From Paenibacillus polysaccharolyticus (GTDB lineage Bacteria > Bacillota > Bacilli > Paenibacillales > Paenibacillaceae): a stretch of 64,000 nucleotides of DNA. The notes under the pieces are model-generated. The model was not told where the DNA came from and searched no databases. It saw nothing but the letters and a program-made list of their open reading frames with translations. Shown here in pieces: positions 1 through 64,000 of the stretch. A program made the position numbers and the translations under genes. The stretch covers positions 124,001-188,000 of the forward strand of contig NZ_FMVM01000001.1 of assembly GCF_900102085.1 (NCBI RefSeq). Direction: 5' to 3'. The first letter of the stretch is position 1. Each line of letters begins with the position of its first letter.

Positions 1-616
1 CGACCTCTCCTTTTAAAGCCTGAAGCAGATGATAGGTCCATATCCCATGTTTTAGATTTAAGCTACCATATGATTTTTCACCACGAGAACACGAGAAAAA
101 AGCCGCACGGTAGTTACTCGATCGGATAAATTCAATGAATTCATCATGTCGCATTCCTGCAATAAAATCACGTCCTAAATCTAGTCCCTCTATAAAAGAG
201 GAGCATGAATCTACAAAGAGTAAGCTCTTGTTACAGGGCGAATTTCGAAGAGGCTCCATCAACACTTTATTCAGCGATACAGATGTTTCCTTTAAATTCT
301 CAGGATGAGTATCCCATGCCGTAAACTTATTTTGACCATTATCAAAAAATCCGTGCCCTGCATAATAAAAAATAAAACGATCATCTTCTTGAAGCATTTG
401 TATTTCATATTTTAATTCATGTTCCAACCTTGTTTTTGTAACGTCAGTGTTAATCCATAATTTTATATTATCATCTGGCACACCCAAATACTCATTAAGC
501 CAGAACTTAAATGCCTTTGCATCATTTGTTGCATACTCTACCTTTTTAATACCAAATTGATATTCTTCAACTGCAATAATCACAGCATACGTGTTTTCAG
601 GTGAAACTACTTTCAT
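1..616 (-). CDS. Caspase-family (peptidase C14) protein, 3' part missing
   Basis: The first 205 residues are present; the gene leaves the window at position 1. The start is an ATG behind GGAGGCTTGAAC. The p20-like caspase fold is clear. The catalytic histidine sits in FYYAGHGFF (His88) and the cysteine in LLFVDSCSS (Cys138, preceded by Asp136). The segment after Ser175, with SRGEKSYG and then HGIWTYHLLQALKGE, matches the substrate-pocket end of bacterial caspase-like proteases. Such proteases often carry C-terminal sensor or effector domains and act in abortive anti-phage or programmed-death modules. What follows the protease domain here cannot be seen. It is the last visible gene of the island and is separated from DUF4062 upstream by a terminator, so it is probably transcribed on its own. 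Confidence 0.85.
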   Translation of the reverse strand, partial: MKVVSPENTYAVIIAVEEYQFGIKKVEYATNDAKAFKFWLNEYLGVPDDNIKLWINTDVTKTRLEHELKYEIQMLQEDDRFIFYYAGHGFFDNGQNKFTAWDTHPENLKETSVSLNKVLMEPLRNSPCNKSLLFVDSCSSFIEGLDLGRDFIAGMRHDEFIEFIRSSNYRAAFFSCSRGEKSYGSLNLKHGIWTYHLLQALKGEV

Positions 617-731
617 GTTCAAGCCTCCGTATTCTTAGGTTGTTTACACTTTTAAAAGATAAGGAAGTGTAGTCATCAGCCCATCTTATTTAGGCTATCG
701 TCAACTGGAAATATACTTATTTATTAAAGAT

Positions 732-745
732 GACTAATATTAGTC
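732..745. promoter_or_regulatory. 14-bp perfect palindrome upstream of the caspase gene
   Basis: GACTAATATTAGTC is a perfect inverted repeat about 115 bp before the caspase-like start codon, inside the 290-bp gap between that gene and the DUF4062 terminator. It could be an operator or simply a chance AT-rich palindrome. No convincing -35/-10 pair was found next to it. Confidence 0.25.
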
Positions 746-869
746 TATTCTCTATCTCTCCAATATAGTAAAGTGACGTTCCCCTAATGATTATAGGTAC
801 CACTATATTATATGTCAGTTGATATAAAGTCATTCAATTAAATATTTACTATGTTGATGTAGAAAACTT

Positions 870-905
870 AAAAGGTTCCTCCCTATTACTCGAGAGGAAT
901 CTTTT
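870..905 (-). terminator. Rho-independent terminator after the DUF4062 gene
   Basis: The 12-base arms AAAAGGTTCCTC and GAGGAATCTTTT, one wobble apart, flank a 12-base loop. The minus-strand product ends in a U-rich tract. It starts 3 bases beyond the DUF4062 stop codon and separates this gene from the caspase gene. Confidence 0.75.
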
Positions 906-907
906 GT

Positions 908-2239
908 TTAATTCACATTAACAGGAATCACTATTGTTGTAGGTTCAGCATATTCATTACAGATAATTGTAGCTATTATTTCAAAAGTTCCCTTCTTAAG
1001 TGGGATAATAACATATTCATCGTCAAATGAAGTTCTACGCGTATGAGTCAAAGAATTAAGCCTTAATGTAAGTTTTTGATTCGATAATTTTGACCATGTT
1101 TCAGTATTGAAACGAGCTGGTTTCAATAGAACATTGTAATTCTTATTATTATTAAATTCCAATAACGATGTTACATTATATCTTTTCATTAATGAAAGTG
1201 CATCATTACCATAAAGTGCGTTATTAGCCTTCTGCTCCATAGAAATCAGAGGGTTTTCAGGTAGTCCGGCTATACTTCTAGGCTCTCGATGCTCGTAGTC
1301 AATTTCTAAAATAAGAATTTCATTTGGAAACTCTATATCAACGTATATGTTATTAGCGAGACTTTTCCCGACGTTATGAACCGTAAAATTTAAATTCTGT
1401 TTATTTAGTTCAATATGTTTGCTTCTTCTAAGTTCTTTATTATATCGATCAACTGTCTCTGTATTTAAACCAATAAATGTATTGTATTCAATTATCTCAC
1501 TCTCAATTACGTAAGGCTTCAACCTGTTTTCTATTTCTTGCATATTAATGATTTTCACTTCATTGTTGAGAATAGGATTCTTAAGAGTAAAATTCAAAGA
1601 ATTAAAATTGTTAAGTAGTAATTTAATCTCAGGCAAATTAGAGTTAAGTTTTCTTAACCCCTCTAACTCCTCTCTCAATTTTCGATTCTCGGTGCTAAGA
1701 TTGAAAAGTTCCTGAACACTTTCCGAACTTAAGACTTTATCAGCCCGAACCCACCCAGTTCTCGGGTGATTCACCATAGTTTTAGGAAGAGATTTTGCGA
1801 TTTCAGCCGCCAGCTTATCCTCGGTATCCCAGTAAGAAACGAGCCTACCTGTTTGAACTTTATCAATAAACTTATCCAATTTTTCAACCAAAGATATATC
1901 ACGATCTCTTTCCTTTGGTGACGTTGGCATATCACGGTCTCTTACAAATGCAATAATAGGAATACCTTGTTCCTTTGCAAAATCGAATTCTTTTTCTGTG
2001 TAGCTTATCCCTTCATGACTCAATGAACCATAACGGTGTCCTACGATGAGCAGATAATAATCACTGTCTCTAATCGTCTTCTCAATAAACTTCCATTGCT
2101 CATCGTCATCTGAACCGAACATTTCCATTCCCACAGGAAAGTGATACAAGCTCAGTATGGTATCAAAAGTGGTTTTTCTCGCATTAACTAGGTCAGAGTA
2201 TGTAGAACTAATAAATACTTGATATTTTTTATCAATCAT
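908..2239 (-). CDS. DUF4062 domain protein (TIR/STIR-like nucleotide-signalling fold)
   Basis: 443 residues. I chose the ATG at 2239 because GGAGGAGC lies just before it; an in-frame TTG four codons upstream overlaps that ribosome site. Residues ~5-100 match DUF4062: KYQVFISSTYSDL, then a conserved D-D-E-Q segment, then YYLLIVGHRYGS and SYTEKEFDFA. This N-terminal fold is related to TIR/Toll-like domains and occurs in many predicted defence proteins. A short coiled-coil-like stretch follows near residues 185-205 (ENRKLREELEGLRKL). The remaining C-terminal ~230 residues look like a beta-rich sensor region that I do not recognise. It sits between a caspase-like gene and an unknown gene in the island but has its own terminator. 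A role as a sensor or effector in phage defence is inferred. Confidence 0.8.
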   Translation of the reverse strand: MIDKKYQVFISSTYSDLVNARKTTFDTILSLYHFPVGMEMFGSDDDEQWKFIEKTIRDSDYYLLIVGHRYGSLSHEGISYTEKEFDFAKEQGIPIIAFVRDRDMPTSPKERDRDISLVEKLDKFIDKVQTGRLVSYWDTEDKLAAEIAKSLPKTMVNHPRTGWVRADKVLSSESVQELFNLSTENRKLREELEGLRKLNSNLPEIKLLLNNFNSLNFTLKNPILNNEVKIINMQEIENRLKPYVIESEIIEYNTFIGLNTETVDRYNKELRRSKHIELNKQNLNFTVHNVGKSLANNIYVDIEFPNEILILEIDYEHREPRSIAGLPENPLISMEQKANNALYGNDALSLMKRYNVTSLLEFNNNKNYNVLLKPARFNTETWSKLSNQKLTLRLNSLTHTRRTSFDDEYVIIPLKKGTFEIIATIICNEYAEPTTIVIPVNVN

Positions 2240-2408
2240 ATGCTCCTCCAATTATTTGTAGTTGAATAAGCTAAGTTCTCTCATTCAATTGTTACAAAAT
2301 AAAATACGATTGTAAACATAAACGATGGCAAACGCGAATAATATGTTGTGACGGACTTCAATGTCTATAATGTATCCATTATTTTATTATGTAATAGATT
2401 TTAAACAT

Positions 2409-2445
2409 GAAAAAAGTGTAGCAGAATATTTCACTACACCTTTTT
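2409..2445 (-). terminator. Hairpin terminator overlapping the end of the 245-residue unknown gene
   Basis: GTGTAG (2416-2421) pairs with CTACAC (2434-2439), extended by flanking A/T pairs, and the minus-strand RNA ends in a run of U. The stop codon lies within the stem. Confidence 0.65.
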
Positions 2446-3171
2446 CATGTTTGAAATTGGAACCTTCGCTAACCCCTCTTCGACGTGTTTCTTTTGATTG
2501 ATTATCTGATCGCGTACAACTCTGTCACGTTTCATTTCTATACGCTGTTCACCGCAGGGGCTACAACCAGGAAGTGGATATTGGGGCAACTCTGGTGGAT
2601 CAGGAAACGGAAAACAAAGAGGTCCACCAGGGACAATTATCGCGTTTTTTTCACAGTAGTCCCAATTCTCAAAACTTTTCCTACACTTCTCTTCTTGTAT
2701 ACTCAATACGCGATTAGTACCATCCAGTACATACGTAAACATTTCTCTCACCATATCATCATGGTTATCATTAAAAGTAAATTTCGCTTCAGACATAGCA
2801 GTTGCTCTTAGAAACGTCAAAATAGTGAGTAAATCAAGTGCATCGCGTAAAATCGGAAATTCTGTAGCACTCTCGAATACGACTCGAATTTCTCCTATTG
2901 CCATATTAGCGTCATAAATAATTTTCTCAAGTAAATTCTTGTGCTCAGAGTCAGGTTTATAGTCCTTTAAGTTAAGAAACAAACCCAGATAAATCCCTTC
3001 AATTCTTTGTAAGCGCATTTGTTCTAGTTTTGCCGTTATGTCATTCGTCACTTGCTGAGCTGCATCGTAAATCGCTCTGATAATTGAATTAATAGCCTCT
3101 TTGTCATTTTGCGACTTTTCACGTTCCTTATAAGCATCCATAATTGCCGTGACGATCTCTACCCAGCCCAT
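2434..3171 (-). CDS. Hypothetical protein of the comEC island
   Basis: 245 residues, family not recognised. The ATG is preceded by AAAGGGGGC at good spacing. Residues 1-165 are charged and helical in pattern, with heptad-like leucines and isoleucines (for example IRAIYDAAQQVTNDI and ITAKLEQMRLQRIEGIYLG), so it is probably a soluble helical bundle. Residues ~178-206 are unusual: a proline-rich loop beginning VPGGPLCFPFPDPPELP and ending in PLPGCSPCG, with a CxxC pair. The tail (~207-245) is basic. No signal peptide or membrane segment is seen. It is flanked by its own terminator and lies between the DUF4062 gene and the zinc-finger protein. The island context suggests accessory function; I assign none. 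Confidence 0.55.
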   Translation of the reverse strand: MGWVEIVTAIMDAYKEREKSQNDKEAINSIIRAIYDAAQQVTNDITAKLEQMRLQRIEGIYLGLFLNLKDYKPDSEHKNLLEKIIYDANMAIGEIRVVFESATEFPILRDALDLLTILTFLRATAMSEAKFTFNDNHDDMVREMFTYVLDGTNRVLSIQEEKCRKSFENWDYCEKNAIIVPGGPLCFPFPDPPELPQYPLPGCSPCGEQRIEMKRDRVVRDQIINQKKHVEEGLAKVPISNMKKV

Positions 3172-3267
3172 TTTTAGCCCCCTTTGTTAAATAGTCTTTC
3201 CCGTCTCATTTCTTATGATTCAAGAAAAATACACTGGAAACACGTTAATATCCCAAAACAAACAAGC

Positions 3268-3297
3268 ATTCCCAACACCGGACTGGCTGGGAACGCT
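3268..3297 (-). terminator. Weak hairpin after the zinc-finger gene
   Basis: TTCCCA and TGGGAA arms flank an imperfect inner stem. On the minus strand it is followed by an interrupted U-rich stretch. It lies 18 bases beyond the HNH-like gene and probably ends that transcript. Confidence 0.4.
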
Positions 3298-3314
3298 TAT
3301 GGTGAATCTTCAAT

Positions 3315-4397
3315 TCATATTACCTTAAATGCTTCACTTAAAAAATTCGGAATGGAATCTCTTTTATTCAAATCATAGTATTCCTTTGCCGCTGTTAATG
3401 AATCTGCGAACGGACTATCAGCAATAGAAACAGGGATCGTTTTTGCTACATCTTTCAGGTTTTCATTGCCAATAATTTCTTGATTGATTCCTTTATAGAA
3501 ATAATAATCCTCGGAGTAAAGGAAAATAATGTAGTTAATGACCTTTAGTTTTTCTTCAGTCGAAAGTTTTCTAAATTGTTTAAAAAACTTTGAGTATCTA
3601 TTTTCACCATTTCTACAAAACATCATTATTATGCTATGGGTTTTAAGCGGAAAGACGCATATCTGGATATTTTTTATTACATATTCGCTTAAAGGATTGT
3701 AGATGTCATTAATAGTACCACCTTCAAGATCAGAAACTAGGGCAATATTATTCTGAAATGCAATCGGAACAACATAAGGAACGGAGTGAAAATAAGACAA
3801 ATAATAATTATTATCCCATTTTGATTGACATGCTTTTTTAGCATAACTAAACTCGTCAACGTATTCCTCTAAATCTAATGATCCCACTCCTTCCATTTGA
3901 CTTAACATTTGCAATTCGCCGAATTCTTTTGTCATATTTCTGTATATTTGAATTTCCAATTGTCTTTTACTAATACTTTTCAGGTAATTTTTCATTGCTA
4001 TTTGAGAAAGCATCTTGTCCGTCGGTTCTTGATAATAAGCCTCAGGATTTTCATAATCACTAAAAGCTGAACTATCACACTCTCTACAAATTATTTTAAA
4101 AGTACCAGCCTCACCTATTCCTTTTTCTTTATCTACCATAGGCATATCGACTAAATTACCAGAATGGTAAAACTTACCTTCTTCAGCTATGTTTTGAAGA
4201 CAGAACTGGGGAACCGAATGTGAATTACAGAAGCTGCTACAATCTTTTCCACAGATAAGACACTGAGAGTTCTTGGCATTAGCTCTACTAGCCTTGAGCA
4301 TGTTCCCCACTCTTTTGTTATATTCAACTTTGTTCTTATCATATAAGTTTTTCTCGTTTTGAGTTAACCCTAGTTTGAGCAAAGATACATTATCCAC
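3315..4397 (-). CDS. Zinc-finger/HNH-like protein
   Basis: 360 residues, starting at GTG (4397) behind GGGAGAG. Residues ~46-70 read CLICGKDCSSFCNSHSVPQF, and ICRECDSS follows about 30 residues later. A CxxC pair, a Ser-His-Ser-Val-Pro core and a second CxxC followed by an acidic/asparagine segment (DYENPEAY) is the layout of treble-clef HNH-type nucleases. The canonical second histidine is not obvious, so catalytic activity is uncertain. The C-terminal 200 residues are a mixed alpha/beta region of unknown family. It is the island gene nearest the comEC junction and is read away from it. A restriction-like or toxin role is possible but only inferred from the fold and the neighbours. Confidence 0.5.
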   Translation of the reverse strand: MDNVSLLKLGLTQNEKNLYDKNKVEYNKRVGNMLKASRANAKNSQCLICGKDCSSFCNSHSVPQFCLQNIAEEGKFYHSGNLVDMPMVDKEKGIGEAGTFKIICRECDSSAFSDYENPEAYYQEPTDKMLSQIAMKNYLKSISKRQLEIQIYRNMTKEFGELQMLSQMEGVGSLDLEEYVDEFSYAKKACQSKWDNNYYLSYFHSVPYVVPIAFQNNIALVSDLEGGTINDIYNPLSEYVIKNIQICVFPLKTHSIIMMFCRNGENRYSKFFKQFRKLSTEEKLKVINYIIFLYSEDYYFYKGINQEIIGNENLKDVAKTIPVSIADSPFADSLTAAKEYYDLNKRDSIPNFLSEAFKVI

Positions 4398-4623
4398 TAT
4401 TAATCTCTCCCAAAGGTGATTTCATTCGTCATTATCTATCAAGTCAATTATATCAGAATAATGCGTTCCCGTAATCTGCCCATATCAATCATAATTAGCT
4501 TCGCACATAAGATATATCAGTTAAAAAGTAATGTTTACTTATCAACAAATAAGGAATTTCAGATCGTTGTTTATCATTGAGTAAAGAAAAAACCTGATGT
4601 ATCAAGCTTTATCCTAGTGCTCA

Positions 4624-4660
4624 TTATCATTTCCTCTGCAAATTTTATCATTACATGTGA
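4624..4660 (-). repeat. Inner pair of terminal repeats (copies 1 and 2)
   Basis: Two direct copies lie 21 bp apart, TTATCATTTCCTCTGCA at 4624 and TTATCATTACATGTGA at 4645. They match the copies at 4798, 4852 and 4873. The inner pair is less conserved, as is common for end-distal TnsB sites. No gene lies in 4398-4858. Confidence 0.6.
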
Positions 4661-4683
4661 GAATCTTCATGACACCATGACCA

Positions 4684-4707
4684 TTATCATTATCATGGTA
4701 ATGATAA
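4684..4707. repeat. 24-bp near-perfect palindrome inside the element end
   Basis: TTATCATTATCA is followed at once by TGGTAATGATAA, which is its reverse complement apart from one base. Both arms contain the TTATCAT core of the terminal repeats, one in each orientation. It could be a head-to-head pair of half sites or a protein-binding palindrome. Confidence 0.5.
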
Positions 4708-4714
4708 GTAGCAA

Positions 4715-4735
4715 AAACGCCAAAATTCGGCGTTT
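4715..4735. terminator. Small hairpin AAACGCC...GGCGTTT
   Basis: Seven-base arms flank a 7-base loop, with A-tract and T-tract on the two sides, so it could stop transcription in either direction near the element end. It would shield the cargo from comEC transcription. Confidence 0.4.
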
Positions 4736-4797
4736 ATCAAAATGAATGGTGATAATGACTTCTCAGAAACAGGAACACTAGTTCGCGAATAAACGTT

Positions 4798-4813
4798 TTA
4801 TCATGTCATGTGG
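4798..4813 (-). repeat. Terminal repeat copy 3
   Basis: TTATCATGTCATGTGG matches the outer copies at 4852 and 4873 with a few changes in the middle. It stands alone, 54 bp from the next copy. Confidence 0.6.
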
Positions 4814-4851
4814 GAATCGCCCTTGATTTACAAGGCTTTGCGATGTTTATT

Positions 4852-4888
4852 TTATCATTTACTGTGGAGCTATTATCATTTCGTGTGG
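4852..4888 (-). repeat. Outer pair of terminal repeats (copies 4 and 5) next to the comEC junction
   Basis: TTATCATTTACTGTGG (4852) and TTATCATTTCGTGTGG (4873) are direct copies with a 21-bp period, the outermost ending about 10 bp from the junction. The element end then reads TGTGTAGG or TGTAGGTC on the minus strand. Adjacent ~20-bp sites followed by a short TGT terminus are typical of one end of Tn7-family elements. Confidence 0.65.
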
Positions 4889-5941
4889 TGACCTACACAT
4901 AGACATCATACCTGCCCGAATGACCGATGGAGAACCGCCCGAGAGCAGTACATATGCTGGGACGAGAACCAGCACAATCGTTAGAGCTGTCTCTCTTGTT
5001 AATCTCAGCCATGATAACAGCATGAGCAATGAAGCCACATACACTGCAACATGTGTACCCGAGATGGCGAGGATATGAGTTAATCCGAGCTGTGAGAATT
5101 GACCGTACGTACCTGGATCAATATCCTTCGCCATTCCGATGATCAGACCTTTCATGTAACCGGCATGCGGTTCAGGAAACAACCGATCTACCGCCGAACC
5201 GAGCAGTAGTCTTGCCGAATCTGTCCACCGTAAGATGTTTATTTTCCCCAGCCCTTCAGGAGACGAAGCATGAACCGAACTGGCCCCCTTCACTTTGACC
5301 ATCCAATGGATATACTGCGTCCTTAGATAGCTACGATAGTCAAATCCTCCAAAATTTCTGGCTTCACCAGGAAGAACTATCGAGCCTGACAGTTTCAGCT
5401 TATCCCCTCGCTTCCAAGATGCTGCTGTATGCTGTTCCTGCTCTTCCATTAATCGGACTTGTACAATGACTCTTTCATTCATTTTGTCCGAAGTCGCTTG
5501 TGACTTTAGTGATTGCAAGGAAGGATCTGGCGAAGAATCTTGATTCTTGACTTCCTTATCTGTCTCTTCATACAGCCTAAGAGAAGAAATCTGCATCTCA
5601 AAACCTGCCCGATCCCCATCAACCTGCACACCCGATACAAGTTCCCCTTCAACTTGAACATCTAACCCATCAATTACGTCAGTAGATCGATGTAAATATG
5701 CTGGCAATGTACTATAATTACGAAAATCATTCCACTCCCACTGTATTAAACCACCTGCAAAAGCAATAACTAAAAGAAGAATCGACCACCCACGAATATT
5801 CATGAAACGAAGTAAGAGTGGAAGACATGCCATCGCCCCGACTACTCCCCAAAATAAAGTCCATCCCCCCGTTAATAAACACGCCATGCCACTACCGCAC
5901 AACCAAAAGATCGTAAAGCGAAGCAATGGTCTGCCTTTCAT
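4859..5941 (-). pseudogene. comEC: comEC, DNA-uptake channel gene truncated by the island
   Basis: ComEC forms the membrane channel for transforming DNA and is usually about 750-850 residues. Only the N-terminal half is left. After the start (ATG 5941, behind AGAAGGGAGAGG) come hydrophobic N-terminal segments, the OB-like extracellular region, and the beginning of the competence domain with GLTHILAISGTHVAVYVASL and VLLSGGSPSVIRAGMMSM. After that Met, homology stops at ~4900 and a foreign tail of about a dozen codons runs to a TAA at 4859 inside the element. The rest of the channel and the C-terminal metallo-beta-lactamase-like domain are missing, so natural transformation should be abolished. 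A TTG at 5971 is an alternative start. The 3' half may persist beyond the left edge. Confidence 0.85.
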
Positions 5942-5984
5942 TCTGTCCCTCTCCCTTCTGCTCATCTCCAAGGCAATAAATACA

Positions 5985-6022
5985 CAAAAAACCCCCGAAG
6001 CCCATTCAGGCTAGCCGGAGGT
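5985..6022 (-). terminator. Terminator between comEB and comEC
   Basis: On the minus strand CCTCCGGCTAGCC pairs with GGCTTCGGGGG and is followed by TTTTTT. It lies between the comEB stop and the comEC start, so comEC may depend on read-through or its own promoter. Confidence 0.7.
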
Positions 6023-6130
6023 TCTTCCCCATACGGATGAAACTAATTAATATTGAAAATAAAAGATATCCCAGGTGTCATCTGTTCTGACATGATCTGA
6101 ATCATTTAACCTGTTCTATATAAGTTCTTG

Positions 6131-6652
6131 CTAATTGCTTACGGTCATCATCGTCTCCCGTGGAGGCTGATAATTCTCCAGTCTACGGAACGAAATGCCT
6201 TTCTGATGCATCATATTTTTCACTTTACTCGTATCTTTGGGATATGAGCGATGAAATACAATCTCCGTAACACCACTGTTCGCCAGCATGTTGGCACATG
6301 TCCAGCAAGGCTCATCGGTTACATATACAGAGGAACCTTCGCGGTCAATCCGATCCGTGAATAAAAGCAAATTCTGCTCCGCATGGATGGTACGAATACA
6401 GCGTTGCTTTTTAACCATTTCTTCCTGCCCGTCCGTGACTACAAGTTCATATTCTTCCGATATCATGCAGCCTGCCTCAGAGCAATCCGCCACTCCCATC
6501 GGTGCTCCGTTATAGGCAGTACCCAGCAACTTTTTCCCTTGAACCAGCACAGCTCCTACGTGCCGGCGCGGACAACGGGAACGTGTCGATACCATATAAG
6601 CAATGTCCATAAAATACGTATCCCAGTCCTTGCGAAGCTCTGTTGCACTCAT
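6131..6652 (-). CDS. comEB: ComEB, dCMP deaminase family protein
   Basis: 173 residues with the cytidine/deoxycytidylate deaminase zinc site: TIHAEQNLLL supplies the His and catalytic Glu, and PCWTCANML supplies the two Cys ligands. The N-terminus WDTYFMDIAYMVSTRSRC and AVLVQGKKLLGTAYNGAP are typical of bacterial dCMP deaminases, which make dUMP for dTTP synthesis. In Bacilli comEB lies between comEA and comEC and is dispensable for transformation. The ATG is preceded by GAGAGGAG. The gap to comEA is 47 bp, so the two are probably cotranscribed. The gene is intact although comEC downstream is broken. Confidence 0.93.
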   Translation of the reverse strand: MSATELRKDWDTYFMDIAYMVSTRSRCPRRHVGAVLVQGKKLLGTAYNGAPMGVADCSEAGCMISEEYELVVTDGQEEMVKKQRCIRTIHAEQNLLLFTDRIDREGSSVYVTDEPCWTCANMLANSGVTEIVFHRSYPKDTSKVKNMMHQKGISFRRLENYQPPRETMMTVSN

Positions 6653-6699
6653 GCCGTTTTCTCCTCTCGCCTTGAACCTATTACTATTATGCTGAACTT

Positions 6700-7296
6700 T
6701 TAACGAATCTGTACATAGGGAGCCATCTTCTCCAGCATCTTCATGCCTATGCCCTTCACCTTGGTAAGATCGCTAACTTTGGCAAAAGGACCATGCGCAT
6801 TGCGATATTCTACAATGGCCTGAGCTTTCTTCTGTCCAATCCCCGGAAGCTCCGTGAGTTTGTTGATAGGTGCCGTATTCACATCGATCTTGCCGTGATC
6901 TGCCGTCTCACTGGTTGTTTCGTCAGCTGGTTGAGATGTTGCTTCTGCTTCAGATACAGATGAACGGCTTTCATTCACCTGGGCCTGTGGTTGAGCTGGT
7001 GAATTGCCTGACACAGCAGGAGCAACATTAGGCTCCCGAACCTTCGACTCCTGTGCTGGAGCTGCGTCGTCCAATTGCCTACCGCTCACCCCATCTTTAG
7101 GCGCAGCATCAGCTACATTCTCGGGAACCAAAGCAGCCGACTGTATCGCAGAAGAATTCTGCTCACTTGTCGGCTGATTGGAGCCGAGCTGCATCGGTTC
7201 CCAGCCGCTAGGTGGCTGTTCACTTTTGCCCGACCATAATATTAGTACACATCCAACCACTGCTGCAGCAATGGACAACGCTTTGTTCCATCTCAT
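6700..7296 (-). CDS. comEA: ComEA, helix-hairpin-helix DNA receptor
   Basis: About 198 residues. ComEA binds double-stranded DNA at the cell surface during transformation. An N-terminal membrane anchor (residues ~5-25, ALSIAAAVVGCVLILW) is followed by a long low-complexity linker rich in Ala, Ser, Pro and Gln. At the C-terminus comes a tandem helix-hairpin-helix: KIDVNTAPINKLTELPGIG, then YRNAHGPFAKVSDLTKVKGIG. The SLBB-like region seen in some ComEA proteins is absent and the linker is unusually long. I chose ATG 7296 (GAGGGAG about 10 bases upstream) over GTG 7305, which is too close to that site. It is divergent from comER. Confidence 0.9.
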   Translation of the reverse strand: MRWNKALSIAAAVVGCVLILWSGKSEQPPSGWEPMQLGSNQPTSEQNSSAIQSAALVPENVADAAPKDGVSGRQLDDAAPAQESKVREPNVAPAVSGNSPAQPQAQVNESRSSVSEAEATSQPADETTSETADHGKIDVNTAPINKLTELPGIGQKKAQAIVEYRNAHGPFAKVSDLTKVKGIGMKMLEKMAPYVQIR

Positions 7297-7481
7297 CTTC
7301 CGCACACTCCCTCATATTCAAAATAGAGATCATTTCGAACACGGGCGGTGCTTCCGAACCGTTTCATACTTTCACTTATCTAAAATACATATTTTCATGT
7401 CATGTGGACCAGACCCTGATGCATACAATAGAGGGAAGAAACTGCGCCATTACCGTAAAGCATGAAAGGAGGCCTAAACCA

Positions 7482-8327
7482 ATGAAGGTTGGATTTATCG
7501 GAACCGGCAGCATGGGCAGTCTGTTGATCTATGCCCTGATCCAATCCGGTGCACTCGAACCCCGTCAGATTGCAGCAAGCAATCGAACTCCATCCAAAGT
7601 AAGTCAGCTTTCCCTCCGTTATCCAGGGCTGCATGAATCACAGAGCAATCGGGAAACAGTCATTCGCAGCAACATCATCTTCCTGTGCGTGAAACCGCTG
7701 GAATTCAGACATGTCATTGATGATATCCTGCCTGTTGTGAATTCCAATCACATAATTGTCTCGATCACCAGCCCCGTGCAGCTGCGCCATCTGGAATCTT
7801 CGCTTCCTTGCAAAGTCTCCAAGGTTATCCCCAGTGTTACACATCAGGTCGGCAGCGGAGCAAGCCTATTCATCCATGGTGAACGTATGACGGCAGAAGA
7901 TCGCTCACTGCTCGAAGGCCTAATGAGTCATATCGGCAAACCTTATCAAGTGGATGAAGCCTGCACTCGAATCACATCTGACTTCTCCAGCTGTGGCCCT
8001 GCATTCATATCCTTCTTTTTGGAGCAATGGATTGAAAGTGCTGTGCGCTTGACAGGTATCAAACGTGCCGATGCCTGCGCCCTTGCCGGTGAGATGCTTC
8101 TAGGTACAGGCAAACTGCTCACCGAGGGAGGTTATACCCCACAAGAACTTCAAGCCCGTGTCGCCGTACCTGGCGGAATAACCGCTCAGGCACTTGCGCT
8201 GCTGAGAAACAACCTCGATGGTGTTTTTGATAGTCTGATCCATACAACACATGAAAAATACGATGAAGATTTAGTCAAACTGGATGAGGTATTCCGTGCC
8301 AGCGAGATTAACCGGCAACAATATTAA
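7482..8327 (+). CDS. comER: ComER, pyrroline-5-carboxylate reductase-like protein
   Basis: 281 residues, starting at ATG 7482 behind [27 protein letters not shown] is a Rossmann nucleotide-binding start, and the ProC-type C-terminal dimer domain is recognisable ([16 protein letters not shown], then [15 protein letters not shown]). In Bacilli comER stands divergently beside comEA, exactly as here, and affects sporulation or biofilm entry more than competence. Whether it reduces pyrroline-5-carboxylate is unknown. Its last 20 bases overlap the end of the convergent leuS gene, with no terminator space between them. Confidence 0.88.
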
Positions 8328-10752
8328 CCAGTTTGCCTGGAACGGCAATGACTTTGCGAATAGTCTTGCCTTCCAGCGCCTGTTTCACAGGTGCAAGTTC
8401 CATCGTGTAGTCCTGCATTCCCTGTGCATCCAGATCCTTCGCGATCGTCGCACGAGTTACAATTTTGCCGTTCACTTGAACTACGATTTCCACTTCTGCA
8501 TCCACAGTCATAGACTCATCGTATGCAGGCCAAGCCACGTAAGAGATTCCACCCTCGTGTCCAAGACGATTCCACAGTTCCTCTGCCATATGCGGCGCCA
8601 GAGGTGACAGCAATTGAACGAAGTTCTCCATCGCTTCGCGAGGCAGCGTCTCTGCTTTGTACGCGTCGTTGATGAAGATCATCAATTGGCTGATCGCCGT
8701 GTTGAAGCGCAGATGTTCCAGATCTTCCGTCACTTTTTTAATCGTTTTGTGTGCTGTGCGTTTGAACTCGTCGGTTCCACCGTCAGCTGTAATTTTCTCA
8801 TTAATCGCACCAGTATCTTCGTTTATGAACAGACGCCATACGCGTGACAGGAAACGATACATTCCCTCTACCCCGTTTGCGTTCCACGGTTTAGTCGCTT
8901 CCAGAGGACCCATAAACATCTCATAGAGACGCAGTGTATCTGCACCGAATTCGTTAACAATCTCATCCGGGTTAATGACATTACCGCGAGATTTACTCAT
9001 TTTCTCATTGTTGGTTCCCAGAATCATACCTTGGTTAACCAGCTTATGGAACGGCTCTTTCGTGTGTACGACACCCAGATCATACAGCACTTTGTGCCAG
9101 AAACGAGCATACAACAAGTGTAGTACAGCATGTTCTGCCCCACCGATGTACAGGTCAACTGGCAACCATTGCTGTTGTTTCTCCTGTGAGATCAGTTCCT
9201 TGTCATTGTGCGGATCGATAAACCGCAGGTAATACCAGCAGCTTCCCGCCCATTGTGGCATCGTGTTAGTTTCACGGCGAGCTTTCATACCCGTTTCCGG
9301 ATCAACCGTATTTACCCAATCGGTCACGTTTGCCAGCGGGGATTCCCCTGTACCTGAAGGTTTGATCTGGTCAATGTCAGGCAGCAACAGTGGCAATTGA
9401 TCTTCTGGCACAGTCTTCATCGTCCCGTCCTCCAGATGCAGAATCGGAATCGGCTCTCCCCAATAACGTTGACGGCTGAACAGCCAGTCGCGCAGACGGT
9501 ACGTTGTTTTTCCTTGACCTTTGCCGTTCTCTTCGAGCCAAGCGATCATTTTCGCCGCAGCTTCTTCATTGTTCAAACCGTTCAGGAAATCGGAGTTCAC
9601 ATGTGCGCCGTCACCTGTATACGCCTCTTTTGTAACATCTCCGCCGGCAATGACTTCAATGATATTCAGGTCAAACTGCTTCGCGAATTCCCAGTCACGT
9701 GCATCGTGGCCTGGAACAGCCATAACAGCTCCTGTACCATAGCCAGCAAGTACATAGTCAGCAATCCAGATCGGCAGCTTCGCTCCGTTAACCGGATTAA
9801 TCGCGTATGCACCAGTGAACACACCTGTTTTGTCTTTTGCCAAGTCCGTACGTTCCAGATCACTCTTACGCGCAGCTTGCTCCTGATAAGCTTTCACTGC
9901 CTCACGCTGTTCTTCGGATGTAATCGCGTCAACCAATTCGTGCTCTGGAGCCAGAACGGCAAAGCTTGCACCGAACAATGTATCTGCACGGGTTGTGAAT
10001 ACTTTGATTACTTCTTCACGGCCTTCGATGGCAAAAACCACTTCAGCCCCGGTCGATTTGCCGATCCAGTTACGCTGCATATCCTTGATGCTTTCCGACC
10101 AGTCCAGCTCTTCCAGATCTTCCAGCAAACGCTCTGCGTATTCCGTAATTTTCAGTACCCATTGACGCATCGGTTTACGTACAACCGGGTGTCCGCCACG
10201 TTCACTCTTACCGTCAATAACCTCTTCGTTCGCCAGAACCGTGCCCAATGCTTCACACCAGTTCACCGGCACTTCATCGACATAGGCCAACCCTTTATTG
10301 TACAGCTGAATAAAGATCCACTGTGTCCATTTGTAATACTCAGGGTCTGTTGTACTGATCTCACGATCCCAGTCATATGAGAACCCGAGAGATTTGATCT
10401 GACGACGGAAATTGTCAATGTTGCGGAATGTGATATGACGCGGGTGCTCCCCCGTATCCAGTGCGTGCTGCTCTGCTGGCAGACCAAAAGCGTCCCAGCC
10501 CATTGGGTGCAACACATTGTATCCACGCATCCGTTTGTAACGGGATACGATATCCGTTGCAGTATATCCTTCCGGGTGACCTACGTGCAGTCCTGAACCG
10601 GACGGATATGGGAACATATCCAGTGCATAAAACTTCGGTTTGGACGGGTCCTCACCTGTTTTAAACGTTTTGTTGTCATCCCAATATTGCTGCCAACTTT
10701 TCTCCATCACTTGCGGCTGATAGCCGTGCTTCGGCTGATGATTCTCACTCAT
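8308..10752 (-). CDS. leuS: Leucyl-tRNA synthetase
   Basis: 814 residues, the normal bacterial length. It charges tRNA-Leu in the cytoplasm. Class I signatures are present: the HIGH-type motif in [15 protein letters not shown] (residues ~49-63) and KMSKS in [12 protein letters not shown] (~575-585). The editing (CP1) domain lies between them, with [14 protein letters not shown] and the D-rich [10 protein letters not shown] segment. The C-terminal part contains the anticodon-binding helical domain and the short tRNA-contacting end domain. Expression is controlled by the T-box leader upstream. Confidence 0.97.
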
Positions 10753-10792
10753 CTATAATTCCTCCTTCAGGTTATACGCGCTTTATAACAAC

Positions 10793-11090
10793 AAAAAAAA
10801 CCTCAGCATCCCGTAGCGTTTGCAGCGCTAGGGACGAGAGGTTGAATTCCCGTGGTACCACCCTAGTTAGCGGACGAACGTGCTTCGTCATCCACTCCCT
10901 TTAGACCTGTAACGGCGGTTAACCGATGCGGATTTCCAGTCCTGCACCCAAGGCATAGAACTTTGTAATCACCGCATTTCTCCAAGGCGAGTTCGCAAAA
11001 TACTGTCAATCGGCTTGCACCAACCGCCGACTCTCTGTCATGTACAGCACCCACTACTGATCCTTATCATCGAAATATGTATACAATATA
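10793..11090 (-). promoter_or_regulatory. Leucine T-box riboswitch of leuS
   Basis: On the minus strand the leader holds the invariant T-box sequence AGGGTGGTACCACGGG (10864-10849), whose TGG can pair with the uncharged tRNA acceptor end. It is followed by a strong terminator hairpin (CCTC...GAGG, then TTTTTTTT, 10841-10793). Stem I is present, with AGAGAG near 11041 and the specifier loop GAACTCGCC (10994-10986), whose CTC at 10991-10989 is a leucine codon. Uncharged tRNA-Leu should stabilise the antiterminator and switch leuS on. Confidence 0.95.
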
Positions 11091-11096
11091 GGAAGC

Positions 11097-11125
11097 ATTA
11101 TATAAAAATGCAAGCTCAAAGTCAA
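11097..11125 (-). promoter_or_regulatory. Sigma-A promoter of the leuS leader
   Basis: On the minus strand TTGACT (11125-11120) and TATAAT (11102-11097) are spaced by exactly 17 bases. The predicted start at about 11090 is just before T-box stem I. Confidence 0.85.
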
Positions 11126-11192
11126 TATGACATGTCACAATCTCTTTCTCACAAGTCAGACTTTATTGCCCTTCACATGTCAACTGGCATTC

Positions 11193-12149
11193 TCACATTT
11201 TTCTAAACCGTTCAATGCCTTCCTGCATATTACGGATCGTAGATTCAATATGCTCCTTGTTATCATACTTACGGTAATCACATTCAATTCGGAGCGCAAG
11301 ATCAAAATACAAATCATATAAACTTCTGCGCTTCCGCTCGTTCTCTGTCTCAACCTCACGTCCATATCCTTTGAGAAAACCCGGAGTATAGTTAAAATGA
11401 CTGAAATAATGCTCCATGAGCGGATCGCCCCATAATGAGCGTTCAAAATCAATAATGGTCGTAATTTGCTTATCCTGGACCAGCACATTGCCATCCCACA
11501 GATCCCAGCTAATCAGGGAAGGTTCTGTCACTTCATCCAGTGCATCTGATTTCTCATCAATCAACCGTCTCAGCTCATTGTAATCGATGCCGATATCAAC
11601 TCCTGAATCTTCACCATCTGCAAGCATATCATGCATGAGCATCAAGAAAGCTTCTCTCCACGTCGCACGTTGTCTGTCCTTTCCGGAAAAATAACCAAAC
11701 CGCTCTCCCTTAATCTCGTTAATTCGCTGGTTGTACCAGCCTAACTGCTGTTCAACCGCTTCCTGATCTTCGGCAGTTAACTGTGCTTTCACCTGGTTGT
11801 ATGGAACCCCGGGCATAAACTCCATAATGAAATACTGCGCGGGAGCCATGAGTAGTGAAGCATCATATGCGAGTACCAGAGGCACAGGAACATTTTTAAG
11901 CTCCGCAACAAGCTGGAGTGCTTCCACTTCAGCCGTCATCAGGTCCTGTTCACAACGCATCAGATTGGTCGTAGCCGCAGGTGCGATTTTAAGAACAACT
12001 TTTCGTCCATCGTCAAGCAAAATTTTATAAGCATGGTTTGCCCAGCCATCGATCATTTCCTCGTAATCTTGAATCGTTACAGCAAGGTGATGCTTAATGA
12101 TCTGATCCAGCTGTTCTTTGGACAATCTCGTTTTATATGTACTTTCCAT
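11193..12149 (-). CDS. Aminoglycoside phosphotransferase (APH)-family kinase
   Basis: 318 residues. The kinase-like APH fold is indicated by the N-lobe ANHAYKILLDDGRKVVLKIAP with its ATP-binding Lys, the catalytic-loop variant SWDLWDGNVLV (Asp and Asn, the usual His replaced by Ser-Trp), and the metal-binding TIIDFERSLWGD. This family includes antibiotic kinases, choline and homoserine kinases and many uncharacterised enzymes. Nothing here points to a particular substrate, and it should not be read as a resistance gene. It is between yqeM and leuS in a conserved housekeeping block and appears to be a single gene. Confidence 0.8.
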   Translation of the reverse strand: MESTYKTRLSKEQLDQIIKHHLAVTIQDYEEMIDGWANHAYKILLDDGRKVVLKIAPAATTNLMRCEQDLMTAEVEALQLVAELKNVPVPLVLAYDASLLMAPAQYFIMEFMPGVPYNQVKAQLTAEDQEAVEQQLGWYNQRINEIKGERFGYFSGKDRQRATWREAFLMLMHDMLADGEDSGVDIGIDYNELRRLIDEKSDALDEVTEPSLISWDLWDGNVLVQDKQITTIIDFERSLWGDPLMEHYFSHFNYTPGFLKGYGREVETENERKRRSLYDLYFDLALRIECDYRKYDNKEHIESTIRNMQEGIERFRKM

Positions 12150-12264
12150 CTCTACGACTCCCCCTGTGATTGGAATATAGTTTGCACGTTAAGAAAACGC
12201 TTTCTGTTTTCATTCATTATGTCTCTCTTTGCTTCAAGCGGCAATACTTTTTATCATATATGTT

Positions 12265-12313
12265 CAAAAAAACTGCCTCGAGCAACATACTTACACGTTG
12301 CACAAGGACAGTT
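12265..12313 (-). terminator. Terminator downstream of yqeM
   Basis: AACTGCCTCGAGCAAC (12271-12286) pairs imperfectly with GTTGCACAAGGACAGTT (12297-12313). The minus-strand RNA then runs into a seven-U tract. Confidence 0.75.
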
Positions 12314-12368
12314 TCATATTCATATAAATTAGTTTAGCGTCGCTCAATATAATTTTCTCTTTAAACAA

Positions 12369-13139
12369 TCATTTTACAGCCACGTAGAACAGACGCTGTG
12401 CGTGATCTCCAGCTTCTTTCCACTCAAAGTCTGCATACACCTTCACATCCCGGAAGCCCGCTTTGCTTAATTCAAGCTTCATCCAATCCGGATCATAAGC
12501 CCGTTGCATGTGAATTTCTTCAAATCGCTGATACGTATCCCTATTGCCCTCATCCAATCTAGAAAAAATGCTCAGATGATGCTCAATCTCACACCGCTCC
12601 TGATCAAAATCACACGTCCAGATATATGAGACCGAGCGTTCGTCTAACACAAACGGCTGTTCCTCATCATACCGAATCAAGGTATTTGGATGGTGTACAT
12701 CAAACAAGAATGTACCTCCCGGCTTCAGCATTTCATACGTCCGCTCGAATGTTCGAATGACATCTTCGGATTCCAGCAAATAATTCACGCAATCGCAGAA
12801 CGAAATGACCGAGTCTACAGGTTCAGGCACCCTCCATTCCCGCATATCCTGCTGTACCCAGCGTACACTGCCTTCCCTGTAAAGACGGTGTCCCTGAGGT
12901 GTCGCTTCCATTTTGCTACGCGCAACAGATAACATATCTGCGGAGAGATCAATACCCGTCACTTCAAAGCCAGAGTTCACCAGTGGGATCGTAATGGATC
13001 CCGTTCCGCAGCCAAGCTCAGCCACACTTTTGGGCATGCCATGTTGTTCCCAAGCTGTTCTTGCAAACCTTATCCAGTCCGGATAAGGCATATCTTCCAT
13101 TAATTCATCGTAAACGTAGGCAAATTTCCGGTAAGACAT
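12369..13139 (-). CDS. yqeM: YqeM-type SAM-dependent methyltransferase
   Basis: 256 residues. MSYRKFAYVYDELMEDMPY followed by the class I methyltransferase motif I, VAELGCGTGSITIPL, and post-I GIDLSADMLSVAR identify the fold. SFCDCVNYLLE and the motif around GGTFLFDVHHP resemble B. subtilis YqeM. Its substrate is unknown. In B. subtilis yqeM is directly downstream of yqeL (rsfS) and before comER. Here cvfB has slipped in on one side and an APH gene plus leuS on the other. A terminator pair upstream (13197-13266) suggests yqeM has its own promoter. Confidence 0.85.
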   Translation of the reverse strand: MSYRKFAYVYDELMEDMPYPDWIRFARTAWEQHGMPKSVAELGCGTGSITIPLVNSGFEVTGIDLSADMLSVARSKMEATPQGHRLYREGSVRWVQQDMREWRVPEPVDSVISFCDCVNYLLESEDVIRTFERTYEMLKPGGTFLFDVHHPNTLIRYDEEQPFVLDERSVSYIWTCDFDQERCEIEHHLSIFSRLDEGNRDTYQRFEEIHMQRAYDPDWMKLELSKAGFRDVKVYADFEWKEAGDHAQRLFYVAVK

Positions 13140-13196
13140 GTCGGCACCGCACTTTCAATTTCATTTTCCTCATCGGATTGGATCAAAAATTCAAAC

Positions 13197-13241
13197 TAAA
13201 AAGCAGGGCTTCCGGTGTTTACCCAGTCTGGCCCTGCTTTA
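13197..13241 (-). terminator. Terminator of the yqeG-cvfB operon
   Basis: On the minus strand AAAGCAGGGC pairs with GCCCTGCTTT, followed by a short U tract. It lies about 110 bases beyond the cvfB stop codon. Confidence 0.8.
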
Positions 13242-13247
13242 CTTAAA

Positions 13248-13266
13248 CCGATGCATAAAGCATCGG
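13248..13266. terminator. Second hairpin CCGATGC-ATAAA-GCATCGG
   Basis: A perfect 7-bp stem with a 5-base loop lies just upstream (in the minus direction) of the main terminator. There is no clear U tract, so it is probably a stabilising 3' hairpin. Confidence 0.45.
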
Positions 13267-13351
13267 CTCCATGATACATGCAACATTTCAACCAAAATGA
13301 ATGCTCTAACTCGAAACATCCATGCTGTATTCGGCTATGCCTGGCCTGTGT

Positions 13352-14257
13352 CTACTTCTCTTCCTGCTGTGATTTTGGCGCAGAATCAGACAAGTACGTC
13401 CAGTTTTCCTTTTGTACCACCAATCCATCTTTCATCAGCTTACCGAGAGCACGTTTGAACGCGGATTTACTAATCCCAAAACGTTGCTTGATAATATCTG
13501 GCGGTGTCGCATCGGAATACGGCATGCCGCCCATAGGGCGCTCTTTCATAAAAGCAAGCAGCTTGTCTGCGTCTTCGTTACGCCCAACTTCTTTGCGTTG
13601 TGTCATCGCCAAATTTACACGACCGTCTTCACGCACCAGCGTAACCCGACATTTCACCTTTTCACCCAAACGAAGCATATGACTGCGCTCCGAAGAATGG
13701 ATCATGCCAATCGCTCCAAAACCAAGCACACCACCATCAACAAGTACAAATGTACCCATCTGAAGCGGCTTGTACACCAGAGCTTCCACCCACTCATTCA
13801 ACCATGTAGTTGGCGCGTGGAAGGCAAGCGGAGCAAGTTCACGTTCTCCGGCCAATTTGGCACGCAGACGTCCTTGCTTGTCATGCTCCATGATCACGAA
13901 CACCTCATCCCCAACTTGGGGACGCAGTTCTTCAAGTTCAGGCAACTCACGGATGGGAAGCAACAACTGGCGACCAAGACCCATTTCCAGGAAGCAGCCA
14001 AGGCGCGGATGCACATCAGCTACGACCAGTTTAGCCATCTCACCCAGCGTGAGGTAAGGTTTTTTCATCGTAACAGCAAGGCGGTCTTCTGTATCAAAGA
14101 ATACAAAAACCTCCAGCGTTTCACCAATCTTGATATCCCGAGTCAGCTCGGTGTAGTGAAGCAATACATCTTCCGATCCTGTCGTCAAAAAATAGCCAAA
14201 TGGAGACACTTCACGTGAAACCGGTAGCGAGACGACTGTTCCTGCAATCAAACTCAT
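13352..14257 (-). CDS. cvfB: CvfB/YitL family S1-domain RNA-binding protein
   Basis: 301 residues. CvfB proteins carry S1 RNA-binding folds and a C-terminal winged helix, and influence virulence or stress gene expression in Firmicutes. Here the N-terminal GTVVSLPVSREVSPFGYFLT and the middle LVVADVHPRLGCFLEMGLG and GTFVLVDGGVLGFGAIGMIHSSE segments are S1-like strands. The last ~70 residues (GGMPYSDATPPDIIKQRFGISKSAFKRALG) form the winged helix. The start overlaps the rsfS stop by ATGA. Most Bacilli have this gene elsewhere, so its place in the yqe operon is a local rearrangement. Confidence 0.88.
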   Translation of the reverse strand: MSLIAGTVVSLPVSREVSPFGYFLTTGSEDVLLHYTELTRDIKIGETLEVFVFFDTEDRLAVTMKKPYLTLGEMAKLVVADVHPRLGCFLEMGLGRQLLLPIRELPELEELRPQVGDEVFVIMEHDKQGRLRAKLAGERELAPLAFHAPTTWLNEWVEALVYKPLQMGTFVLVDGGVLGFGAIGMIHSSERSHMLRLGEKVKCRVTLVREDGRVNLAMTQRKEVGRNEDADKLLAFMKERPMGGMPYSDATPPDIIKQRFGISKSAFKRALGKLMKDGLVVQKENWTYLSDSAPKSQQEEK

Positions 14258-14601
14258 ACCGTTTCCACCACTTTGGCATCAGACCAGAGACGCTCGATAT
14301 TGTAATATTCACGCTCATCGCGGTGGAATACGTGAACCACGACATCGCCAAGATCCATCAGCACCCAGCGTGCAGAGTCCATGCCTTCAATGCCTTTAAT
14401 TGTCGCACCAGCTGCGTGAGCCTGTTTACGAATCTCTGTAGCAATCGCCTGTACCTGTGTATCGGAGTTACCGTGGCAGATCACAAAATAATCGGCAACC
14501 AGTGAAATATTGTTCAGGTCAAGTGCTACAATGTTTGATGCCTTTTTATCGTCAGCGGCGGTAACCACCATGTTCATAAGTTCTTTCGATGATACTGTCA
14601 T
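14254..14601 (-). CDS. rsfS: Ribosomal silencing factor RsfS
   Basis: 115 residues. RsfS (DUF143, YqeL) binds uL14 on the large subunit and blocks subunit joining when nutrients are short. The family signatures are visible: VALDLNNISLVADYFVICHG near residues 25-45, TIKGIEGMDSARWVLMDLGDVVVHVF, and the terminal YNIERLWSDA. Length is typical. It lies between yqeK (17-bp gap) and cvfB (ATGA overlap), as expected for the conserved yqe operon. Confidence 0.95.
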   Translation of the reverse strand: MTVSSKELMNMVVTAADDKKASNIVALDLNNISLVADYFVICHGNSDTQVQAIATEIRKQAHAAGATIKGIEGMDSARWVLMDLGDVVVHVFHRDEREYYNIERLWSDAKVVETV

Positions 14602-14618
14602 GAACCAACCTCCATAAT

Positions 14619-15185
14619 CTATAATTGTACAATCAAGTCATTACGTGAGAGCACCGTAAGCGGGTAGATAACACGGCGCTGGGAGAGCAATAGGCTGATC
14701 GTCGAATCAAAACCGGCAATCAAACCTTCCTCCAGACTGCGTTGAGCCTGCTCACGAATGTACTCTACACCCGGGAAATCACGTCCCGGCTCAATATAAT
14801 CGGCAAGGCATACCACTTTGTCCAGCAGGCTCATCCCTACCCTACCAGAAGTATGCCACCGAATGGCGTTAATAATCTCTGAATCGGACACACCATAATC
14901 CCGTTCAGCTACAAAGGCACCCACTTCCGAATGCCAAAGCTGCTTATCATGATGTAAAAGTTCAATATTTAATCCGTTATCACGAATAACGGCTTCCATC
15001 TCGGCTACTGGCCAATATTTGGCCACGTCATGTAAAATCGCCGCTATATCCGCTTTTACCGGATCAGCACCATACTTTTCAGCCAAGACAACGGCTGATT
15101 CCATGACACCCTGCGTATGTTTCCAGCGCTTGGCCGGCATCTGTGCAGAGACAGCCTCGATTAACCCCTCACGGCTTAGTGCCAT
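14619..15185 (-). CDS. yqeK: YqeK, HD-domain diadenosine tetraphosphatase
   Basis: 188 residues with the HD metal site: HTQGVMESA supplies the first His, ILHDVAKYWP the His-Asp pair, and GVSDSEIINAIRWHTSGR and LADYIEPGRDFPG the later ligands. YqeK enzymes hydrolyse Ap4A symmetrically to two ADP and are cytoplasmic. The gene overlaps the nadD end by 17 bp, so translational coupling is likely. Confidence 0.93.
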   Translation of the reverse strand: MALSREGLIEAVSAQMPAKRWKHTQGVMESAVVLAEKYGADPVKADIAAILHDVAKYWPVAEMEAVIRDNGLNIELLHHDKQLWHSEVGAFVAERDYGVSDSEIINAIRWHTSGRVGMSLLDKVVCLADYIEPGRDFPGVEYIREQAQRSLEEGLIAGFDSTISLLLSQRRVIYPLTVLSRNDLIVQL

Positions 15186-15759
15186 ATAAACCGCTCCTTA
15201 CAATGTATTGATGAACTGCATCGGGGATCATAAACCGCACCGAATGCCCCTTCGCCAGTCGTCTGCGTATCGCCGTAGATGAAATATCAACAAGAGGCAT
15301 CTCGGCCAGCAGAACCCGTCCCTGCAATGCATCCGGTAAATCATCCAGATGTAGCTGGAAGCCCGGACGTCCAACACCGATGAAGGTCATTTTGGACGCC
15401 AATTCTTCAATCTCTTCCCATTTGGGAAGGTAATTCACCATATCCGCCCCAATGATAAAATAAAACTCATGCTCAGGGAAACGGCGCCACAATTCACGCA
15501 TGGTGTCAATCGTATAAGATACGCCGCCAAGCTCCATTTCGATACCTAGTACCTCATACTGAGTAGCTTGCTTCACAGCCAACTCAGTCATTTCCAGGCG
15601 CTGTTGCCCCGTCGCACCTGCACTGGGTTTGTGAGGCGGGACATGAGACGGCATAAACCAGATTTCATCCAGAGCATGCGAATCCCTTGCCGCTTCTGCT
15701 GCCAGCAGATGCCCCATGTGGATCGGATCAAACGTACCGCCCATGATGCCGATCTTCAC
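15169..15759 (-). CDS. nadD: Nicotinate-nucleotide adenylyltransferase NadD
   Basis: 196 residues from GTG 15759. A GTG three codons earlier (15768) lies too close to AAGGAG, while the chosen one gives the family N-terminus MKIGIMGGTFDPIHMGH. It transfers AMP from ATP to nicotinate mononucleotide in NAD synthesis. The (T/H)xGH nucleotidyl-transfer motif is HMGH, and ISSTAIRRRL is the SSTxxR motif. Its place between yhbY and yqeK is the conserved order. Confidence 0.95.
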   Translation of the reverse strand: MKIGIMGGTFDPIHMGHLLAAEAARDSHALDEIWFMPSHVPPHKPSAGATGQQRLEMTELAVKQATQYEVLGIEMELGGVSYTIDTMRELWRRFPEHEFYFIIGADMVNYLPKWEEIEELASKMTFIGVGRPGFQLHLDDLPDALQGRVLLAEMPLVDISSTAIRRRLAKGHSVRFMIPDAVHQYIVRSGLYGTKP

Positions 15760-15773
15760 CCGCGCCACGCTCC

Positions 15774-16067
15774 TTATCTTGGAAGTTCGATTTGTTTATT
15801 GTCACGTGATTCTTTGTAGAGGATAATGGTGCTCCCAATCACTTGTACGAGCTCACTGCCTGTTTCACGAGCTACCTCTGCAGCAATTTCATTTTTATCA
15901 TCAAGGTTATTGTTGAGCACTTGAACTTTCATCAGTTCGCGCTTCTCAATGGCCTCTTCGATGTGACGGAACAAATGCTCATTCGTGCCCCCTTTACCAA
16001 TCTGAAACACAGGGGTCAGATGATGTGCTTGTGACCGCAAAAAGCGCTTTTGTTTACCAGTTAACAT
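15774..16067 (-). CDS. yhbY: YhbY/YqeI, CRM-domain ribosome-associated RNA-binding protein
   Basis: 97 residues, a stand-alone CRM domain. MLTGKQKRFLRSQAHHLTP, FQIGKGGTNE with the GxxG loop, and QVIGSTIILYKES are diagnostic. These small proteins bind pre-50S particles and assist assembly. It is between aroE and nadD in the conserved operon, 14 bp before the nadD start I chose. Confidence 0.93.
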   Translation of the reverse strand: MLTGKQKRFLRSQAHHLTPVFQIGKGGTNEHLFRHIEEAIEKRELMKVQVLNNNLDDKNEIAAEVARETGSELVQVIGSTIILYKESRDNKQIELPR

Positions 16068-16143
16068 GAATACTTCATACTCCTTATGTTGAGCAGGCCC
16101 TGCATGTAGCCCTAGACTGATTCAGAGCCTGGCCGTTCAATTA

Positions 16144-17013
16144 TTATTTTTCAAAACTATCCATTACTGCTCGTCTCATCGTGTCAACAGGGGCGGGAAT
16201 GCCAAGCCAGTGTTCAAATGCAACGGCCCCTTGATAAACAAACATTCCGAGTCCGCCATGCACGGTGCATCCACGCAAACGGGACTCACGGAGCAGACGG
16301 GTTTCGAGCGGGTTGTATATCAGATCGCTAACAGCTGCCCCTTCGCGAATCCATGCAGGATCAACTGGAACATCATCCACATGTGGATGCATGCCCGCTG
16401 CTGTTGTATTAATAACGATATCTGCCGTGGCAAGTACAGCTTGAGCATCCTGCATCCCGTTACCGGAGATGTCTCCCAGACCATGGCTTCGCAGATCCGA
16501 AGCAAGAGTAAGTGCTCTGTCAGCTGTGCGGTTCAGGATGCTGATCTGTTCAGGCTTTTCCAGAGCAAGCGCATAGATAACACCTCTTGCCGCGCCGCCT
16601 GCGCCAAGAACAGCAATTCGTTTCCCTTCAAGCTGAGGAACAGCCTCTTCTTTCAACGAGCGCACATATCCGATTCCGTCGGTATTGTACCCTGTCAGCT
16701 TGCCATTTTCGTTCACGATCGTATTGACTGCTCCAATTAAGCGAGCACTGTCATCGATCACATCGAGGTATTGCATCACCTGCTCCTTATGCGGAATCGT
16801 GACATTAACACCACGATAACCCAAGGCAACAATGCCACGAATAGCAGCTTCGAGTTGATCAGGCTGCACATGCAGCGGCATGTACATTCCGTGCACACCT
16901 GCTGCTTGCAATGCAGCATTATGCATGGCCGGAGATTTGGAATGAGCAATCGGGTCACCCATTACACCCAGCAGTACGGGAAGTGAAGAATTGAACTTAT
17001 TTTCTGCTGACAT
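16144..17013 (-). CDS. aroE: Shikimate dehydrogenase
   Basis: 289 residues. It reduces 3-dehydroshikimate with NADPH. The substrate site is GDPIAHSKSPAMHNAAL near residue 20 and NVTIPHKEQ with the catalytic Lys. The NADP Rossmann loop is VLGAGGAARGVIYAL, and NTTAAGM is the conserved substrate loop. The ATG follows GGAGGCGTATCG. The position between yqeH and yhbY is the usual one in Bacilli, linking aromatic amino acid synthesis to ribosome genes. Confidence 0.96.
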   Translation of the reverse strand: MSAENKFNSSLPVLLGVMGDPIAHSKSPAMHNAALQAAGVHGMYMPLHVQPDQLEAAIRGIVALGYRGVNVTIPHKEQVMQYLDVIDDSARLIGAVNTIVNENGKLTGYNTDGIGYVRSLKEEAVPQLEGKRIAVLGAGGAARGVIYALALEKPEQISILNRTADRALTLASDLRSHGLGDISGNGMQDAQAVLATADIVINTTAAGMHPHVDDVPVDPAWIREGAAVSDLIYNPLETRLLRESRLRGCTVHGGLGMFVYQGAVAFEHWLGIPAPVDTMRRAVMDSFEK

Positions 17014-17064
17014 CGATACGCCTCCGATCTGATCCGTTGTTGGAATTAGGTCCCGCCATCCAAA

Positions 17065-18192
17065 CTAGATCAGGGAAGGACGAATCTGCACCCGAATGCC
17101 TTTTGGAACATGGACAGCCACTAAAGCACCCTTATCTCCGTTAACCTTGATCCAGCCCAGACCAGAGATGAATATGTCCGACTGACTGCCACGTTTAATC
17201 CGGAATTCATGTCTCGTCCATTCCGGCATCTCAGCGGCATTCTCACGGGTTGGCGGAGAAAGCAATTCTCCGAGGTGATCACGGTACAGATCATCTGCCC
17301 GTTCCAATTTTGTCCGATGAATATCCAGCGCAGTGCTGATAAAACAAGTGAACGATTGGCGATCCCCTTCAATAAAATCAAACCGGGCCATCCCACCGAA
17401 GAACAGTGTCTGACCGGAATTCAATTGATATACCGCAGGTTTAAGCGGTTTCTCAGGCATAATTGCAGCCAGATCCTTACGGGATACAATTTCACTGAAG
17501 CGCCAAGGATACACAATTCCCGGCGTATCAATAATATATTTTCCATCGTCTAGCGGAATGTTCACCATATCCAGTGTCGTTCCCGGATAACGCGAGGTCG
17601 TCAGTTCCTGTTCCAGATCGCTGTAGTCTCGGATCAAACGGTTAATCAGTGTCGATTTACCGACATTGGTTCCACCGACAACGTACACATCCCGATCTCC
17701 ACGATACGTGCCAACAAGCTCAAGCAGACGGTCAAAGCCTTGGTTTTGCTTCGCACTGCAGAGCACAACATCTACTGTCCGCAGGCCTTGTTCTTTGGCT
17801 TGCTTTTGCACCCAGTTCCGAACTTTGTTCCAGTTGGTAACTTTAGGCAACAAGTCCGTTTTGTTCACGGCAAGCAGTACCGGATTGTTTCCAACAAAGC
17901 GTTGCAAGCCAGAGATAATACTGCCGTCAAAATCAAACAAATCAACGATATGAATGACGAGTGCATCCTTATCCCCGATTTTGCTGAGCAGAGCCAGGAA
18001 CTCGTCCTGATCCACCGTTACAGATGATGACTCATTATAATTTTTGATACGGAAACAGCGCTGGCAGATGACCGGTTCACGATCAAGTGCTTTTTCTGGA
18101 AGATATCCGGGCAAATCCGGATTTTCCGTTTGTAAATTCACGCCGCATCCACTGCATCTTACGGCAACATTGCCGTTATGCGGTTCTGTCAT
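17065..18192 (-). CDS. yqeH: YqeH, circularly permuted ribosome-assembly GTPase
   Basis: 375 residues. The N-terminal zinc finger is CSGCGVNLQ...ICQRCFRI. The GTPase motifs are permuted: G4 NKTDLLP (near 110) precedes G1 GGTNVGKSTLIN (near 173), and G3 is DTPGIVYP. YqeH is needed for small-subunit assembly. The start overlaps the yqeG stop by ATGA with a GGAGG site inside yqeG. The C-terminal RNA-binding region (ERADDLYRDHLGELLSPP) is intact. Confidence 0.95.
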   Translation of the reverse strand: MTEPHNGNVAVRCSGCGVNLQTENPDLPGYLPEKALDREPVICQRCFRIKNYNESSSVTVDQDEFLALLSKIGDKDALVIHIVDLFDFDGSIISGLQRFVGNNPVLLAVNKTDLLPKVTNWNKVRNWVQKQAKEQGLRTVDVVLCSAKQNQGFDRLLELVGTYRGDRDVYVVGGTNVGKSTLINRLIRDYSDLEQELTTSRYPGTTLDMVNIPLDDGKYIIDTPGIVYPWRFSEIVSRKDLAAIMPEKPLKPAVYQLNSGQTLFFGGMARFDFIEGDRQSFTCFISTALDIHRTKLERADDLYRDHLGELLSPPTRENAAEMPEWTRHEFRIKRGSQSDIFISGLGWIKVNGDKGALVAVHVPKGIRVQIRPSLI

Positions 18193-18716
18193 TTCTTCTT
18201 TTCCTCCTCAAGCCATAAGCCTTTCTTACGCAAATTCGACAGGGCAATCCGTTCTACTCTCCGATTAAAGCGAGTCATAAAGCCCTCATCTCCGATGGAA
18301 ATGGGCAGCACCAGAACCGTATAGAGTCCAAGTCTGTTGCCTCCATAAACGTCGGTAAGCATCTGATCCCCTACAACAATCGTTTTTTCGGGAGCAAGCT
18401 CCATCATCTTCATTGCTTTACGAAACGGTACATTCGATGGTTTGCGTGCACTATGCACAAACTGGATATCCAGCGGAGTGGCAAACAGGGACACCCGATT
18501 CAGATTGTTATTGGACACAATCATCAGCTTGAATCCCACCTCTTTTACACGCGCGAACCATTCGATCAATTCTGGTGTAGCATCAGGTGCTTTGGCTCCA
18601 ACAAGCGTATTATCCAGGTCAGTTATGATTCCACGATACCCTTGAGCGTACAGTTCATCCAAATCAATATCAAAAACTGTGTCTACACGCAGCTTGGGCA
18701 TTAACATTTTAAACAA
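18189..18716 (-). CDS. yqeG: YqeG, HAD IIIA-type phosphatase
   Basis: About 175 residues. I chose TTG 18716 (MFKMLMPKLRV) because AGGTGA precedes it and it matches the family length. GTG 18743 would add nine residues. The HAD motif I is IITDLDNTLVGAK with both aspartates, motif II VSNNN, and motif III/IV GDQMLTDVYGGNRLG. The cellular substrate is unknown. It is the first gene of the conserved yqeG-yqeH-aroE-yhbY-nadD-yqeK-rsfS operon. Confidence 0.9.
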   Translation of the reverse strand: MFKMLMPKLRVDTVFDIDLDELYAQGYRGIITDLDNTLVGAKAPDATPELIEWFARVKEVGFKLMIVSNNNLNRVSLFATPLDIQFVHSARKPSNVPFRKAMKMMELAPEKTIVVGDQMLTDVYGGNRLGLYTVLVLPISIGDEGFMTRFNRRVERIALSNLRKKGLWLEEEKKK

Positions 18717-18802
18717 AGAAGTCACCTCAGTTTCATACGACACACTATATCACAAATCTGTCTTTCCTGAAAATGAAAACACCCTTTATCACGTTAAAAA
18801 AA

Positions 18803-18838
18803 GGAAAAACGGGACGGGCATGTTCTATGCCCGTTCCG
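18803..18838 (-). terminator. Terminator of the transglutaminase operon
   Basis: On the minus strand GGAACGGGCAT pairs with ATGCCCGTCC, followed by CGTTTTT. The stop codon of the transglutaminase gene lies in the 5' arm. Confidence 0.85.
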
Positions 18839-21038
18839 CTTTCAGTTCCTTCCGCAGCTTCAGAGCTGCCTGATAGACAACCTTCCAATCATCGGCGGTT
18901 ACCGTTGCCGGACTGTAGCGGGTCTGTTCAAACTTCATTAATAACTCTTCAAAAGTCATTTGGGCAGATGGTCTAAGCTGACTCCAGCGAGTTACTGACT
19001 CACGAAGCGTTTCGTCACCACTGCGCGTTAGACCTCGTCTTCTCGCATAACGAATCCAGCGTTCTGTTTCAGCCAGCACCTTCTGTTCAGGTGTCAGCGG
19101 TCTGCCGGTCCGCAGGCGAAGTAACAAGAATCGCAACGAAAGGCGGTTGCGCCAGAACATATAGGCTACCCACAGTACGATAATAGCAGCGGCAATCCAG
19201 ATCACAAAGGTTGGAATCATGTTTGTAGTCTGCTCAGGCGTTGGTGCTTGTTTTTCTTCTTGAACCGGTTCTTCCTCTGGTTGGTCTTCTGGCTGATCAG
19301 CCGGCTGGACTTCAGGTGATTCGGTCAGCAATGGCATATCAAATCCCGGGGTTGCTTCAACCGGAATCCATCCGTATTCGCCAAAATATACCTCTGCCCA
19401 CGAATGAGCATCCGCATTCGTAACCGTGTAGGTCGTTTCAATGGGCGCACCCGGCTGACGTGGAGCCTGCATGTCCGAGTTCAGGGACATCTGTCCAGGT
19501 GCATAACCTTTTACCCATCTGGCTGGGATACCTTCGGCCCTTGCCATCATCACAAGCGCGGTGGAAAAGTAATCACAATACCCTTCACGAATATCAAACA
19601 AGAAACCTTCAACAAAATCATTGCTCACTTTCCGGGACAGATCCGGATTGTTGGTGTAGTTGAAGTTTTGTTGTAAATAGTCTTGCAGTAATGCTACTTT
19701 TTCATACGGTGTTTTTGCAGACGCAGTAACCTCGGCTGCGAGATCCTTTACCCTTTCGGGGAATCGGGAAGGTAATTGTAAATACTTGTCCTCTGCCGGA
19801 TTGCTGGTATACAGAGCATCTGCTGATTTGGTACGAAGCTCGTCTTCCACGATAATCGGCACTTCGGATACAACCGTATAGTTTTTGGGATATTGCGGTT
19901 GCTGACGCGATGTGACCACGTGCAACTCCGCCCGCTCTGTATTCCAAAGCATACGATCCGCTCTTTCTTCACCATTCACCAAGCTTACTTTTGATATGGA
20001 ATACGCACCAAACAAAATGGGATATACCGTGTCATTCAACATCGTTACTTTCTGCGTGACTTTTTTCGTTTTTACTTTACCAGCCTCTTCATTTTCCAGC
20101 GTTTGACTGGCTGACACATTCTCCATAGAAGCACGTCCTGGCTCATCCCAGCCCGTACCTGTATATTCAGAACGCGTTTCCCCTCGCCAGTAGCTTCGGT
20201 CACTGGTCGTGATTGACATGACTGGGGTGTAATCAAAGTTAAATCCTCCGCCAAGCTGACTGTCCTCGCGGCTGTATCCTGACTCCGTCGCTGTAGGAAT
20301 ATCCAGTACTCCATTCCCGGATTGATTTGCGGATGTTCCCGTGTAATTCCGCCAAGCGGTGTACGGATCGGTCAAGGTTGGCGGAATTTCCGGCATGTTC
20401 ACACTGGCAACAATAATTAATGAGAAAATGATAGCAATATTCGCCAGTATTTTATAAGGATACCGAATCATTCGTTTCCAGCCCTGCGGGTACTGCAGCT
20501 GATAATTACGGAAGTGCTGACATACGAGCCACCCCATACCTGCGAACATTACCCAAGCGATCTCAACCCAGAGCGGAATTTGAGTAAATGAATCCAGGAT
20601 GCCTAGAGATATGATATTAACTCCCAGGAACACCAGGATACGGCGGGTTGAGTTTACAAGGCGAAGTGCAGCCTCCAACATCACCCATGCACACAAAGAA
20701 AACCAGACATACGGAGGCATGTGCAAGATAAATTGCTCCACACGCTCTGTCAGCGTTCCATAAGGGATGTAAACCATGTAATCAATCAACGTTTTATGCA
20801 AAATATATAAGAGAACAACAGCCTTGATTATCGTTCGATACAGCATTCTAAAGGGAAGAATGACCTCCAAAATACTTACAGCCGCCAGAGTCCACAGAAC
20901 CAGCGAAGTCGTCTCGGTATACCATGACTCCTGGGTGAACGATATCCATTGCAGTGCAATGAGAAATATCCAGAGCAAAGATGCCGCATGATACCAGGAT
21001 CTTTTTAATCCCAAACTTTCATTTCTTATGGCATTCAT
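18825..21038 (-). CDS. Membrane-anchored transglutaminase-like protein (DUF3488/DUF4129)
   Basis: 737 residues from ATG 21038, which overlaps the upstream stop as ATGA with GGGAGG before it. There are about eight N-terminal membrane segments (residues ~15-225), then an extracytoplasmic region. The transglutaminase core carries the catalytic Cys in EGYCDYFSTALVMMA, followed by GIPARWVKGYAPG, and the His in DAHSWAEVYFGEYGW. A further membrane segment follows (FVIWIAAAIIVLWVAYMFW) and a cytoplasmic tail. With DUF58 and MoxR genes it makes the common MoxR-DUF58-TGase trio. Such trios are thought to assemble or modify envelope protein complexes. The substrate is unknown. Confidence 0.88.
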   Translation of the reverse strand: MNAIRNESLGLKRSWYHAASLLWIFLIALQWISFTQESWYTETTSLVLWTLAAVSILEVILPFRMLYRTIIKAVVLLYILHKTLIDYMVYIPYGTLTERVEQFILHMPPYVWFSLCAWVMLEAALRLVNSTRRILVFLGVNIISLGILDSFTQIPLWVEIAWVMFAGMGWLVCQHFRNYQLQYPQGWKRMIRYPYKILANIAIIFSLIIVASVNMPEIPPTLTDPYTAWRNYTGTSANQSGNGVLDIPTATESGYSREDSQLGGGFNFDYTPVMSITTSDRSYWRGETRSEYTGTGWDEPGRASMENVSASQTLENEEAGKVKTKKVTQKVTMLNDTVYPILFGAYSISKVSLVNGEERADRMLWNTERAELHVVTSRQQPQYPKNYTVVSEVPIIVEDELRTKSADALYTSNPAEDKYLQLPSRFPERVKDLAAEVTASAKTPYEKVALLQDYLQQNFNYTNNPDLSRKVSNDFVEGFLFDIREGYCDYFSTALVMMARAEGIPARWVKGYAPGQMSLNSDMQAPRQPGAPIETTYTVTNADAHSWAEVYFGEYGWIPVEATPGFDMPLLTESPEVQPADQPEDQPEEEPVQEEKQAPTPEQTTNMIPTFVIWIAAAIIVLWVAYMFWRNRLSLRFLLLRLRTGRPLTPEQKVLAETERWIRYARRRGLTRSGDETLRESVTRWSQLRPSAQMTFEELLMKFEQTRYSPATVTADDWKVVYQAALKLRKELKAERA

Positions 21039-22282
21039 ACCGAACCTCCCCCCATAACCGTTGGAAGCTCCTGCAGATGAGCAACGGTGAATGATCTCGT
21101 GCCCCTGCCACGCAACATGGCGTTCCATTCCTTACTTTGGCGGGATTCATTGGAATCAATCAAAATGTGACATGGAGTCATGCCACGTGTATCTGCCCAA
21201 CGAAGTAACTCAATTATCTTCTCATCTTTTTGTGGAGAAACGACAACAAAATAAGCTCCTTGTGGGAACTGACGCGCTATTTTCTCAACTCCAGGCAACA
21301 AGGTAGCATCTTTGCCGTTATCCTGGATATCCACGAGATGATGCATCATCTTCTGCCGTTCAATCAAACTTTCACTTGGAGGCATGAAGGATGACTTATC
21401 AGCCAAGGTTAACAACCCCATACCCATGCGCTCCCTACTGCCATAGTCTAGCAGAGAAGCTGTAGTAGAAACGGCCAGTTCGAATGCTTCACCGTGCGGA
21501 TAACTTCCGGCGAGCGCATCGAGTACAAGGATGGTTTTAGGCACAGACTCATGTTCAAATTCTTTAGATTTCCAGTTGCCTGTTTTGGCTGTGGCATTCC
21601 AGTGAATGCGAGAAAGACGGTCCCCATAAACGTAGTCACGCACACCGTTGATCTGGGTTGTTTCCCTGCGTGAACGTGTCAAGGCTGTTTGTGGTCCAGA
21701 CAAGCGTGACTTGCGATCATAAAGCTGCCAATAAGGAATAAATACCGTACGAGGTAAAACACGAAATTCACCGCTGGCCTTGAATGTTCCACGATGTTCG
21801 ATCAATCCAAAAATATCCTCGCTAGCACATTCCGTTTCCGAAAAAACATATTTCCCCCGCTCAAGCGGCGGAGTTTGAAAGGAAAGTTCACCCGTTCCCC
21901 GCATACTCGGGATCAGGCTTTCCTTAAATGACCATGATTCTCCATTATGTCGATGTAACATCTCACGCACGACCACATAAGGAAGCGGAAGAAATCCCGG
22001 AATGGTCAAGTTCAGCTTCACGCGGACCTGATCACCGGCATGAAGCAGTTCTTCATGATCCTGTCCGGAAGAGAGCCTCCGTACGCCCTGAGCCCGTTTC
22101 ACACCGCTGAATCCAGCAATCGCAAGATACAGGCAAAGTAGCGTCACCATGGACAAAAGCATAAGTGAGGTCTTTCCTCCTTGAAATAAAACGTACGCAA
22201 GGCAGCACATCCACACCACGGCGATGCCCCATACGCGAGGGTGGCGTAAGCCTCGATTGACTGTAGTCAAAAGCGGTCTCAT
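21035..22282 (-). CDS. DUF58 domain protein
   Basis: About 415 residues. Two N-terminal membrane segments (WGIAVVWMCCLAYVLFQGG and LMLLSMVTLLCLYLAIAGF) precede a beta-rich region and then the DUF58/VWA-like signature YVYGDRLSRIHWNATAKTG (residues ~210-230). DUF58 proteins are partners of MoxR AAA ATPases. ATG 22282 is preferred. A TTG at 22285 directly abuts the moxR stop. Translation is coupled to both neighbours. Confidence 0.88.
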   Translation of the reverse strand: MRPLLTTVNRGLRHPRVWGIAVVWMCCLAYVLFQGGKTSLMLLSMVTLLCLYLAIAGFSGVKRAQGVRRLSSGQDHEELLHAGDQVRVKLNLTIPGFLPLPYVVVREMLHRHNGESWSFKESLIPSMRGTGELSFQTPPLERGKYVFSETECASEDIFGLIEHRGTFKASGEFRVLPRTVFIPYWQLYDRKSRLSGPQTALTRSRRETTQINGVRDYVYGDRLSRIHWNATAKTGNWKSKEFEHESVPKTILVLDALAGSYPHGEAFELAVSTTASLLDYGSRERMGMGLLTLADKSSFMPPSESLIERQKMMHHLVDIQDNGKDATLLPGVEKIARQFPQGAYFVVVSPQKDEKIIELLRWADTRGMTPCHILIDSNESRQSKEWNAMLRGRGTRSFTVAHLQELPTVMGGGSV

Positions 22283-22285
22283 CAA

Positions 22286-23242
22286 CTATTGCCCCATCGA
22301 TACAGGCACACGAACCTGCTGTAATACAGCGTTCAGAACGGCCTCTGAGCTCATGCTGTCCAATCTGGATTCGGGACGAAGTACAATACGATGAGAGATG
22401 ACATACGGAGCCATCGTTTTCACATCATCCGGTAGCACGTAGTCTCTTTCTTGCAAGAAGGCAAAAGCTTTTACGGCCATCATGAATGAAATCGCAGCCC
22501 TTGGGCTAGCTCCTAATAAAACAGAAGGGTGTGTGCGCGTGTGGCGAACAACATCCAGCAGATAGTCCATCACAGGATCTCCGATGAACACTTCTTTAAT
22601 CTCTTGCTGGATAGCCGAGATCTGATCCATGTGAGTCACGGATTCAAGCCGATCTACCGGTTGGCCCGACTGATGTTGCTTCAGCAACGTCTTTTCAATA
22701 TCCTTGTCGGGATAACCGAGACTGATTTTTAACATAAAGCGGTCGAGTTGTGCTTCGGGTAACGTATACGTCCCCTCAAAGTCAATCGGATTCTGTGTAG
22801 CACAGAGCATAAAAGGATGCGGGAGATCATACGTGTCACCGTCTACGGTCACACTGCGCTCTTCCATGACCTCCAGCAATGCAGATTGCGTTTTCGTCGT
22901 TGCACGGTTTATCTCGTCTGCGAGCAAAATATTGGTCATAACCGGACCCGGTCGGAAATAAAAACGCTCATCCTTCGGATGGAAAACAGAAACTCCTGTA
23001 ATATCACTTGGCAGGATATCAGGATTACATTGAATACGCCGGTATTCCCCGCGCATGGATTTCGATAGTGCTTTGATCAGCTGTGTTTTGCCCGTTCCCG
23101 GTACGTCTTCAATCAGAACGTGTCCACCTGCTAGCAAAGCTGTAAGTAAAAGTTGAATTTCAAAGGACTTCCCCATAATGCAGGACTCCAGATTTGAACG
23201 AACTGCAGAGATGATTTGGATCGACTCTTTGCGCACAGGCAT
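22286..23242 (-). CDS. MoxR-family AAA ATPase
   Basis: 318 residues from ATG 23242, nine bases after AGGAGG. Walker A is EDVPGTGKTQLIKAL and Walker B is ILLADEINRA. Sensor 1 follows (FMLCATQNPIDFEGTYTLPEAQLDRF), then the arginine-finger region and the AAA lid. MoxR ATPases act as chaperone-like motors for the products of linked DUF58 and VWA genes. It is the first gene of the three-gene operon. Confidence 0.93.
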   Translation of the reverse strand: MPVRKESIQIISAVRSNLESCIMGKSFEIQLLLTALLAGGHVLIEDVPGTGKTQLIKALSKSMRGEYRRIQCNPDILPSDITGVSVFHPKDERFYFRPGPVMTNILLADEINRATTKTQSALLEVMEERSVTVDGDTYDLPHPFMLCATQNPIDFEGTYTLPEAQLDRFMLKISLGYPDKDIEKTLLKQHQSGQPVDRLESVTHMDQISAIQQEIKEVFIGDPVMDYLLDVVRHTRTHPSVLLGASPRAAISFMMAVKAFAFLQERDYVLPDDVKTMAPYVISHRIVLRPESRLDSMSSEAVLNAVLQQVRVPVSMGQ

Positions 23243-23374
23243 GTGGTCTAACCTCCTAAAAAAGCATACAGATTTCCTTTTATTGTACATGATCCAACGT
23301 CACGAGTACACTCGAAGGAACTCACAATTTGTTTCCAGTCGTCAGCTTCACCGCATTTACCGCATCGGTACGAC

Positions 23375-23408
23375 AAAAAAAGCCACGGATCATATAGATC
23401 CGAAGCCT
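23375..23408 (-). terminator. Terminator of the spoVA operon
   Basis: On the minus strand GGCTTCGGATC pairs with GATCCGTGGC and is followed by a TTTTTTT tract, about 27 bases past the spoVAE stop. Confidence 0.85.
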
Positions 23409-23435
23409 TTGCTTATCACAGTATATATTTTAAAT

Positions 23436-23786
23436 TTAACCTTTTGGACGAACAACCAGTGCCGCGAGAAAAGAAAAGATAATCGCCGACGATATCCCTG
23501 CCGCGGTGAGGTCAAAAATACCGGTAATCACGCCAATCCATCCCTCTTTTTCCAGTTCAGTTAAAGCTCCGTGCACCAAAGAATTTCCAAAGCTTGTAAT
23601 GGGAACCGATGCCCCTGCACCAGCAAATTTCACCAGAGGGTCATATAAACCAAAGGCATCAGCTACCGCTCCAGCCACCACTAGCGTACTCATCGTATGT
23701 GCGGGTGTCAGCTTCGCACCATCCATCAACAGCTGTCCAATTACACAGATCAGACCACCTACGATAAAAGCCCATAGAAATTGCAT
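23436..23786 (-). CDS. spoVAE: Stage V sporulation protein AE (SpoVAEb type)
   Basis: 116 residues, nearly all membrane. It starts MQFLWAFIVGGLICVIGQLL and contains TPAHTMSTLVVAGAVADAFGLYDPLV and GASVPITSFGNSLVHGA, which are typical of SpoVAE/SpoVAC. SpoVA proteins form the inner-membrane channel that moves Ca-dipicolinate into the forespore and out on germination. It shares the GxGxxVPxxxF pattern with SpoVAC upstream, and lies 5 bp after spoVAD. Confidence 0.93.
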   Translation of the reverse strand: MQFLWAFIVGGLICVIGQLLMDGAKLTPAHTMSTLVVAGAVADAFGLYDPLVKFAGAGASVPITSFGNSLVHGALTELEKEGWIGVITGIFDLTAAGISSAIIFSFLAALVVRPKG

Positions 23787-23791
23787 ATCTC

Positions 23792-24808
23792 TTACCCCTC
23801 CTGTTCAATTGCGACAGCATGTGCTATACAAGGAATACTTTCACCCTGCTGGTATGAGAGTGGAGACAGGAGCGCTCCTGTTGCAACTACAAGCACACGC
23901 TTCAGATCCCCTTTATGCAACCGGTTCAGGATGTGACCATAAGTAACTGTAGCAGAACACCCGCAGCCGCTTCCTCCGGCAACGACTTGAGGCTGATTTT
24001 CCCGATCATAGATCATGAGTCCGCAATCGTTAAAAACAGTCTGCTCCATCGGAATCCCTTCTTTATGCAAAAGTTCCTTCGTTATAGGCAAACCGACGGA
24101 AGCCAGATCACCTGTAACGATGAGATCATAGTATCCTGGCTCCAGCCCGGTATCTCTAAAATGAGAAATAATCGTATCGGCGGCTGCCGGTGCCATCGCT
24201 GCACCCATATTAAAAGGATCTTTGATACCGAGATCCATAATCCGGCCAATCGTGGCTTTTGCTACATATGGGCCTTGTCCTGTGCGGGAAACGACACCAC
24301 AGCCAGAACCCGTGACGGTGTACTGTGCATACGGCGGTTTCTGGGAACCATACTCCGTCGGATATCGAAACTGTTTTTCCACCGTACAGTTATGACTCAC
24401 CGTTCCAGCGAGTACGTAATCGCCGGCACCGGAATCGACAATCATGGACGCAAGGGCTAACGTCTCCATTGAGGTTGAGCAGGCTCCAAATACACCAAGA
24501 TAGGGTGCACCCAATTGCCTTGCCGAAAATGAACTGCTGATAATCTGGTTCATCAGATCCCCGCCGACAAAATAATGCAGTTCTTCCTTCGTAATATTGG
24601 CGTTCACCAATGCGAGCTGAGAGGCTTGTTCCAGCAGTTTACGCTCTGCTTTTTCCCATGTTTTTTCACCGATCTCCAAGTTGTCATATACGTAATCAAA
24701 ATCAGAAGATAACGGCCCCTTACCTTCATCTGGGCCTACAACGGTAGCTCTGCCTATAATTCGCGGCTGATGTTCATACTCCCAAGTCTGGCGGCCCAGC
24801 CTTTTCAT
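23792..24808 (-). CDS. spoVAD: Stage V sporulation protein AD
   Basis: 338 residues, the family length. The start is ATG 24808 behind GGAGGTGGACATCT; sequence upstream in this frame is not homologous. It has a thiolase-like fold with GVFGACSTSMETLALAS and SGCGVVSR. SpoVAD is the soluble, dipicolinate-binding subunit of the SpoVA channel, on the outer face of the spore inner membrane. The start overlaps the spoVAC stop by ATGA. Confidence 0.95.
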   Translation of the reverse strand: MKRLGRQTWEYEHQPRIIGRATVVGPDEGKGPLSSDFDYVYDNLEIGEKTWEKAERKLLEQASQLALVNANITKEELHYFVGGDLMNQIISSSFSARQLGAPYLGVFGACSTSMETLALASMIVDSGAGDYVLAGTVSHNCTVEKQFRYPTEYGSQKPPYAQYTVTGSGCGVVSRTGQGPYVAKATIGRIMDLGIKDPFNMGAAMAPAAADTIISHFRDTGLEPGYYDLIVTGDLASVGLPITKELLHKEGIPMEQTVFNDCGLMIYDRENQPQVVAGGSGCGCSATVTYGHILNRLHKGDLKRVLVVATGALLSPLSYQQGESIPCIAHAVAIEQEG

Positions 24809-25305
24809 AGATGTCCACCTCCGAAGCCCAAAAAGGCATACACGATGCCAATAATAAAAGCTGCAACGACCCCAAAAACAATGACGGAACCGGCAAGCTT
24901 GAACATATTTGCTCCAACACCGAGCACCAGGCCCTCCGCACGATGCTCCAAGGCAGCCGAGCACATGGAATTGGCAAATCCTGTGACTGGGACACCCGTA
25001 CCCGCTCCCGCCCACTGCGCAATTTTGTCGTACACACCAAGACAAGTCAGAATCACGGAGATCAGGATCATGACCGCGACAGTAGGACTGGAAGCCTCCT
25101 TAGATGTCATGTCCAACCCAGCCATAAACGCTTCCTGGATCGCTTGTCCAATCAAACAGACGGTTCCCCCCACCAGAAAAGCTTTGATACAATTTTTGAA
25201 AATTGGGCGTGAAGGTTCATGTTTTTTGGCGACTTTTTTATATTCCTTCTCATCCATCGACAGCGATGAAGTTTTCTTCTTTCCAGTTGCAGATTGTTCT
25301 GGCAA
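24805..25305 (-). CDS. spoVAC: Stage V sporulation protein AC
   Basis: 166 residues. The start is TTG 25305, set by AAAGGAGG eight bases upstream. A charged N-terminal 40 residues (KKVAKKHEPSRPIFKNCIKAF) precedes four membrane segments. GGTVCLIGQAIQEAF and GAGTGVPVTGFANSMCSAA are family motifs. SpoVAC is the mechanosensitive channel component of SpoVA. The operon is only spoVAC-spoVAD-spoVAE here, a shorter form than in B. subtilis. A sigma-G promoter is expected upstream, but I could not place one with confidence. Confidence 0.94.
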   Translation of the reverse strand: MPEQSATGKKKTSSLSMDEKEYKKVAKKHEPSRPIFKNCIKAFLVGGTVCLIGQAIQEAFMAGLDMTSKEASSPTVAVMILISVILTCLGVYDKIAQWAGAGTGVPVTGFANSMCSAALEHRAEGLVLGVGANMFKLAGSVIVFGVVAAFIIGIVYAFLGFGGGHL

Positions 25306-25496
25306 GCACAGGACCTCCTTTATGTGAATGGTTTGCAGTTATAGCTGAATGGCGATTGTGGAGCACTTCTATACATTGTTTGTTATTATCGGGAAGGTTA
25401 TGTATCCGGCGAGAAACAGCAGATGTTTCCAAAATGAAGGAGATGGGGAAGTTATATAGATCACGCCGCTTAATTGTAGTTCACAACCTGTTTGGT

Positions 25497-25580
25497 CTAT
25501 AAATAAAGAAGAATGATGACGAGTAAAATAAAGAGTACAATGAACAGCACCTTCTCATTTCCTTCTTCAGGAGGCTTCAT
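25497..25580 (-). CDS. 27-residue membrane peptide (YjcZ/SscA-like)
   Basis: ATG 25580 to TAG 25497. MKPPEEGNEKV is followed by one hydrophobic helix VLFIVLFILLVIILLYL. A GGAG site lies about 12 bases upstream. The pattern of a short polar N-terminus plus one helix resembles the YjcZ/SscA-type small sporulation peptides common in Bacilli, and the neighbouring spoVA operon fits. The match is by pattern only, since such short peptides are hard to place. It is convergent with nothing and precedes the spoVAC promoter region. Confidence 0.5.
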   Translation of the reverse strand: MKPPEEGNEKVLFIVLFILLVIILLYL

Positions 25581-25772
25581 CTTGTATCCCGGCTCCTTCC
25601 TACGCTTAAAACGTCGTTTAACAGGACAGCCTGATTACAAAGAATATGGCTCCCTTTTATAATCATATGCATGAAGGCAACTCTAAGATTGAGACAACAG
25701 CGGACAGAAAAACGGAAAATCCAGACTAAACACGCAAAATCATGCCTTAAAAACGTAACATAAACATGGACA
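25581..25772. other. Intergenic stretch without recognisable gene
   Basis: Part of a 326-bp gap between the small peptide gene and the M42 peptidase. Apart from the plus-strand promoter (25773-25800) and a small hairpin GTCCTTTGTACGAAAAAAAGGAC near 25822-25844 in the leader, I see no structure or coding potential here. Confidence 0.5.
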
Positions 25773-25800
25773 TTCACTTGTGCAAGGTTCATACTATAAT
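25773..25800 (+). promoter_or_regulatory. Sigma-A type promoter of the M42 peptidase gene
   Basis: TTCACT (25773-25778) and TATAAT (25795-25800) with a 16-base spacer, about 100 bp before the start codon. Confidence 0.6.
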
Positions 25801-25906
25801 GTGACCAGTGGTTAATAACGAGTCCTTTGTACGAAAAAAAGGACACCAGGCCAGCAACCGTTTTACTGTGACCTGATATACATATCAACAGAGGAGTTGT
25901 TAACAC

Positions 25907-26980
25907 ATGAATGAAAAAACGTTGGACATGTTTCGCACATTAACGGAGTTCCCTTCCGCCTCCGGCTTCGAACGTGAACTGCGCGGCTGGATGAAAGAGC
26001 AATTGTCCGCATATACCGATGAATTTGTACAAGATCGCCTGGGAAGTCTCTTTGGTGTTCTACGCGGAGATGAATCTGGCCCTAAAGTCATGGTGGCCGG
26101 ACATTTTGATGAAGTCGGCTTTATGACAACAGGTATAACGGAAACAGGTATGATCAAATTCCGTCCGCTCGGTGGATGGTGGAGTCAAGCTGTGCTTTCA
26201 CAGCGTCTTCAGATTATTACTCCTGAGCGCAGGATTACAGGCGTTGTGGGCTCTACACCTACCCACTTGCTGGATGAATCCCAGCGCAGCAAGCCGGTAG
26301 ACTTGAATTCAATGTATCTGGATATTGGCGCAGATGATCGTGCGGAGGCAGAATCGTGGGGGATTCATCCGGGAATGCAGATCGTACCGATCTGTGAATT
26401 CACACCGATGGCAAACCCTAAGAAAATAATGGCCAAAGCTTGGGATAACCGTTATGGTGTTGGTCTAGCGCTTGAACTGATGGAAGAACTACATAAAGAG
26501 AAGCTACCGAATATCCTCTATTCCGGTGCAACGGTTCAGGAAGAATTGGGACTTCGCGGAGCACGTACAGCTGCCAATCTCATTCAGCCGGACATTTTCT
26601 TTGCTCTGGACTGTAGTGCGGCGAACGACATGACGGGTGACAAACAGTCCTTTGGTCATATCGGTCAGGGCGCATTGCTCCGTATCTTCGACCCAGGAAT
26701 GTTCACGCATCGTGGAATGGTGGAGTATGTTAAGGACACTGCTGCTTCCAATAAGATTAAGACACAATACTTCATCTCGCCGGGCGGTACGGACGCGGGT
26801 CAGGTTCACTTGAGCGGTATTGGTGTACCTTCCACCGTAATTGGCATCTGCGGCCGATATATTCACACCTCTTCTTCCATTATTCATACGGATGATTACG
26901 ATGCGGCTAAAGAATTAATTGTGAAGCTCGTGAAAGGTCTCGATCGTTCAACGATGGAAACCATTATTAATAACGCTTGA
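25907..26980 (+). CDS. M42-family metallopeptidase (glutamyl/leucyl aminopeptidase type)
   Basis: 357 residues behind AGAGGAG. M42 enzymes are cytoplasmic, di-zinc aminopeptidases that form large dodecamers. The metal ligands and catalytic residues are visible: AGHFDEVGFM (His, then the catalytic Asp two residues later), DNRYGVGLALELMEEL, VQEELGLRGA with the catalytic Glu pair, FALDCSAA, and the last ligand in CGRYIHTSSSI. It is closest to the YsdC/FrvX group. It is a single gene followed by a terminator. Confidence 0.93.
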   Translation: MNEKTLDMFRTLTEFPSASGFERELRGWMKEQLSAYTDEFVQDRLGSLFGVLRGDESGPKVMVAGHFDEVGFMTTGITETGMIKFRPLGGWWSQAVLSQRLQIITPERRITGVVGSTPTHLLDESQRSKPVDLNSMYLDIGADDRAEAESWGIHPGMQIVPICEFTPMANPKKIMAKAWDNRYGVGLALELMEELHKEKLPNILYSGATVQEELGLRGARTAANLIQPDIFFALDCSAANDMTGDKQSFGHIGQGALLRIFDPGMFTHRGMVEYVKDTAASNKIKTQYFISPGGTDAGQVHLSGIGVPSTVIGICGRYIHTSSSIIHTDDYDAAKELIVKLVKGLDRSTMETIINNA

Positions 26981-27016
26981 TATAAATAAAACTCCAAGTT
27001 TCGGAGTACCATTTTC

Positions 27017-27060
27017 AGAGATACCCTATCGAATATTCTTCGAGGAGGTATCTCTTTTTC
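27017..27060 (+). terminator. Terminator of the M42 gene
   Basis: AGAGATACC (27017-27025) pairs with GGTATCTCT (27047-27055), with an inner TCGAA/TTCGA stem and a T tract. Confidence 0.9.
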
Positions 27061-27149
27061 TAATGTTCTCATATATAGATTAATGGTTCGAACATGTCGA
27101 GCATTATCTACATAAGATATTAAACATATCAACCAGCGGGGGACTTTGT

Positions 27150-27470
27150 ATGGCTATGGGCAGGAACGGAAAATCAAATAAAGGTTCCAAAAAAACAAAT
27201 GCCGCAAACACCCTTCTGAATGGCAATTTAAAAGGAAGAAATCTTGAGCTGATTGTTGCAGCTCTTCTGGTTAGCGGAAAATTGAGAGTGGATGCGGTGA
27301 CTTTATTTCGCGAGGCTACTCTTGTTGTGGAACTTGTTGGACAGTATAAAACATTGCAAAAAGTCACACCTTCTAATCAAGACAAACTGGTGCAGTTTCT
27401 GGATGAGATTGGCGGCGATATGACACTGAATGACGTCATACGAGCTTTCCAGCAAAGAATAAATTCCTAA
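27150..27470 (+). CDS. Hypothetical protein, basic N-terminus
   Basis: 106 residues, family not recognised. ATG 27150 follows GGGGGA. The first ~30 residues are basic and Gly/Asn/Lys-rich (MGRNGKSNKGSKKT). The rest is an amphipathic helical region (LIVAALLVSGKLRVDAVTLF, then VGQYKTLQKVTPSNQDKLVQF and MTLNDVIRAFQQRI). There is no membrane segment or signal peptide. It is 24 bp before another very small gene and may be cotranscribed with it. Confidence 0.55.
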   Translation: MAMGRNGKSNKGSKKTNAANTLLNGNLKGRNLELIVAALLVSGKLRVDAVTLFREATLVVELVGQYKTLQKVTPSNQDKLVQFLDEIGGDMTLNDVIRAFQQRINS

Positions 27471-27494
27471 CGCTAAAGAAATGAGGTTCAAGCG

Positions 27495-27614
27495 ATGTCT
27501 GACTTCGACGGAAACGGATTTGCTGAACTGTTAATTGTAGTCATCCTGGTCGTTTTATTTGTATTTGGTTCGTCTGATATTGACTCGTTGACGGATGCAC
27601 CTTCACAAGGGTAA
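27495..27614 (+). CDS. 39-residue membrane peptide
   Basis: ATG 27495 to TAA 27614, with GAGG about 8 bases upstream. MSDFDGNGFAE leads into one hydrophobic helix LLIVVILVVLFVFG, then a polar tail SSDIDSLTDAPSQG. The polar-helix-polar pattern recalls YjcZ-type sporulation peptides, though the tail is atypical. It lies directly downstream of the 106-residue gene and before a bidirectional terminator. Confidence 0.5.
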   Translation: MSDFDGNGFAELLIVVILVVLFVFGSSDIDSLTDAPSQG

Positions 27615-27668
27615 GGCTTTATTCTTGAATGATAAAAACCAGAAACATACACAGCAATCACATGATGA

Positions 27669-27705
27669 TAAACGCCAGTTCCAATGACTTGGACTGGCGT
27701 TTATT
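27669..27705. terminator. Bidirectional terminator between convergent genes
   Basis: AAACGCCAGT pairs with ACTGGCGTTT with an extended stem (TCC/GGA). T-rich on the plus side and A-rich on the other. Confidence 0.85.
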
Positions 27706-27729
27706 TGTAAACTAGAAACTGTACAACCA

Positions 27730-28437
27730 CTACAGGAATAAAGGCGAGAATGCAAACCATGCCAAAATCAGTGTCAGGATTACACAGACATTTTCTACAG
27801 CTGCTCCATGTTTGGTTCCCGTACTCATCAGATTTGCCCGAATACGCAGTTTTAATGGCGGCAATGGACGAATCCCCCGATTCGTCAAGGAATCGGCAAG
27901 CAGATGAAGAGCATAAGCGGAACCTCCAGCGACCCAAATTTCTGGGCCTTGCTGCTGCGTTGTACTGTACAGTAACCCCGTCCAAACAGCTGTTCCATAC
28001 AAGGTATGGGTTAAGCCCCTGTGTGTAAGTGTCGTGCACAACATAAGCAGGCTGCCTGCAATCAGATTCCACGGAGCAAAAGCATGACCATAAAAGACCA
28101 AACCCAGTCCAATGGCAAACATCAATACTTTACGCAGTGATCGCGAAGGCAGGAACGACACAAGTCCAATGAATACAGCAAGTAGCAGATTCCACGGTTT
28201 GGCCGGAACGTAAAAATACACAAACACAGCCGCAGGCAAAAGAATCGTCTGCAACAGTCGAATCAAACTGCTCGGCAATGCTTTCGATACCAGCAATGAA
28301 TTAGGCTCATCAATATCTGGCAACAACGAGCCTATTAGTGCAACGGTTACAGCCGGAGCAGTAACCTGCATTCCAAGGAGTTGCAACACTGAAAGTGAAA
28401 CGCCTGTACCGATAATCAGGTGGGATCTTCCCATCAT
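27730..28437 (-). CDS. DUF457/YdjM-family membrane metal-dependent hydrolase
   Basis: About 235 residues from ATG 28437 (AAAGGA upstream); upstream in-frame sequence is non-conserved. The family features are GSLLPDIDEPNSLL (Asp-x-Asp), THRGLTHTLYG (His pair) and ALHLLADSLTNRGI (His and Asp), which would form the metal site in the membrane. There are several hydrophobic helices between them. B. subtilis and E. coli relatives (YdjM) are of unknown physiological role. It is divergent from the nir operon. Confidence 0.85.
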   Translation of the reverse strand: MMGRSHLIIGTGVSLSVLQLLGMQVTAPAVTVALIGSLLPDIDEPNSLLVSKALPSSLIRLLQTILLPAAVFVYFYVPAKPWNLLLAVFIGLVSFLPSRSLRKVLMFAIGLGLVFYGHAFAPWNLIAGSLLMLCTTLTHRGLTHTLYGTAVWTGLLYSTTQQQGPEIWVAGGSAYALHLLADSLTNRGIRPLPPLKLRIRANLMSTGTKHGAAVENVCVILTLILAWFAFSPLFL

Positions 28438-28604
28438 GATGCAAAAACGTCCTTTCGAGAAAATAGGGAACGTAACCGACCCCACTATGATCATACCTCG
28501 AACCAAAAATAAGAACAATAGTTCGTATTTCTCATTTCTAAAAAATATTTTTGTTTTCGTGACGGTCATCACACTTATTTTAATATGAATGATCTATCGT
28601 AATT

Positions 28605-28620
28605 AGTGAAATAAATCACA
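28605..28620 (+). promoter_or_regulatory. Fnr/Crp-type operator of the nir operon
   Basis: AGTGA-AATAAA-TCACA is a near-consensus TGTGA-N6-TCACA palindrome. Its centre (28612.5) is about 41.5 bp before the start point predicted from the -10 box at 28642. That is exactly the position of a class II Fnr/Crp activation site, so anaerobic activation is expected. Confidence 0.75.
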
Positions 28621-28641
28621 TTATGATTTAGTTAGTCGATG

Positions 28642-28647
28642 TATAAT
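28642..28647 (+). promoter_or_regulatory. -10 box of the nir promoter
   Basis: TATAAT. No good -35 hexamer is found 17 bases upstream, consistent with dependence on the activator site at 28605. Confidence 0.7.
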
Positions 28648-28710
28648 TTAAATATAAGCCATTAAAAATGTTGGTAAATGTACAGGTTTATCCAAGGGAG
28701 GGCTACACAC

Positions 28711-31140
28711 ATGAACGGAAATAAAGAAAAATTAGTCGTCATCGGTAATGGTATGGCCGGAATCAGCACGGTGGAACAAATTCTAAAATTAACTTCACGC
28801 TTTGATATTACGGTTTTTGGTACAGAACCTTATCCTAACTACAATCGTATTATGTTGTCCTACGTACTTGAAGGTAGTAAAACGCTGGATGACATTGTCC
28901 TTAATGATCTCCACTGGTACGAGGACTACGGCATTACGCTTCACACAGGAACCACGGTTGCCCGCATTGATGCCGAGACTCGTGAAGTAGTAACCGAAGA
29001 TGGGCACCGTGCTCCGTATGACAAAATTATCATTGCAACAGGGTCAAATTCTTTCATCCTCCCTGTACCCGGACATGACAAGCAGGGTGTCGTTGGTTTC
29101 CGCGATATCGCCGATTGCAATATCATGCTGGAAGCTGCAAAAGCATACAAAAAAGCAGCTGTCATCGGGGGCGGACTGCTAGGCCTGGAAGCTGCCAAAG
29201 GACTTGTGCAACTCGGTATGGACGTTACTGTTGTGCATCTTATGGATGATCTGATGGAACGCCAGCTCGATCCTCAGGCTTCTGCCATGTTGAAAGCTGA
29301 ACTGGAACGTCAGGGAATCAAGTTCAAAATGGGCGCTCAAACTTCCGAACTACTGGGTGGTGAACGGGTTGAAGGTATACGTTTTGCCGACGAATCTGTG
29401 CTAAATGTTGATTTTGTGGTCATGGCGGTTGGTATTAAACCGAATATAGCGGTAGCTCGGGAGAGTGGGATCGAAGTCAACCGAGGTATCATCGTGGATG
29501 ACTACATGCAAACTTCACTGAAAGACGTTTACTCTGTCGGAGAATGTAATGAACATCGCGGTGTGTGTTACGGACTTGTGGCGCCACTGTTTGAACAAGG
29601 AATGATTCTTGCGAAACATATTTGCGGAGTCGAAACCGCTCCGTATGAAGGCTCGGTTGTATCCACCAAATTGAAAATTTCGGGTGTAGACGTCTTCTCT
29701 ACTGGCGAATTCATTGATAGCCCGGAACATAACGTAATTTCGCAAAAAGACGACTGGAAACGAACGTACAAAAAAATCCTGCTTCGTGACAACAAAATGG
29801 TGGGTGCTGTACTCTTTGGTGACATTACAGATTCCGCTGAACTGCAGAAACTGATCAAAAATCAGACTGAAATGACAGATGAATTGTACAGTTCCCTTAT
29901 GGGTACAGGTTGCGGCGGTCATAAAAAAACGACGTCTGTTGAAACGATGCCGGTGGATGAAATCGTATGTGGATGTAACGGCGTAACCAAAGGCGCCATC
30001 GTGGATGTCATTACTAACCAGGGTCTAACTACAGTTGACGAGATTAAAGCCTGCACAGGTGCAACCCGCTCTTGCGGAGGATGCAAACCAGTGGTTGAAC
30101 AGATTTTACAATACGTGCTTGGAGATAATTTCACTGCTGGTGGCAAACAGGGAATCTGCAGCTGTACAACTCTCGGACGGGATGAGATTGTAGCTGAAAT
30201 CCGGGAAAAAGGCTTGCAAACGAGCAAGGAAGTCATGAATGTACTTGGTTGGAGCCAGCCTGAGGGCTGCTCGAAATGTCGTCCGGCCATCAACTACTAT
30301 CTGGGCATGATCTATCCGGACACACACGAAGATGAAAAAGAATCCCGGTTTGTTAACGAACGTATGAACGCCAACATTCAAAAAGACGGAACATACACCG
30401 TTGTACCTCGGATGTACGGCGGGGTAACGACACCAGCCGATCTGAAAAAGATCGCTGACGTTTCGGTTAAATATGATATCAAAGCGGTTAAAGTGACAGG
30501 CGGTCAGCGTCTTGATCTCATCGGCGTCAAAAAAGAAGATTTGACTAAAGTGTGGGCTGAGCTGGATATGCCTTCGGGTTACGCTTACGCGAAATCGCTT
30601 CGTACGGTTAAAACATGTGTTGGCTCCCAATTCTGCCGCTTCGGTACACAGGATTCGATGGCCATGGGTGCGAGAATCGAACGTAAATTTGAACGTCTCG
30701 ATCTGCCAGCCAAATTCAAATATGCCGTGAACGGCTGTCCTCGGAACTGTGCAGAAGCATGTACGAAGGATATCGGGATCGTCGGCAATGACGGCGGCTG
30801 GGAAATCTTCATCGGTGGTAACGGCGGAATCAAAGCAAGGCTCGCTGACTCGCTGTGCAAAGTCAAAACCGATGATGAACTGATCGAATTGTGCGGAGCT
30901 ATCATGCAGTACTACCGCGAGACAGGTAACTATTTGGAGCGTACTTCCGAATGGGTAGAACGTATGGGTCTGGAGCACATCCGCTCGGTTGTTGTGGATA
31001 ACGTTGAGGAACGTAAAGCGTTGATGGAACGGATCGAGTTTGCCCTTGCACAGGTGGAAGAACCATGGCAAAAAGCGATTCGTGATGAAGAAGGCCAAAG
31101 CAAAATGTTCCATAGCATTGAAGTTACGGCTCGCCCGTAA
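28711..31140 (+). CDS. nirB: Assimilatory or detoxifying nitrite reductase [NAD(P)H], large subunit NirB
   Basis: 809 residues from ATG 28711 behind AGGGAGGG. It reduces nitrite to ammonium with NAD(P)H in the cytoplasm. Domains: FAD/NAD(P)-binding (VVIGNGMAGISTVE; AVIGGGLLGLEAAKGL) to ~390. Next come two BFD-like [2Fe-2S] modules with CGCNGVTKGAI and SCGGCKPVVEQIL, then CSCTTLGRDE and EGCSKCRPAINYYL. The siroheme/[4Fe-4S] nitrite reductase region follows, with TCVGSQFCRFGTQDS and NGCPRNCAEACTKDIG supplying four Cys. It is the first gene of nirBDC. Confidence 0.96.
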   Translation: MNGNKEKLVVIGNGMAGISTVEQILKLTSRFDITVFGTEPYPNYNRIMLSYVLEGSKTLDDIVLNDLHWYEDYGITLHTGTTVARIDAETREVVTEDGHRAPYDKIIIATGSNSFILPVPGHDKQGVVGFRDIADCNIMLEAAKAYKKAAVIGGGLLGLEAAKGLVQLGMDVTVVHLMDDLMERQLDPQASAMLKAELERQGIKFKMGAQTSELLGGERVEGIRFADESVLNVDFVVMAVGIKPNIAVARESGIEVNRGIIVDDYMQTSLKDVYSVGECNEHRGVCYGLVAPLFEQGMILAKHICGVETAPYEGSVVSTKLKISGVDVFSTGEFIDSPEHNVISQKDDWKRTYKKILLRDNKMVGAVLFGDITDSAELQKLIKNQTEMTDELYSSLMGTGCGGHKKTTSVETMPVDEIVCGCNGVTKGAIVDVITNQGLTTVDEIKACTGATRSCGGCKPVVEQILQYVLGDNFTAGGKQGICSCTTLGRDEIVAEIREKGLQTSKEVMNVLGWSQPEGCSKCRPAINYYLGMIYPDTHEDEKESRFVNERMNANIQKDGTYTVVPRMYGGVTTPADLKKIADVSVKYDIKAVKVTGGQRLDLIGVKKEDLTKVWAELDMPSGYAYAKSLRTVKTCVGSQFCRFGTQDSMAMGARIERKFERLDLPAKFKYAVNGCPRNCAEACTKDIGIVGNDGGWEIFIGGNGGIKARLADSLCKVKTDDELIELCGAIMQYYRETGNYLERTSEWVERMGLEHIRSVVVDNVEERKALMERIEFALAQVEEPWQKAIRDEEGQSKMFHSIEVTARP

Positions 31141-31203
31141 ACCAAAGTAGATTATATGAGATTCAAGTAGAGAAACAAATTGATACAAAAGGAGTGGTTT
31201 ACG

Positions 31204-31530
31204 ATGACAACCAAACAAACAGGCACGTATTTCCCGGCTGGAGCTATAGATGAATTCCTGCCACGCATTGGCAGAGTTGTCGAGATCGAAGATCTTCAGA
31301 TTGCGGTATTCCGTGCTTCGGATGGCACCATCTTTGCTGCTGACAACCATAACCCCCACCCTAAGGGTGGGCCGCTGGCGGAAGGCATTGTCTCTGGACA
31401 CTATCTCTATGATCCGCTGTACGACTGGAAAATTGATTTGACAACAGGTCAGGTGCAAGCACCAGACAACGGTCAAGTGCAGATGTATCCGGTCAGGGTA
31501 GAGAATGACCAGGTCTGGATAGCTGTATAA
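31204..31530 (+). CDS. nirD: Nitrite reductase small subunit NirD
   Basis: 108 residues from ATG 31204, behind AAAGGAG. It has a Rieske-like fold in which the usual Cys-His cluster ligands are replaced, as in this family (NHNPHPKGGPLAEG and YLYDPLYDWKIDL in place of CxH and CxxH). It partners NirB. The gap of 63 bp after nirB has no obvious terminator. Confidence 0.93.
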   Translation: MTTKQTGTYFPAGAIDEFLPRIGRVVEIEDLQIAVFRASDGTIFAADNHNPHPKGGPLAEGIVSGHYLYDPLYDWKIDLTTGQVQAPDNGQVQMYPVRVENDQVWIAV

Positions 31531-31590
31531 CCTCTGCTCTACCGTAACAAAGGGGATTGCGATTGATGTTGACTAATGGGGGAAACCGTG

Positions 31591-32373
31591 ATGTATACAC
31601 CAAGTGTTGAAGGAATTATTGAAGCTGCCGTCAAAAAGAGAGACCAGATGAATGCAAGCTTGCCACGTTACATGGTCGCTGCCTTAATGGCAGGCGCATA
31701 TGTGGGGCTCGGCATTATCCTGATTTTTAGTATCGGGGCTCCGCTGCTTGCCGCACACTCACCACTGCAAACGATGCTGATGGGCATGTCCTTCGGACTC
31801 GCCCTGACTCTGGTAATCTTTGCCGGGTCAGAACTGTTCACAGGGAACAACATGTTTTTTACGATGAGCACACTCGCCGGACGAACCACAGTGAATGATA
31901 CGCTAAAAAACTGGGGACTTGTTTTTCTCGGCAACTTGATCGGTGCCGTCCTGCTCAGCCTGCTGATTGTAGGGAGCGGTCTGTTCAAAGCAGCCACCCC
32001 GGAGCATCTTCTGTTCGTTGTTTCTGCCAAAAAAATGAGTGCTCCAGTAACTGAGCTTTTCTTCCGCGGCATTCTCTGTAATTGGCTCGTATGTCTGGCC
32101 ATCTGGATGTCTGCCCGCTCCAAAGAAGATATCGCCAAACTGGTTCTCATCTGGTGGTGTCTGTATGCCTTTATCGCAAGCGGTTATGAGCACAGTGTAG
32201 CCAACATGACCCTCCTGTCCCTGGCGTGGCTGTTGCCTAACCACCCGGATACGATCTCGCTGGCTGGTTGGTTCCACAATATGATTCCGGTCACACTTGG
32301 TAACATCATCGGTGGCGCCCTGTTTGTTGGTATGGCTTACTGGTACACTTCACCGGTACGCAAAAAAGGATAA
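31591..32373 (+). CDS. nirC: Formate/nitrite transporter family channel NirC
   Basis: 260 residues from ATG 31591 (GGGGGAAACCGTG upstream). An ATG at 31576 would overlap less well with a ribosome site. Six membrane helices of the FNT fold and the motifs GAYVGLGIILIFSIGAPLLA, LFTGNNMFFTMS, GILCNWLVCLAIWMSAR and NIIGGALFVGMAYW are visible. It moves nitrite across the cytoplasmic membrane and is the third gene of nirBDC. Confidence 0.92.
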   Translation: MYTPSVEGIIEAAVKKRDQMNASLPRYMVAALMAGAYVGLGIILIFSIGAPLLAAHSPLQTMLMGMSFGLALTLVIFAGSELFTGNNMFFTMSTLAGRTTVNDTLKNWGLVFLGNLIGAVLLSLLIVGSGLFKAATPEHLLFVVSAKKMSAPVTELFFRGILCNWLVCLAIWMSARSKEDIAKLVLIWWCLYAFIASGYEHSVANMTLLSLAWLLPNHPDTISLAGWFHNMIPVTLGNIIGGALFVGMAYWYTSPVRKKG

Positions 32374-32457
32374 TACACTTCGCGCAGACTATGTTCCTGA
32401 TACTACTACTATCAATAGTTTCATGAATACAAGATATTCTTACTTTCACATTTACTC

Positions 32458-32507
32458 AAAGCCATGTGAGATACTGAATCTGATTCAGCATCCCCCATGG
32501 CTTTTTG
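32458..32507 (+). terminator. Terminator of nirBDC
   Basis: AAAGCCATG pairs with CATGGCTTT through an inner CTGAATC/GATTCAG stem, followed by a T tract. Confidence 0.9.
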
Positions 32508-32619
32508 ATCTTCCTTTTATAAATTTACATAGCGTGTATAGATCGTTAATCTTCGGTTAACATAACCACAGTATAGTCGGTGTATCGAACACCCAAACTA
32601 GCAAAGGATGATCACATTT

Positions 32620-33249
32620 ATGGGAATCCATACGTACTTCCGATCACTGAACGATCTTGAACGTATCATTCGTACCCCTGGCAAATTCAAATTCGAAGAA
32701 CATTGTGTATCCGCTCACTCCTGGAAAGTCGTACAATACGCCAAAACACTCGCCGATATCGAAGAACAGCAAGGTGTAAGTATCGATTGGAAGAAGCTAT
32801 ACGAGATCACCAGTAGCCATGATTATGGCGAAATTTTCATTGGTGATATCAAAACACCGGTCAAACACTACTCGCTGGAGCTTCGTTCCATGTTGCAACA
32901 GGTGGAAGAAGGCATGGTATCCCATTTTATTAATGAGAATATCCCACCTGAGTTTCAAGATATTTTCCGCAGACAACTGCGCGAAGGTAAAGACAACTCC
33001 GTTGAAGGGCTTATCCTTGAAGTAGCTGATAAAATGGATCAAGTGTATGAAGCATTTGCGGAGCTACAACGCGGCAATACGGAAAAAGAATTCATTGTCA
33101 TGTACCGCTACGCATTGATCAAGATCAAAAATATTGACCTCCACTGTGTTCGTTATTTCCTCAATCACATTCTGCCTGACATCATTGAAGAAGGTAACCG
33201 TTCCCCGTTTGATATCCGCAAAATTACGGAAGAAGCATTATCCCAATAA
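32620..33249 (+). CDS. HD-domain 5'-nucleotidase (YfbR-like)
   Basis: 209 residues from ATG 32620. An ATG at 32608 sits too close to AAAGG to be the start. The HD metal site is built from CVSAHSWKVVQYA (His), SSHDYGEIFIGDI (His-Asp) and EVADKMDQVYEAF (Asp). The family dephosphorylates deoxynucleoside 5'-monophosphates. The name YfbR-like rests on pattern; other HD hydrolases of this size exist. It runs convergently into the response regulator gene and ends directly against it. Confidence 0.75.
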   Translation: MGIHTYFRSLNDLERIIRTPGKFKFEEHCVSAHSWKVVQYAKTLADIEEQQGVSIDWKKLYEITSSHDYGEIFIGDIKTPVKHYSLELRSMLQQVEEGMVSHFINENIPPEFQDIFRRQLREGKDNSVEGLILEVADKMDQVYEAFAELQRGNTEKEFIVMYRYALIKIKNIDLHCVRYFLNHILPDIIEEGNRSPFDIRKITEEALSQ

Positions 33250-34065
33250 TCAGCTCAGCCCATCGAGATTGTCTTGATCCATGGACAGAGCTTTTTTTTG
33301 TTCCTGCCACTGTTGCCGATACTCGCTCGGATACAAGCCCGTTTTGTTTTTGAAAATCCTGCTAAAATAATGTGAATCCGCGTACCCTACTGCTCCGCCA
33401 ATGGTCTTGATATCCATATGCTCATACGCTGCAAGAAGACGTTTTGCCTCGTTTAGTCTCAGACCCGTCAGGTATTTCAATGGTGTCTCCCCTGTTACCT
33501 TTTTAAAACATTTCCCCAGATAGTCTACGCTGAAATGCATCTGTGCTGCCATATCCTGCAATGTAATCTCATGCATGTAGTTTTGTTTGAGATAGAGCTT
33601 GACCGACGCTGCAATATCTTCCGTTTTCACCTGATCCTCCAGCACGACACTTACATGTGACAGTGAATCCACAGCGCTTCCCAGCTTCAGCTCCATCGCA
33701 TCCAGCAGCGCACGAAGCTGTTCTTCCGACAACGGTTTAAGTAAATAATCTTCGACTTTATAATGGATCGCCTGCCGAGCATATTCGAACTCATGATACC
33801 CGCTAAGGATAACAATTTTAACATGCGGGTAAGCAAAATAAAGATATTTCGCTAGTTCAAGCCCGTTCATCACGGGCATCTGAATGTCGGTAATGACCAG
33901 ATCAGGTACACTCTGTTCGATAAGTTGCAACGCCTCCTGACCATTTCTCGCCTCCCCGATAACTTCAAACCGTGTATTCAGCTCTTTGAACTTTCGTGAC
34001 ACATTACGACGAATTAAAGCCTCATCCTCTACAATTATGGTTCTGTATTTCATCGTCATATTCAT
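33250..34065 (-). CDS. YesN-type response regulator with AraC DNA-binding domain
   Basis: 271 residues. The receiver domain (~5-120) has the acidic pair VEDEALI, the phosphorylatable Asp in LVITDIQMPVMNG, and the Lys in YLLKPLSEE. A linker is followed by two helix-turn-helix motifs of AraC type near the C-terminus: DMAAQMHFSVDYLGKCFKK and IGGAVGYADSHYFSRIFKN with YPSEYRQQ. It is 10 bp after the histidine kinase and in the same operon. It is likely to control the adjacent sugar ABC transporter genes. Confidence 0.95.
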   Translation of the reverse strand: MNMTMKYRTIIVEDEALIRRNVSRKFKELNTRFEVIGEARNGQEALQLIEQSVPDLVITDIQMPVMNGLELAKYLYFAYPHVKIVILSGYHEFEYARQAIHYKVEDYLLKPLSEEQLRALLDAMELKLGSAVDSLSHVSVVLEDQVKTEDIAASVKLYLKQNYMHEITLQDMAAQMHFSVDYLGKCFKKVTGETPLKYLTGLRLNEAKRLLAAYEHMDIKTIGGAVGYADSHYFSRIFKNKTGLYPSEYRQQWQEQKKALSMDQDNLDGLS

Positions 34066-34075
34066 ACGTTCGACC

Positions 34076-35971
34076 CTACTCCTTTCGAATGGAACCTCTT
34101 ATATGAATGCTGACACCGCCGGTAGATTTGTTTTCGATACACATCCTGGCTGCCGGACCATACCATAACTTCAAGCGAGCCCAGATATTTTTGAGTCCCA
34201 TCCCGTTAATCTCAAGCTGAGGCATTTGATCCCATTCTTGAGATTCATCGATATAATGCACAAGTTGTGCGAGCGTTCCAGGCTCCATGCCGGGGCCATT
34301 ATCTTCAACGTGAATCTGCCAGGTCTCCTGATCGATATGCAATTCACCTGTGATATGCAGTTTCCATGGCAGTGTATCACTCAAACCGTATTTCATCGTA
34401 TTCTCGAGCAAAGGCTGGATGATCAGCATCGGAACCCGGATATCTTTCATCTCATCAGGGATCGAGAACTCGTAGTGCAAATCATCCTCAAAGCGAATTT
34501 TCATACATTCAAGATACCGTTCACAATACTCAAGTTCGTGAGATAACGGGACGCCGTTTTTGCCAGAAGTAGAGATATAACGAAGCATAGAAGCGATATG
34601 ATCGCAGAACACCACGATCTGTTTATTCATGCCCTCCTCCGCCATGATGCTTATATTGGTAATGTTGTTGTATAGAAAATGCGGGTTCATCTGCGACTGC
34701 AATGCCAGCAACCTCGCCTCTGTTTCCCGGGATTTGATGGCCATCTGGTCCTGAAAAGACTGCACAAGCTGCTGATTCAACCGGATGAAGGTATCATTCA
34801 GCTCTGCCAATTCCCGGATGGACGCAGGATGGTCCAGCTTGAATAACAACTGACCAGCCTCCTGACCTGACATCAGGTCGTTTTCACCTGTTTTCTGGAT
34901 AATGCGCTGCAACCGATGAAGCGGCAAAGTAACCCTTTTCGAGATCAGATACGAAAACATCAAAATAATCAACAGGGTAGCTAGCGTAGCACCTGCAAAG
35001 AACAATGCCATCCGGTTCAGATTGGCGAAAAGGGACTGCTTGGACTGCATGACAACAACAGTCCATCCGGTTTCCTGCGATGTCATATACGTCATCATCT
35101 GCCTTGACCCCGTAGGCGAATGGGTGACTTCCTGCATCGTTTCAGGCGGAGATGTACGATGTTGAATCAGTTTCATATCTTCCGAATAGCCAGCTGAAGC
35201 TGAAGAGTAATCAGCATCTAACGTGGCTGAAGGAAGCGGGTACAACAAGGTATCCTGCTCATCCAGCACATAAACTCGAAGTTCCTTATTACCTGCTTGC
35301 AGTTCGTGCAAATACTGGAATAGGTCTTCGGCAAGCTGCAAAATTTCAACGACACCCTGACTGACGTAATTGCCATCCTTGTAAACCCGTGTAAGCGAGA
35401 TATAAGGTTGATCCGTTCTCCCTTCCCCGGTGGGCATGGGCAATGCACCACCTTGTAACAGACGAATGACACGCCAGCCACTCCGTTCCCAGGTTTCCTT
35501 ATACCAGGGGCGCTGCTTCAGATCTACCGGAAGCTGTCCGTTGAATACTCCCGCCCCCAGCATCTTTCCATTCACATCGTAAATGTTAGCCTGTTTGGCC
35601 GTATTGGAGCTGCTAATAATCGCCATAATGACATCAATGAGTGTAGTCGTGTCCTTATACAGCGAGGGGTCACTTGTCATCGTTCGTTCAACCCCCTCTG
35701 CCGGAGCCAAGTAATGACTAAAATGCTCCTTGACCAGATTGGAATATACGATGTTCATGGAGAAATTGTTCATTTTCACAACTTCCTGATCCAGATGACT
35801 AACAATGGACAACCCCAATTGTTTTTGCTGCTCTTCACTTCGATGACGAATATCACTGGTGAGATACACATATAACAGGCCAGCCACAATAAGGGAAAAC
35901 GTAATAAATACCGCTGAATAATACGCAAACAAACTCTGTTGTAATGTTCTGAATCGATACCGCAATTCCAT
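34076..35971 (-). CDS. YesM-type sensor histidine kinase
   Basis: 631 residues. A first membrane helix (~14-32, VFITFSLIVAGLLYVYL) is followed by an extracytoplasmic sensor (~35-310) of the dCACHE kind. A second helix (MALFFAGATLATLLIILMFSY) leads to a HAMP segment (VTLPLHRLQRIIQ). The PF06580 kinase region has the phosphorylated His in LQSQMNPHFLYNNITNIS, and the ATP-binding lid is VEDNGPGMEPG. It is expected to sense a sugar or sugar-binding protein state, given the divergent ABC operon. Confidence 0.95.
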   Translation of the reverse strand: MELRYRFRTLQQSLFAYYSAVFITFSLIVAGLLYVYLTSDIRHRSEEQQKQLGLSIVSHLDQEVVKMNNFSMNIVYSNLVKEHFSHYLAPAEGVERTMTSDPSLYKDTTTLIDVIMAIISSSNTAKQANIYDVNGKMLGAGVFNGQLPVDLKQRPWYKETWERSGWRVIRLLQGGALPMPTGEGRTDQPYISLTRVYKDGNYVSQGVVEILQLAEDLFQYLHELQAGNKELRVYVLDEQDTLLYPLPSATLDADYSSASAGYSEDMKLIQHRTSPPETMQEVTHSPTGSRQMMTYMTSQETGWTVVVMQSKQSLFANLNRMALFFAGATLATLLIILMFSYLISKRVTLPLHRLQRIIQKTGENDLMSGQEAGQLLFKLDHPASIRELAELNDTFIRLNQQLVQSFQDQMAIKSRETEARLLALQSQMNPHFLYNNITNISIMAEEGMNKQIVVFCDHIASMLRYISTSGKNGVPLSHELEYCERYLECMKIRFEDDLHYEFSIPDEMKDIRVPMLIIQPLLENTMKYGLSDTLPWKLHITGELHIDQETWQIHVEDNGPGMEPGTLAQLVHYIDESQEWDQMPQLEINGMGLKNIWARLKLWYGPAARMCIENKSTGGVSIHIRGSIRKE

Positions 35972-36092
35972 ACCCCCGTCTTCATTATCAACATCTGCGT
36001 ATCTTCGATGACTTCGAAAATGTCCACCTCGAAGAACGCTTTTGTCTATTGAGCCTACTCGTTATTCAAAGTAAAGTTATCCACATAAGAAT

Positions 36093-36109
36093 ACGCTTAC
36101 ATAAAGCGT
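36093..36109. promoter_or_regulatory. Palindrome upstream of the sugar-binding protein gene
   Basis: ACGCTT-ACATA-AAGCGT is a perfect 6-bp inverted repeat with a 5-base spacer, 43 bp before the solute-binding protein start. It resembles a half-conserved cre core (AnCGnT) but does not match the full consensus. YesN- or catabolite-dependent control is possible. Confidence 0.35.
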
Positions 36110-36151
36110 TTCGGCAAGTGCATAAATGATTGAATTTTAGGGAGGTTCAAA

Positions 36152-37453
36152 ATGAGAAAACGATTTCTTTTTTCAATGACAAGTATGTTGCTTCTCTCTG
36201 TCCTGCTGCTTGCTGGCTGCAACTCGAACAAAAACGCGGAAGGCACAGGCAAGGTCACACTGACCTTCGGCACAAGCCAATCCGGTATTCCACGAACGGG
36301 GATTATGCAGACGATGGCGAAGGAATACGAGCAGGAAACCGGGGTCAAAATTGATTTTCAGGTGGTTCCTGACGCGCAGTGGCGTGATCTGATCAAGGTA
36401 AAACTGGCTTCCGGTGAGGCTCCTGATATTTTCAATGTAGATGTAGACCCGCTGAGCATGCCAGCCAATGTCAGACCAGAAGAAAATGCAATTGATCTGA
36501 CCAATGAGGAATTTACGGGACGGATGTCAGAAGAGATCTTGCCTACCGTCAGTCATAATGACAAGGTATATGGGGTTTCTTTTGCCCCTACGAAAATCTG
36601 GTATGTGTACTATAACAAACGTATCTTTGCTGACCTAGGTATTGAGCCTCCTACGACCTATGCCGAATTCAAAGCGATTAGCCAGAAAATTAAGGATAAA
36701 GATATTATTCCATTCTATCAAGCTCCAGCAAGTGGCTGGTATCAGGTGCTACCGTTGTTCGAGACCGGGCCGAACTATGAGCAGAAGGCCGCAGGAACCT
36801 ATGAAAAGCTGAACAATAATGAGATGAAGGTCGCAGACTTGACCCAATTGAAGACCGTTATCGAGCAATTGAAAGAATTTGCTGATCTTGGCTATTTCGG
36901 CAAAGACTTCTTATCCAATACAGTAGAAGCGGGCATTGAAGCATTTGGACAGGAAAAAGCTGCAATGCTACTGCGTGTTCCAGGCACGGAAAAGGAAGTC
37001 TCTGAAGCCTATCCGGCGATGAAAGATAATATGGGATTCTTCGTGATGCCTTGGGGAGACAATCAGACGATTGGTGTGAACCCCGGCGGTTCAGCGGCCA
37101 TGTTTGGCAACAAAAACAGCAAACATCCCGAAGAAGTGTTGAAGTTTTTCCGCTGGATTACCGAGCATGATCATCTGCAACAGGTGTTTGATGGAGGTGA
37201 AGGAAATCTGACGATCTGCTGGCCCGAGATCGAACCGAAGCTGACACAGGACTACATTGATTATGAGAAAAATCATGAGAAGGGCACCGTCATGCAGGCT
37301 GCCGTAAAATATATCGATCCACAATGGATGGATATCGGTAAAGACTTGTCAGGTATGTTTGCGGGAGCGATGACCCCTGATCAGATTCTGCAAAATATTG
37401 ATAAACGCCGCGCCGAACAAGCCAAAGTGCTGAAGGATGAGAAGTGGCAGTAA
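36152..37453 (+). CDS. Sugar ABC transporter solute-binding lipoprotein
   Basis: 433 residues behind GGGAGG. It has a lipoprotein signal peptide MRKRFLFSMTSMLLLSVLLLAGC with the lipobox Cys at 23. The mature part is a family 1 binding protein (VTLTFGTSQSGIPRTGIM, VDPLSMPA, and KIWYVYYNKRIFADLGIEPPTTYAE). The usual substrates are mono- or oligosaccharides; the specific sugar is unknown. It is divergent from the YesM/YesN operon and is the first gene of a three-gene importer without its own ATPase, which is normal (MsmX-type ATPase in trans). Confidence 0.93.
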   Translation: MRKRFLFSMTSMLLLSVLLLAGCNSNKNAEGTGKVTLTFGTSQSGIPRTGIMQTMAKEYEQETGVKIDFQVVPDAQWRDLIKVKLASGEAPDIFNVDVDPLSMPANVRPEENAIDLTNEEFTGRMSEEILPTVSHNDKVYGVSFAPTKIWYVYYNKRIFADLGIEPPTTYAEFKAISQKIKDKDIIPFYQAPASGWYQVLPLFETGPNYEQKAAGTYEKLNNNEMKVADLTQLKTVIEQLKEFADLGYFGKDFLSNTVEAGIEAFGQEKAAMLLRVPGTEKEVSEAYPAMKDNMGFFVMPWGDNQTIGVNPGGSAAMFGNKNSKHPEEVLKFFRWITEHDHLQQVFDGGEGNLTICWPEIEPKLTQDYIDYEKNHEKGTVMQAAVKYIDPQWMDIGKDLSGMFAGAMTPDQILQNIDKRRAEQAKVLKDEKWQ

Positions 37454-37563
37454 CAGCCGGAGGTTATTTCGGAAACAAATGCATAACTGGAATGGAGTTA
37501 CTCCATCGGTCAAACGCTGGGGTGCTTCTTCCCGTTTGGCAGGAAGGATTGGTGTTACGGGTT

Positions 37564-38436
37564 ATGAATACGAACAAAATCTACCCTTGGTATTTCTCAT
37601 CCGGAGCGATTTTACTATATCTGTTGTTCATTGTTGCTCCTGCCCTGCTGGGTATCTATTATTCTTTCACCGATTGGAACAGCTACAGTTCGGAGAAAAA
37701 CTTTGTTGGTCTGGAGCATTTCCGCACGATTCTGGCAGGTGATCCGACCTATCTGCTTTTCATTAAAAATACAGTGCTGTTTACGGTGGTTACCTCCATC
37801 GCCAAAACCGTTCTGGGCTTGTTCCTTGCCCTGCTGCTGGTCAGCGGTGTAAAAGCTGCCAATTGGCATCGGATGATTATCTTTTCGCCTCAAGTCCTCT
37901 CCTTCCTGATTGTAGGTCTGGTGTTCAAAAGCCTGCTTGATCCGAACAACGGGTTCGTTAATGTTACACTGCGTTCCATCGGTTTGGATGCACTCGCCCA
38001 GAACTGGCTGGGCTCTCTCACTTGGGCGATGCCATCGATTATGGCTGTCGATACGTGGAAAGGCATGGGGTATATCATGGTGCTTTTTATCGCGGGGCTG
38101 CTCGCCATTCCACGGGATTATTATGAAGCTGCATCCATCGATGGTGCGGGTTTTATTCAAAAGCTGTTCCGTATTACCATACCTATGCTGTTGCCTACCA
38201 TCACCATTGCCACCGTGCTCAATATTACGTATGGTCTGCGTGTCTTTGATGCGGTATATGTGCTGACCAACGGCGGCCCGGGCAATGCTACGGATGTGAT
38301 CAATACGGCCGTTTATTCATCTTTTGCCAAAGGGTACTGGGGGCTCGGGAGCGCGCTATCCACCATCCTCTTTGTCATCATGGCAATCATCTCTTTCTTC
38401 ATCATTCGTTTGATGAATCGAAAGGTGGAATACTGA
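37564..38436 (+). CDS. Sugar ABC transporter permease (MalF type)
   Basis: 290 residues. ATG 37564 (MNTNKIYPWYF) starts the conserved part. No strong ribosome site is placed before it, and GTG 37552 behind AGGAAGG is an alternative. There are six membrane helices. The ABC2 EAA-like loop is YYEAASIDGAGFIQKLFRITIPML, and ITYGLRVFDAVYVLTNGGPGNAT is a family motif. It follows the binding protein gene by about 110 bp and may be translationally linked. Confidence 0.88.
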   Translation: MNTNKIYPWYFSSGAILLYLLFIVAPALLGIYYSFTDWNSYSSEKNFVGLEHFRTILAGDPTYLLFIKNTVLFTVVTSIAKTVLGLFLALLLVSGVKAANWHRMIIFSPQVLSFLIVGLVFKSLLDPNNGFVNVTLRSIGLDALAQNWLGSLTWAMPSIMAVDTWKGMGYIMVLFIAGLLAIPRDYYEAASIDGAGFIQKLFRITIPMLLPTITIATVLNITYGLRVFDAVYVLTNGGPGNATDVINTAVYSSFAKGYWGLGSALSTILFVIMAIISFFIIRLMNRKVEY

Positions 38437-38437
38437 T

Positions 38438-39262
38438 ATGCGGTTTCGAAAAAAGATTATCTCTCTGACGTTAAATGTACTCGCCTGGCTATTAAGTCTG
38501 GTTGTCCTGATTCCATTTGCTGTTATCTTGTTGAATTCATTCAAGTCAGACGCCGAAGCCAAGGTACTGAGGCTTACACTTCCCGAGAAATTTATGTTTG
38601 AAAATTATAAAATCGTCTATGAGCAAGGACACTTGGGAGGTTCCTTTTTTAACAGTCTGCTGCACTCGGGCGTGTCATCTCTGCTGCTGGTGTTTGTCGT
38701 GGCGTTCTCTGCGTTCACGTTATCCCGCAATCATTCGAAACTGAGCAAGTTTTTGTACTTTTTTCTGATTCTGGGCATCACACTGCCACTAAACTATATT
38801 CCGCTCATGGAAGTGATGAAATCACTGGGGATGATCAACTCCCACGCAGGCATGATTCTGCTCTATACCGCGATGGGCATTCCCATCTCCCTGTTCATCA
38901 CGTATGCGTTTGTGGGCAACATTCCGAAAGAGCTGGATGAAGCTGCAATTATGGATGGTTGCAATGGAATCAAGCTGTTTCTTCGAATCATTGTACCTTT
39001 GTTAACCTCGGTGCTGGTTACCGTATTTGTTCTGAATTTTCTGAGTGTCTGGAATGAGTTCACGGCGCCGCTCTATATGCTGAACACCGTAGAGATGTGG
39101 CCGATGACGCTGGCGGTTTACAATTTTTTCGGACAATTCAGCGCCAAATGGAATCTAGTCAGCGCCGATATCGTACTCACCTCGCTGCCAGTTCTGATCG
39201 TATTCCTCATCGGGCAAAAGTATATTGTAGGAGGTCTCACTTCCGGTGCAGTGAAAGGTTAG
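38438..39262 (+). CDS. Sugar ABC transporter permease (MalG type)
   Basis: 274 residues, starting one base after the preceding stop. There are six membrane helices. The EAA loop is ELDEAAIMDGCNGIKLFLRIIVPLL and the C-terminal GQKYIVGGLTSGAVKG is the usual MalG end. It is the second permease subunit of the importer. Confidence 0.93.
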   Translation: MRFRKKIISLTLNVLAWLLSLVVLIPFAVILLNSFKSDAEAKVLRLTLPEKFMFENYKIVYEQGHLGGSFFNSLLHSGVSSLLLVFVVAFSAFTLSRNHSKLSKFLYFFLILGITLPLNYIPLMEVMKSLGMINSHAGMILLYTAMGIPISLFITYAFVGNIPKELDEAAIMDGCNGIKLFLRIIVPLLTSVLVTVFVLNFLSVWNEFTAPLYMLNTVEMWPMTLAVYNFFGQFSAKWNLVSADIVLTSLPVLIVFLIGQKYIVGGLTSGAVKG

Positions 39263-39289
39263 ACCGGATTGTAGCTTTTATACAAAAAA

Positions 39290-39358
39290 AGCCCTCGTCT
39301 GAACCAACTGTACGCCGTTTAAGGTTAAGAACGGTATACACGGATCAGACGGAGGGCT
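39290..39358 (-). terminator. Long bipartite hairpin terminator
   Basis: The outer stem AGCCCTCGTCTGA/TCAGACGGAGGGCT encloses an inner GTACGCCGTT/AACGGTATAC stem. The A run at 39283-39289 makes it a terminator for the minus-strand MFS transcript; the plus-strand side lacks a T tract. Confidence 0.8.
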
Positions 39359-39387
39359 ATCTCGCTTCCTACAACACTATAAATGTA

Positions 39388-40716
39388 TTAATCATGCGCA
39401 AGACCGCCCACATCGGGAGGTGAAGCGATATCACTGCTCTGCTCCAGTGATTTGATCATTTTCAAACGTGACGTGATAATCGCAATCAGAATAACAAACA
39501 GGCCCGCAATGATAAACAGCAACGCTATGCCTCTGCCAGGTCCGGTTCCAATGATCTGACCCACGGAGGATGCCAGCGCTCCCCCCTCCACCAGTAGTGG
39601 GTTAAACACATGGTCCGCCAGAAATCCAGCCAAACTGTACGCGATAATGAAGCCAAGCTGGGACAGGATACCGATAATCCCCCACACTCTGCCCTGCTTT
39701 TCATTGGCAATATTGTTCCGCACCAACACATCTGCACTCATATTAACAAATGGCAGGGAGGACAGGAACAGAAAACCCGCAAAGATAATAAAGTAAATGT
39801 TCGTCGATACACCCAGTAAGGAGAACGCCAGACCACACATGACCAAACCTGCAACCAGCACACTCGCATATTTCTTCGTCATGGTGAAAATACCGATGCA
39901 CAAGCTGCTGATCAGCATACCGATCGCACTAACGGACTGAAACGTTCCGAGTGTTTTGGCATCGGTGAATGAGAGCAACATTGGGCCAATGAGTGTTTCC
40001 AGGAACCCGAGATAGAAGGTAACCAGAGAAATGATAATAACGAGTAGCAACACGCCTTTGTTGGTGACAACCTCTCTCCAACCTTCCTGAATATCGGTCA
40101 TCCAGTTGCGATCGTCCTTTTCCTCTCGCTCCACCTTCATGCTCTTGCGAATAACGAGTACGGCCAGAATGGCAATCAGGAATGTCGCAATGTTAATGAT
40201 CATAATAACTTCAATCGTTGTCACGCTAAGCAGAATACCTGCGATAATCGGTGAAAACAAAAACTTGGAAGATTCAGCAAGTTGCACTAGGCCACTGCCC
40301 TTGGAGAACTGATCCTTATCCAGCAAGTCAGTTGCTGACGCTTTATATGCCGGGCTTTGCAGCGCCGAGAACACCGAGCTGAACGCCACACCCACATAGA
40401 TATGCCATAACTGGATATCGCCCGTGAGCATGATCGACAGAATAAAGACCAGACCAGCCGCAGAGCCAAGGTCACCAATAATCATCATCGTACGGCGGTC
40501 AAATCGGTCAGCCATCACCCCTCCGATCGGGCGAAGCAAGATGTTGGGCAAAAACGTAAATAGCGTAATCAGCGCAACGCTGGTTGCGGTATTTGTTTTT
40601 TCGAAGGCATATACCCCCAGAGAGAACGCTGTCAGTCCGATACCAATCATCGAGATCAATTGACCAAACCAGACAATCAGAAATTTACCAAATGATTTGT
40701 GAGCAGTTTGTTCCAT
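39388..40716 (-). CDS. MFS multidrug-type transporter
   Basis: 442 residues with twelve predicted membrane helices. FLIVWFGQLISMIGIGLTAFSLGVYAFEKT starts the first helix. The A-motif equivalent is GGVMADRFDRRTMMIIGDLG near residues 65-85. The C-terminal half is typical of enterobactin/macrolide-type exporters (EntS-like). It is 20 bp after tetR and likely to be repressed by it. It may pump out the cluster product or an unrelated drug; substrate unknown. Confidence 0.88.
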   Translation of the reverse strand: MEQTAHKSFGKFLIVWFGQLISMIGIGLTAFSLGVYAFEKTNTATSVALITLFTFLPNILLRPIGGVMADRFDRRTMMIIGDLGSAAGLVFILSIMLTGDIQLWHIYVGVAFSSVFSALQSPAYKASATDLLDKDQFSKGSGLVQLAESSKFLFSPIIAGILLSVTTIEVIMIINIATFLIAILAVLVIRKSMKVEREEKDDRNWMTDIQEGWREVVTNKGVLLLVIIISLVTFYLGFLETLIGPMLLSFTDAKTLGTFQSVSAIGMLISSLCIGIFTMTKKYASVLVAGLVMCGLAFSLLGVSTNIYFIIFAGFLFLSSLPFVNMSADVLVRNNIANEKQGRVWGIIGILSQLGFIIAYSLAGFLADHVFNPLLVEGGALASSVGQIIGTGPGRGIALLFIIAGLFVILIAIITSRLKMIKSLEQSSDIASPPDVGGLAHD

Positions 40717-40736
40717 GGTTACGACTCCTTTACTTG

Positions 40737-41372
40737 TTAAGCTTGATGTGGGAAATATAGTCCCGTGACATAGGCAAAACTTCCATGTTCAGCACCCAGA
40801 ACCCGTTCCATAATCTGACTGAATGCTCTAACCTTCTTCTGAAACTCTTCTTCCTGCCAATGAAAAATGCCCTGATCCAGCAAAAACTGCGAGGAAACGA
40901 GTAAAAACTCAATGCTCTCCTGAGGAGCAGGGGTATGAAATACCCCCTCCTGAATGCCCTGTTCTACGACTTCTGCCAGAATGGGGCTGAGACGAAGAAC
41001 CGTTTCAACCAGACTTTTTTGATGCATTTCTACATTTTGCACGCTGTGCAATTGCTCGATCACGCCAAGCTTGCGATCATCAGGCTGATTCTGGGTCATA
41101 ATGATTCGGAAAATTTTATCATGCGCGCTGAGCTCGGGATCTGCCACGACACGCCTCGCCGCCGCTTCGCCGCTCATAATAAAACGCATAACGATGGCAT
41201 GCATAACCTCCTCTTTGGACTGGAAGTAGTAATAGAATGTGCCTTTGGCAATATCACAAGCCTGGAGGATATCCATAATCGTTGCTTTGGTGTACCCTTT
41301 GGTCACGAACAGAATTTCGGCCGCATCCAAAATTTCATTTCTGCGTTCCTCCGGATTTTTCATCAATCTCAT
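40737..41372 (-). CDS. TetR-family repressor
   Basis: 211 residues from ATG 41372, seven bases after GGAGG. The N-terminal HTH is RRNEILDAAEILFVTKGYTKATIMDILQACDIAKGTFYYYFQSKEEV. The C-terminal ligand domain is divergent. It precedes the MFS gene and has a perfect palindrome at its own promoter. The inducer is unknown; the neighbouring biosynthetic cluster suggests the cluster product. Confidence 0.93.
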   Translation of the reverse strand: MRLMKNPEERRNEILDAAEILFVTKGYTKATIMDILQACDIAKGTFYYYFQSKEEVMHAIVMRFIMSGEAAARRVVADPELSAHDKIFRIIMTQNQPDDRKLGVIEQLHSVQNVEMHQKSLVETVLRLSPILAEVVEQGIQEGVFHTPAPQESIEFLLVSSQFLLDQGIFHWQEEEFQKKVRAFSQIMERVLGAEHGSFAYVTGLYFPHQA

Positions 41373-41394
41373 GTTCTGTCCTCCATTACCTCTC

Positions 41395-41409
41395 GACCGA
41401 CTGTCGGTC
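41395..41409. promoter_or_regulatory. TetR operator palindrome
   Basis: GACCGAC-T-GTCGGTC is a perfect 7-bp inverted repeat with a single central base. It lies between tetR and the ABC ATPase gene, 23 bases before the tetR start codon. Palindromes of this GACCGACxGTCGGTC kind are typical TetR/AcrR operators, so autoregulation is expected. Confidence 0.8.
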
Positions 41410-41433
41410 TATTCTAGTCATGAAGCTCTAAGT

Positions 41434-42201
41434 TTAGAACCCCATTTCCGTCAACCATTGTCCTAACCGACTTTCTCTCGCCTTCAAATCCTGTTTGTCC
41501 CGGTCATACTTTCCGATGTTTTTGTCTGCAACCAGATTGCCGTCCATCATAAACAGTACTCGTTCCGAGCGGGCTGCAACTTTAACATCATGGGTCACGA
41601 GCAAAATCGTCGTTCCTGTGGCATTAATATCACCAAGAATATCCATGATCTCATGTGTTGATTTTGAATTCAGCGCTCCAGTAGGTTCATCCCCGAACAA
41701 AATATCCGGATTGTTGATCAAAGCCCGGCATATTGCGATCCGTTGAAGTTGTCCCCCTGAAGCTTGGGTAATGTTATGCTCAGCCAGTTCGTCGATTCCC
41801 ATTTTTTTCATTAGCGACATTGCACGGTTGTTAATCGTGTCCCGGTTGCTGTTTTTGGCCAGATAAGCAGAAAGGATGATGTTGTCGAGCAGATTTAAAT
41901 TTTTGAGCAGATGAATGTTCTGAAAAATAAAACCCATTTTGGTCAAGCGTAGACTCGCCAGATCTTTCTCCGGGAAAGCCGATATTTGTTTACCGTTGAA
42001 AAACACACTGCCTGCACTGATTTGATCCATGCCACTGATGTTATAGAGCAGGGTCGATTTACCCGAACCGGACGGGCCCATAATGGAGACAAACTCTCCT
42101 TTTTTGAGTTGCAGATTAATATCTTTCAGAATGCGCTGTTCTTCATTCTCGCCAATCGCTACGGATTTATTCACATCTCTAGCTTCTAGTATTGTTGTCA
42201 T
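41434..42201 (-). CDS. ABC transporter ATP-binding protein (LolD/MacB type)
   Basis: 255 residues. Walker A GPSGSGKSTLLYNISGM, signature ASGGQLQRIAICRAL, Walker B DILFGDEPTGALNSKS, and the switch His in LLVTHDV. It pairs with the FtsX-like permease upstream and is the last gene of the biosynthetic operon. The likely role is export or self-protection for the product. Confidence 0.93.
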   Translation of the reverse strand: MTTILEARDVNKSVAIGENEEQRILKDINLQLKKGEFVSIMGPSGSGKSTLLYNISGMDQISAGSVFFNGKQISAFPEKDLASLRLTKMGFIFQNIHLLKNLNLLDNIILSAYLAKNSNRDTINNRAMSLMKKMGIDELAEHNITQASGGQLQRIAICRALINNPDILFGDEPTGALNSKSTHEIMDILGDINATGTTILLVTHDVKVAARSERVLFMMDGNLVADKNIGKYDRDKQDLKARESRLGQWLTEMGF

Positions 42202-42216
42202 CTTCGTTATGCCTCC

Positions 42217-44550
42217 CTATTCCACTATCATTTTCGAAATGCTAGTTTCCCGAATCGACTGAATGCTGATCCAGGCTGTAATAATGATCGTTCCTGCCAG
42301 CAGCAATGGACAGAGTACATACGCCTGCACCGGATCAATTACAAATACAATCTTTGAAGCACCAAAAGAGGACATAATGCCACTCACCAGCATTGGACCC
42401 AGTGTATTGGATAAGATTGTGCCTGCGGCTACACCTACAATGAGGATGACCAATGACATCACAACATACTTTAATTTGATCTTGGATAACGCAAAACCGA
42501 TGCTTCGCAATACAGCAATATCGTTGTTATCTTTGGCAACCATCATCTGCAGGAACAGTGAGGTAATCAAAATAGAAATGAACACTCCGATGGCCAGTGC
42601 AAGTGTTGTCACCAGCTTTAATTGCTGAATCGTACCACCAAGCGTTTGATTCAAGTATCCTTGAAGATCCGTTACACGCGCTGGCGAGAAATCTTTCTCG
42701 TATGTTGCAATTTTGGCAGCCATCACACCGCGGTCTTTCAGATCCAAGCTGACTACATACCAGAGCACACTATCTTTGTTGTATGGCAAAAGCGCCTTTG
42801 CTGTTTTTCCGCCATTCGTCACATCCTGATAAATGCCGCTGACCGTCATCACTTGGTCTCGACCGCCCACTTGCAAGGTCAGCTGATCCCCCGTTTTAAG
42901 TTTGAGATCATTGCTGTTTGCATCCGAGAGAGCAATCTCACGATCTGTTGCTGGGGCATTTCCACTTAGATAAGACAAAGGAAATATACTGAAATCTCCG
43001 CTCTCCACGCTCAGATTGTCGTAGCTGCCTTCTGCATTACGAATCTTGAACTGGCTTGTTACGAGAGGTGAATATTTTTGAACATCCGCATCGTTTTCAA
43101 TTTGATCCACCAGACGAGCATAACGCTGCTCTACATCATTCGTATGCTTAAGATCGATTCGAATATCACTTTGCCCTACACCCATATAAGATATGAAGCT
43201 TGGAGCCTGAAGTGTGTTCAAAAAGTTAAGCGGTACGATCATAATAAATGAGCTGACGATGAATACGAATAATAACAAACGGAACATTTTGACACGTTGC
43301 ATCACGTCTTTTAACCCAAGGAAAACAGGCACGGAAGACCAGCGATTACGTGACAGGTTTAAACGGTTGCGAACGATCTGTGTATCCCCCAAACTTCCAG
43401 TGCGAAGGGCTTCCACAGCAGAGATCGAACGAAAACGGCGAAGCACTGCACGGCAGAACAGCACAACCATGGTGAATATCAAACCTGCTGCGAGCAGAGG
43501 CACGGCGAAATGCAGTAATGTAGCCGGTGCTTTCCCCATATACAGCATAATATTAGATACAAAAAGCTGGTTCACTCCGAGGGAAGCGATGTAACCCAAG
43601 ATGGAAGCCAAACCTGCCATAAACACATATTTGACCAAATAGAGCCGCTTGATATCTTTCTCTGAGATACCAATGGCTTTCATGACGCTGATCTCGCGGT
43701 AATCTTCCTCAATAGTGGCAAGCATGGTAAAACGAATACACAGCATCGCAATCAGAATCAGTACCAGGCTGACCAAAATAATAACGGCTGCAATAATTCC
43801 GTCTGTCATCCCATTGAGAATCTGGAACAAACCATAGGTCACCACCGGGCCAGCGTTAGGAAGCCCTGCATTTTGATAGGCTTGGGTGAACTCGCTTGTT
43901 TTGGAAGGATCATGCAGTCGGAACTCAATGAGATATTCCATCTCTCCGACTCCCTGCTTCAATTGCCCCAGATCATCCGGGCTTACGATAAAACGCTTGG
44001 AGTGCACAACAGATGGATTCATCTGTGCATCACGCACAAAATCAACAATGGTGTATGAACGCTCAAAAGCCCCATTATTGATCCGAACCTGGTCACCGAT
44101 ATTTAATTTATTTTGCTGTAAATAATACACGGGCACAGCAATCTCGCCATCACGAACTTGGATAATCTCACTATTCAGATTCAGTAAATAGTCGAATTGC
44201 TGATTTTGTGTAACAAAGTCAATATCCATGACGGTATTTTTCTCGGACTCTGTACCAAGATAAAGGTTGGCTCCATTGATGTTAACCATCTCGACAATCT
44301 GATGTTGCTCAACCATTGCATTTCCTTCAGCCCATGTGTTCACTTTGGCCTGATCCAGATCTCCAGAGTGCATTTGCACAAAATGAGGTGTCTTCGATTC
44401 AGAGAACAAATACTGAATGGAACTCGTCAGTTCCATGATCATTCGAGAACCGGAAGATACCAGCAAAGCAGCGAGCAGGACAAAAATAAACAGCGCAGCC
44501 GTAATTCCTTTTTTCCTCATTAAGTCGTTTCTCAGCATTCTCAGCAGCAT
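42217..44550 (-). CDS. FtsX-like ABC transporter permease
   Basis: 777 residues. There are two FtsX domains, each with a transmembrane group flanked by large extracytoplasmic loops: an N-terminal helix (AALFIFVLLAALLV) and three helices near 255-380, then a repeat in the second half, ending with three helices near 660-770. This resembles Bacteroides/Bacillota peptide exporters and bacitracin-type sensors-exporters. It forms a pair with the ATPase downstream by a 15-bp gap. Confidence 0.88.
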   Translation of the reverse strand: MLLRMLRNDLMRKKGITAALFIFVLLAALLVSSGSRMIMELTSSIQYLFSESKTPHFVQMHSGDLDQAKVNTWAEGNAMVEQHQIVEMVNINGANLYLGTESEKNTVMDIDFVTQNQQFDYLLNLNSEIIQVRDGEIAVPVYYLQQNKLNIGDQVRINNGAFERSYTIVDFVRDAQMNPSVVHSKRFIVSPDDLGQLKQGVGEMEYLIEFRLHDPSKTSEFTQAYQNAGLPNAGPVVTYGLFQILNGMTDGIIAAVIILVSLVLILIAMLCIRFTMLATIEEDYREISVMKAIGISEKDIKRLYLVKYVFMAGLASILGYIASLGVNQLFVSNIMLYMGKAPATLLHFAVPLLAAGLIFTMVVLFCRAVLRRFRSISAVEALRTGSLGDTQIVRNRLNLSRNRWSSVPVFLGLKDVMQRVKMFRLLLFVFIVSSFIMIVPLNFLNTLQAPSFISYMGVGQSDIRIDLKHTNDVEQRYARLVDQIENDADVQKYSPLVTSQFKIRNAEGSYDNLSVESGDFSIFPLSYLSGNAPATDREIALSDANSNDLKLKTGDQLTLQVGGRDQVMTVSGIYQDVTNGGKTAKALLPYNKDSVLWYVVSLDLKDRGVMAAKIATYEKDFSPARVTDLQGYLNQTLGGTIQQLKLVTTLALAIGVFISILITSLFLQMMVAKDNNDIAVLRSIGFALSKIKLKYVVMSLVILIVGVAAGTILSNTLGPMLVSGIMSSFGASKIVFVIDPVQAYVLCPLLLAGTIIITAWISIQSIRETSISKMIVE

Positions 44551-44568
44551 AAACTAACATGGCTCCTC

Positions 44569-45333
44569 TCATCTATCTACTATGTTCAGTCGTTCTACTT
44601 CTGGAGTCATAAAGCTTGTCAGATAATGCGCCACTGTTGAAGGGTGGTGCATGATGAACATATGTGTCCCCTCTCGAATGGTCTGAAGCTTCATCGGTAC
44701 ATCAAAATATCGTTCCCATTTGAGCGCTGACTGAAGGGGAACGGCATTGTCCCGTTCTCCCCACAGAAACAGCACTGGCAATGAAAGAGGCTGACATTCA
44801 AGTGTCGCTGCGGATTCCAGCATGCGAAAATCTGCCCGAATTACAGGCATGAAATACTGCAAAAGTTCTTTTTCGTGGATGAGCTCTTTAGGTAGACCGT
44901 CATAGGAAAAAAGGTGATCAATCAGATGCTCATCAGACATCTGATCATAACGGTTCAATCCACATTCAGCAGGCGTATTGCAGGCGGATAACACAAGACG
45001 CAATGTCTCAGCTACATCTGGAAGCTCCTGTTGTAACCGCTGAGCAACATAATAAGCTGTAATTCCGCCCAAGCTGTGCCCAAACAACGTTGCACCAGGT
45101 TGAATTATAGGCAACAGTTCGTTCGTATAGAGCTCTACAAGTTGTTGCATATGTTCCAGAGGCTCTTCCGAATTCATCCCGTGACCGGGAGGTGTAAATG
45201 CCCATATTTCCGTATCCGGAAGGTGAGATACTAAAGGATAAAAACTCCGAGAGTGTCCACCCAGATAAGGAAAACAGATCACCTGCCTGTTCCCCCTGCC
45301 CTTCTGCAGTCGTTCAAGATAAGTCTCTGCCAT
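44569..45333 (-). CDS. Type II thioesterase
   Basis: About 254 residues. It has an alpha/beta-hydrolase fold, with the nucleophile in LFGHSLGGITAYYVA (GHSLGG), the aspartate in LPVLFLWGERDNAVP and the histidine in IREGTHMFIMHHP. Type II thioesterases clear misloaded acyl groups from carrier domains of NRPS/PKS lines. No terminal TE domain is present in the visible megasynthases, so this enzyme may also help release. ATG 45333 is preferred; GTG 45336 is just upstream. Confidence 0.93.
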   Translation of the reverse strand: MAETYLERLQKGRGNRQVICFPYLGGHSRSFYPLVSHLPDTEIWAFTPPGHGMNSEEPLEHMQQLVELYTNELLPIIQPGATLFGHSLGGITAYYVAQRLQQELPDVAETLRLVLSACNTPAECGLNRYDQMSDEHLIDHLFSYDGLPKELIHEKELLQYFMPVIRADFRMLESAATLECQPLSLPVLFLWGERDNAVPLQSALKWERYFDVPMKLQTIREGTHMFIMHHPSTVAHYLTSFMTPEVERLNIVDR

Positions 45334-45357
45334 CACTCCATCACCACCGTTAATTGC

Positions 45358-46242
45358 TTATTTCGCGTCTAGAACATATGCAGGAAATGTCTGGAGCGTT
45401 GTGTCAACTTTTTTGCGTTTAAAGACGATATGAATGATAATTGCCGAGGTTACGAAAAAGAAAAATTGCATGATCTGTACTTGCGGATTGAAGTAATACA
45501 GATCGATCTGACTTCCTGTAGCAACAAGCCAGAAAGCCAAAAGGTAAAATAACAGCGTACCTCTGGTAGCATTGAAGATGTAGCTCTGAAATACGATAAA
45601 CGCCATAAGCTGCACCACGTAGTATATGTATGTGGTTGAGGTGCCAAAAGATGAAATCAGATAACCCGGAAGCACCCATAGTCCAAACAGGAATCCTGTA
45701 ATCAGACCACTTGTTACATTGTTTTTCAACTTGCCTTGCAAGAAGGGAAGTAAGAATCCAATCCAGCCAAATAAACCGCCGATGAGCCCCGTCTCCTTGA
45801 ACAAGTTCAAAATGCCAAGCCAGATCATTTCCGGTACACTATATGTCAGATCGGGGACCGGTATGCCGAATAGCAGGGAGCCAAAATGCATCGATGAAGC
45901 AAATACGATGGAAATACCGATAATTACAGGAATCCAGAACAAATCTTTTTTTCGCGGAACCAGCTTCAAGAACATGCCTTTCAGCGCGTCCTTGCCACCC
46001 ATTAAATAACATGTAATCAATCCAGCAATGGAAGGAGAGTACAGAGCAACGATAGCTAACGGATGCATCAGATGCAGTTCACCAGTGATTGGTACAATAA
46101 AATCAGGAAAGAACATGAACAAGCTGGCAATACCATAACAAGTACCGAAGGACATCGCCAGAAACAGGTACATATACTTATTGGAAGGACTGGCTGCCGG
46201 GCTAGACACTGGACGAACAGATGACTGATTGGCTGTTATCAT
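45358..46242 (-). CDS. CPBP-like membrane protein lacking the catalytic residues
   Basis: 294 residues with about eight membrane helices. The segment ETGLIGGLFGWIGFLLPFL sits where CPBP (Abi) proteases have EExxxR near GWRGFLLP. GLWVLPGYLISSFG corresponds to the second motif (normally FxxxH, GLWHLP), but with Val in place of His. The metal or catalytic site therefore seems lost. Such homologues are found in peptide and polyketide clusters as immunity or processing membrane proteins. The start follows AAGGAGGTGGCACG. It overlaps the ACP gene by ATGA. Confidence 0.6.
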   Translation of the reverse strand: MITANQSSVRPVSSPAASPSNKYMYLFLAMSFGTCYGIASLFMFFPDFIVPITGELHLMHPLAIVALYSPSIAGLITCYLMGGKDALKGMFLKLVPRKKDLFWIPVIIGISIVFASSMHFGSLLFGIPVPDLTYSVPEMIWLGILNLFKETGLIGGLFGWIGFLLPFLQGKLKNNVTSGLITGFLFGLWVLPGYLISSFGTSTTYIYYVVQLMAFIVFQSYIFNATRGTLLFYLLAFWLVATGSQIDLYYFNPQVQIMQFFFFVTSAIIIHIVFKRKKVDTTLQTFPAYVLDAK

Positions 46243-46502
46243 CGTGCCACCTCCTTGGCAGCAAGCTTTCTCTCAATGAGATCATGCAAACGGTTAATGG
46301 TACTGAAATTGGCCAAGTCCAGATCATCATTTCCGATCTCAATCTGGAATCTGCGCTCTACAAAATCCACTAAACGCATCGCAAAGAGTGAGTTGACAAA
46401 TCTCATTTCAAAATAGTTGTCGTTGTCGCTAATTTGAGCGTCCTCATGTTCCATGGTAAGATTGTTTCCAATAAACTCTCGAATTTCCTGACGATAATCC
46501 AC
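46239..46502 (-). CDS. Discrete acyl carrier protein of the hydroxymalonyl-ACP cassette (FkbJ/ZmaD type)
   Basis: 87 residues, starting at GTG 46502 behind AAGGGGGAAGAGCA. The phosphopantetheine serine lies in RFVNSLFAMRLVDFVERR (Ser ~38), where the typical D-S-L is N-S-L. It is followed by the acidic RFQIEIGNDDL. Free carriers of this type accept a C3 unit from FkbH-like enzymes. It is directly downstream of the FkbH-like gene (15-bp gap). Confidence 0.85.
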   Translation of the reverse strand: MDYRQEIREFIGNNLTMEHEDAQISDNDNYFEMRFVNSLFAMRLVDFVERRFQIEIGNDDLDLANFSTINRLHDLIERKLAAKEVAR

Positions 46503-46517
46503 TGCTCTTCCCCCTTG

Positions 46518-47567
46518 TTATTGATGTTGTCTTTCAGGCACACAAACTTCAATATAGTCCGGAAACTCCACAACCTGCTTCAGATCATGCGAAAAGACGA
46601 TCTTTCCGTCAGGATCTGCAGACAGCTGTGTAAAACCAGCAAAACGATAGCTGATATTCATCATCCGGTTTCTCCCGGTTTCTCTGAAATCAGCAAGCAT
46701 CTGCTTACCCTGTTGCCTCGCTTCACACATAATATAAGTGAGCAATACACTTCCTGCCCCCCTTGACATGACGCGGCATGACATCAGCAACATGTTCAGT
46801 CTCCATATATCCGGCTGCTTATGAATAAGCGCGAGCCCGATCTTTCCATATGTTCCGTACTTGTCTTCAAGTTCACACACCAATAGCAAGTAATCCTGTG
46901 AAGTCATCAACTGATGTAGTTCCTCATAACTGTAAGTGATCCCTGTAGCATTCAACTGATTGGTACGAACCGTGAGCTCTTCCGCTCGCTGAAGATCATC
47001 CTCTGTCGCTTCATAGATCGTAAACTTCATACCAAGTGAAGCCAGAAACTTCTCCGAAGGACCTTCATACTGTTCTTCCGCCTGCTTTCGAAGTGTATCT
47101 GCCTGATACATCTGTCTTCTGCGGGAAGAGTCTGCTGTAATAAAACGAGGCATCAGTCTCGGATCATTCAGCATCGTCTCATAGTGATCTGCATGAAGAA
47201 CCTGAACATCCGCATGTACACTTTTCACTTCCTCCAGTTCAAAAGGCTGGTCGTCCACAAACAAGATGGCATCCATTCCGATATTGATGTTCTGCTGAAT
47301 ACGCTGAATGGATATGGACTTCGCATCCCAATGAATCTCGGGGTATAAAAAATACTCGGCAATGCCCAATTCGGTAAGTTTGGCCCAAGCCAGCTCTGCG
47401 TCATTTTTACTGGCAATGGAGTGCAGTATTCCGCGGCGGTCTAATTGTTCAATCACCTCCTTTATGCGCGCCCTTAGCTTCACATCTCCGGATTCAAGTA
47501 AGACTCCATCCCAGATCGTGTGATCCAGATCCCATACGACACATTTGATATCCTTCAACCTCTCCAT
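46518..47567 (-). CDS. FkbH-like HAD enzyme (glyceryl-ACP forming)
   Basis: 349 residues from ATG 47567 (AGGGAGG seven bases upstream; ATG 47573 is too close). The N-terminal HAD motif VVWDLDHTIWDGVLLE holds both aspartates, and LFVDDQPFELEEV is the later Asp-Asp motif. The C-terminal half is a GNAT-like domain. FkbH-type enzymes take 1,3-bisphosphoglycerate, dephosphorylate it and load glycerate onto a dedicated ACP, the first step toward methoxymalonyl- or hydroxymalonyl-ACP. Confidence 0.92.
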   Translation of the reverse strand: MERLKDIKCVVWDLDHTIWDGVLLESGDVKLRARIKEVIEQLDRRGILHSIASKNDAELAWAKLTELGIAEYFLYPEIHWDAKSISIQRIQQNINIGMDAILFVDDQPFELEEVKSVHADVQVLHADHYETMLNDPRLMPRFITADSSRRRQMYQADTLRKQAEEQYEGPSEKFLASLGMKFTIYEATEDDLQRAEELTVRTNQLNATGITYSYEELHQLMTSQDYLLLVCELEDKYGTYGKIGLALIHKQPDIWRLNMLLMSCRVMSRGAGSVLLTYIMCEARQQGKQMLADFRETGRNRMMNISYRFAGFTQLSADPDGKIVFSHDLKQVVEFPDYIEVCVPERQHQ

Positions 47568-47585
47568 GGTCATGCCTCCCTTTCG

Positions 47586-48437
47586 TTAATAGGCATAGAA
47601 CCCTTGCCCCGTCTTGCGTCCCCAGTGTCCAGCATCCACCATTTTCTGCAATAGCGGACAACAGCGGAATTTGGGGTCCTGATAACTGTCGTACAGCACT
47701 TTAAGCGAATGCACAACGGTATCGAGACCGATCAGATCTGCTGTTTCCAGCGGGCCCATCTGATAACTAAACCCCTTTTTCATAATGGCATCGACCTGCT
47801 CAGCTGTAGCGATACCATCCTGCACAATAAAGGCTGCTTCATTCATTAACAAATGCGAGAGTCGGTTCGATACAAAACCCGGCAGATCCTCGATGACGAC
47901 CGGATTTTTGCCGAGAGACTCCAGAAACGCTACCATCTCTTGCTCTGTCTCAGGTGTTGTATGATGCCCTTTGATCACCTCCACCATCGATTTAACCGGA
48001 ACCGGATTCATCAGATGTACACCTATGGCGCGTCTTGGATCAGGTAAAAAAGAGGCCAGCTTGGTTACTGAAATACAGCTTGTGTTCAACGCGTAAAGAG
48101 CATCTGGACGGGCCTTTTGACTCAAACGCGCATAAACTTCCTTTTTGGACTCTATATTTTCGGTCACATTTTCAATAATGACGTTAGCCTCTTCCACACC
48201 TTCGTCCTGTATTTGGAACGAAATTCGATCCATGATGATATCGAGCGGGACCTCACCGTATCCTTGTTTCAAGAAACAGGCTGAACGGTATTCGCGACGT
48301 ATGACATCAGGTGCCTGAAGGATCACGGACTCTGAATGATCCTGCAAAATGACCCGATACCCCGCTCTGGCAACATCCAGTGCTGTAGCACATCCCATAA
48401 CGCCTGCGCCAATGATTGCAATGAGCTGATTATGCAT
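47586..48437 (-). CDS. 3-hydroxyacyl-CoA dehydrogenase-like enzyme (FkbK/ZmaG type)
   Basis: 283 residues from ATG 48437 (GAGAGG six bases upstream); the upstream in-frame ATG is non-conserved. The NAD-binding site is IAIIGAGVMGCATALDVARAG (GxGxxG). GVHLMNPVPVKSMVEV is the conserved substrate loop, and the C-terminal dimer domain is complete. In the cassette it oxidises glyceryl-ACP at C3. Confidence 0.9.
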   Translation of the reverse strand: MHNQLIAIIGAGVMGCATALDVARAGYRVILQDHSESVILQAPDVIRREYRSACFLKQGYGEVPLDIIMDRISFQIQDEGVEEANVIIENVTENIESKKEVYARLSQKARPDALYALNTSCISVTKLASFLPDPRRAIGVHLMNPVPVKSMVEVIKGHHTTPETEQEMVAFLESLGKNPVVIEDLPGFVSNRLSHLLMNEAAFIVQDGIATAEQVDAIMKKGFSYQMGPLETADLIGLDTVVHSLKVLYDSYQDPKFRCCPLLQKMVDAGHWGRKTGQGFYAY

Positions 48438-48469
48438 ACCTAACCTCTCTTCCTGTTGATCTGGCGGCA

Positions 48470-49792
48470 TTAGACAAGTTCATCGTAGAGCTCTTTCATC
48501 TCCGCAATCGCCGCAGGGACACGCTCGCTGAACCAGGCCACATCTTTCATGTCCAGCATAATGTTCGGATACATGCGAGAGAGTGTCGATACAAGAATGC
48601 CGTGCTCCGCGAGCTTGCCATTCAACAAAATATCAAAGGACATCAATTCAAATGTATAATCGGCTGTACTGCTAAGTTCTTCGGTGCAACAATGATAGGA
48701 AGCGCATCCCGCTGGGCCTTGAACAACAAGGGGGAGACCCACCTTCGCCGCTTCCCTTGTGAGAATGTCATGAATCATCTCGGCGTGATGATTCATACGA
48801 TTCATGGCTTCTCCTCCATTGCGGCCCAGCATTTCGAGCGTTGCTTTCACCGCGGCTGTACCTAACGGATAACCGTTAAACGTTCCCGCATGAATTACTT
48901 TTTTGTCCACCAGCAGCTTCATGATATCGGCTCGGCCAACTAGAGCAGACACGGGAACACCGCCGCCAGCAATCGCTTTTCCCAGCGTAGTCAGGTCGGG
49001 CGTAACACCAAACATCTCCTGAGCCCCGCCAAGTCCCATACGAAACCCTGTAATGATCTCATCAAAAATAAGTACAACCTGATGATGATCACATAGTTGT
49101 CTCACTCTTTGCAGATAACCTGGAGCTGGCATGACTCCGCCTCCGTTAACACAAACCGGCTCCATGATTACTGCTGCAATGTCATCACCATGTTCAACAA
49201 ATAATTCTTCCAAACGGGCAGCATCGTTCCAAGGTAGCAGATAGGATTGGGATTCCATGACATCCCTTGCCCTTCCCTGTGTTCCCTTCATGTCACCAGG
49301 ATAGTCCGAAGGTACGGGCAAACCTGTTCTGGGCGTTTTACCGCCCATAATGTTATCTGAATTGCCATGATAATGACCTTCAAAACGAACAAAGCGATTT
49401 TTGCCTGTCCAGGCGCGGGCAAGGCGCAGTGCATTTTGCACAATTTCTGTACCCGATAACCCAAACCGGATCATCTCAGCCGAAGGTACATATTGGTGGA
49501 TTAACTCCAATGCCTCAGCGTCCAGATCACAATGGCTTACCGACAGAACACGATCAATCGTATCCTTAAGGCATTCGTTATATTCCTCGTTACCGTGCCC
49601 TACAATAAGTGCACCAAAGCGGGCATAGAGATCCAGATACTCACGGCCGTTCATATCGGTTACCCTGCTTCGGGATGCATGGGCAAAGTGTAGCGGTGTC
49701 TCCTCCCAGGGAAGATGGAAATTATAGTGCACACCGCCAGGAAGGTGTTGTTTCACTCGCTGGTTATACGCCATCATATTTGTAGTAATCAT
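48470..49792 (-). CDS. Glutamate-1-semialdehyde-aminomutase-type PLP aminotransferase
   Basis: 440 residues, class III. The PLP Lys is in TLGKAIAGGGVPVSAL, and VLIFDEIITGFRMGLGG holds the Asp pairing with the pyridine. It resembles hemL and the AMT domains that transaminate beta-keto acyl chains in PKS-NRPS systems such as mycosubtilin, but as a discrete protein. The start overlaps the AT stop by ATGA. It is likely to install an amine on the growing chain; a role in heme is unlikely, since it sits within the operon. Confidence 0.85.
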   Translation of the reverse strand: MITTNMMAYNQRVKQHLPGGVHYNFHLPWEETPLHFAHASRSRVTDMNGREYLDLYARFGALIVGHGNEEYNECLKDTIDRVLSVSHCDLDAEALELIHQYVPSAEMIRFGLSGTEIVQNALRLARAWTGKNRFVRFEGHYHGNSDNIMGGKTPRTGLPVPSDYPGDMKGTQGRARDVMESQSYLLPWNDAARLEELFVEHGDDIAAVIMEPVCVNGGGVMPAPGYLQRVRQLCDHHQVVLIFDEIITGFRMGLGGAQEMFGVTPDLTTLGKAIAGGGVPVSALVGRADIMKLLVDKKVIHAGTFNGYPLGTAAVKATLEMLGRNGGEAMNRMNHHAEMIHDILTREAAKVGLPLVVQGPAGCASYHCCTEELSSTADYTFELMSFDILLNGKLAEHGILVSTLSRMYPNIMLDMKDVAWFSERVPAAIAEMKELYDELV

Positions 49793-50769
49793 CGCGCTTC
49801 GCCTCCCCGGTATGTTTGAATCCCTGCCGCATACATTGCCAGGAGCTTCGACTGATCCTGCGAATCATCCAACGAATAGGCAGTGATTGAAGTGTCGTAC
49901 TCGGCAATCATATTTCTCACACTCTGGCCTGGGCCGACATCCATCCAAATGCTCGCACCCACCCGCCGAATTTGCGCTAAAGCCTGAATCCAGTGAATCG
50001 GCTGCAACAGCTGAGCTGTCAGTAACCTTGGGATATCCTCTGCTGCTTGGATGAACTCTCCATTCACTGTGGAACATATCGCAAATGCAGGCTCGGTAAA
50101 GGAAAGCTTAGATACCATTTCGTCCATCTCAGGCTGGATAAATTGCATCAGTTCGCTATGATATGGCGCATCTGCTTTCATAGGCATCATGCGGAAGGGA
50201 ATGAATTCCCCTCCAGCTTGATCCACGAGATCATCCAGCAAACGCAAACCTCCCACCTCACCTGCAACAACGAATTGGTTAGGTGAGTTATACCCCGAGA
50301 TAGTCACGTAATGAACCTCTCGAATATTGGCAACGATGTTTTCGAGTTCTGCTTGACTCATATCAACGACAATTCCTGCTCTGCCCTTCTGTTCCTGTAT
50401 TGCACGATGCATCAATGCCCCCCGTGAAGCCGAAAAGCGGACTGCATCTGCAAAGTTTAATGCACCAGCAGCCACCAAAGCAGAGATCTCACCCAGGCTG
50501 TGACCAATCGCATAATCTGGATTAATTCCAGTCCGGCGAACGAAGGAATCAAACAACGCATAACTTGCTGTAAGTACAGCGGGCTGAGCATATTCGGATT
50601 GTGTCAGTTGCTCCAGTGAGCCGGCCAGAATCAAATCTCTGAGATCAAACCCGATAACCTCACTCGCTTCGGCAAAAATCAACCGGACTTCCGTTTCTCT
50701 CTCTAAGAGATCACTGCACATCCCGATATATTGGCTACCTTGCCCTGGAAATAATGCGCAGATCGTCAT
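49789..50769 (-). CDS. Discrete (trans) acyltransferase
   Basis: 326 residues of FabD/AT fold. The start GQGSQYIGM, nucleophile Ser91 in YAIGHSLGEIS, Arg116 and His204 in DAPYHSE are all present, so it should be active. It overlaps the genes on both sides by ATGA. It is the only complete AT in the window and is expected to load malonyl (or the modified extender) on the carriers of the AT-less modules. The HAFHS/YASH-position residues APYHS do not settle the substrate. Confidence 0.93.
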   Translation of the reverse strand: MTICALFPGQGSQYIGMCSDLLERETEVRLIFAEASEVIGFDLRDLILAGSLEQLTQSEYAQPAVLTASYALFDSFVRRTGINPDYAIGHSLGEISALVAAGALNFADAVRFSASRGALMHRAIQEQKGRAGIVVDMSQAELENIVANIREVHYVTISGYNSPNQFVVAGEVGGLRLLDDLVDQAGGEFIPFRMMPMKADAPYHSELMQFIQPEMDEMVSKLSFTEPAFAICSTVNGEFIQAAEDIPRLLTAQLLQPIHWIQALAQIRRVGASIWMDVGPGQSVRNMIAEYDTSITAYSLDDSQDQSKLLAMYAAGIQTYRGGEAR

Positions 50770-51923
50770 AGCCCACCGCCACGCTTGTAATAGGTTTTCA
50801 GCCCATAGTGTGAGATCATCTCCTGCTGCATCTGGGAGGAGCCTTCAATAATCTCCAGGATTTTAGCCTCCTTGTACAGTCTGGATACCGGATACTCACT
50901 GCTAATTCCATTGGCTCCATGAACCTGGAGCGCATCATTTGCCACTTCTACTGCAATTTTGGATGTGAAATATTTAGCAATCGTTGTTTCCATGACAGCC
51001 TGCGGGTCCTTGGCTTCTCTAAGCTCGGCTGCCCGCAAACATAGCGCTCTTGCTGCATGGACTTTCGTTACTGCATCACCAATCATGCCGCGGATGAGCT
51101 GGAAATGACTGAGTTTCTGGTCAAATTGCTTTCGCTTGCGTGAATAGGTCACCATGGAGTCCAAAGCCTCCTGCGCTATAGCGAGTCCTGCCCAAGCGAT
51201 GCTATATCTGCCCTGATCAAGCGCACCGCTTACGATGTACTCAAAGCCTTCGTGCATCCGCCCAATCAGATGGCTTTTGGGCACACGAACTTCATGAAGA
51301 TCAATTTCAGCGATTCCTGTCTCGCCACCAACCATTACACCCTCGATGGCTTGCGTCTGCACACCGTCAAACTGACGTTCAACCCAGAATGCTGTACTCC
51401 TCCCTTCTTGGGAGGCAACAATAATGAACACATCCGCTACGTCTCCAAAGGTAATCCACTTTTTCTTTCCATTAAGTACGTAACAGTCCTCTTCTTCCCG
51501 CCAAGTTGTCTTTACGTTTTTGGCATCCGACCCGACCTCGGGCTCTGTCAGTCCAAACGCTCCGATCCATTCCCCACGGACCAACTTGGGCAGCCAGGAC
51601 GACTTTTGATCTGGCGATCCGAAACGCACCAAAGTTTCGCTCACCAGTGAAGTATGTACCGTCAATAAGCTTCGAACCGCCGGAAGTGCTTTACCAAATA
51701 CTTCCGTTAACAGTCCGTATGCTTTGGGACCAAGACCCATTCCCCCATACTCATGTGGAATAGATGCAGCTAAATACCCTCTTTCGGCCATAGCACGAAT
51801 TAACGAGCGGGGGATAGACTGCTGCTCCTGAATTTGCCGGGCATAAGGACGAATCTCACGGGTAGCAAATAACTCGGCTTCATGGAGAATCTCTTGCTCC
51901 TGTTTCGAATCCAGTTCAATCAT
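50766..51923 (-). CDS. Acyl-CoA dehydrogenase-like flavoprotein (FkbI/ZmaE type)
   Basis: 385 residues. The acyl-CoA dehydrogenase fold shows GAFGLTEPEVGSDAKNVKTTW, the central YIVSGALDQGRYSIAWAGLAIAQEAL, and the C-terminal VHGANGISSEYPVSRLYKEAKILEIIEGSSQMQQEMI. In methoxymalonyl/hydroxymalonyl-ACP cassettes such an enzyme finishes oxidation of the glyceryl-ACP-derived aldehyde. It overlaps AT and ACP genes by ATGA. Confidence 0.9.
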   Translation of the reverse strand: MIELDSKQEQEILHEAELFATREIRPYARQIQEQQSIPRSLIRAMAERGYLAASIPHEYGGMGLGPKAYGLLTEVFGKALPAVRSLLTVHTSLVSETLVRFGSPDQKSSWLPKLVRGEWIGAFGLTEPEVGSDAKNVKTTWREEEDCYVLNGKKKWITFGDVADVFIIVASQEGRSTAFWVERQFDGVQTQAIEGVMVGGETGIAEIDLHEVRVPKSHLIGRMHEGFEYIVSGALDQGRYSIAWAGLAIAQEALDSMVTYSRKRKQFDQKLSHFQLIRGMIGDAVTKVHAARALCLRAAELREAKDPQAVMETTIAKYFTSKIAVEVANDALQVHGANGISSEYPVSRLYKEAKILEIIEGSSQMQQEMISHYGLKTYYKRGGGL

Positions 51924-52177
51924 TCGACTGCCTCCCCTTGAAGAAGCGATTCATGAAGATATGAAGCGAATTCTGCAATCGTCTTGTATTCAAACAACGC
52001 AACAGGACTAATATCCACCTGCAGATGTTTACGTGTACGATTTATAATTTTGAGTGCCTGAACGGAAGAAACTCCTATTTTCAAGAAATTCGTTTCTTCA
52101 TCAATCTCATCAGGTTCCTGTTTCAGTGCGGCAGCGATTTCCCCTTTAATAAACCCTTCAATCTCTTCTCTTGTCAT
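51920..52177 (-). CDS. Discrete carrier protein of the FAAL-KS module
   Basis: 85 residues from ATG 52177, which overlaps the megasynthase stop as ATGA. The pantetheine Ser lies in FLKIGVSSVQALKI; the normal G-x-D-S-L is G-V-S-S-V. Since the KS protein upstream ends without a carrier, this ACP probably serves as its missing carrier domain. Confidence 0.85.
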   Translation of the reverse strand: MTREEIEGFIKGEIAAALKQEPDEIDEETNFLKIGVSSVQALKIINRTRKHLQVDISPVALFEYKTIAEFASYLHESLLQGEAVE

Positions 52178-55100
52178 ATCAAGACCTCCGTTCCCTGATT
52201 CGCCCCTACCCAATGTACATGTGGCTCGAATGGATGCGCTGGTAAATGCACGATCTGGCCCGTTCCATCGGGATGCAACTGTTCCCAATCCAGTGAAGCA
52301 CCACGCACGTAGAGCTGTCCCAGCAACAAGGCTAATTGTGTTTCCATAGTAAGCGTTGTCGCTCCAGACAAATGGATATAACTCTCTTTGCCTGTACCTC
52401 CCGCAGGTTCGACCCCATCACAAGTAGCCAGCATTACAACAATATCTGCACTCGCCATCGGGCAGTTTTTATCCTGAATACTTCCGGATGTTATTTTGCT
52501 GCGATTCAGCGTGATTGTCGGCTTATCTGGAGCCTGGGTGGAATCCGCCTTATCGTTCAGCTTGAGCTGGGATAGCATTTGTTCTCCACCGTCAATGCCA
52601 CGAACCTCCTGGATGGAAGGTACGACACGCATGAGGGATTCGAGCAGGTTCGCCCAATACTCCTGATCAGCCAGTTCCAACTTATTTCCTCCAACAACGA
52701 TGTTGACACGGGCGGCTCGGCTTCTCTTTTTGAAGCCAAATTGCAAGCTTTCCTGACTCCACTCCCCGGTCTCTTTTACTGCGACAGCGGCACGATAACG
52801 GTAATGCTTTCGATACCTGTTCCGTGTGAAGCACACGTCCGTTAGTCGGAGATTCGGATGTTCTTCCAGATACTTTTTCGTACTATGAATCAGCTTCTGC
52901 AACGCCTGCTCTGACTTGGCAGAGAAGGTTAACAATTGATCCCGTTCCGTGTCCTGTCTCCAAACTGCCGGTGCATTCCACTCCTCCAGCACAATATGGG
53001 CATTCGTGCCGCCAAGACCAAATGAACTAATACCAGCTTTACGCGTTTTCCCTCCGGTTACCGTCCAATCTTTATGCTCATTAACGATATAAAAAGGAGA
53101 CTGATCCAGGCGAAGAGCTGGATTAGGGTTATTCATATGCAGACTTGGAGGAAGTTCCTTGTGCTGCATACTAAGCAAAACTTTGGCCAGACTAGCTCCA
53201 CTGGATGCTGCGAATAAATGTCCTATATTGGTTTTGACCGAGCCTAGACCGATAGAGGTGCCTTCGCCGTATCCTTTCTCCTGAAACAGACGGAGTAACG
53301 CATTCACTTCAATGGGATCTCCAATTCTTGTTCCTGATCCATGCGCCTCGATATACGAGATTTCTTTTGGATTCAGATTGGCATCGTTATATGCAGCTCG
53401 TAACACTTCATATTGCCCCTGAGGATTAGGTGCCATAATACCTAAAGAGTACCCATCGTTATTCACCGCTGTACCACGGATCACGCCATAGATATGTTTA
53501 TTCGCGCGAACTGCCTCTGTTAGCGGCTCCAGGTATACAACTACTGCACCCTCACCAATAACCGAACCATCAGCTCCCTGATCAAACACCTTGGTATGTT
53601 GTGTAGAAGAGCATATTCCCGCATTACGTGATAACTGGTGCACATGAGGTGTTGCCAAAATGCTTGCTCCGCCTACAACTGCGCCAGAGATACGTTTGTC
53701 CTGAATCGCTGCCACTGCTTGCGTCAAGGCTACGAGAAAGGAAGAACAAGCGGTATCAATGGCCAGCGCCGGGCCCGTGAAATTGTATAAGTGTGAGATC
53801 GATGCCGCTGCGATATTGGACATATTGCCAACCATCGCATGAGAGTGCACCTCGAATCCCTTGCTACGATTCATGTAATCTACAACGAGATCAAAGTAGG
53901 AGCTGGGGTTAATACCAACATATACACCGACATCACGTTTTTCCTCCTGATCCACGATCATGCCTGCATCCTCGAGCGCCTCATAGGCAACCTCCAGCAA
54001 TTTGCGGTGCTGCGGATCCATAAATGCAGCTTGTTCCGTCGGCATTTCAAAAAATTCGTGGTCAAAAGTATCCGGGTTCTTTAATTCTCCAATCCAATCT
54101 GTCCAATCCGGCCGTTTGGAGCGTACAGCTCGTTCCGGACTCACCTGATCCACACTGTCCAATCCTTGAACGAGATTGCTCCAGAACTCCTCTTGTGTAT
54201 CTGCATCAGGAAGCCGAAGGGACAACCCTGTTATTGCAATCGCTCGGTGTACGTTCAACTGATTATCCGGGCGTATTTCATTTTCGAGTGACCTGTTCTC
54301 TTCGGGAAGTTCCTGAAGATACTCGACCATTTCCTGTACCGTTCTGCCAAAGACGAGTACTTCCTGTCCCAGTTCACGTCCCATGTGTGCAGACAGCTTG
54401 TCAAGCAATTGGTAGGCAAGAATGGAATTTCCCCCTAGTGCCAGAAACGAAATATCCGTCGCTACTTTCCCCACAGGTAACTGTAGAACCTCAGCCCAAG
54501 CCCCACGCACAGTCTGCTCCAAGGTTAACGGATGAACGCTCTCCCCAATGGACTGTGATTGGTTTTGAAGAAGCATGGCTTCAATGGCCTCGATATCCTT
54601 GTTAAATGCACCGCCCTCATACTCGTTTCTCAGCATAAAACGCTGAACTTTGCCGCTAGTCGTTTTCGGAATAACCTTAATTGGAAGAACATGAGTAATC
54701 TCTATTCCTAGACCAGCCCTCATCCGATCTATTAAGTCCTGCCTTATTTCCAGAAACTGCGGAGTGTTCGATTTATATTTTACAAATACAAGCAGTTCTT
54801 CCGTTTGGGAAATGTTATTGAAATGTCCCACAACCGTCAGATTGCCTCTTGGAATACTGCCATTTTGATATAAAATTTCTTCCAAATCATGTGCGTAATG
54901 ATTTTGACCACGGATGAAAACGATATCCTTGATTCGTCCACTTACAACAAGGGAACCTTCCGCCATAAAACCGAGATCCCCCGTCTTCAGCCATCCGTCC
55001 ACGAATAGCTCTCGATTGACTTCTGGCAGATTGTAATATCCGGAGGTTACGGATTCCCCGCGAATCTGGATTTCACCCACCGTGCGCTCATCGACAACTT

Positions 55101-56316
55101 CGCCGTACTCATCGGCTATTCGAATCTGGATTCCCGTCATGGGATAACCTTCATGCACAAACTCAATCAGATCTGCCGGGTCATGAACAGCGGCATCCAC
55201 CGGAATCGCTTTTCCTTGTTGCACAAGCGATTTACGTGATATTTGTTCGATGCGCGGCTCCTCTTTCAACCTCCAGGTACACACACCCACAGTTGCCTCA
55301 GCCATGCCGTAAGCAGGAAACATCATATCCGTGCGGTAACCACAGGAACTGAATTTTTGAGCAAATCGTTCAATAACTTTGGTCGATATGGGCTCGGCAC
55401 CGTTTAGGGCCATGCGCAGCGAAGACAAATCAAGCGAAGCCAGTTTGGAATCCGGGATCTTTTGAACCATCCATTCAAAACCAAAGTTTGTGCAGCAAAA
55501 CCACTTCCCTTGATGTTCCGTAATTTTGCGTAGGAACAAGTAAGGGGATCGTACAAAGGTATACGGAGACATAACCATTAAATTAGCAGCGCTTAGTACA
55601 GTCGTTAGGTGTTGCCCGAACATTCCCATGTCATGCGTATGAGGCAGCCAAGTAAACACGTTATCTCCTTCTTCAGCACCAAGGAAGGTCTTGCATGCAA
55701 TACTGTTCGCAATAATATTACGATTCGTTAACTGTACTCCCTTAGGGATACCTGTACTTCCTGACGAAAACTGTAGAAATACGACCTCTTCAGGAGCAGT
55801 CAGACTTATTTCGGCAACTGTATAACTTGTCTGAAGCTTGCTAACGCTAATGCAGTTCAATCCCTCAAAAATTGGACTCTCAGTAAGCTGTTCGTATTTT
55901 GGCAAAAATGCTTCTTCTACGACTACCACAGGTTTCCCGAGGATTCCCCATATTTTCGTGAATTTCTCCAGACCAGCTGAACCCGGCTCCCAGGAGGCAG
56001 GAGGACTGACCGGGGCGACAATAATGCCGCCCAGAATACAAGCCCAAAATGTACGATAAAACTGCTGTGAATGATCAATCTCCAATATAACGACTTGTCC
56101 CTTAGTTAACCCGCTCTCAAGCAGGCCTTGAAGATACAGACGTCCTTGCTTCAGCAGCTCAGGATACGATTCAAACTGTTCTTCCCCGGATGAACTGATA
56201 TAAGTGATTCCCTTATCCGGATGTTTGTCAGCGATATACATAAGAAGTTCAGCAACTGTTGCATAATGCTCCGGCACAATCAACTCCGGCCCTCGTTGTA
56301 TGGATTTACTGGACAT
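52174..56316 (-). CDS. FAAL-type ligase/ACP/KS megasynthase with deleted AT
   Basis: 1380 residues from ATG 56316, directly behind GGAGGTGCAAC. An ATG seven codons upstream lies inside the preceding gene. Domains: acyl-AMP ligase (~20-590; VVFLQFSSGSTGIPKGV, AYGMAEATVG, KTGDLGFMAEG), carrier with Ser ~631 (LALGGNSILAY), KS (~700-1125) with Cys ~857 in TACSSFLVA, the EAHGSGT His and the NIGHLFAASSG His. The remaining ~250 residues keep the KS-AT and post-AT linkers (SLDWEQLHPDGTG, HLPAHPFEPHVHW) but no AT active site. There is no carrier after the KS; the next gene supplies one. It probably takes a fatty or other acyl starter and extends it once. Confidence 0.9.
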   Translation of the reverse strand: MSSKSIQRGPELIVPEHYATVAELLMYIADKHPDKGITYISSSGEEQFESYPELLKQGRLYLQGLLESGLTKGQVVILEIDHSQQFYRTFWACILGGIIVAPVSPPASWEPGSAGLEKFTKIWGILGKPVVVVEEAFLPKYEQLTESPIFEGLNCISVSKLQTSYTVAEISLTAPEEVVFLQFSSGSTGIPKGVQLTNRNIIANSIACKTFLGAEEGDNVFTWLPHTHDMGMFGQHLTTVLSAANLMVMSPYTFVRSPYLFLRKITEHQGKWFCCTNFGFEWMVQKIPDSKLASLDLSSLRMALNGAEPISTKVIERFAQKFSSCGYRTDMMFPAYGMAEATVGVCTWRLKEEPRIEQISRKSLVQQGKAIPVDAAVHDPADLIEFVHEGYPMTGIQIRIADEYGEVVDERTVGEIQIRGESVTSGYYNLPEVNRELFVDGWLKTGDLGFMAEGSLVVSGRIKDIVFIRGQNHYAHDLEEILYQNGSIPRGNLTVVGHFNNISQTEELLVFVKYKSNTPQFLEIRQDLIDRMRAGLGIEITHVLPIKVIPKTTSGKVQRFMLRNEYEGGAFNKDIEAIEAMLLQNQSQSIGESVHPLTLEQTVRGAWAEVLQLPVGKVATDISFLALGGNSILAYQLLDKLSAHMGRELGQEVLVFGRTVQEMVEYLQELPEENRSLENEIRPDNQLNVHRAIAITGLSLRLPDADTQEEFWSNLVQGLDSVDQVSPERAVRSKRPDWTDWIGELKNPDTFDHEFFEMPTEQAAFMDPQHRKLLEVAYEALEDAGMIVDQEEKRDVGVYVGINPSSYFDLVVDYMNRSKGFEVHSHAMVGNMSNIAAASISHLYNFTGPALAIDTACSSFLVALTQAVAAIQDKRISGAVVGGASILATPHVHQLSRNAGICSSTQHTKVFDQGADGSVIGEGAVVVYLEPLTEAVRANKHIYGVIRGTAVNNDGYSLGIMAPNPQGQYEVLRAAYNDANLNPKEISYIEAHGSGTRIGDPIEVNALLRLFQEKGYGEGTSIGLGSVKTNIGHLFAASSGASLAKVLLSMQHKELPPSLHMNNPNPALRLDQSPFYIVNEHKDWTVTGGKTRKAGISSFGLGGTNAHIVLEEWNAPAVWRQDTERDQLLTFSAKSEQALQKLIHSTKKYLEEHPNLRLTDVCFTRNRYRKHYRYRAAVAVKETGEWSQESLQFGFKKRSRAARVNIVVGGNKLELADQEYWANLLESLMRVVPSIQEVRGIDGGEQMLSQLKLNDKADSTQAPDKPTITLNRSKITSGSIQDKNCPMASADIVVMLATCDGVEPAGGTGKESYIHLSGATTLTMETQLALLLGQLYVRGASLDWEQLHPDGTGQIVHLPAHPFEPHVHWVGANQGTEVLI

Positions 56317-59300
56317 GTTGCACCTCCGCTGCCTCATTATGAACTTTCACTTTTACATTCACGTAACTGCCGAGTTGCTCCTCAATCTGCTGTTTCAAGC
56401 GCTCCGTATCCAGACCTGTATGACACCCCAGGTGCACGTACACAGAATTTTCATCGTATCGAATGACCCATTCCATGTATGCGAGGCTCGGATTAGACCC
56501 GGAGTCATCGATCTGTTCGAACTCTGGGATGGTCTCCTCGCTGGAGATAAAGCCCTGGAAGTTGAACAAAATAAGTTTCCTTGGCTCCTGACCCGTCTGT
56601 CTGTAGGCTGTAGCCAATTGTCTTTGAATTTTGGAATACGGAGACGTCATGACCGATTCATCTGTCAGCGCCATAAAGTTAATGCTGTGTCGTTTCGTGA
56701 AGTCCAAGCGTTCCACCAAATCTTCCTGAGCAAAATCAGCATGCACAAGAATCGGAATCAGATCGAGGAATTCACCTACGTGATCATAATACGTTTCTTG
56801 TCCATACTCTCGGCCATAATGCACAAGCGCAACAGGCAACTCTTTCGCATTCAGATAAGAAGCGATAATGCCAGCAAAGGATTTAAAATAGTTCCACCAG
56901 GACTCATTAAGATCTTGGTCTGTAATATCTGTACGCGGTATTTCAACCGTCATCGCTGAAGGCGCTGACTCGCCTGTGGTGATTAACAGTTGATTCATAA
57001 CGCTACTATTGCAATGTTGCCAAGCCTGAATGGAATACCGCTCCTCGAGTTCATGCTCAGTGATGTTAACAGGCCCTCGAGACAGCATGTTTACATAATC
57101 CTCATATTTGCGTATCTCCAATGAACCTTCTGCAGCGATCATTCCAGATCGCTGATTACGGGCAATTGCCGACTCAAGTTGCTGCTTAATGATCTCAGCG
57201 CTCATGCCATCAAAGGCAAGGTGATCGAAACTCCAAATCAGTTTGTGTTTACTAGCTCCTGTTCGCAGAATACACAGACGCCATGGCAATCCATCGAGTG
57301 TATGCGACTTGTGTAATAGCGACTGAATTAGTTTGTGCTCCATTTTTTCCAGCGTAGCAAGGGCGTAGTGACGAACATCAAGATATGGAATGAGTTGTTG
57401 CAACATATCTGCTGCTTCGGACAAATCACACTGATGCCACTGTAACGTGTCTTCCTCATATATAATGCTGTGTAGCAACTGATGACGGGCAATCACCCCG
57501 AGAATCAGTCTTTTCACAGTAAATTCATTTAAATTACCCTCCAATATGGTTGTAAAACCGCTTGCTCGTGCAGTTGTAGAAGCATGTGCTCGTTGAATTG
57601 GAGATAGTGGGAAGCAACCAATGACAGGCGTTCCCGCCATGAAACTTGAAACCTGATTACAATTATTCAAGACATGTGATACCAGGCTGTCCAATTGTTT
57701 CTCATGAAGTGATATGTCTTGGGGAACAGCGATAGGGGACTGAATTTGCAGGCTTTCTTCGAATAAACTGGATGGAGAATTCAGCATTTCCAGCGAATTC
57801 GCTAACGCTCTAACTGTAGGATATTGGAATAATTCGCTCACACTGATGGCAATTCCTTCTTTTGACAAAATTTGCGTGAGTGCGATACCTTTAAGCGAAT
57901 GTCCACCATTTTGGAAGAAATGATCGGTTACGCCAAAGTTCGGATTACTCAGTACCTTTCTCATGGCTGCAAGGATTTTTTGCTCTATCTCCGTCAGGAC
58001 AGAATCTGTCGCTGTAGGAACGGACTGCGCTTCTACCAGATCGGCTAAAGCCTTCCGATCCACCTTGCCGTTAGCATTAATAGGCAGATGATCCATTCGC
58101 CAGATCTGTGCAGGTACCATGTATTCAGGCAGCCGCTTGTGCAACTCTGCTCGAACATTATCAACCGTTCGTGAGATGTTGGATTCACATGTATAAAATG
58201 CAGTGACATATAAACTTCCAGATGCATCTGTCGCTGTCATCACAAAAGCATCCCTTATTCCCGGAAGTTGCTCCAAGCAATTGTGGATCTCCGATAACTC
58301 AATTCGGAACCCCCTGATTTTCACTTGAAAATCAGATCGTTCAATAAAGATCAAACGGCCATCATGTAGACGCTTGACGATATCTCCTGTCCGGTACATC
58401 CGTTCGCCTTTGCGGAAAGGATCAGCTATAAAATGTTTTAAAGTCAGCTCTTCCCGGTTCAAATATCCAATACCTACCGCATCCCCGCTAATATATAACT
58501 CGCCTGGCACATTGGCAGGAACAGGATTCATATCCTCGTCCAGAACATATAGAGCTGTATTGGACAATGGATAACCTATAGGCAGAGAGTCGGTATACGG
58601 CTCTGTTTGCTCCAGTAAATAATAGGAGGCAAAGAAAGTCGCTTCCGTCGGTCCGTATCCATTTAACAGTACGCCTGGTCCGACACATGCCATTGCTTTA
58701 TTTGCGTGGCTCACGGATGCCGCTTCGCCCCCAAACATCACTCTGCGAACATGCTTCAGGCATGCTGCATCCCAATCCACCAGCATATTAAACAACGAGG
58801 TTGTAATGAAAAATACTGATATTTGCTGCTGACGAATCACTGCCGCCAGACGTGCCATATCGAGAATGATCTCTTTTGGAATAAGTACCAGGGTAGCCCC
58901 ATTAATTAAGGAAGCAAAAATATCAAAGATCGAACCGTCAAACGCATAATTGGAAACTTGTAATACCCGATCCTCAGGCACTACTGTCACAAAATTGCTT
59001 TGCTTCATCACTTTAATGACATTGCGGTGACTCATGACCGTGCCTTTTGGCGTTCCGGTCGAGCCTGACGTATAGATGATATATGCCGGATCGACTGCAA
59101 CAGTCTTTATCTGCTGGACTATAGGCTCTACATACTCTCCTGAAACAAACGATTCGAGTTCTGTGGACGGAATCATGACACGTGGAACCGCTGATTTCCA
59201 TGCCGAGACATACGATTCTTCGCTCAAAAGTATAGACGCATTGCAATCTTGTAAAATAAACTCAATGCGAGCCGGCGGTGATGCCGGATCAATTGGTACA

Positions 59301-62300
59301 TATTGACAACCTATGGTTAGTGTAGCAAGGATACTGATCATCTGGATCGGTCCGCGGTCCAGGATCAAAGCAATACTTGAGCCTGATGCCACGTCTTGTC
59401 CGAGTATGCGAGATGCAAGCTTCTGAACCTGTGCATACACATCAGCATAACTCCACTCCTCGTTCCCCCACACCAAGGCTGTCTTCTGTGGATGTAATTG
59501 AACTTGTTCCTCAAATAGTTCGGGAATTGTTGCTTCCCGCGGATAGTCCATGTGGTTGTCGTTGACACCGAACAACAGCCATTCATCCTCTTCAGGCACA
59601 GTAAGCTTGATCTGACGAACCCGCTCTACCTCTCCTGTGACCATTTGAGTTAAGATATACCGGAACTTGTCCATCATCATTTCCATGGATCGTGCATGGA
59701 ACAATTCAGAACGATATTCCAGTTCAAGCGTATACTGTTGGTGGTGTTCAACGACCGTCCAGGTCTGATCAAACTTGGCATCCACCTTTCCATCCATCCA
59801 GGACTCAACTTGTAATGTCCCTGCTTCAAGCTCATCCGTACCCATATTAATGTAATTAAGAACAATATCGAAAAGTGGATTACGGCTCCCATCACCCATC
59901 AGATCAAGCTTCTCAACCAACGCTTCATATGGATATTGCTGATGTTCATAACAGGATAACAGCTTGCTACGAACTTCGTTCAGATAAAGCTCAACAGGCT
60001 GATCCTTGTCTAACATAGTACGAATGGCGAGCATGTTTACAAACATACCCATGACGTTATTCAGTTCTGGCTTCTCTCTTCCGGCTACAGCTGTGCCAAC
60101 GACCAGATCATGCTGTCCCGTGTATTTGGAGATCAACACATTTAAAGCCGCCATGAATAACATGTAGGGAGTCAATCCCTGTTTTGCACAAAAATCATTA
60201 ATCTGTTCACTTAACTGTTCTCCAAACTCACTGCTAATTCGGCCACCCTGGTTAGAAAGTTCTCCACGTCTCGGGTAATCTGTAAGCAATTCGACAGACG
60301 CAGGCACATCCTTGAATTCTTCAAGCCAAAACGCCTCATCTTCGGCAACATGCCCGTCTGATGTAGATTGATCAATCCATTCAGCATAGTCCTTGTACTG
60401 AATCGATAATGGTTCTAAAGATTCCCCACTATATAACCGGGCAAATTCTTTCATAAGAATCGCGATGGAACTCTGATCAGAGATAATATGATGCATATCT
60501 ATGAACAGAATATGTTCGTCATCGGACAGGCGGGCAAGTTTTACACGAACCAGTGGTGCCTGGGTCAGATCAAATGGTTGCAGCCATTGCATCAATTGCT
60601 GCTCCGGCTCTTCTTTTTCAAGTTCCAGCAACTCCACTACACTTGAAACCTGATCCTCAATGACCTGGTATAGTTCACCTTCAAGCATTTCAAAGCGCGT
60701 ACGAAACGCCTCATGCCGCTGTACGAGAGAATCCATCACCGCTGTAAATTGTGCCGTATCGAGCGCTCCCTTCAACCGGTACGAACTTGCAAGATTGTAG
60801 GCTGTGCTCTCGCCTTGCATCCATTCATGTACCACGAACATTCTTCGTTGCGCAGAAGTCGTCTTGTATCGATCTTTGTATGCTGCTGGGAAAATGCTGT
60901 CTCCTGATCCCGAATAATCCACCCCATTGTCTTGTTGCTGATCAATCCATGCCACCATACGGGCAAGGACAGAATGATCGAACACATCCTCTAGTCCCAT
61001 AGCAACTCCGAATGTTTCCTTGACTCGGGATGCCAGAGTAATAGCTTTGAGGGAATGTCCACCAAGCTGGAAGAAATCATCCTCGGAGTTCACTGATTCA
61101 CAACCAAGCAACTCTTGCCAGAGCTGAGCAGTGGTGTCATATACTTCATCCACATTCAAACGGACTCTACTCTTACCTGTGTTCGCCTGTTCTGGTGATG
61201 AAGTCAGAGAAGCCGCAGTTTGAGGCACACCCGTAAGCAGGTACAGCGGAACATCATGCTTATGAACGATTGGATCGAACGAATAAGTCGGGAGAGATAT
61301 CTTATGCCCAGAGCTCTGTCCGTTAATATGTGCCCAATTCAGTTCGATGCCTCTGCACCAGCAATATCCCATTGTTTTCATGAAATAGACATCGGCTTCA
61401 AGCGAGCTGGAACGATCTCCAGTAAGAGAGATAACCTGCGCATCCTTCAATATATCGTTGTCTACAAGCTCTCCGTTCTGTAGCGGACAGGCTGTAACCC
61501 AAAGTATCTTTTCCGCAGATAGTAAAGAATTCTTTGATGTGTCGATCGTACTCATTGCCTCAGACAAGGCACCTTCTTGTGTCTGCCAATCTTCACGGCT
61601 ATATAAGAGACGCACTGCATGAGCCAACTCAAGCGTATTGCTAATGACCTGTCCGACCAGTTCACCGACACCTTCTCCACACATTCCATCCGGTTTAACC
61701 CCTGACTCAATCAACGTTGCAAACAGAGCGTACTGCACCACAAAGCAATACATAAATTTCAGGTCTGAATCCCGAATTGGCCTGCCTATACTTTGACGAA
61801 GTGCATACTGTTCCTTGGCTTCAAAAAAGCTCAGTACTTCTTCAAAGTGCTGCTTGAATCGTTCAGACACTAGACTGCGATACCTGGAAGCATAAAGTTC
61901 CCGAATCACATGTGGTTTCCATAAAACATCCCCGAGGATGTAGAACATTACTTTAGGCTTATCCCCCTGGTTCACACTCGCTTGTGCTTCATGTTCCTCC
62001 ACCTGATCTTGCGAAGGGACGTAGCCATCCACAACGACAAGAGCTTTACGATAGTTAAATCGGCTTCTTCCCTCTTGCAATGTCCAAGCAGCGCTCGGCA
62101 TCTGTTCCGGCATTTTTTCGAGTGCTTGTAAAACCGAATGATACGTTCGATCCAGAGCGGATTCGCTCTTGGCCGAGAACGGGAGTAAGTGTACAGGCTG
62201 ATACACCCTTTGACTCTCTCGTACGGGCGGTTGCTCCAAAATCACGTGAGCATTCGTGCCGCCAATCCCGAAGGAACTTACCGCTGCGCGCAGAACCTGC

Positions 62301-64000
62301 TGATCTTTGAAGTGTCGCGGCTCCTGATTAATGTAGAAAGGACTGCGTTCCAGTTCCAGCATAGGATTGCTTCTTTCCATATAAATCTGCGGCGGAACTG
62401 TTCGGTGATGTAACGTTAGAACGGTTTTGATAAATCCGGCAACACCAGCTGCAGCGTCCAGATGACCGATGTTTGCTTTGACCGAACCGAGGGCGCAATA
62501 ATTACGTTTATCCGTTCCCCAGGACTGTCTAAGTGCTTCGATCTCGATGGGATCACCGAGCTTGGTGCCTGTCCCATGTGCCTCCACATAATTGATTTCC
62601 TGTGGAGACACCCCCGAGCGGTCAAGTGCGGTTTGAATGACCTTCACCTGTCCGGTAACACTTGGCGCAGTATATCCGATTTTATCCAATCCATCATTGT
62701 TAATCGCTGAGCCTTTGATCACCGCAAAGACCTGATCCCCATCGCGCAAAGCATCATGAAGCGGCTTCAGCACAACCATGCCGCACCCATTCCCCGAAAC
62801 CGTACCTGAGGCCTGTTCGTCGAACGCTCTGCAATGCCCGTCCTTGGAATAGATCATGCCTTCATGCCAGTGATACCCCTCTTTGAGCGGATAAGAGATA
62901 GACACTCCCCCTGCGAGAGCCACGTCACATTCTCCCCGGATCAGTGATTCTGCTGCCTGATGAATCGCGACGAGCGAGGTCGAGCATGCCGTCTGCACAG
63001 CCATACTTGGCCCTCTTAGATTCAGCTTGTGAGATATACGTGTCGTAATATAATCCTTCTCATTCAGCGTCATCGCTTCAAAAGCTTGCAGCAGATCACC
63101 TGAACGACCCAGGAATTGAACCATCCATGGTAAACTCAATCCGCTTCCGGCAAATAAACCGATGGAACCTGAGTACCGGTATGGATCACAGCCCGCATGT
63201 TCAAGCGCTTCCCAGGAACACTGATGAAGCAGTCTAATCTGCGGGTCCATCATATCGGACTCCTGATACGGGTATTCGAAAAATCCGGAATCAAAAAACT
63301 CGGTATCTTGCAAAACGCCTTTGGCTCGAACATATTCAGGATGTTTATACTCTTCAGGCCGCACCCCTGCTGCTGCCAATTCTTCTTCAGTCAGTCGGGT
63401 AATGCCGTCCTTACCTGCCATCAGATTATCCCAGAACTCCTCGATATTTTTTGATCCTGGAAAACGACCGGCCATACCTATAACAGCGATATCCGATGGG
63501 GAAGTGCTTCTGTTCCTGCTGGTCACATCGGCATCTGTTTTGATGTTTATCACTCTTTCTTGCATCATTGAAGGATCAGGTTTGACCGCAGTGCTCGTAC
63601 TCGCGATGGATTCCCCGGATACATGTTCTTGCTCATGTTTATTCTGAACAGGGACATCCACCGAAGTTAACATCTGTTCAGACATCAGATGATCAACGAG
63701 AGAAGTAATGGAAGAGTGTTCAAACAACTGCACAAGCGGAATATTTTTCCCAAGATAAGCGTTTAACCGGTTATTAATCAAGATCAGACCTAGCGAGTTA
63801 CCGCCAATATCAAAAAAGTGCTCTTGTACTCCGACATGATCCCGGTTCAACATCTCTTTCCATGTTTCAACCAGCATCTGTTCCAGCTCTTTGCGAGCCT
63901 GTTCTCTTCCCACTGGAGAAGAAGAACCAGCCATTAAAGATGGAGCTGGCTTCTCATTAGCTTCGATCGCCTCAATCGCTCCAAAGTCAGTCCATTGAAG
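56306..64000 (-). CDS. Hybrid PKS-NRPS megasynthase, 5' end beyond the window
   Basis: The frame is open to position 64000, so the N-terminus is missing; at least 2564 codons are visible. Residues are numbered from an internal Met at 63934. Carrier (Ser in IGGNSLGL, ~52). KS (~148-575; Cys ~317 in TACSTS, EAHGTGT, NIGHLDAAAG). AT remnant (~650-900) in which GHSxGE is replaced by GEGVGE, so no nucleophile remains. Carrier (GGHSLKA, ~958). Condensation (HHIISDQ ~1147). Adenylation (~1465-1960; YTSGSTGTPKG ~1619, FDGS ~1661). Carrier (GGHSLKG ~2007). Terminal condensation-like domain (~2110-2535) with DHLAFDG in place of HHxxxDG. No thioesterase. The next genes supply AT and carriers in trans. 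Confidence 0.93.
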   Translation of the reverse strand, partial: LQWTDFGAIEAIEANEKPAPSLMAGSSSPVGREQARKELEQMLVETWKEMLNRDHVGVQEHFFDIGGNSLGLILINNRLNAYLGKNIPLVQLFEHSSITSLVDHLMSEQMLTSVDVPVQNKHEQEHVSGESIASTSTAVKPDPSMMQERVINIKTDADVTSRNRSTSPSDIAVIGMAGRFPGSKNIEEFWDNLMAGKDGITRLTEEELAAAGVRPEEYKHPEYVRAKGVLQDTEFFDSGFFEYPYQESDMMDPQIRLLHQCSWEALEHAGCDPYRYSGSIGLFAGSGLSLPWMVQFLGRSGDLLQAFEAMTLNEKDYITTRISHKLNLRGPSMAVQTACSTSLVAIHQAAESLIRGECDVALAGGVSISYPLKEGYHWHEGMIYSKDGHCRAFDEQASGTVSGNGCGMVVLKPLHDALRDGDQVFAVIKGSAINNDGLDKIGYTAPSVTGQVKVIQTALDRSGVSPQEINYVEAHGTGTKLGDPIEIEALRQSWGTDKRNYCALGSVKANIGHLDAAAGVAGFIKTVLTLHHRTVPPQIYMERSNPMLELERSPFYINQEPRHFKDQQVLRAAVSSFGIGGTNAHVILEQPPVRESQRVYQPVHLLPFSAKSESALDRTYHSVLQALEKMPEQMPSAAWTLQEGRSRFNYRKALVVVDGYVPSQDQVEEHEAQASVNQGDKPKVMFYILGDVLWKPHVIRELYASRYRSLVSERFKQHFEEVLSFFEAKEQYALRQSIGRPIRDSDLKFMYCFVVQYALFATLIESGVKPDGMCGEGVGELVGQVISNTLELAHAVRLLYSREDWQTQEGALSEAMSTIDTSKNSLLSAEKILWVTACPLQNGELVDNDILKDAQVISLTGDRSSSLEADVYFMKTMGYCWCRGIELNWAHINGQSSGHKISLPTYSFDPIVHKHDVPLYLLTGVPQTAASLTSSPEQANTGKSRVRLNVDEVYDTTAQLWQELLGCESVNSEDDFFQLGGHSLKAITLASRVKETFGVAMGLEDVFDHSVLARMVAWIDQQQDNGVDYSGSGDSIFPAAYKDRYKTTSAQRRMFVVHEWMQGESTAYNLASSYRLKGALDTAQFTAVMDSLVQRHEAFRTRFEMLEGELYQVIEDQVSSVVELLELEKEEPEQQLMQWLQPFDLTQAPLVRVKLARLSDDEHILFIDMHHIISDQSSIAILMKEFARLYSGESLEPLSIQYKDYAEWIDQSTSDGHVAEDEAFWLEEFKDVPASVELLTDYPRRGELSNQGGRISSEFGEQLSEQINDFCAKQGLTPYMLFMAALNVLISKYTGQHDLVVGTAVAGREKPELNNVMGMFVNMLAIRTMLDKDQPVELYLNEVRSKLLSCYEHQQYPYEALVEKLDLMGDGSRNPLFDIVLNYINMGTDELEAGTLQVESWMDGKVDAKFDQTWTVVEHHQQYTLELEYRSELFHARSMEMMMDKFRYILTQMVTGEVERVRQIKLTVPEEDEWLLFGVNDNHMDYPREATIPELFEEQVQLHPQKTALVWGNEEWSYADVYAQVQKLASRILGQDVASGSSIALILDRGPIQMISILATLTIGCQYVPIDPASPPARIEFILQDCNASILLSEESYVSAWKSAVPRVMIPSTELESFVSGEYVEPIVQQIKTVAVDPAYIIYTSGSTGTPKGTVMSHRNVIKVMKQSNFVTVVPEDRVLQVSNYAFDGSIFDIFASLINGATLVLIPKEIILDMARLAAVIRQQQISVFFITTSLFNMLVDWDAACLKHVRRVMFGGEAASVSHANKAMACVGPGVLLNGYGPTEATFFASYYLLEQTEPYTDSLPIGYPLSNTALYVLDEDMNPVPANVPGELYISGDAVGIGYLNREELTLKHFIADPFRKGERMYRTGDIVKRLHDGRLIFIERSDFQVKIRGFRIELSEIHNCLEQLPGIRDAFVMTATDASGSLYVTAFYTCESNISRTVDNVRAELHKRLPEYMVPAQIWRMDHLPINANGKVDRKALADLVEAQSVPTATDSVLTEIEQKILAAMRKVLSNPNFGVTDHFFQNGGHSLKGIALTQILSKEGIAISVSELFQYPTVRALANSLEMLNSPSSLFEESLQIQSPIAVPQDISLHEKQLDSLVSHVLNNCNQVSSFMAGTPVIGCFPLSPIQRAHASTTARASGFTTILEGNLNEFTVKRLILGVIARHQLLHSIIYEEDTLQWHQCDLSEAADMLQQLIPYLDVRHYALATLEKMEHKLIQSLLHKSHTLDGLPWRLCILRTGASKHKLIWSFDHLAFDGMSAEIIKQQLESAIARNQRSGMIAAEGSLEIRKYEDYVNMLSRGPVNITEHELEERYSIQAWQHCNSSVMNQLLITTGESAPSAMTVEIPRTDITDQDLNESWWNYFKSFAGIIASYLNAKELPVALVHYGREYGQETYYDHVGEFLDLIPILVHADFAQEDLVERLDFTKRHSINFMALTDESVMTSPYSKIQRQLATAYRQTGQEPRKLILFNFQGFISSEETIPEFEQIDDSGSNPSLAYMEWVIRYDENSVYVHLGCHTGLDTERLKQQIEEQLGSYVNVKVKVHNEAAEVQHVQ

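Follow-up and report, generated by a model that had tools for sequence, protein, structure and literature searches.

The window analysed here is a 64,000-bp stretch of the Paenibacillus polysaccharolyticus genome (G000; 6.5 Mb in 34 contigs), C15:124001-188000, in which position 1 is C15:124001. Its left edge falls within a Tn7-like transposon of 43,888 bp, which was delimited by its ends, a target-site duplication and its flanks, and which had a GC content of 35%, compared with 47% in the flanks. The features in and beside the window are listed below (window positions unless a contig is named).

C15:85010-128897, Tn7-like transposon; its comEC-proximal 4,897 bp occupy window 1..4897
1..622, minus strand, start of a cargo ORF (C15:123135-124622, 495 aa) that carries a caspase (Peptidase_C14) domain
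908..2251, minus strand, cargo ORF of 447 aa with a DUF4062 domain
2434..3171, minus strand, cargo ORF of 245 aa, no Pfam match at E ≤ 0.01
3315..4397, minus strand, cargo ORF of 360 aa, no Pfam match at E ≤ 0.01
4624..4888, plus strand, array of TTATCATNNNNTGTGG, putative TnsB-binding sites; copies at 4624 (2 mismatches), 4645 (1 mismatch), 4798, 4852 and 4873 (0 each), and a weaker copy at 4734 (3 mismatches)
4895..4897, plus strand, transposon terminus ACA (TGT on the other strand)
4898..4902, target-site duplication CATAG, 5 bp, perfect; second copy at C15:85005-85009
4898..5971, minus strand, 5' part of comEC; its ORF (4859-5971) extends 39 bp into the element
C15:83031-85009, 3' part of comEC, on the other side of the element

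An earlier note, made from the letters of this DNA alone, had read five direct motif copies, four of them in two pairs with an exact 21-bp period, as the end of a Tn7-family transposon inside comEC. All five copies and both pairs (4624/4645 and 4852/4873) were recovered; the array is therefore real, but the element stops at 4897 rather than at 4899, and weaker copies are also present. Sites with at most 2 mismatches numbered 5 in the 300-bp comEC-side end (expected 0.056) and 5 in the opposite end (expected 0.058), with no outward-pointing copy among them, and 0 of 2000 dinucleotide shuffles reached five sites for either end. The 43-kb interior held 8 such sites, both strands summed. The exact motif occurred five times in the whole genome (three times in the comEC-side end, once in the far end, and once elsewhere), and a reversed-pattern control occurred 0 times. 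The shuffles and the whole-genome count ruled out chance repeats.

The TGT terminus placed on the element side by the earlier note was confirmed, the plus strand of the element ending in ...CCTACA. Read inward, the comEC-side end is TGTAGGTCACCACACG and the far end is TGTAAGCCACCAGATT; the termini are TGTAAGCCACCAGATTAAATGATAA and, at the opposite side, TGTAGGTCACCACACGAAATGATAA, and a copy of CATAG adjoins each. The mirrored repeats and the 5-bp duplication expected at the opposite end were thus both found. In a brute-force end search over set ranges (TGT...ACA, matching 5-bp flanks, and similar ends), the C15 pair ranked first with 19 of 24 end letters alike, and the next pair listed had 13 of 24, which is the reporting floor. 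Ends of the TGT...ACA type that bear ~20-bp sites in inward-facing arrays are a characteristic of Tn7-like elements.

The comEC gene is divided by this element. The PF03772 (Competence) match is split into positions 1-87 at C15:128895-129146 and positions 86-268 at C15:84459-85007, and the 3' half of the gene, which was expected to the left, was found 43.9 kb away on the same contig. An intact comEC elsewhere in the strain would have contradicted an insertion, and no second, unsplit copy was found in the G000 genome (no other PF03772 match at E ≤ 0.001). When the flanks were joined, they gave an open comEC frame across the insertion site, and this frame aligned without gaps to the uninterrupted comEC of all five genus members compared. 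Of 75 genomes of the genus, 72 had an unsplit PF03772; the other three were G000, G054 (which also carries an insertion), and G005. G005 was rejected as an insertion, as its comEC is frameshifted and no insertion was found within the 7 kb looked at, and G079 was rejected as well, its two comEC matches touching each other and being read as a frameshift. Two partial comEC matches lie on different contigs in G764. In three genomes, including the two hosts G196 and G155 described below, open frames start within the element end and continue in frame into the comEC 3' half (C15:83031-85076, G196:C14:158777-160636, and G155:C1:1738525-1740468), and a shortened ComEC might be made from them.

Between the two comEC halves, where tnsB, tnsC and tniQ genes had been anticipated, tnsC, tnsB, and two tniQ genes were found. 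They run in one common direction together with a helix-turn-helix gene.

C15:111358-113187, tniQ2, TniQ domain
C15:109567-110463, helix-turn-helix gene between tniQ2 and tniQ1
C15:107792-109450, tniQ1, TniQ domain
C15:105833-107788, tnsB, rve and Mu-type C-terminal (Mu-transpos_C) domains
C15:104910-105836, tnsC, TniB-type ATPase (E = 2e-24)

TnsB keeps residues D264, D349, and E385, which were invariant in four of four aligned TnsB sequences. Its nearest PDB chains were PseTnsAB (E = 2.7e-80) and then Tn6677 TnsB (3.7e-60), both of type I-F3; a chain that we take to be of type V-K matched at 2e-34, so that TnsB is closer to the I-F3 chains. The two TniQ proteins gave TniQ Pfam matches (E = 7.1e-14 and 8.2e-13) and also matched TniQ and TnsD proteins in the PDB. 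In each, the TniQ domain is followed by a long C-terminal region that gave helix-turn-helix matches (HTH_17, E = 4.4e-11 for TniQ2 and 0.0025, below the cut-off, for TniQ1). The set of a TnsB with a Mu-type C-terminal domain, a TnsC/TniB AAA+ regulator, and a TniQ/TnsD selector is that of a Tn7-like element. The identification of a Tn7-family end therefore held on every count (arrays, TGT...ACA, CATAG, tnsC, tnsB, and two tniQ), and the core genes and the 5-bp duplications exclude both a simple IS and a phage att site, as the earlier note had argued.

When 394 genomes of the family were searched with TniQ and comEC was inspected wherever relatives appeared, five further elements in comEC were found, six in total with that of G000. 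They are listed with their lengths, their 5-bp duplications, and their insertion offsets from the P codon of PSVxRAG.

G000, P. polysaccharolyticus, 43.9 kb, CATAG, +28
G054, Paenibacillus sp. OVF10 (L081), 53.5 kb, CATGG, +28
G196, P. phytohabitans LMG 31459 (L080), 39.5 kb, CCGGT, -11
G361, Paenibacillus sp. SY21-1 (L082), 44.0 kb, GATGC, -6
G155, 34.9 kb, TCTCG, -68
G302, 39.6 kb, GCTGC, -49

The duplication was perfect in all six elements; five were found by a fixed-range script and that of G361 after the range was widened, and all were rechecked. The six insertion points span 96 bp, and the orientation is the same in all six, with the core operons running in the direction of comEC. By genome comparison, these elements thus appear to insert in a site- and orientation-specific manner, which is a further characteristic of Tn7-like transposons. 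Relatives of both TniQ1 and TniQ2 were carried by all six. The distances of the end sites from the termini were nearly identical in G000, G054, and G196, although TnsB identity between G196 and G000 is only 71%. The G054 assembly has a completeness of 89% and many broken frames, including comEC. It also contains an internal copy of the comEC-side terminus (G054:C1:5774268-5774313, L018), ~6.2 kb from the true end and with no duplication after it, which is presumably a remnant or a stacked insertion.

Among the 394 genomes, relatives of TniQ1 (E ≤ 1e-15) were found in 8, of TniQ2 (E ≤ 1e-15) in 18, and of TnsB (E ≤ 1e-60) in 26, and comEC was inspected in 91 (75 + 6 + 10); unrelated elements may therefore also have entered comEC in other members of the family. 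The inspection covered 20 of the 26 TnsB-bearing genomes (all except G080, G090, G143, G255, G285, and G334); comEC was split by an element in 6 of these and not in 14. Across the class, 398 genomes searched with TnsB gave, apart from G000 itself, a single relative at E ≤ 1e-90 (G403), in which comEC is unsplit. When Paenibacillus ComEC queries were run against the flanks (at most 10 kb and often shorter) of the best 80 of 96 contig-scan relatives, comEC sequence was detected in two (L080 and L082); in the comEC element L081 the gene falls beyond the fetched flank, and the other 77 had none in their flanks. In a TnsB search of plasmids, all of the matches listed, at least 5000, were below 60% identity.

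Chance landing of an untargeted Tn7-like element in comEC, followed by retention because the gene is dispensable, would leave the same picture in one genome taken alone. Six insertions within 96 bp, in one orientation and from two transposase lineages, make this explanation highly improbable, as do two insertions at the same nucleotide with separate histories and a close TnsB group (E ≤ 1e-126) in which six of eight genomes have comEC split by an element. The histories of that pair, G000 and G054, also bear on the idea of one old insertion that was inherited by descent and then diverged. The two share cargo as well as the insertion nucleotide, as such descent would predict; however, the element DNA common to both (30,093 of 43,888 bp) is ~91% identical, and the host flanks are far less alike (comEC 68–77%, comEB 83%). 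At least one of the two must therefore have received its element by transfer, at this very nucleotide. In addition, the other four insertions are at other positions, and PF03772 is unsplit in nearly all of the 75 genus members. Descent from one insertion is accordingly very hard to credit.

The cargo of the G000 element includes several defence-type genes by domain match, and no complete defence system was established. The matches comprised a KAP ATPase, a GmrSD-type restriction enzyme, an FRG-domain protein, a CAP12/Pycsar-type TIR protein, an LmuA-like protein, a GajB-like helicase, a protein kinase, and the caspase-domain and DUF4062 proteins. A 129-aa protein (C15:94922-95311) had an archaeal-histone/CBF match at E = 1.4e-4, just over the cut-off; its gene forms an apparent operon with those of two proteins lacking a Pfam match, and all three are 94–98% identical in G054. 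At C15:100330-101571 lies the gene of a 253-aa protein with Cu-amine-oxidase-N and NPCBM domains, which has relatives in four of the six comEC elements (G000, G054, G361, and G155) and adjoins a divergent XRE gene in G000, G361, and G155.

None of the six comEC elements gave a TnsA match (PF08722, E ≤ 1), including that of G000, which in this respect differs from the cut-and-paste Tn7 proper with its TnsA endonuclease. A TnsA-sized ORF was present just upstream of tnsB in 6 of 10 other loci (L085, L089, L090, L144, L111, and G403); these six are more distant relatives, and all six ORFs were TnsA by Pfam. The related element of G236 had no TnsA match (PF08722), and L083, L084, and L127 had no TnsA-sized ORF upstream of tnsB, as judged by eye. 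The simplest reading of these sequences is that TnsA was lost in this Bacillales branch. If TnsA were instead supplied in trans by another Tn7-like element, cut-and-paste movement would be retained. TnsA matches were found outside the element in G000 (on contig 17 beside another TnsB), G196, and G155, but G054, G361, and G302 had no PF08722 match at E ≤ 1 anywhere in the genome, and we consider supply in trans improbable. The contig 17 locus of G000 (C17:17216-19354), where a different TnsB has a TnsA-like gene beside it, represents a second Tn7-like element in the same genome.

Tn7 has TnsA and spares glmS. The G000 element resembles Tn7 with TnsD at attTn7 in its TnsB, TnsC, and TniQ/TnsD-type proteins, TGT ends, site arrays, 5-bp duplication, and single orientation, but it differs in having no TnsA match, two TniQ proteins, and a target gene that is cut in two. 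The glmS neighbourhood is the classical Tn7 site, and the Lachnoclostridium element L111, with TnsA, TnsB, TnsC, and one TniQ, adjoins an ORF that reads by eye as glmS. With CRISPR-associated transposons, the G000 element shares the affinity of its TnsB to type I-F3 chains and, for type I-B and some I-F3 systems as described in the part of the source used (PMC11406308), the presence of two TniQ-family proteins. Unlike them, it gave no Cas family match in Pfam in any of its 39 ORFs of at least 100 aa, and no CRISPR array was seen in it (no direct repeats of at least 22 bp within 150 bp across the whole element); CRISPR guidance was rejected, as no array was found. Tn5053 and type V-K systems are likewise TnsA-less according to the same partial source (PMC11406308), but the same 39 ORFs had no Pfam match to a resolvase, nor to a tyrosine recombinase. 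A protein of the G302 element begins like a serine recombinase, as judged by eye.

Conservation around the target was tabulated from -160 to +100 for 26 comEC genes (26 of 28 sequences were usable; G000, whose left flank was too short, and L180 of G083 were left out). Two conserved DNA blocks were observed, at about -158 to -113 (LTHILAISG) and about -40 to +31 (YVLLSGxxPSVxRAG). The G000 and G054 insertions lie at the downstream edge of the second block, those of G196 and G361 within it, and those of G155 and G302 between the two blocks, where conservation is lower. With insertion points up to 96 bp apart, a single recognition site at a constant distance cannot account for all six insertions.

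Phylogenetic analysis of the core proteins was used to ask which of them reads comEC. In the TnsB tree (in which G054 and G302 were entered as their longest open fragments), the comEC elements fell into two groups, each beside elements of genomes with unsplit comEC: group A with G000, G054, G196, and G361, together with G236, and group B with G155 and G302, together with Bacillus, Neobacillus, and Cohnella elements. A single TnsB clade of the six comEC elements was rejected (p-AU 7e-6), as was a single TniQ1 clade of the five comEC rows that could be used (p-AU 0.008; long branches were present), although the AU test assumes a group named before the tree and the comEC groups were named after it. 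TniQ1 of the comEC elements groups with TniQ1 of non-comEC elements (G236, L083, and L127). The TniQ2 tree without G349 placed the five usable comEC rows opposite 14 others (91/85, a support that was not starred, with some long branches; 90% of 200 bootstrap trees), and 13 of these 14, none from an element found in comEC, formed their own group (92/90). The TniQ of G054 entered no tree, as its tniQ frames are broken, and the TnsD of L111 and TniQ of L085 (long branches) and the TniQ2-like fragment of L127 (length) were left out of the second TniQ tree.

The exception is G349. Its TniQ2 is close to that of G361 and falls inside the comEC TniQ2 group, yet its comEC is unsplit; with G349 kept, the comEC label needs two changes, and 0% of bootstrap trees need only one. 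This TniQ2 belongs to a decayed fragment outside comEC (G349:C25:38322-54346), ~15 kb of which is 89–91% identical to the G361 element, and no TnsB of the comEC-element kind was found in the genome at E ≤ 1e-60. The fragment lies next to IS-like ORFs and near the contig end, and no core transposase was seen in it. The one-clade tests favour TniQ2 as the reader about as much as the G349 count weakens it.

Because TnsB and TniQ1 reject one comEC clade and TniQ2 groups by target once G349 is left out, TniQ2 is the likely comEC reader, and the trees point to it as a selector that was exchanged between transposase lineages. A less probable though still credible alternative is that TniQ1, or TniQ1 and TniQ2 jointly, reads comEC and that TniQ2 serves a second pathway, e.g., spread to plasmids. 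The presence of both TniQ in every comEC element, the long C-terminal parts with helix-turn-helix matches in both, and the unsplit comEC of G349, a genome with a comEC-type TniQ2, would fit this alternative; the grouping of TniQ1 with non-comEC elements, the rejection of its single clade, and the grouping of TniQ2 by target argue against it. The sister element of G236 (C1:2876889-2892609, 15,721 bp, duplication ATAAG) lies between genes, in an apparent terminator hairpin beside a 1260-aa ORF, indicating that its branch can use a gene-sparing site. The ends of the L083, L084, and L127 elements were not found by the brute-force search.

Taken together, these results make it very probable that the array in the window is the end, on the comEC side, of a Tn7-like transposon that lacks TnsA and encodes two TniQ proteins, and that the lineage of this transposon homes to a short segment of the comEC coding sequence. 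In the proposed mechanism, TnsB would bind the end arrays, and TniQ2 would recognise comEC DNA and, acting with TnsC and TniQ1, guide TnsB to a nearby insertion point and a constant orientation. In the absence of TnsA, transposition would initially give a cointegrate, which the host or a resolvase would have to resolve. The insertion is predicted to stop ComEC-dependent DNA uptake, and such a block would shield the element from replacement through transformation. We infer both the comEC targeting and the loss of DNA uptake from genome comparison, and the block of transformation in these hosts is proposed by analogy: in the available part of the comM study, an A. baumannii comEC mutant was non-transformable and served as a control.

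Mobile elements in competence genes have precedents. Prophages and other elements break comK, comYC, comFA, and comM, and comEC is not listed in the part of that study consulted (Croucher 2016, PMC4774983); like the elements described here, they break competence genes at conserved places, but they are integrase-driven. In Piscirickettsia salmonis, comEC is described, in the accessible text, as broken by several different mobile elements at non-identical positions, with erosion, unlike the present case in that no single targeted lineage is involved (PMC12955456). A close parallel is found in Tn6022 and the AbaR islands, which are Tn7-like, interrupt a transformation gene at a conserved coding stretch, and have been proposed, in the portions covered, to limit transformation by disrupting comM (PMC10293859, PMC11472951). 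By analogy, the comEC targeting described here is a parallel to comM targeting by Tn6022, but the Tn6022 target comM is read by TnsF, as far as those portions describe it, whereas the elements reported here insert in comEC and have two TniQ proteins, and the G000 element lacks a tyrosine-recombinase match. In its main text, as distinct from its supplements, a survey of 6,549 Tn7-like transposons does not mention comEC (PMC8649781), and the same holds for the main text of a selector survey (PMC10293859). No case of comEC as a Tn7-family target appeared in the literature searched, the coverage of which was incomplete, and comEC targeting may already be in print elsewhere.

The homing may be real and comEC nevertheless only a tolerated site, the uptake block being of no benefit to the element. 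We regard this as a serious possibility, somewhat short of even. Against it, the insertion cuts the gene, unlike classical Tn7 beside glmS, and elements that break competence genes recur (comK, comYC, comFA, and comM in the part of PMC4774983 used). On balance, we lean slightly towards the fuller interpretation, in which these elements would form a separate Paenibacillaceae branch of Tn7-like transposons that lost TnsA and in which a dedicated TniQ2, swapped between two transposase lineages, would read the conserved comEC core. Each insertion would then destroy the uptake pore, making this a second independent case, beside TnsF and comM, in which Tn7-family elements specialise in disabling transformation.

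If this is true, the DNA-uptake pore itself would join the competence genes singled out by mobile elements, and Tn7-family elements would have arrived at a transformation-disabling strategy on at least two occasions, with comM and with comEC. Because the six natural insertions comprise two families of end sequences, and each has two TniQ proteins, they allow target choice by TniQ proteins to be tested directly, and the comEC elements may yield an insertion system that is guided by protein, has a new target, and lacks TnsA.
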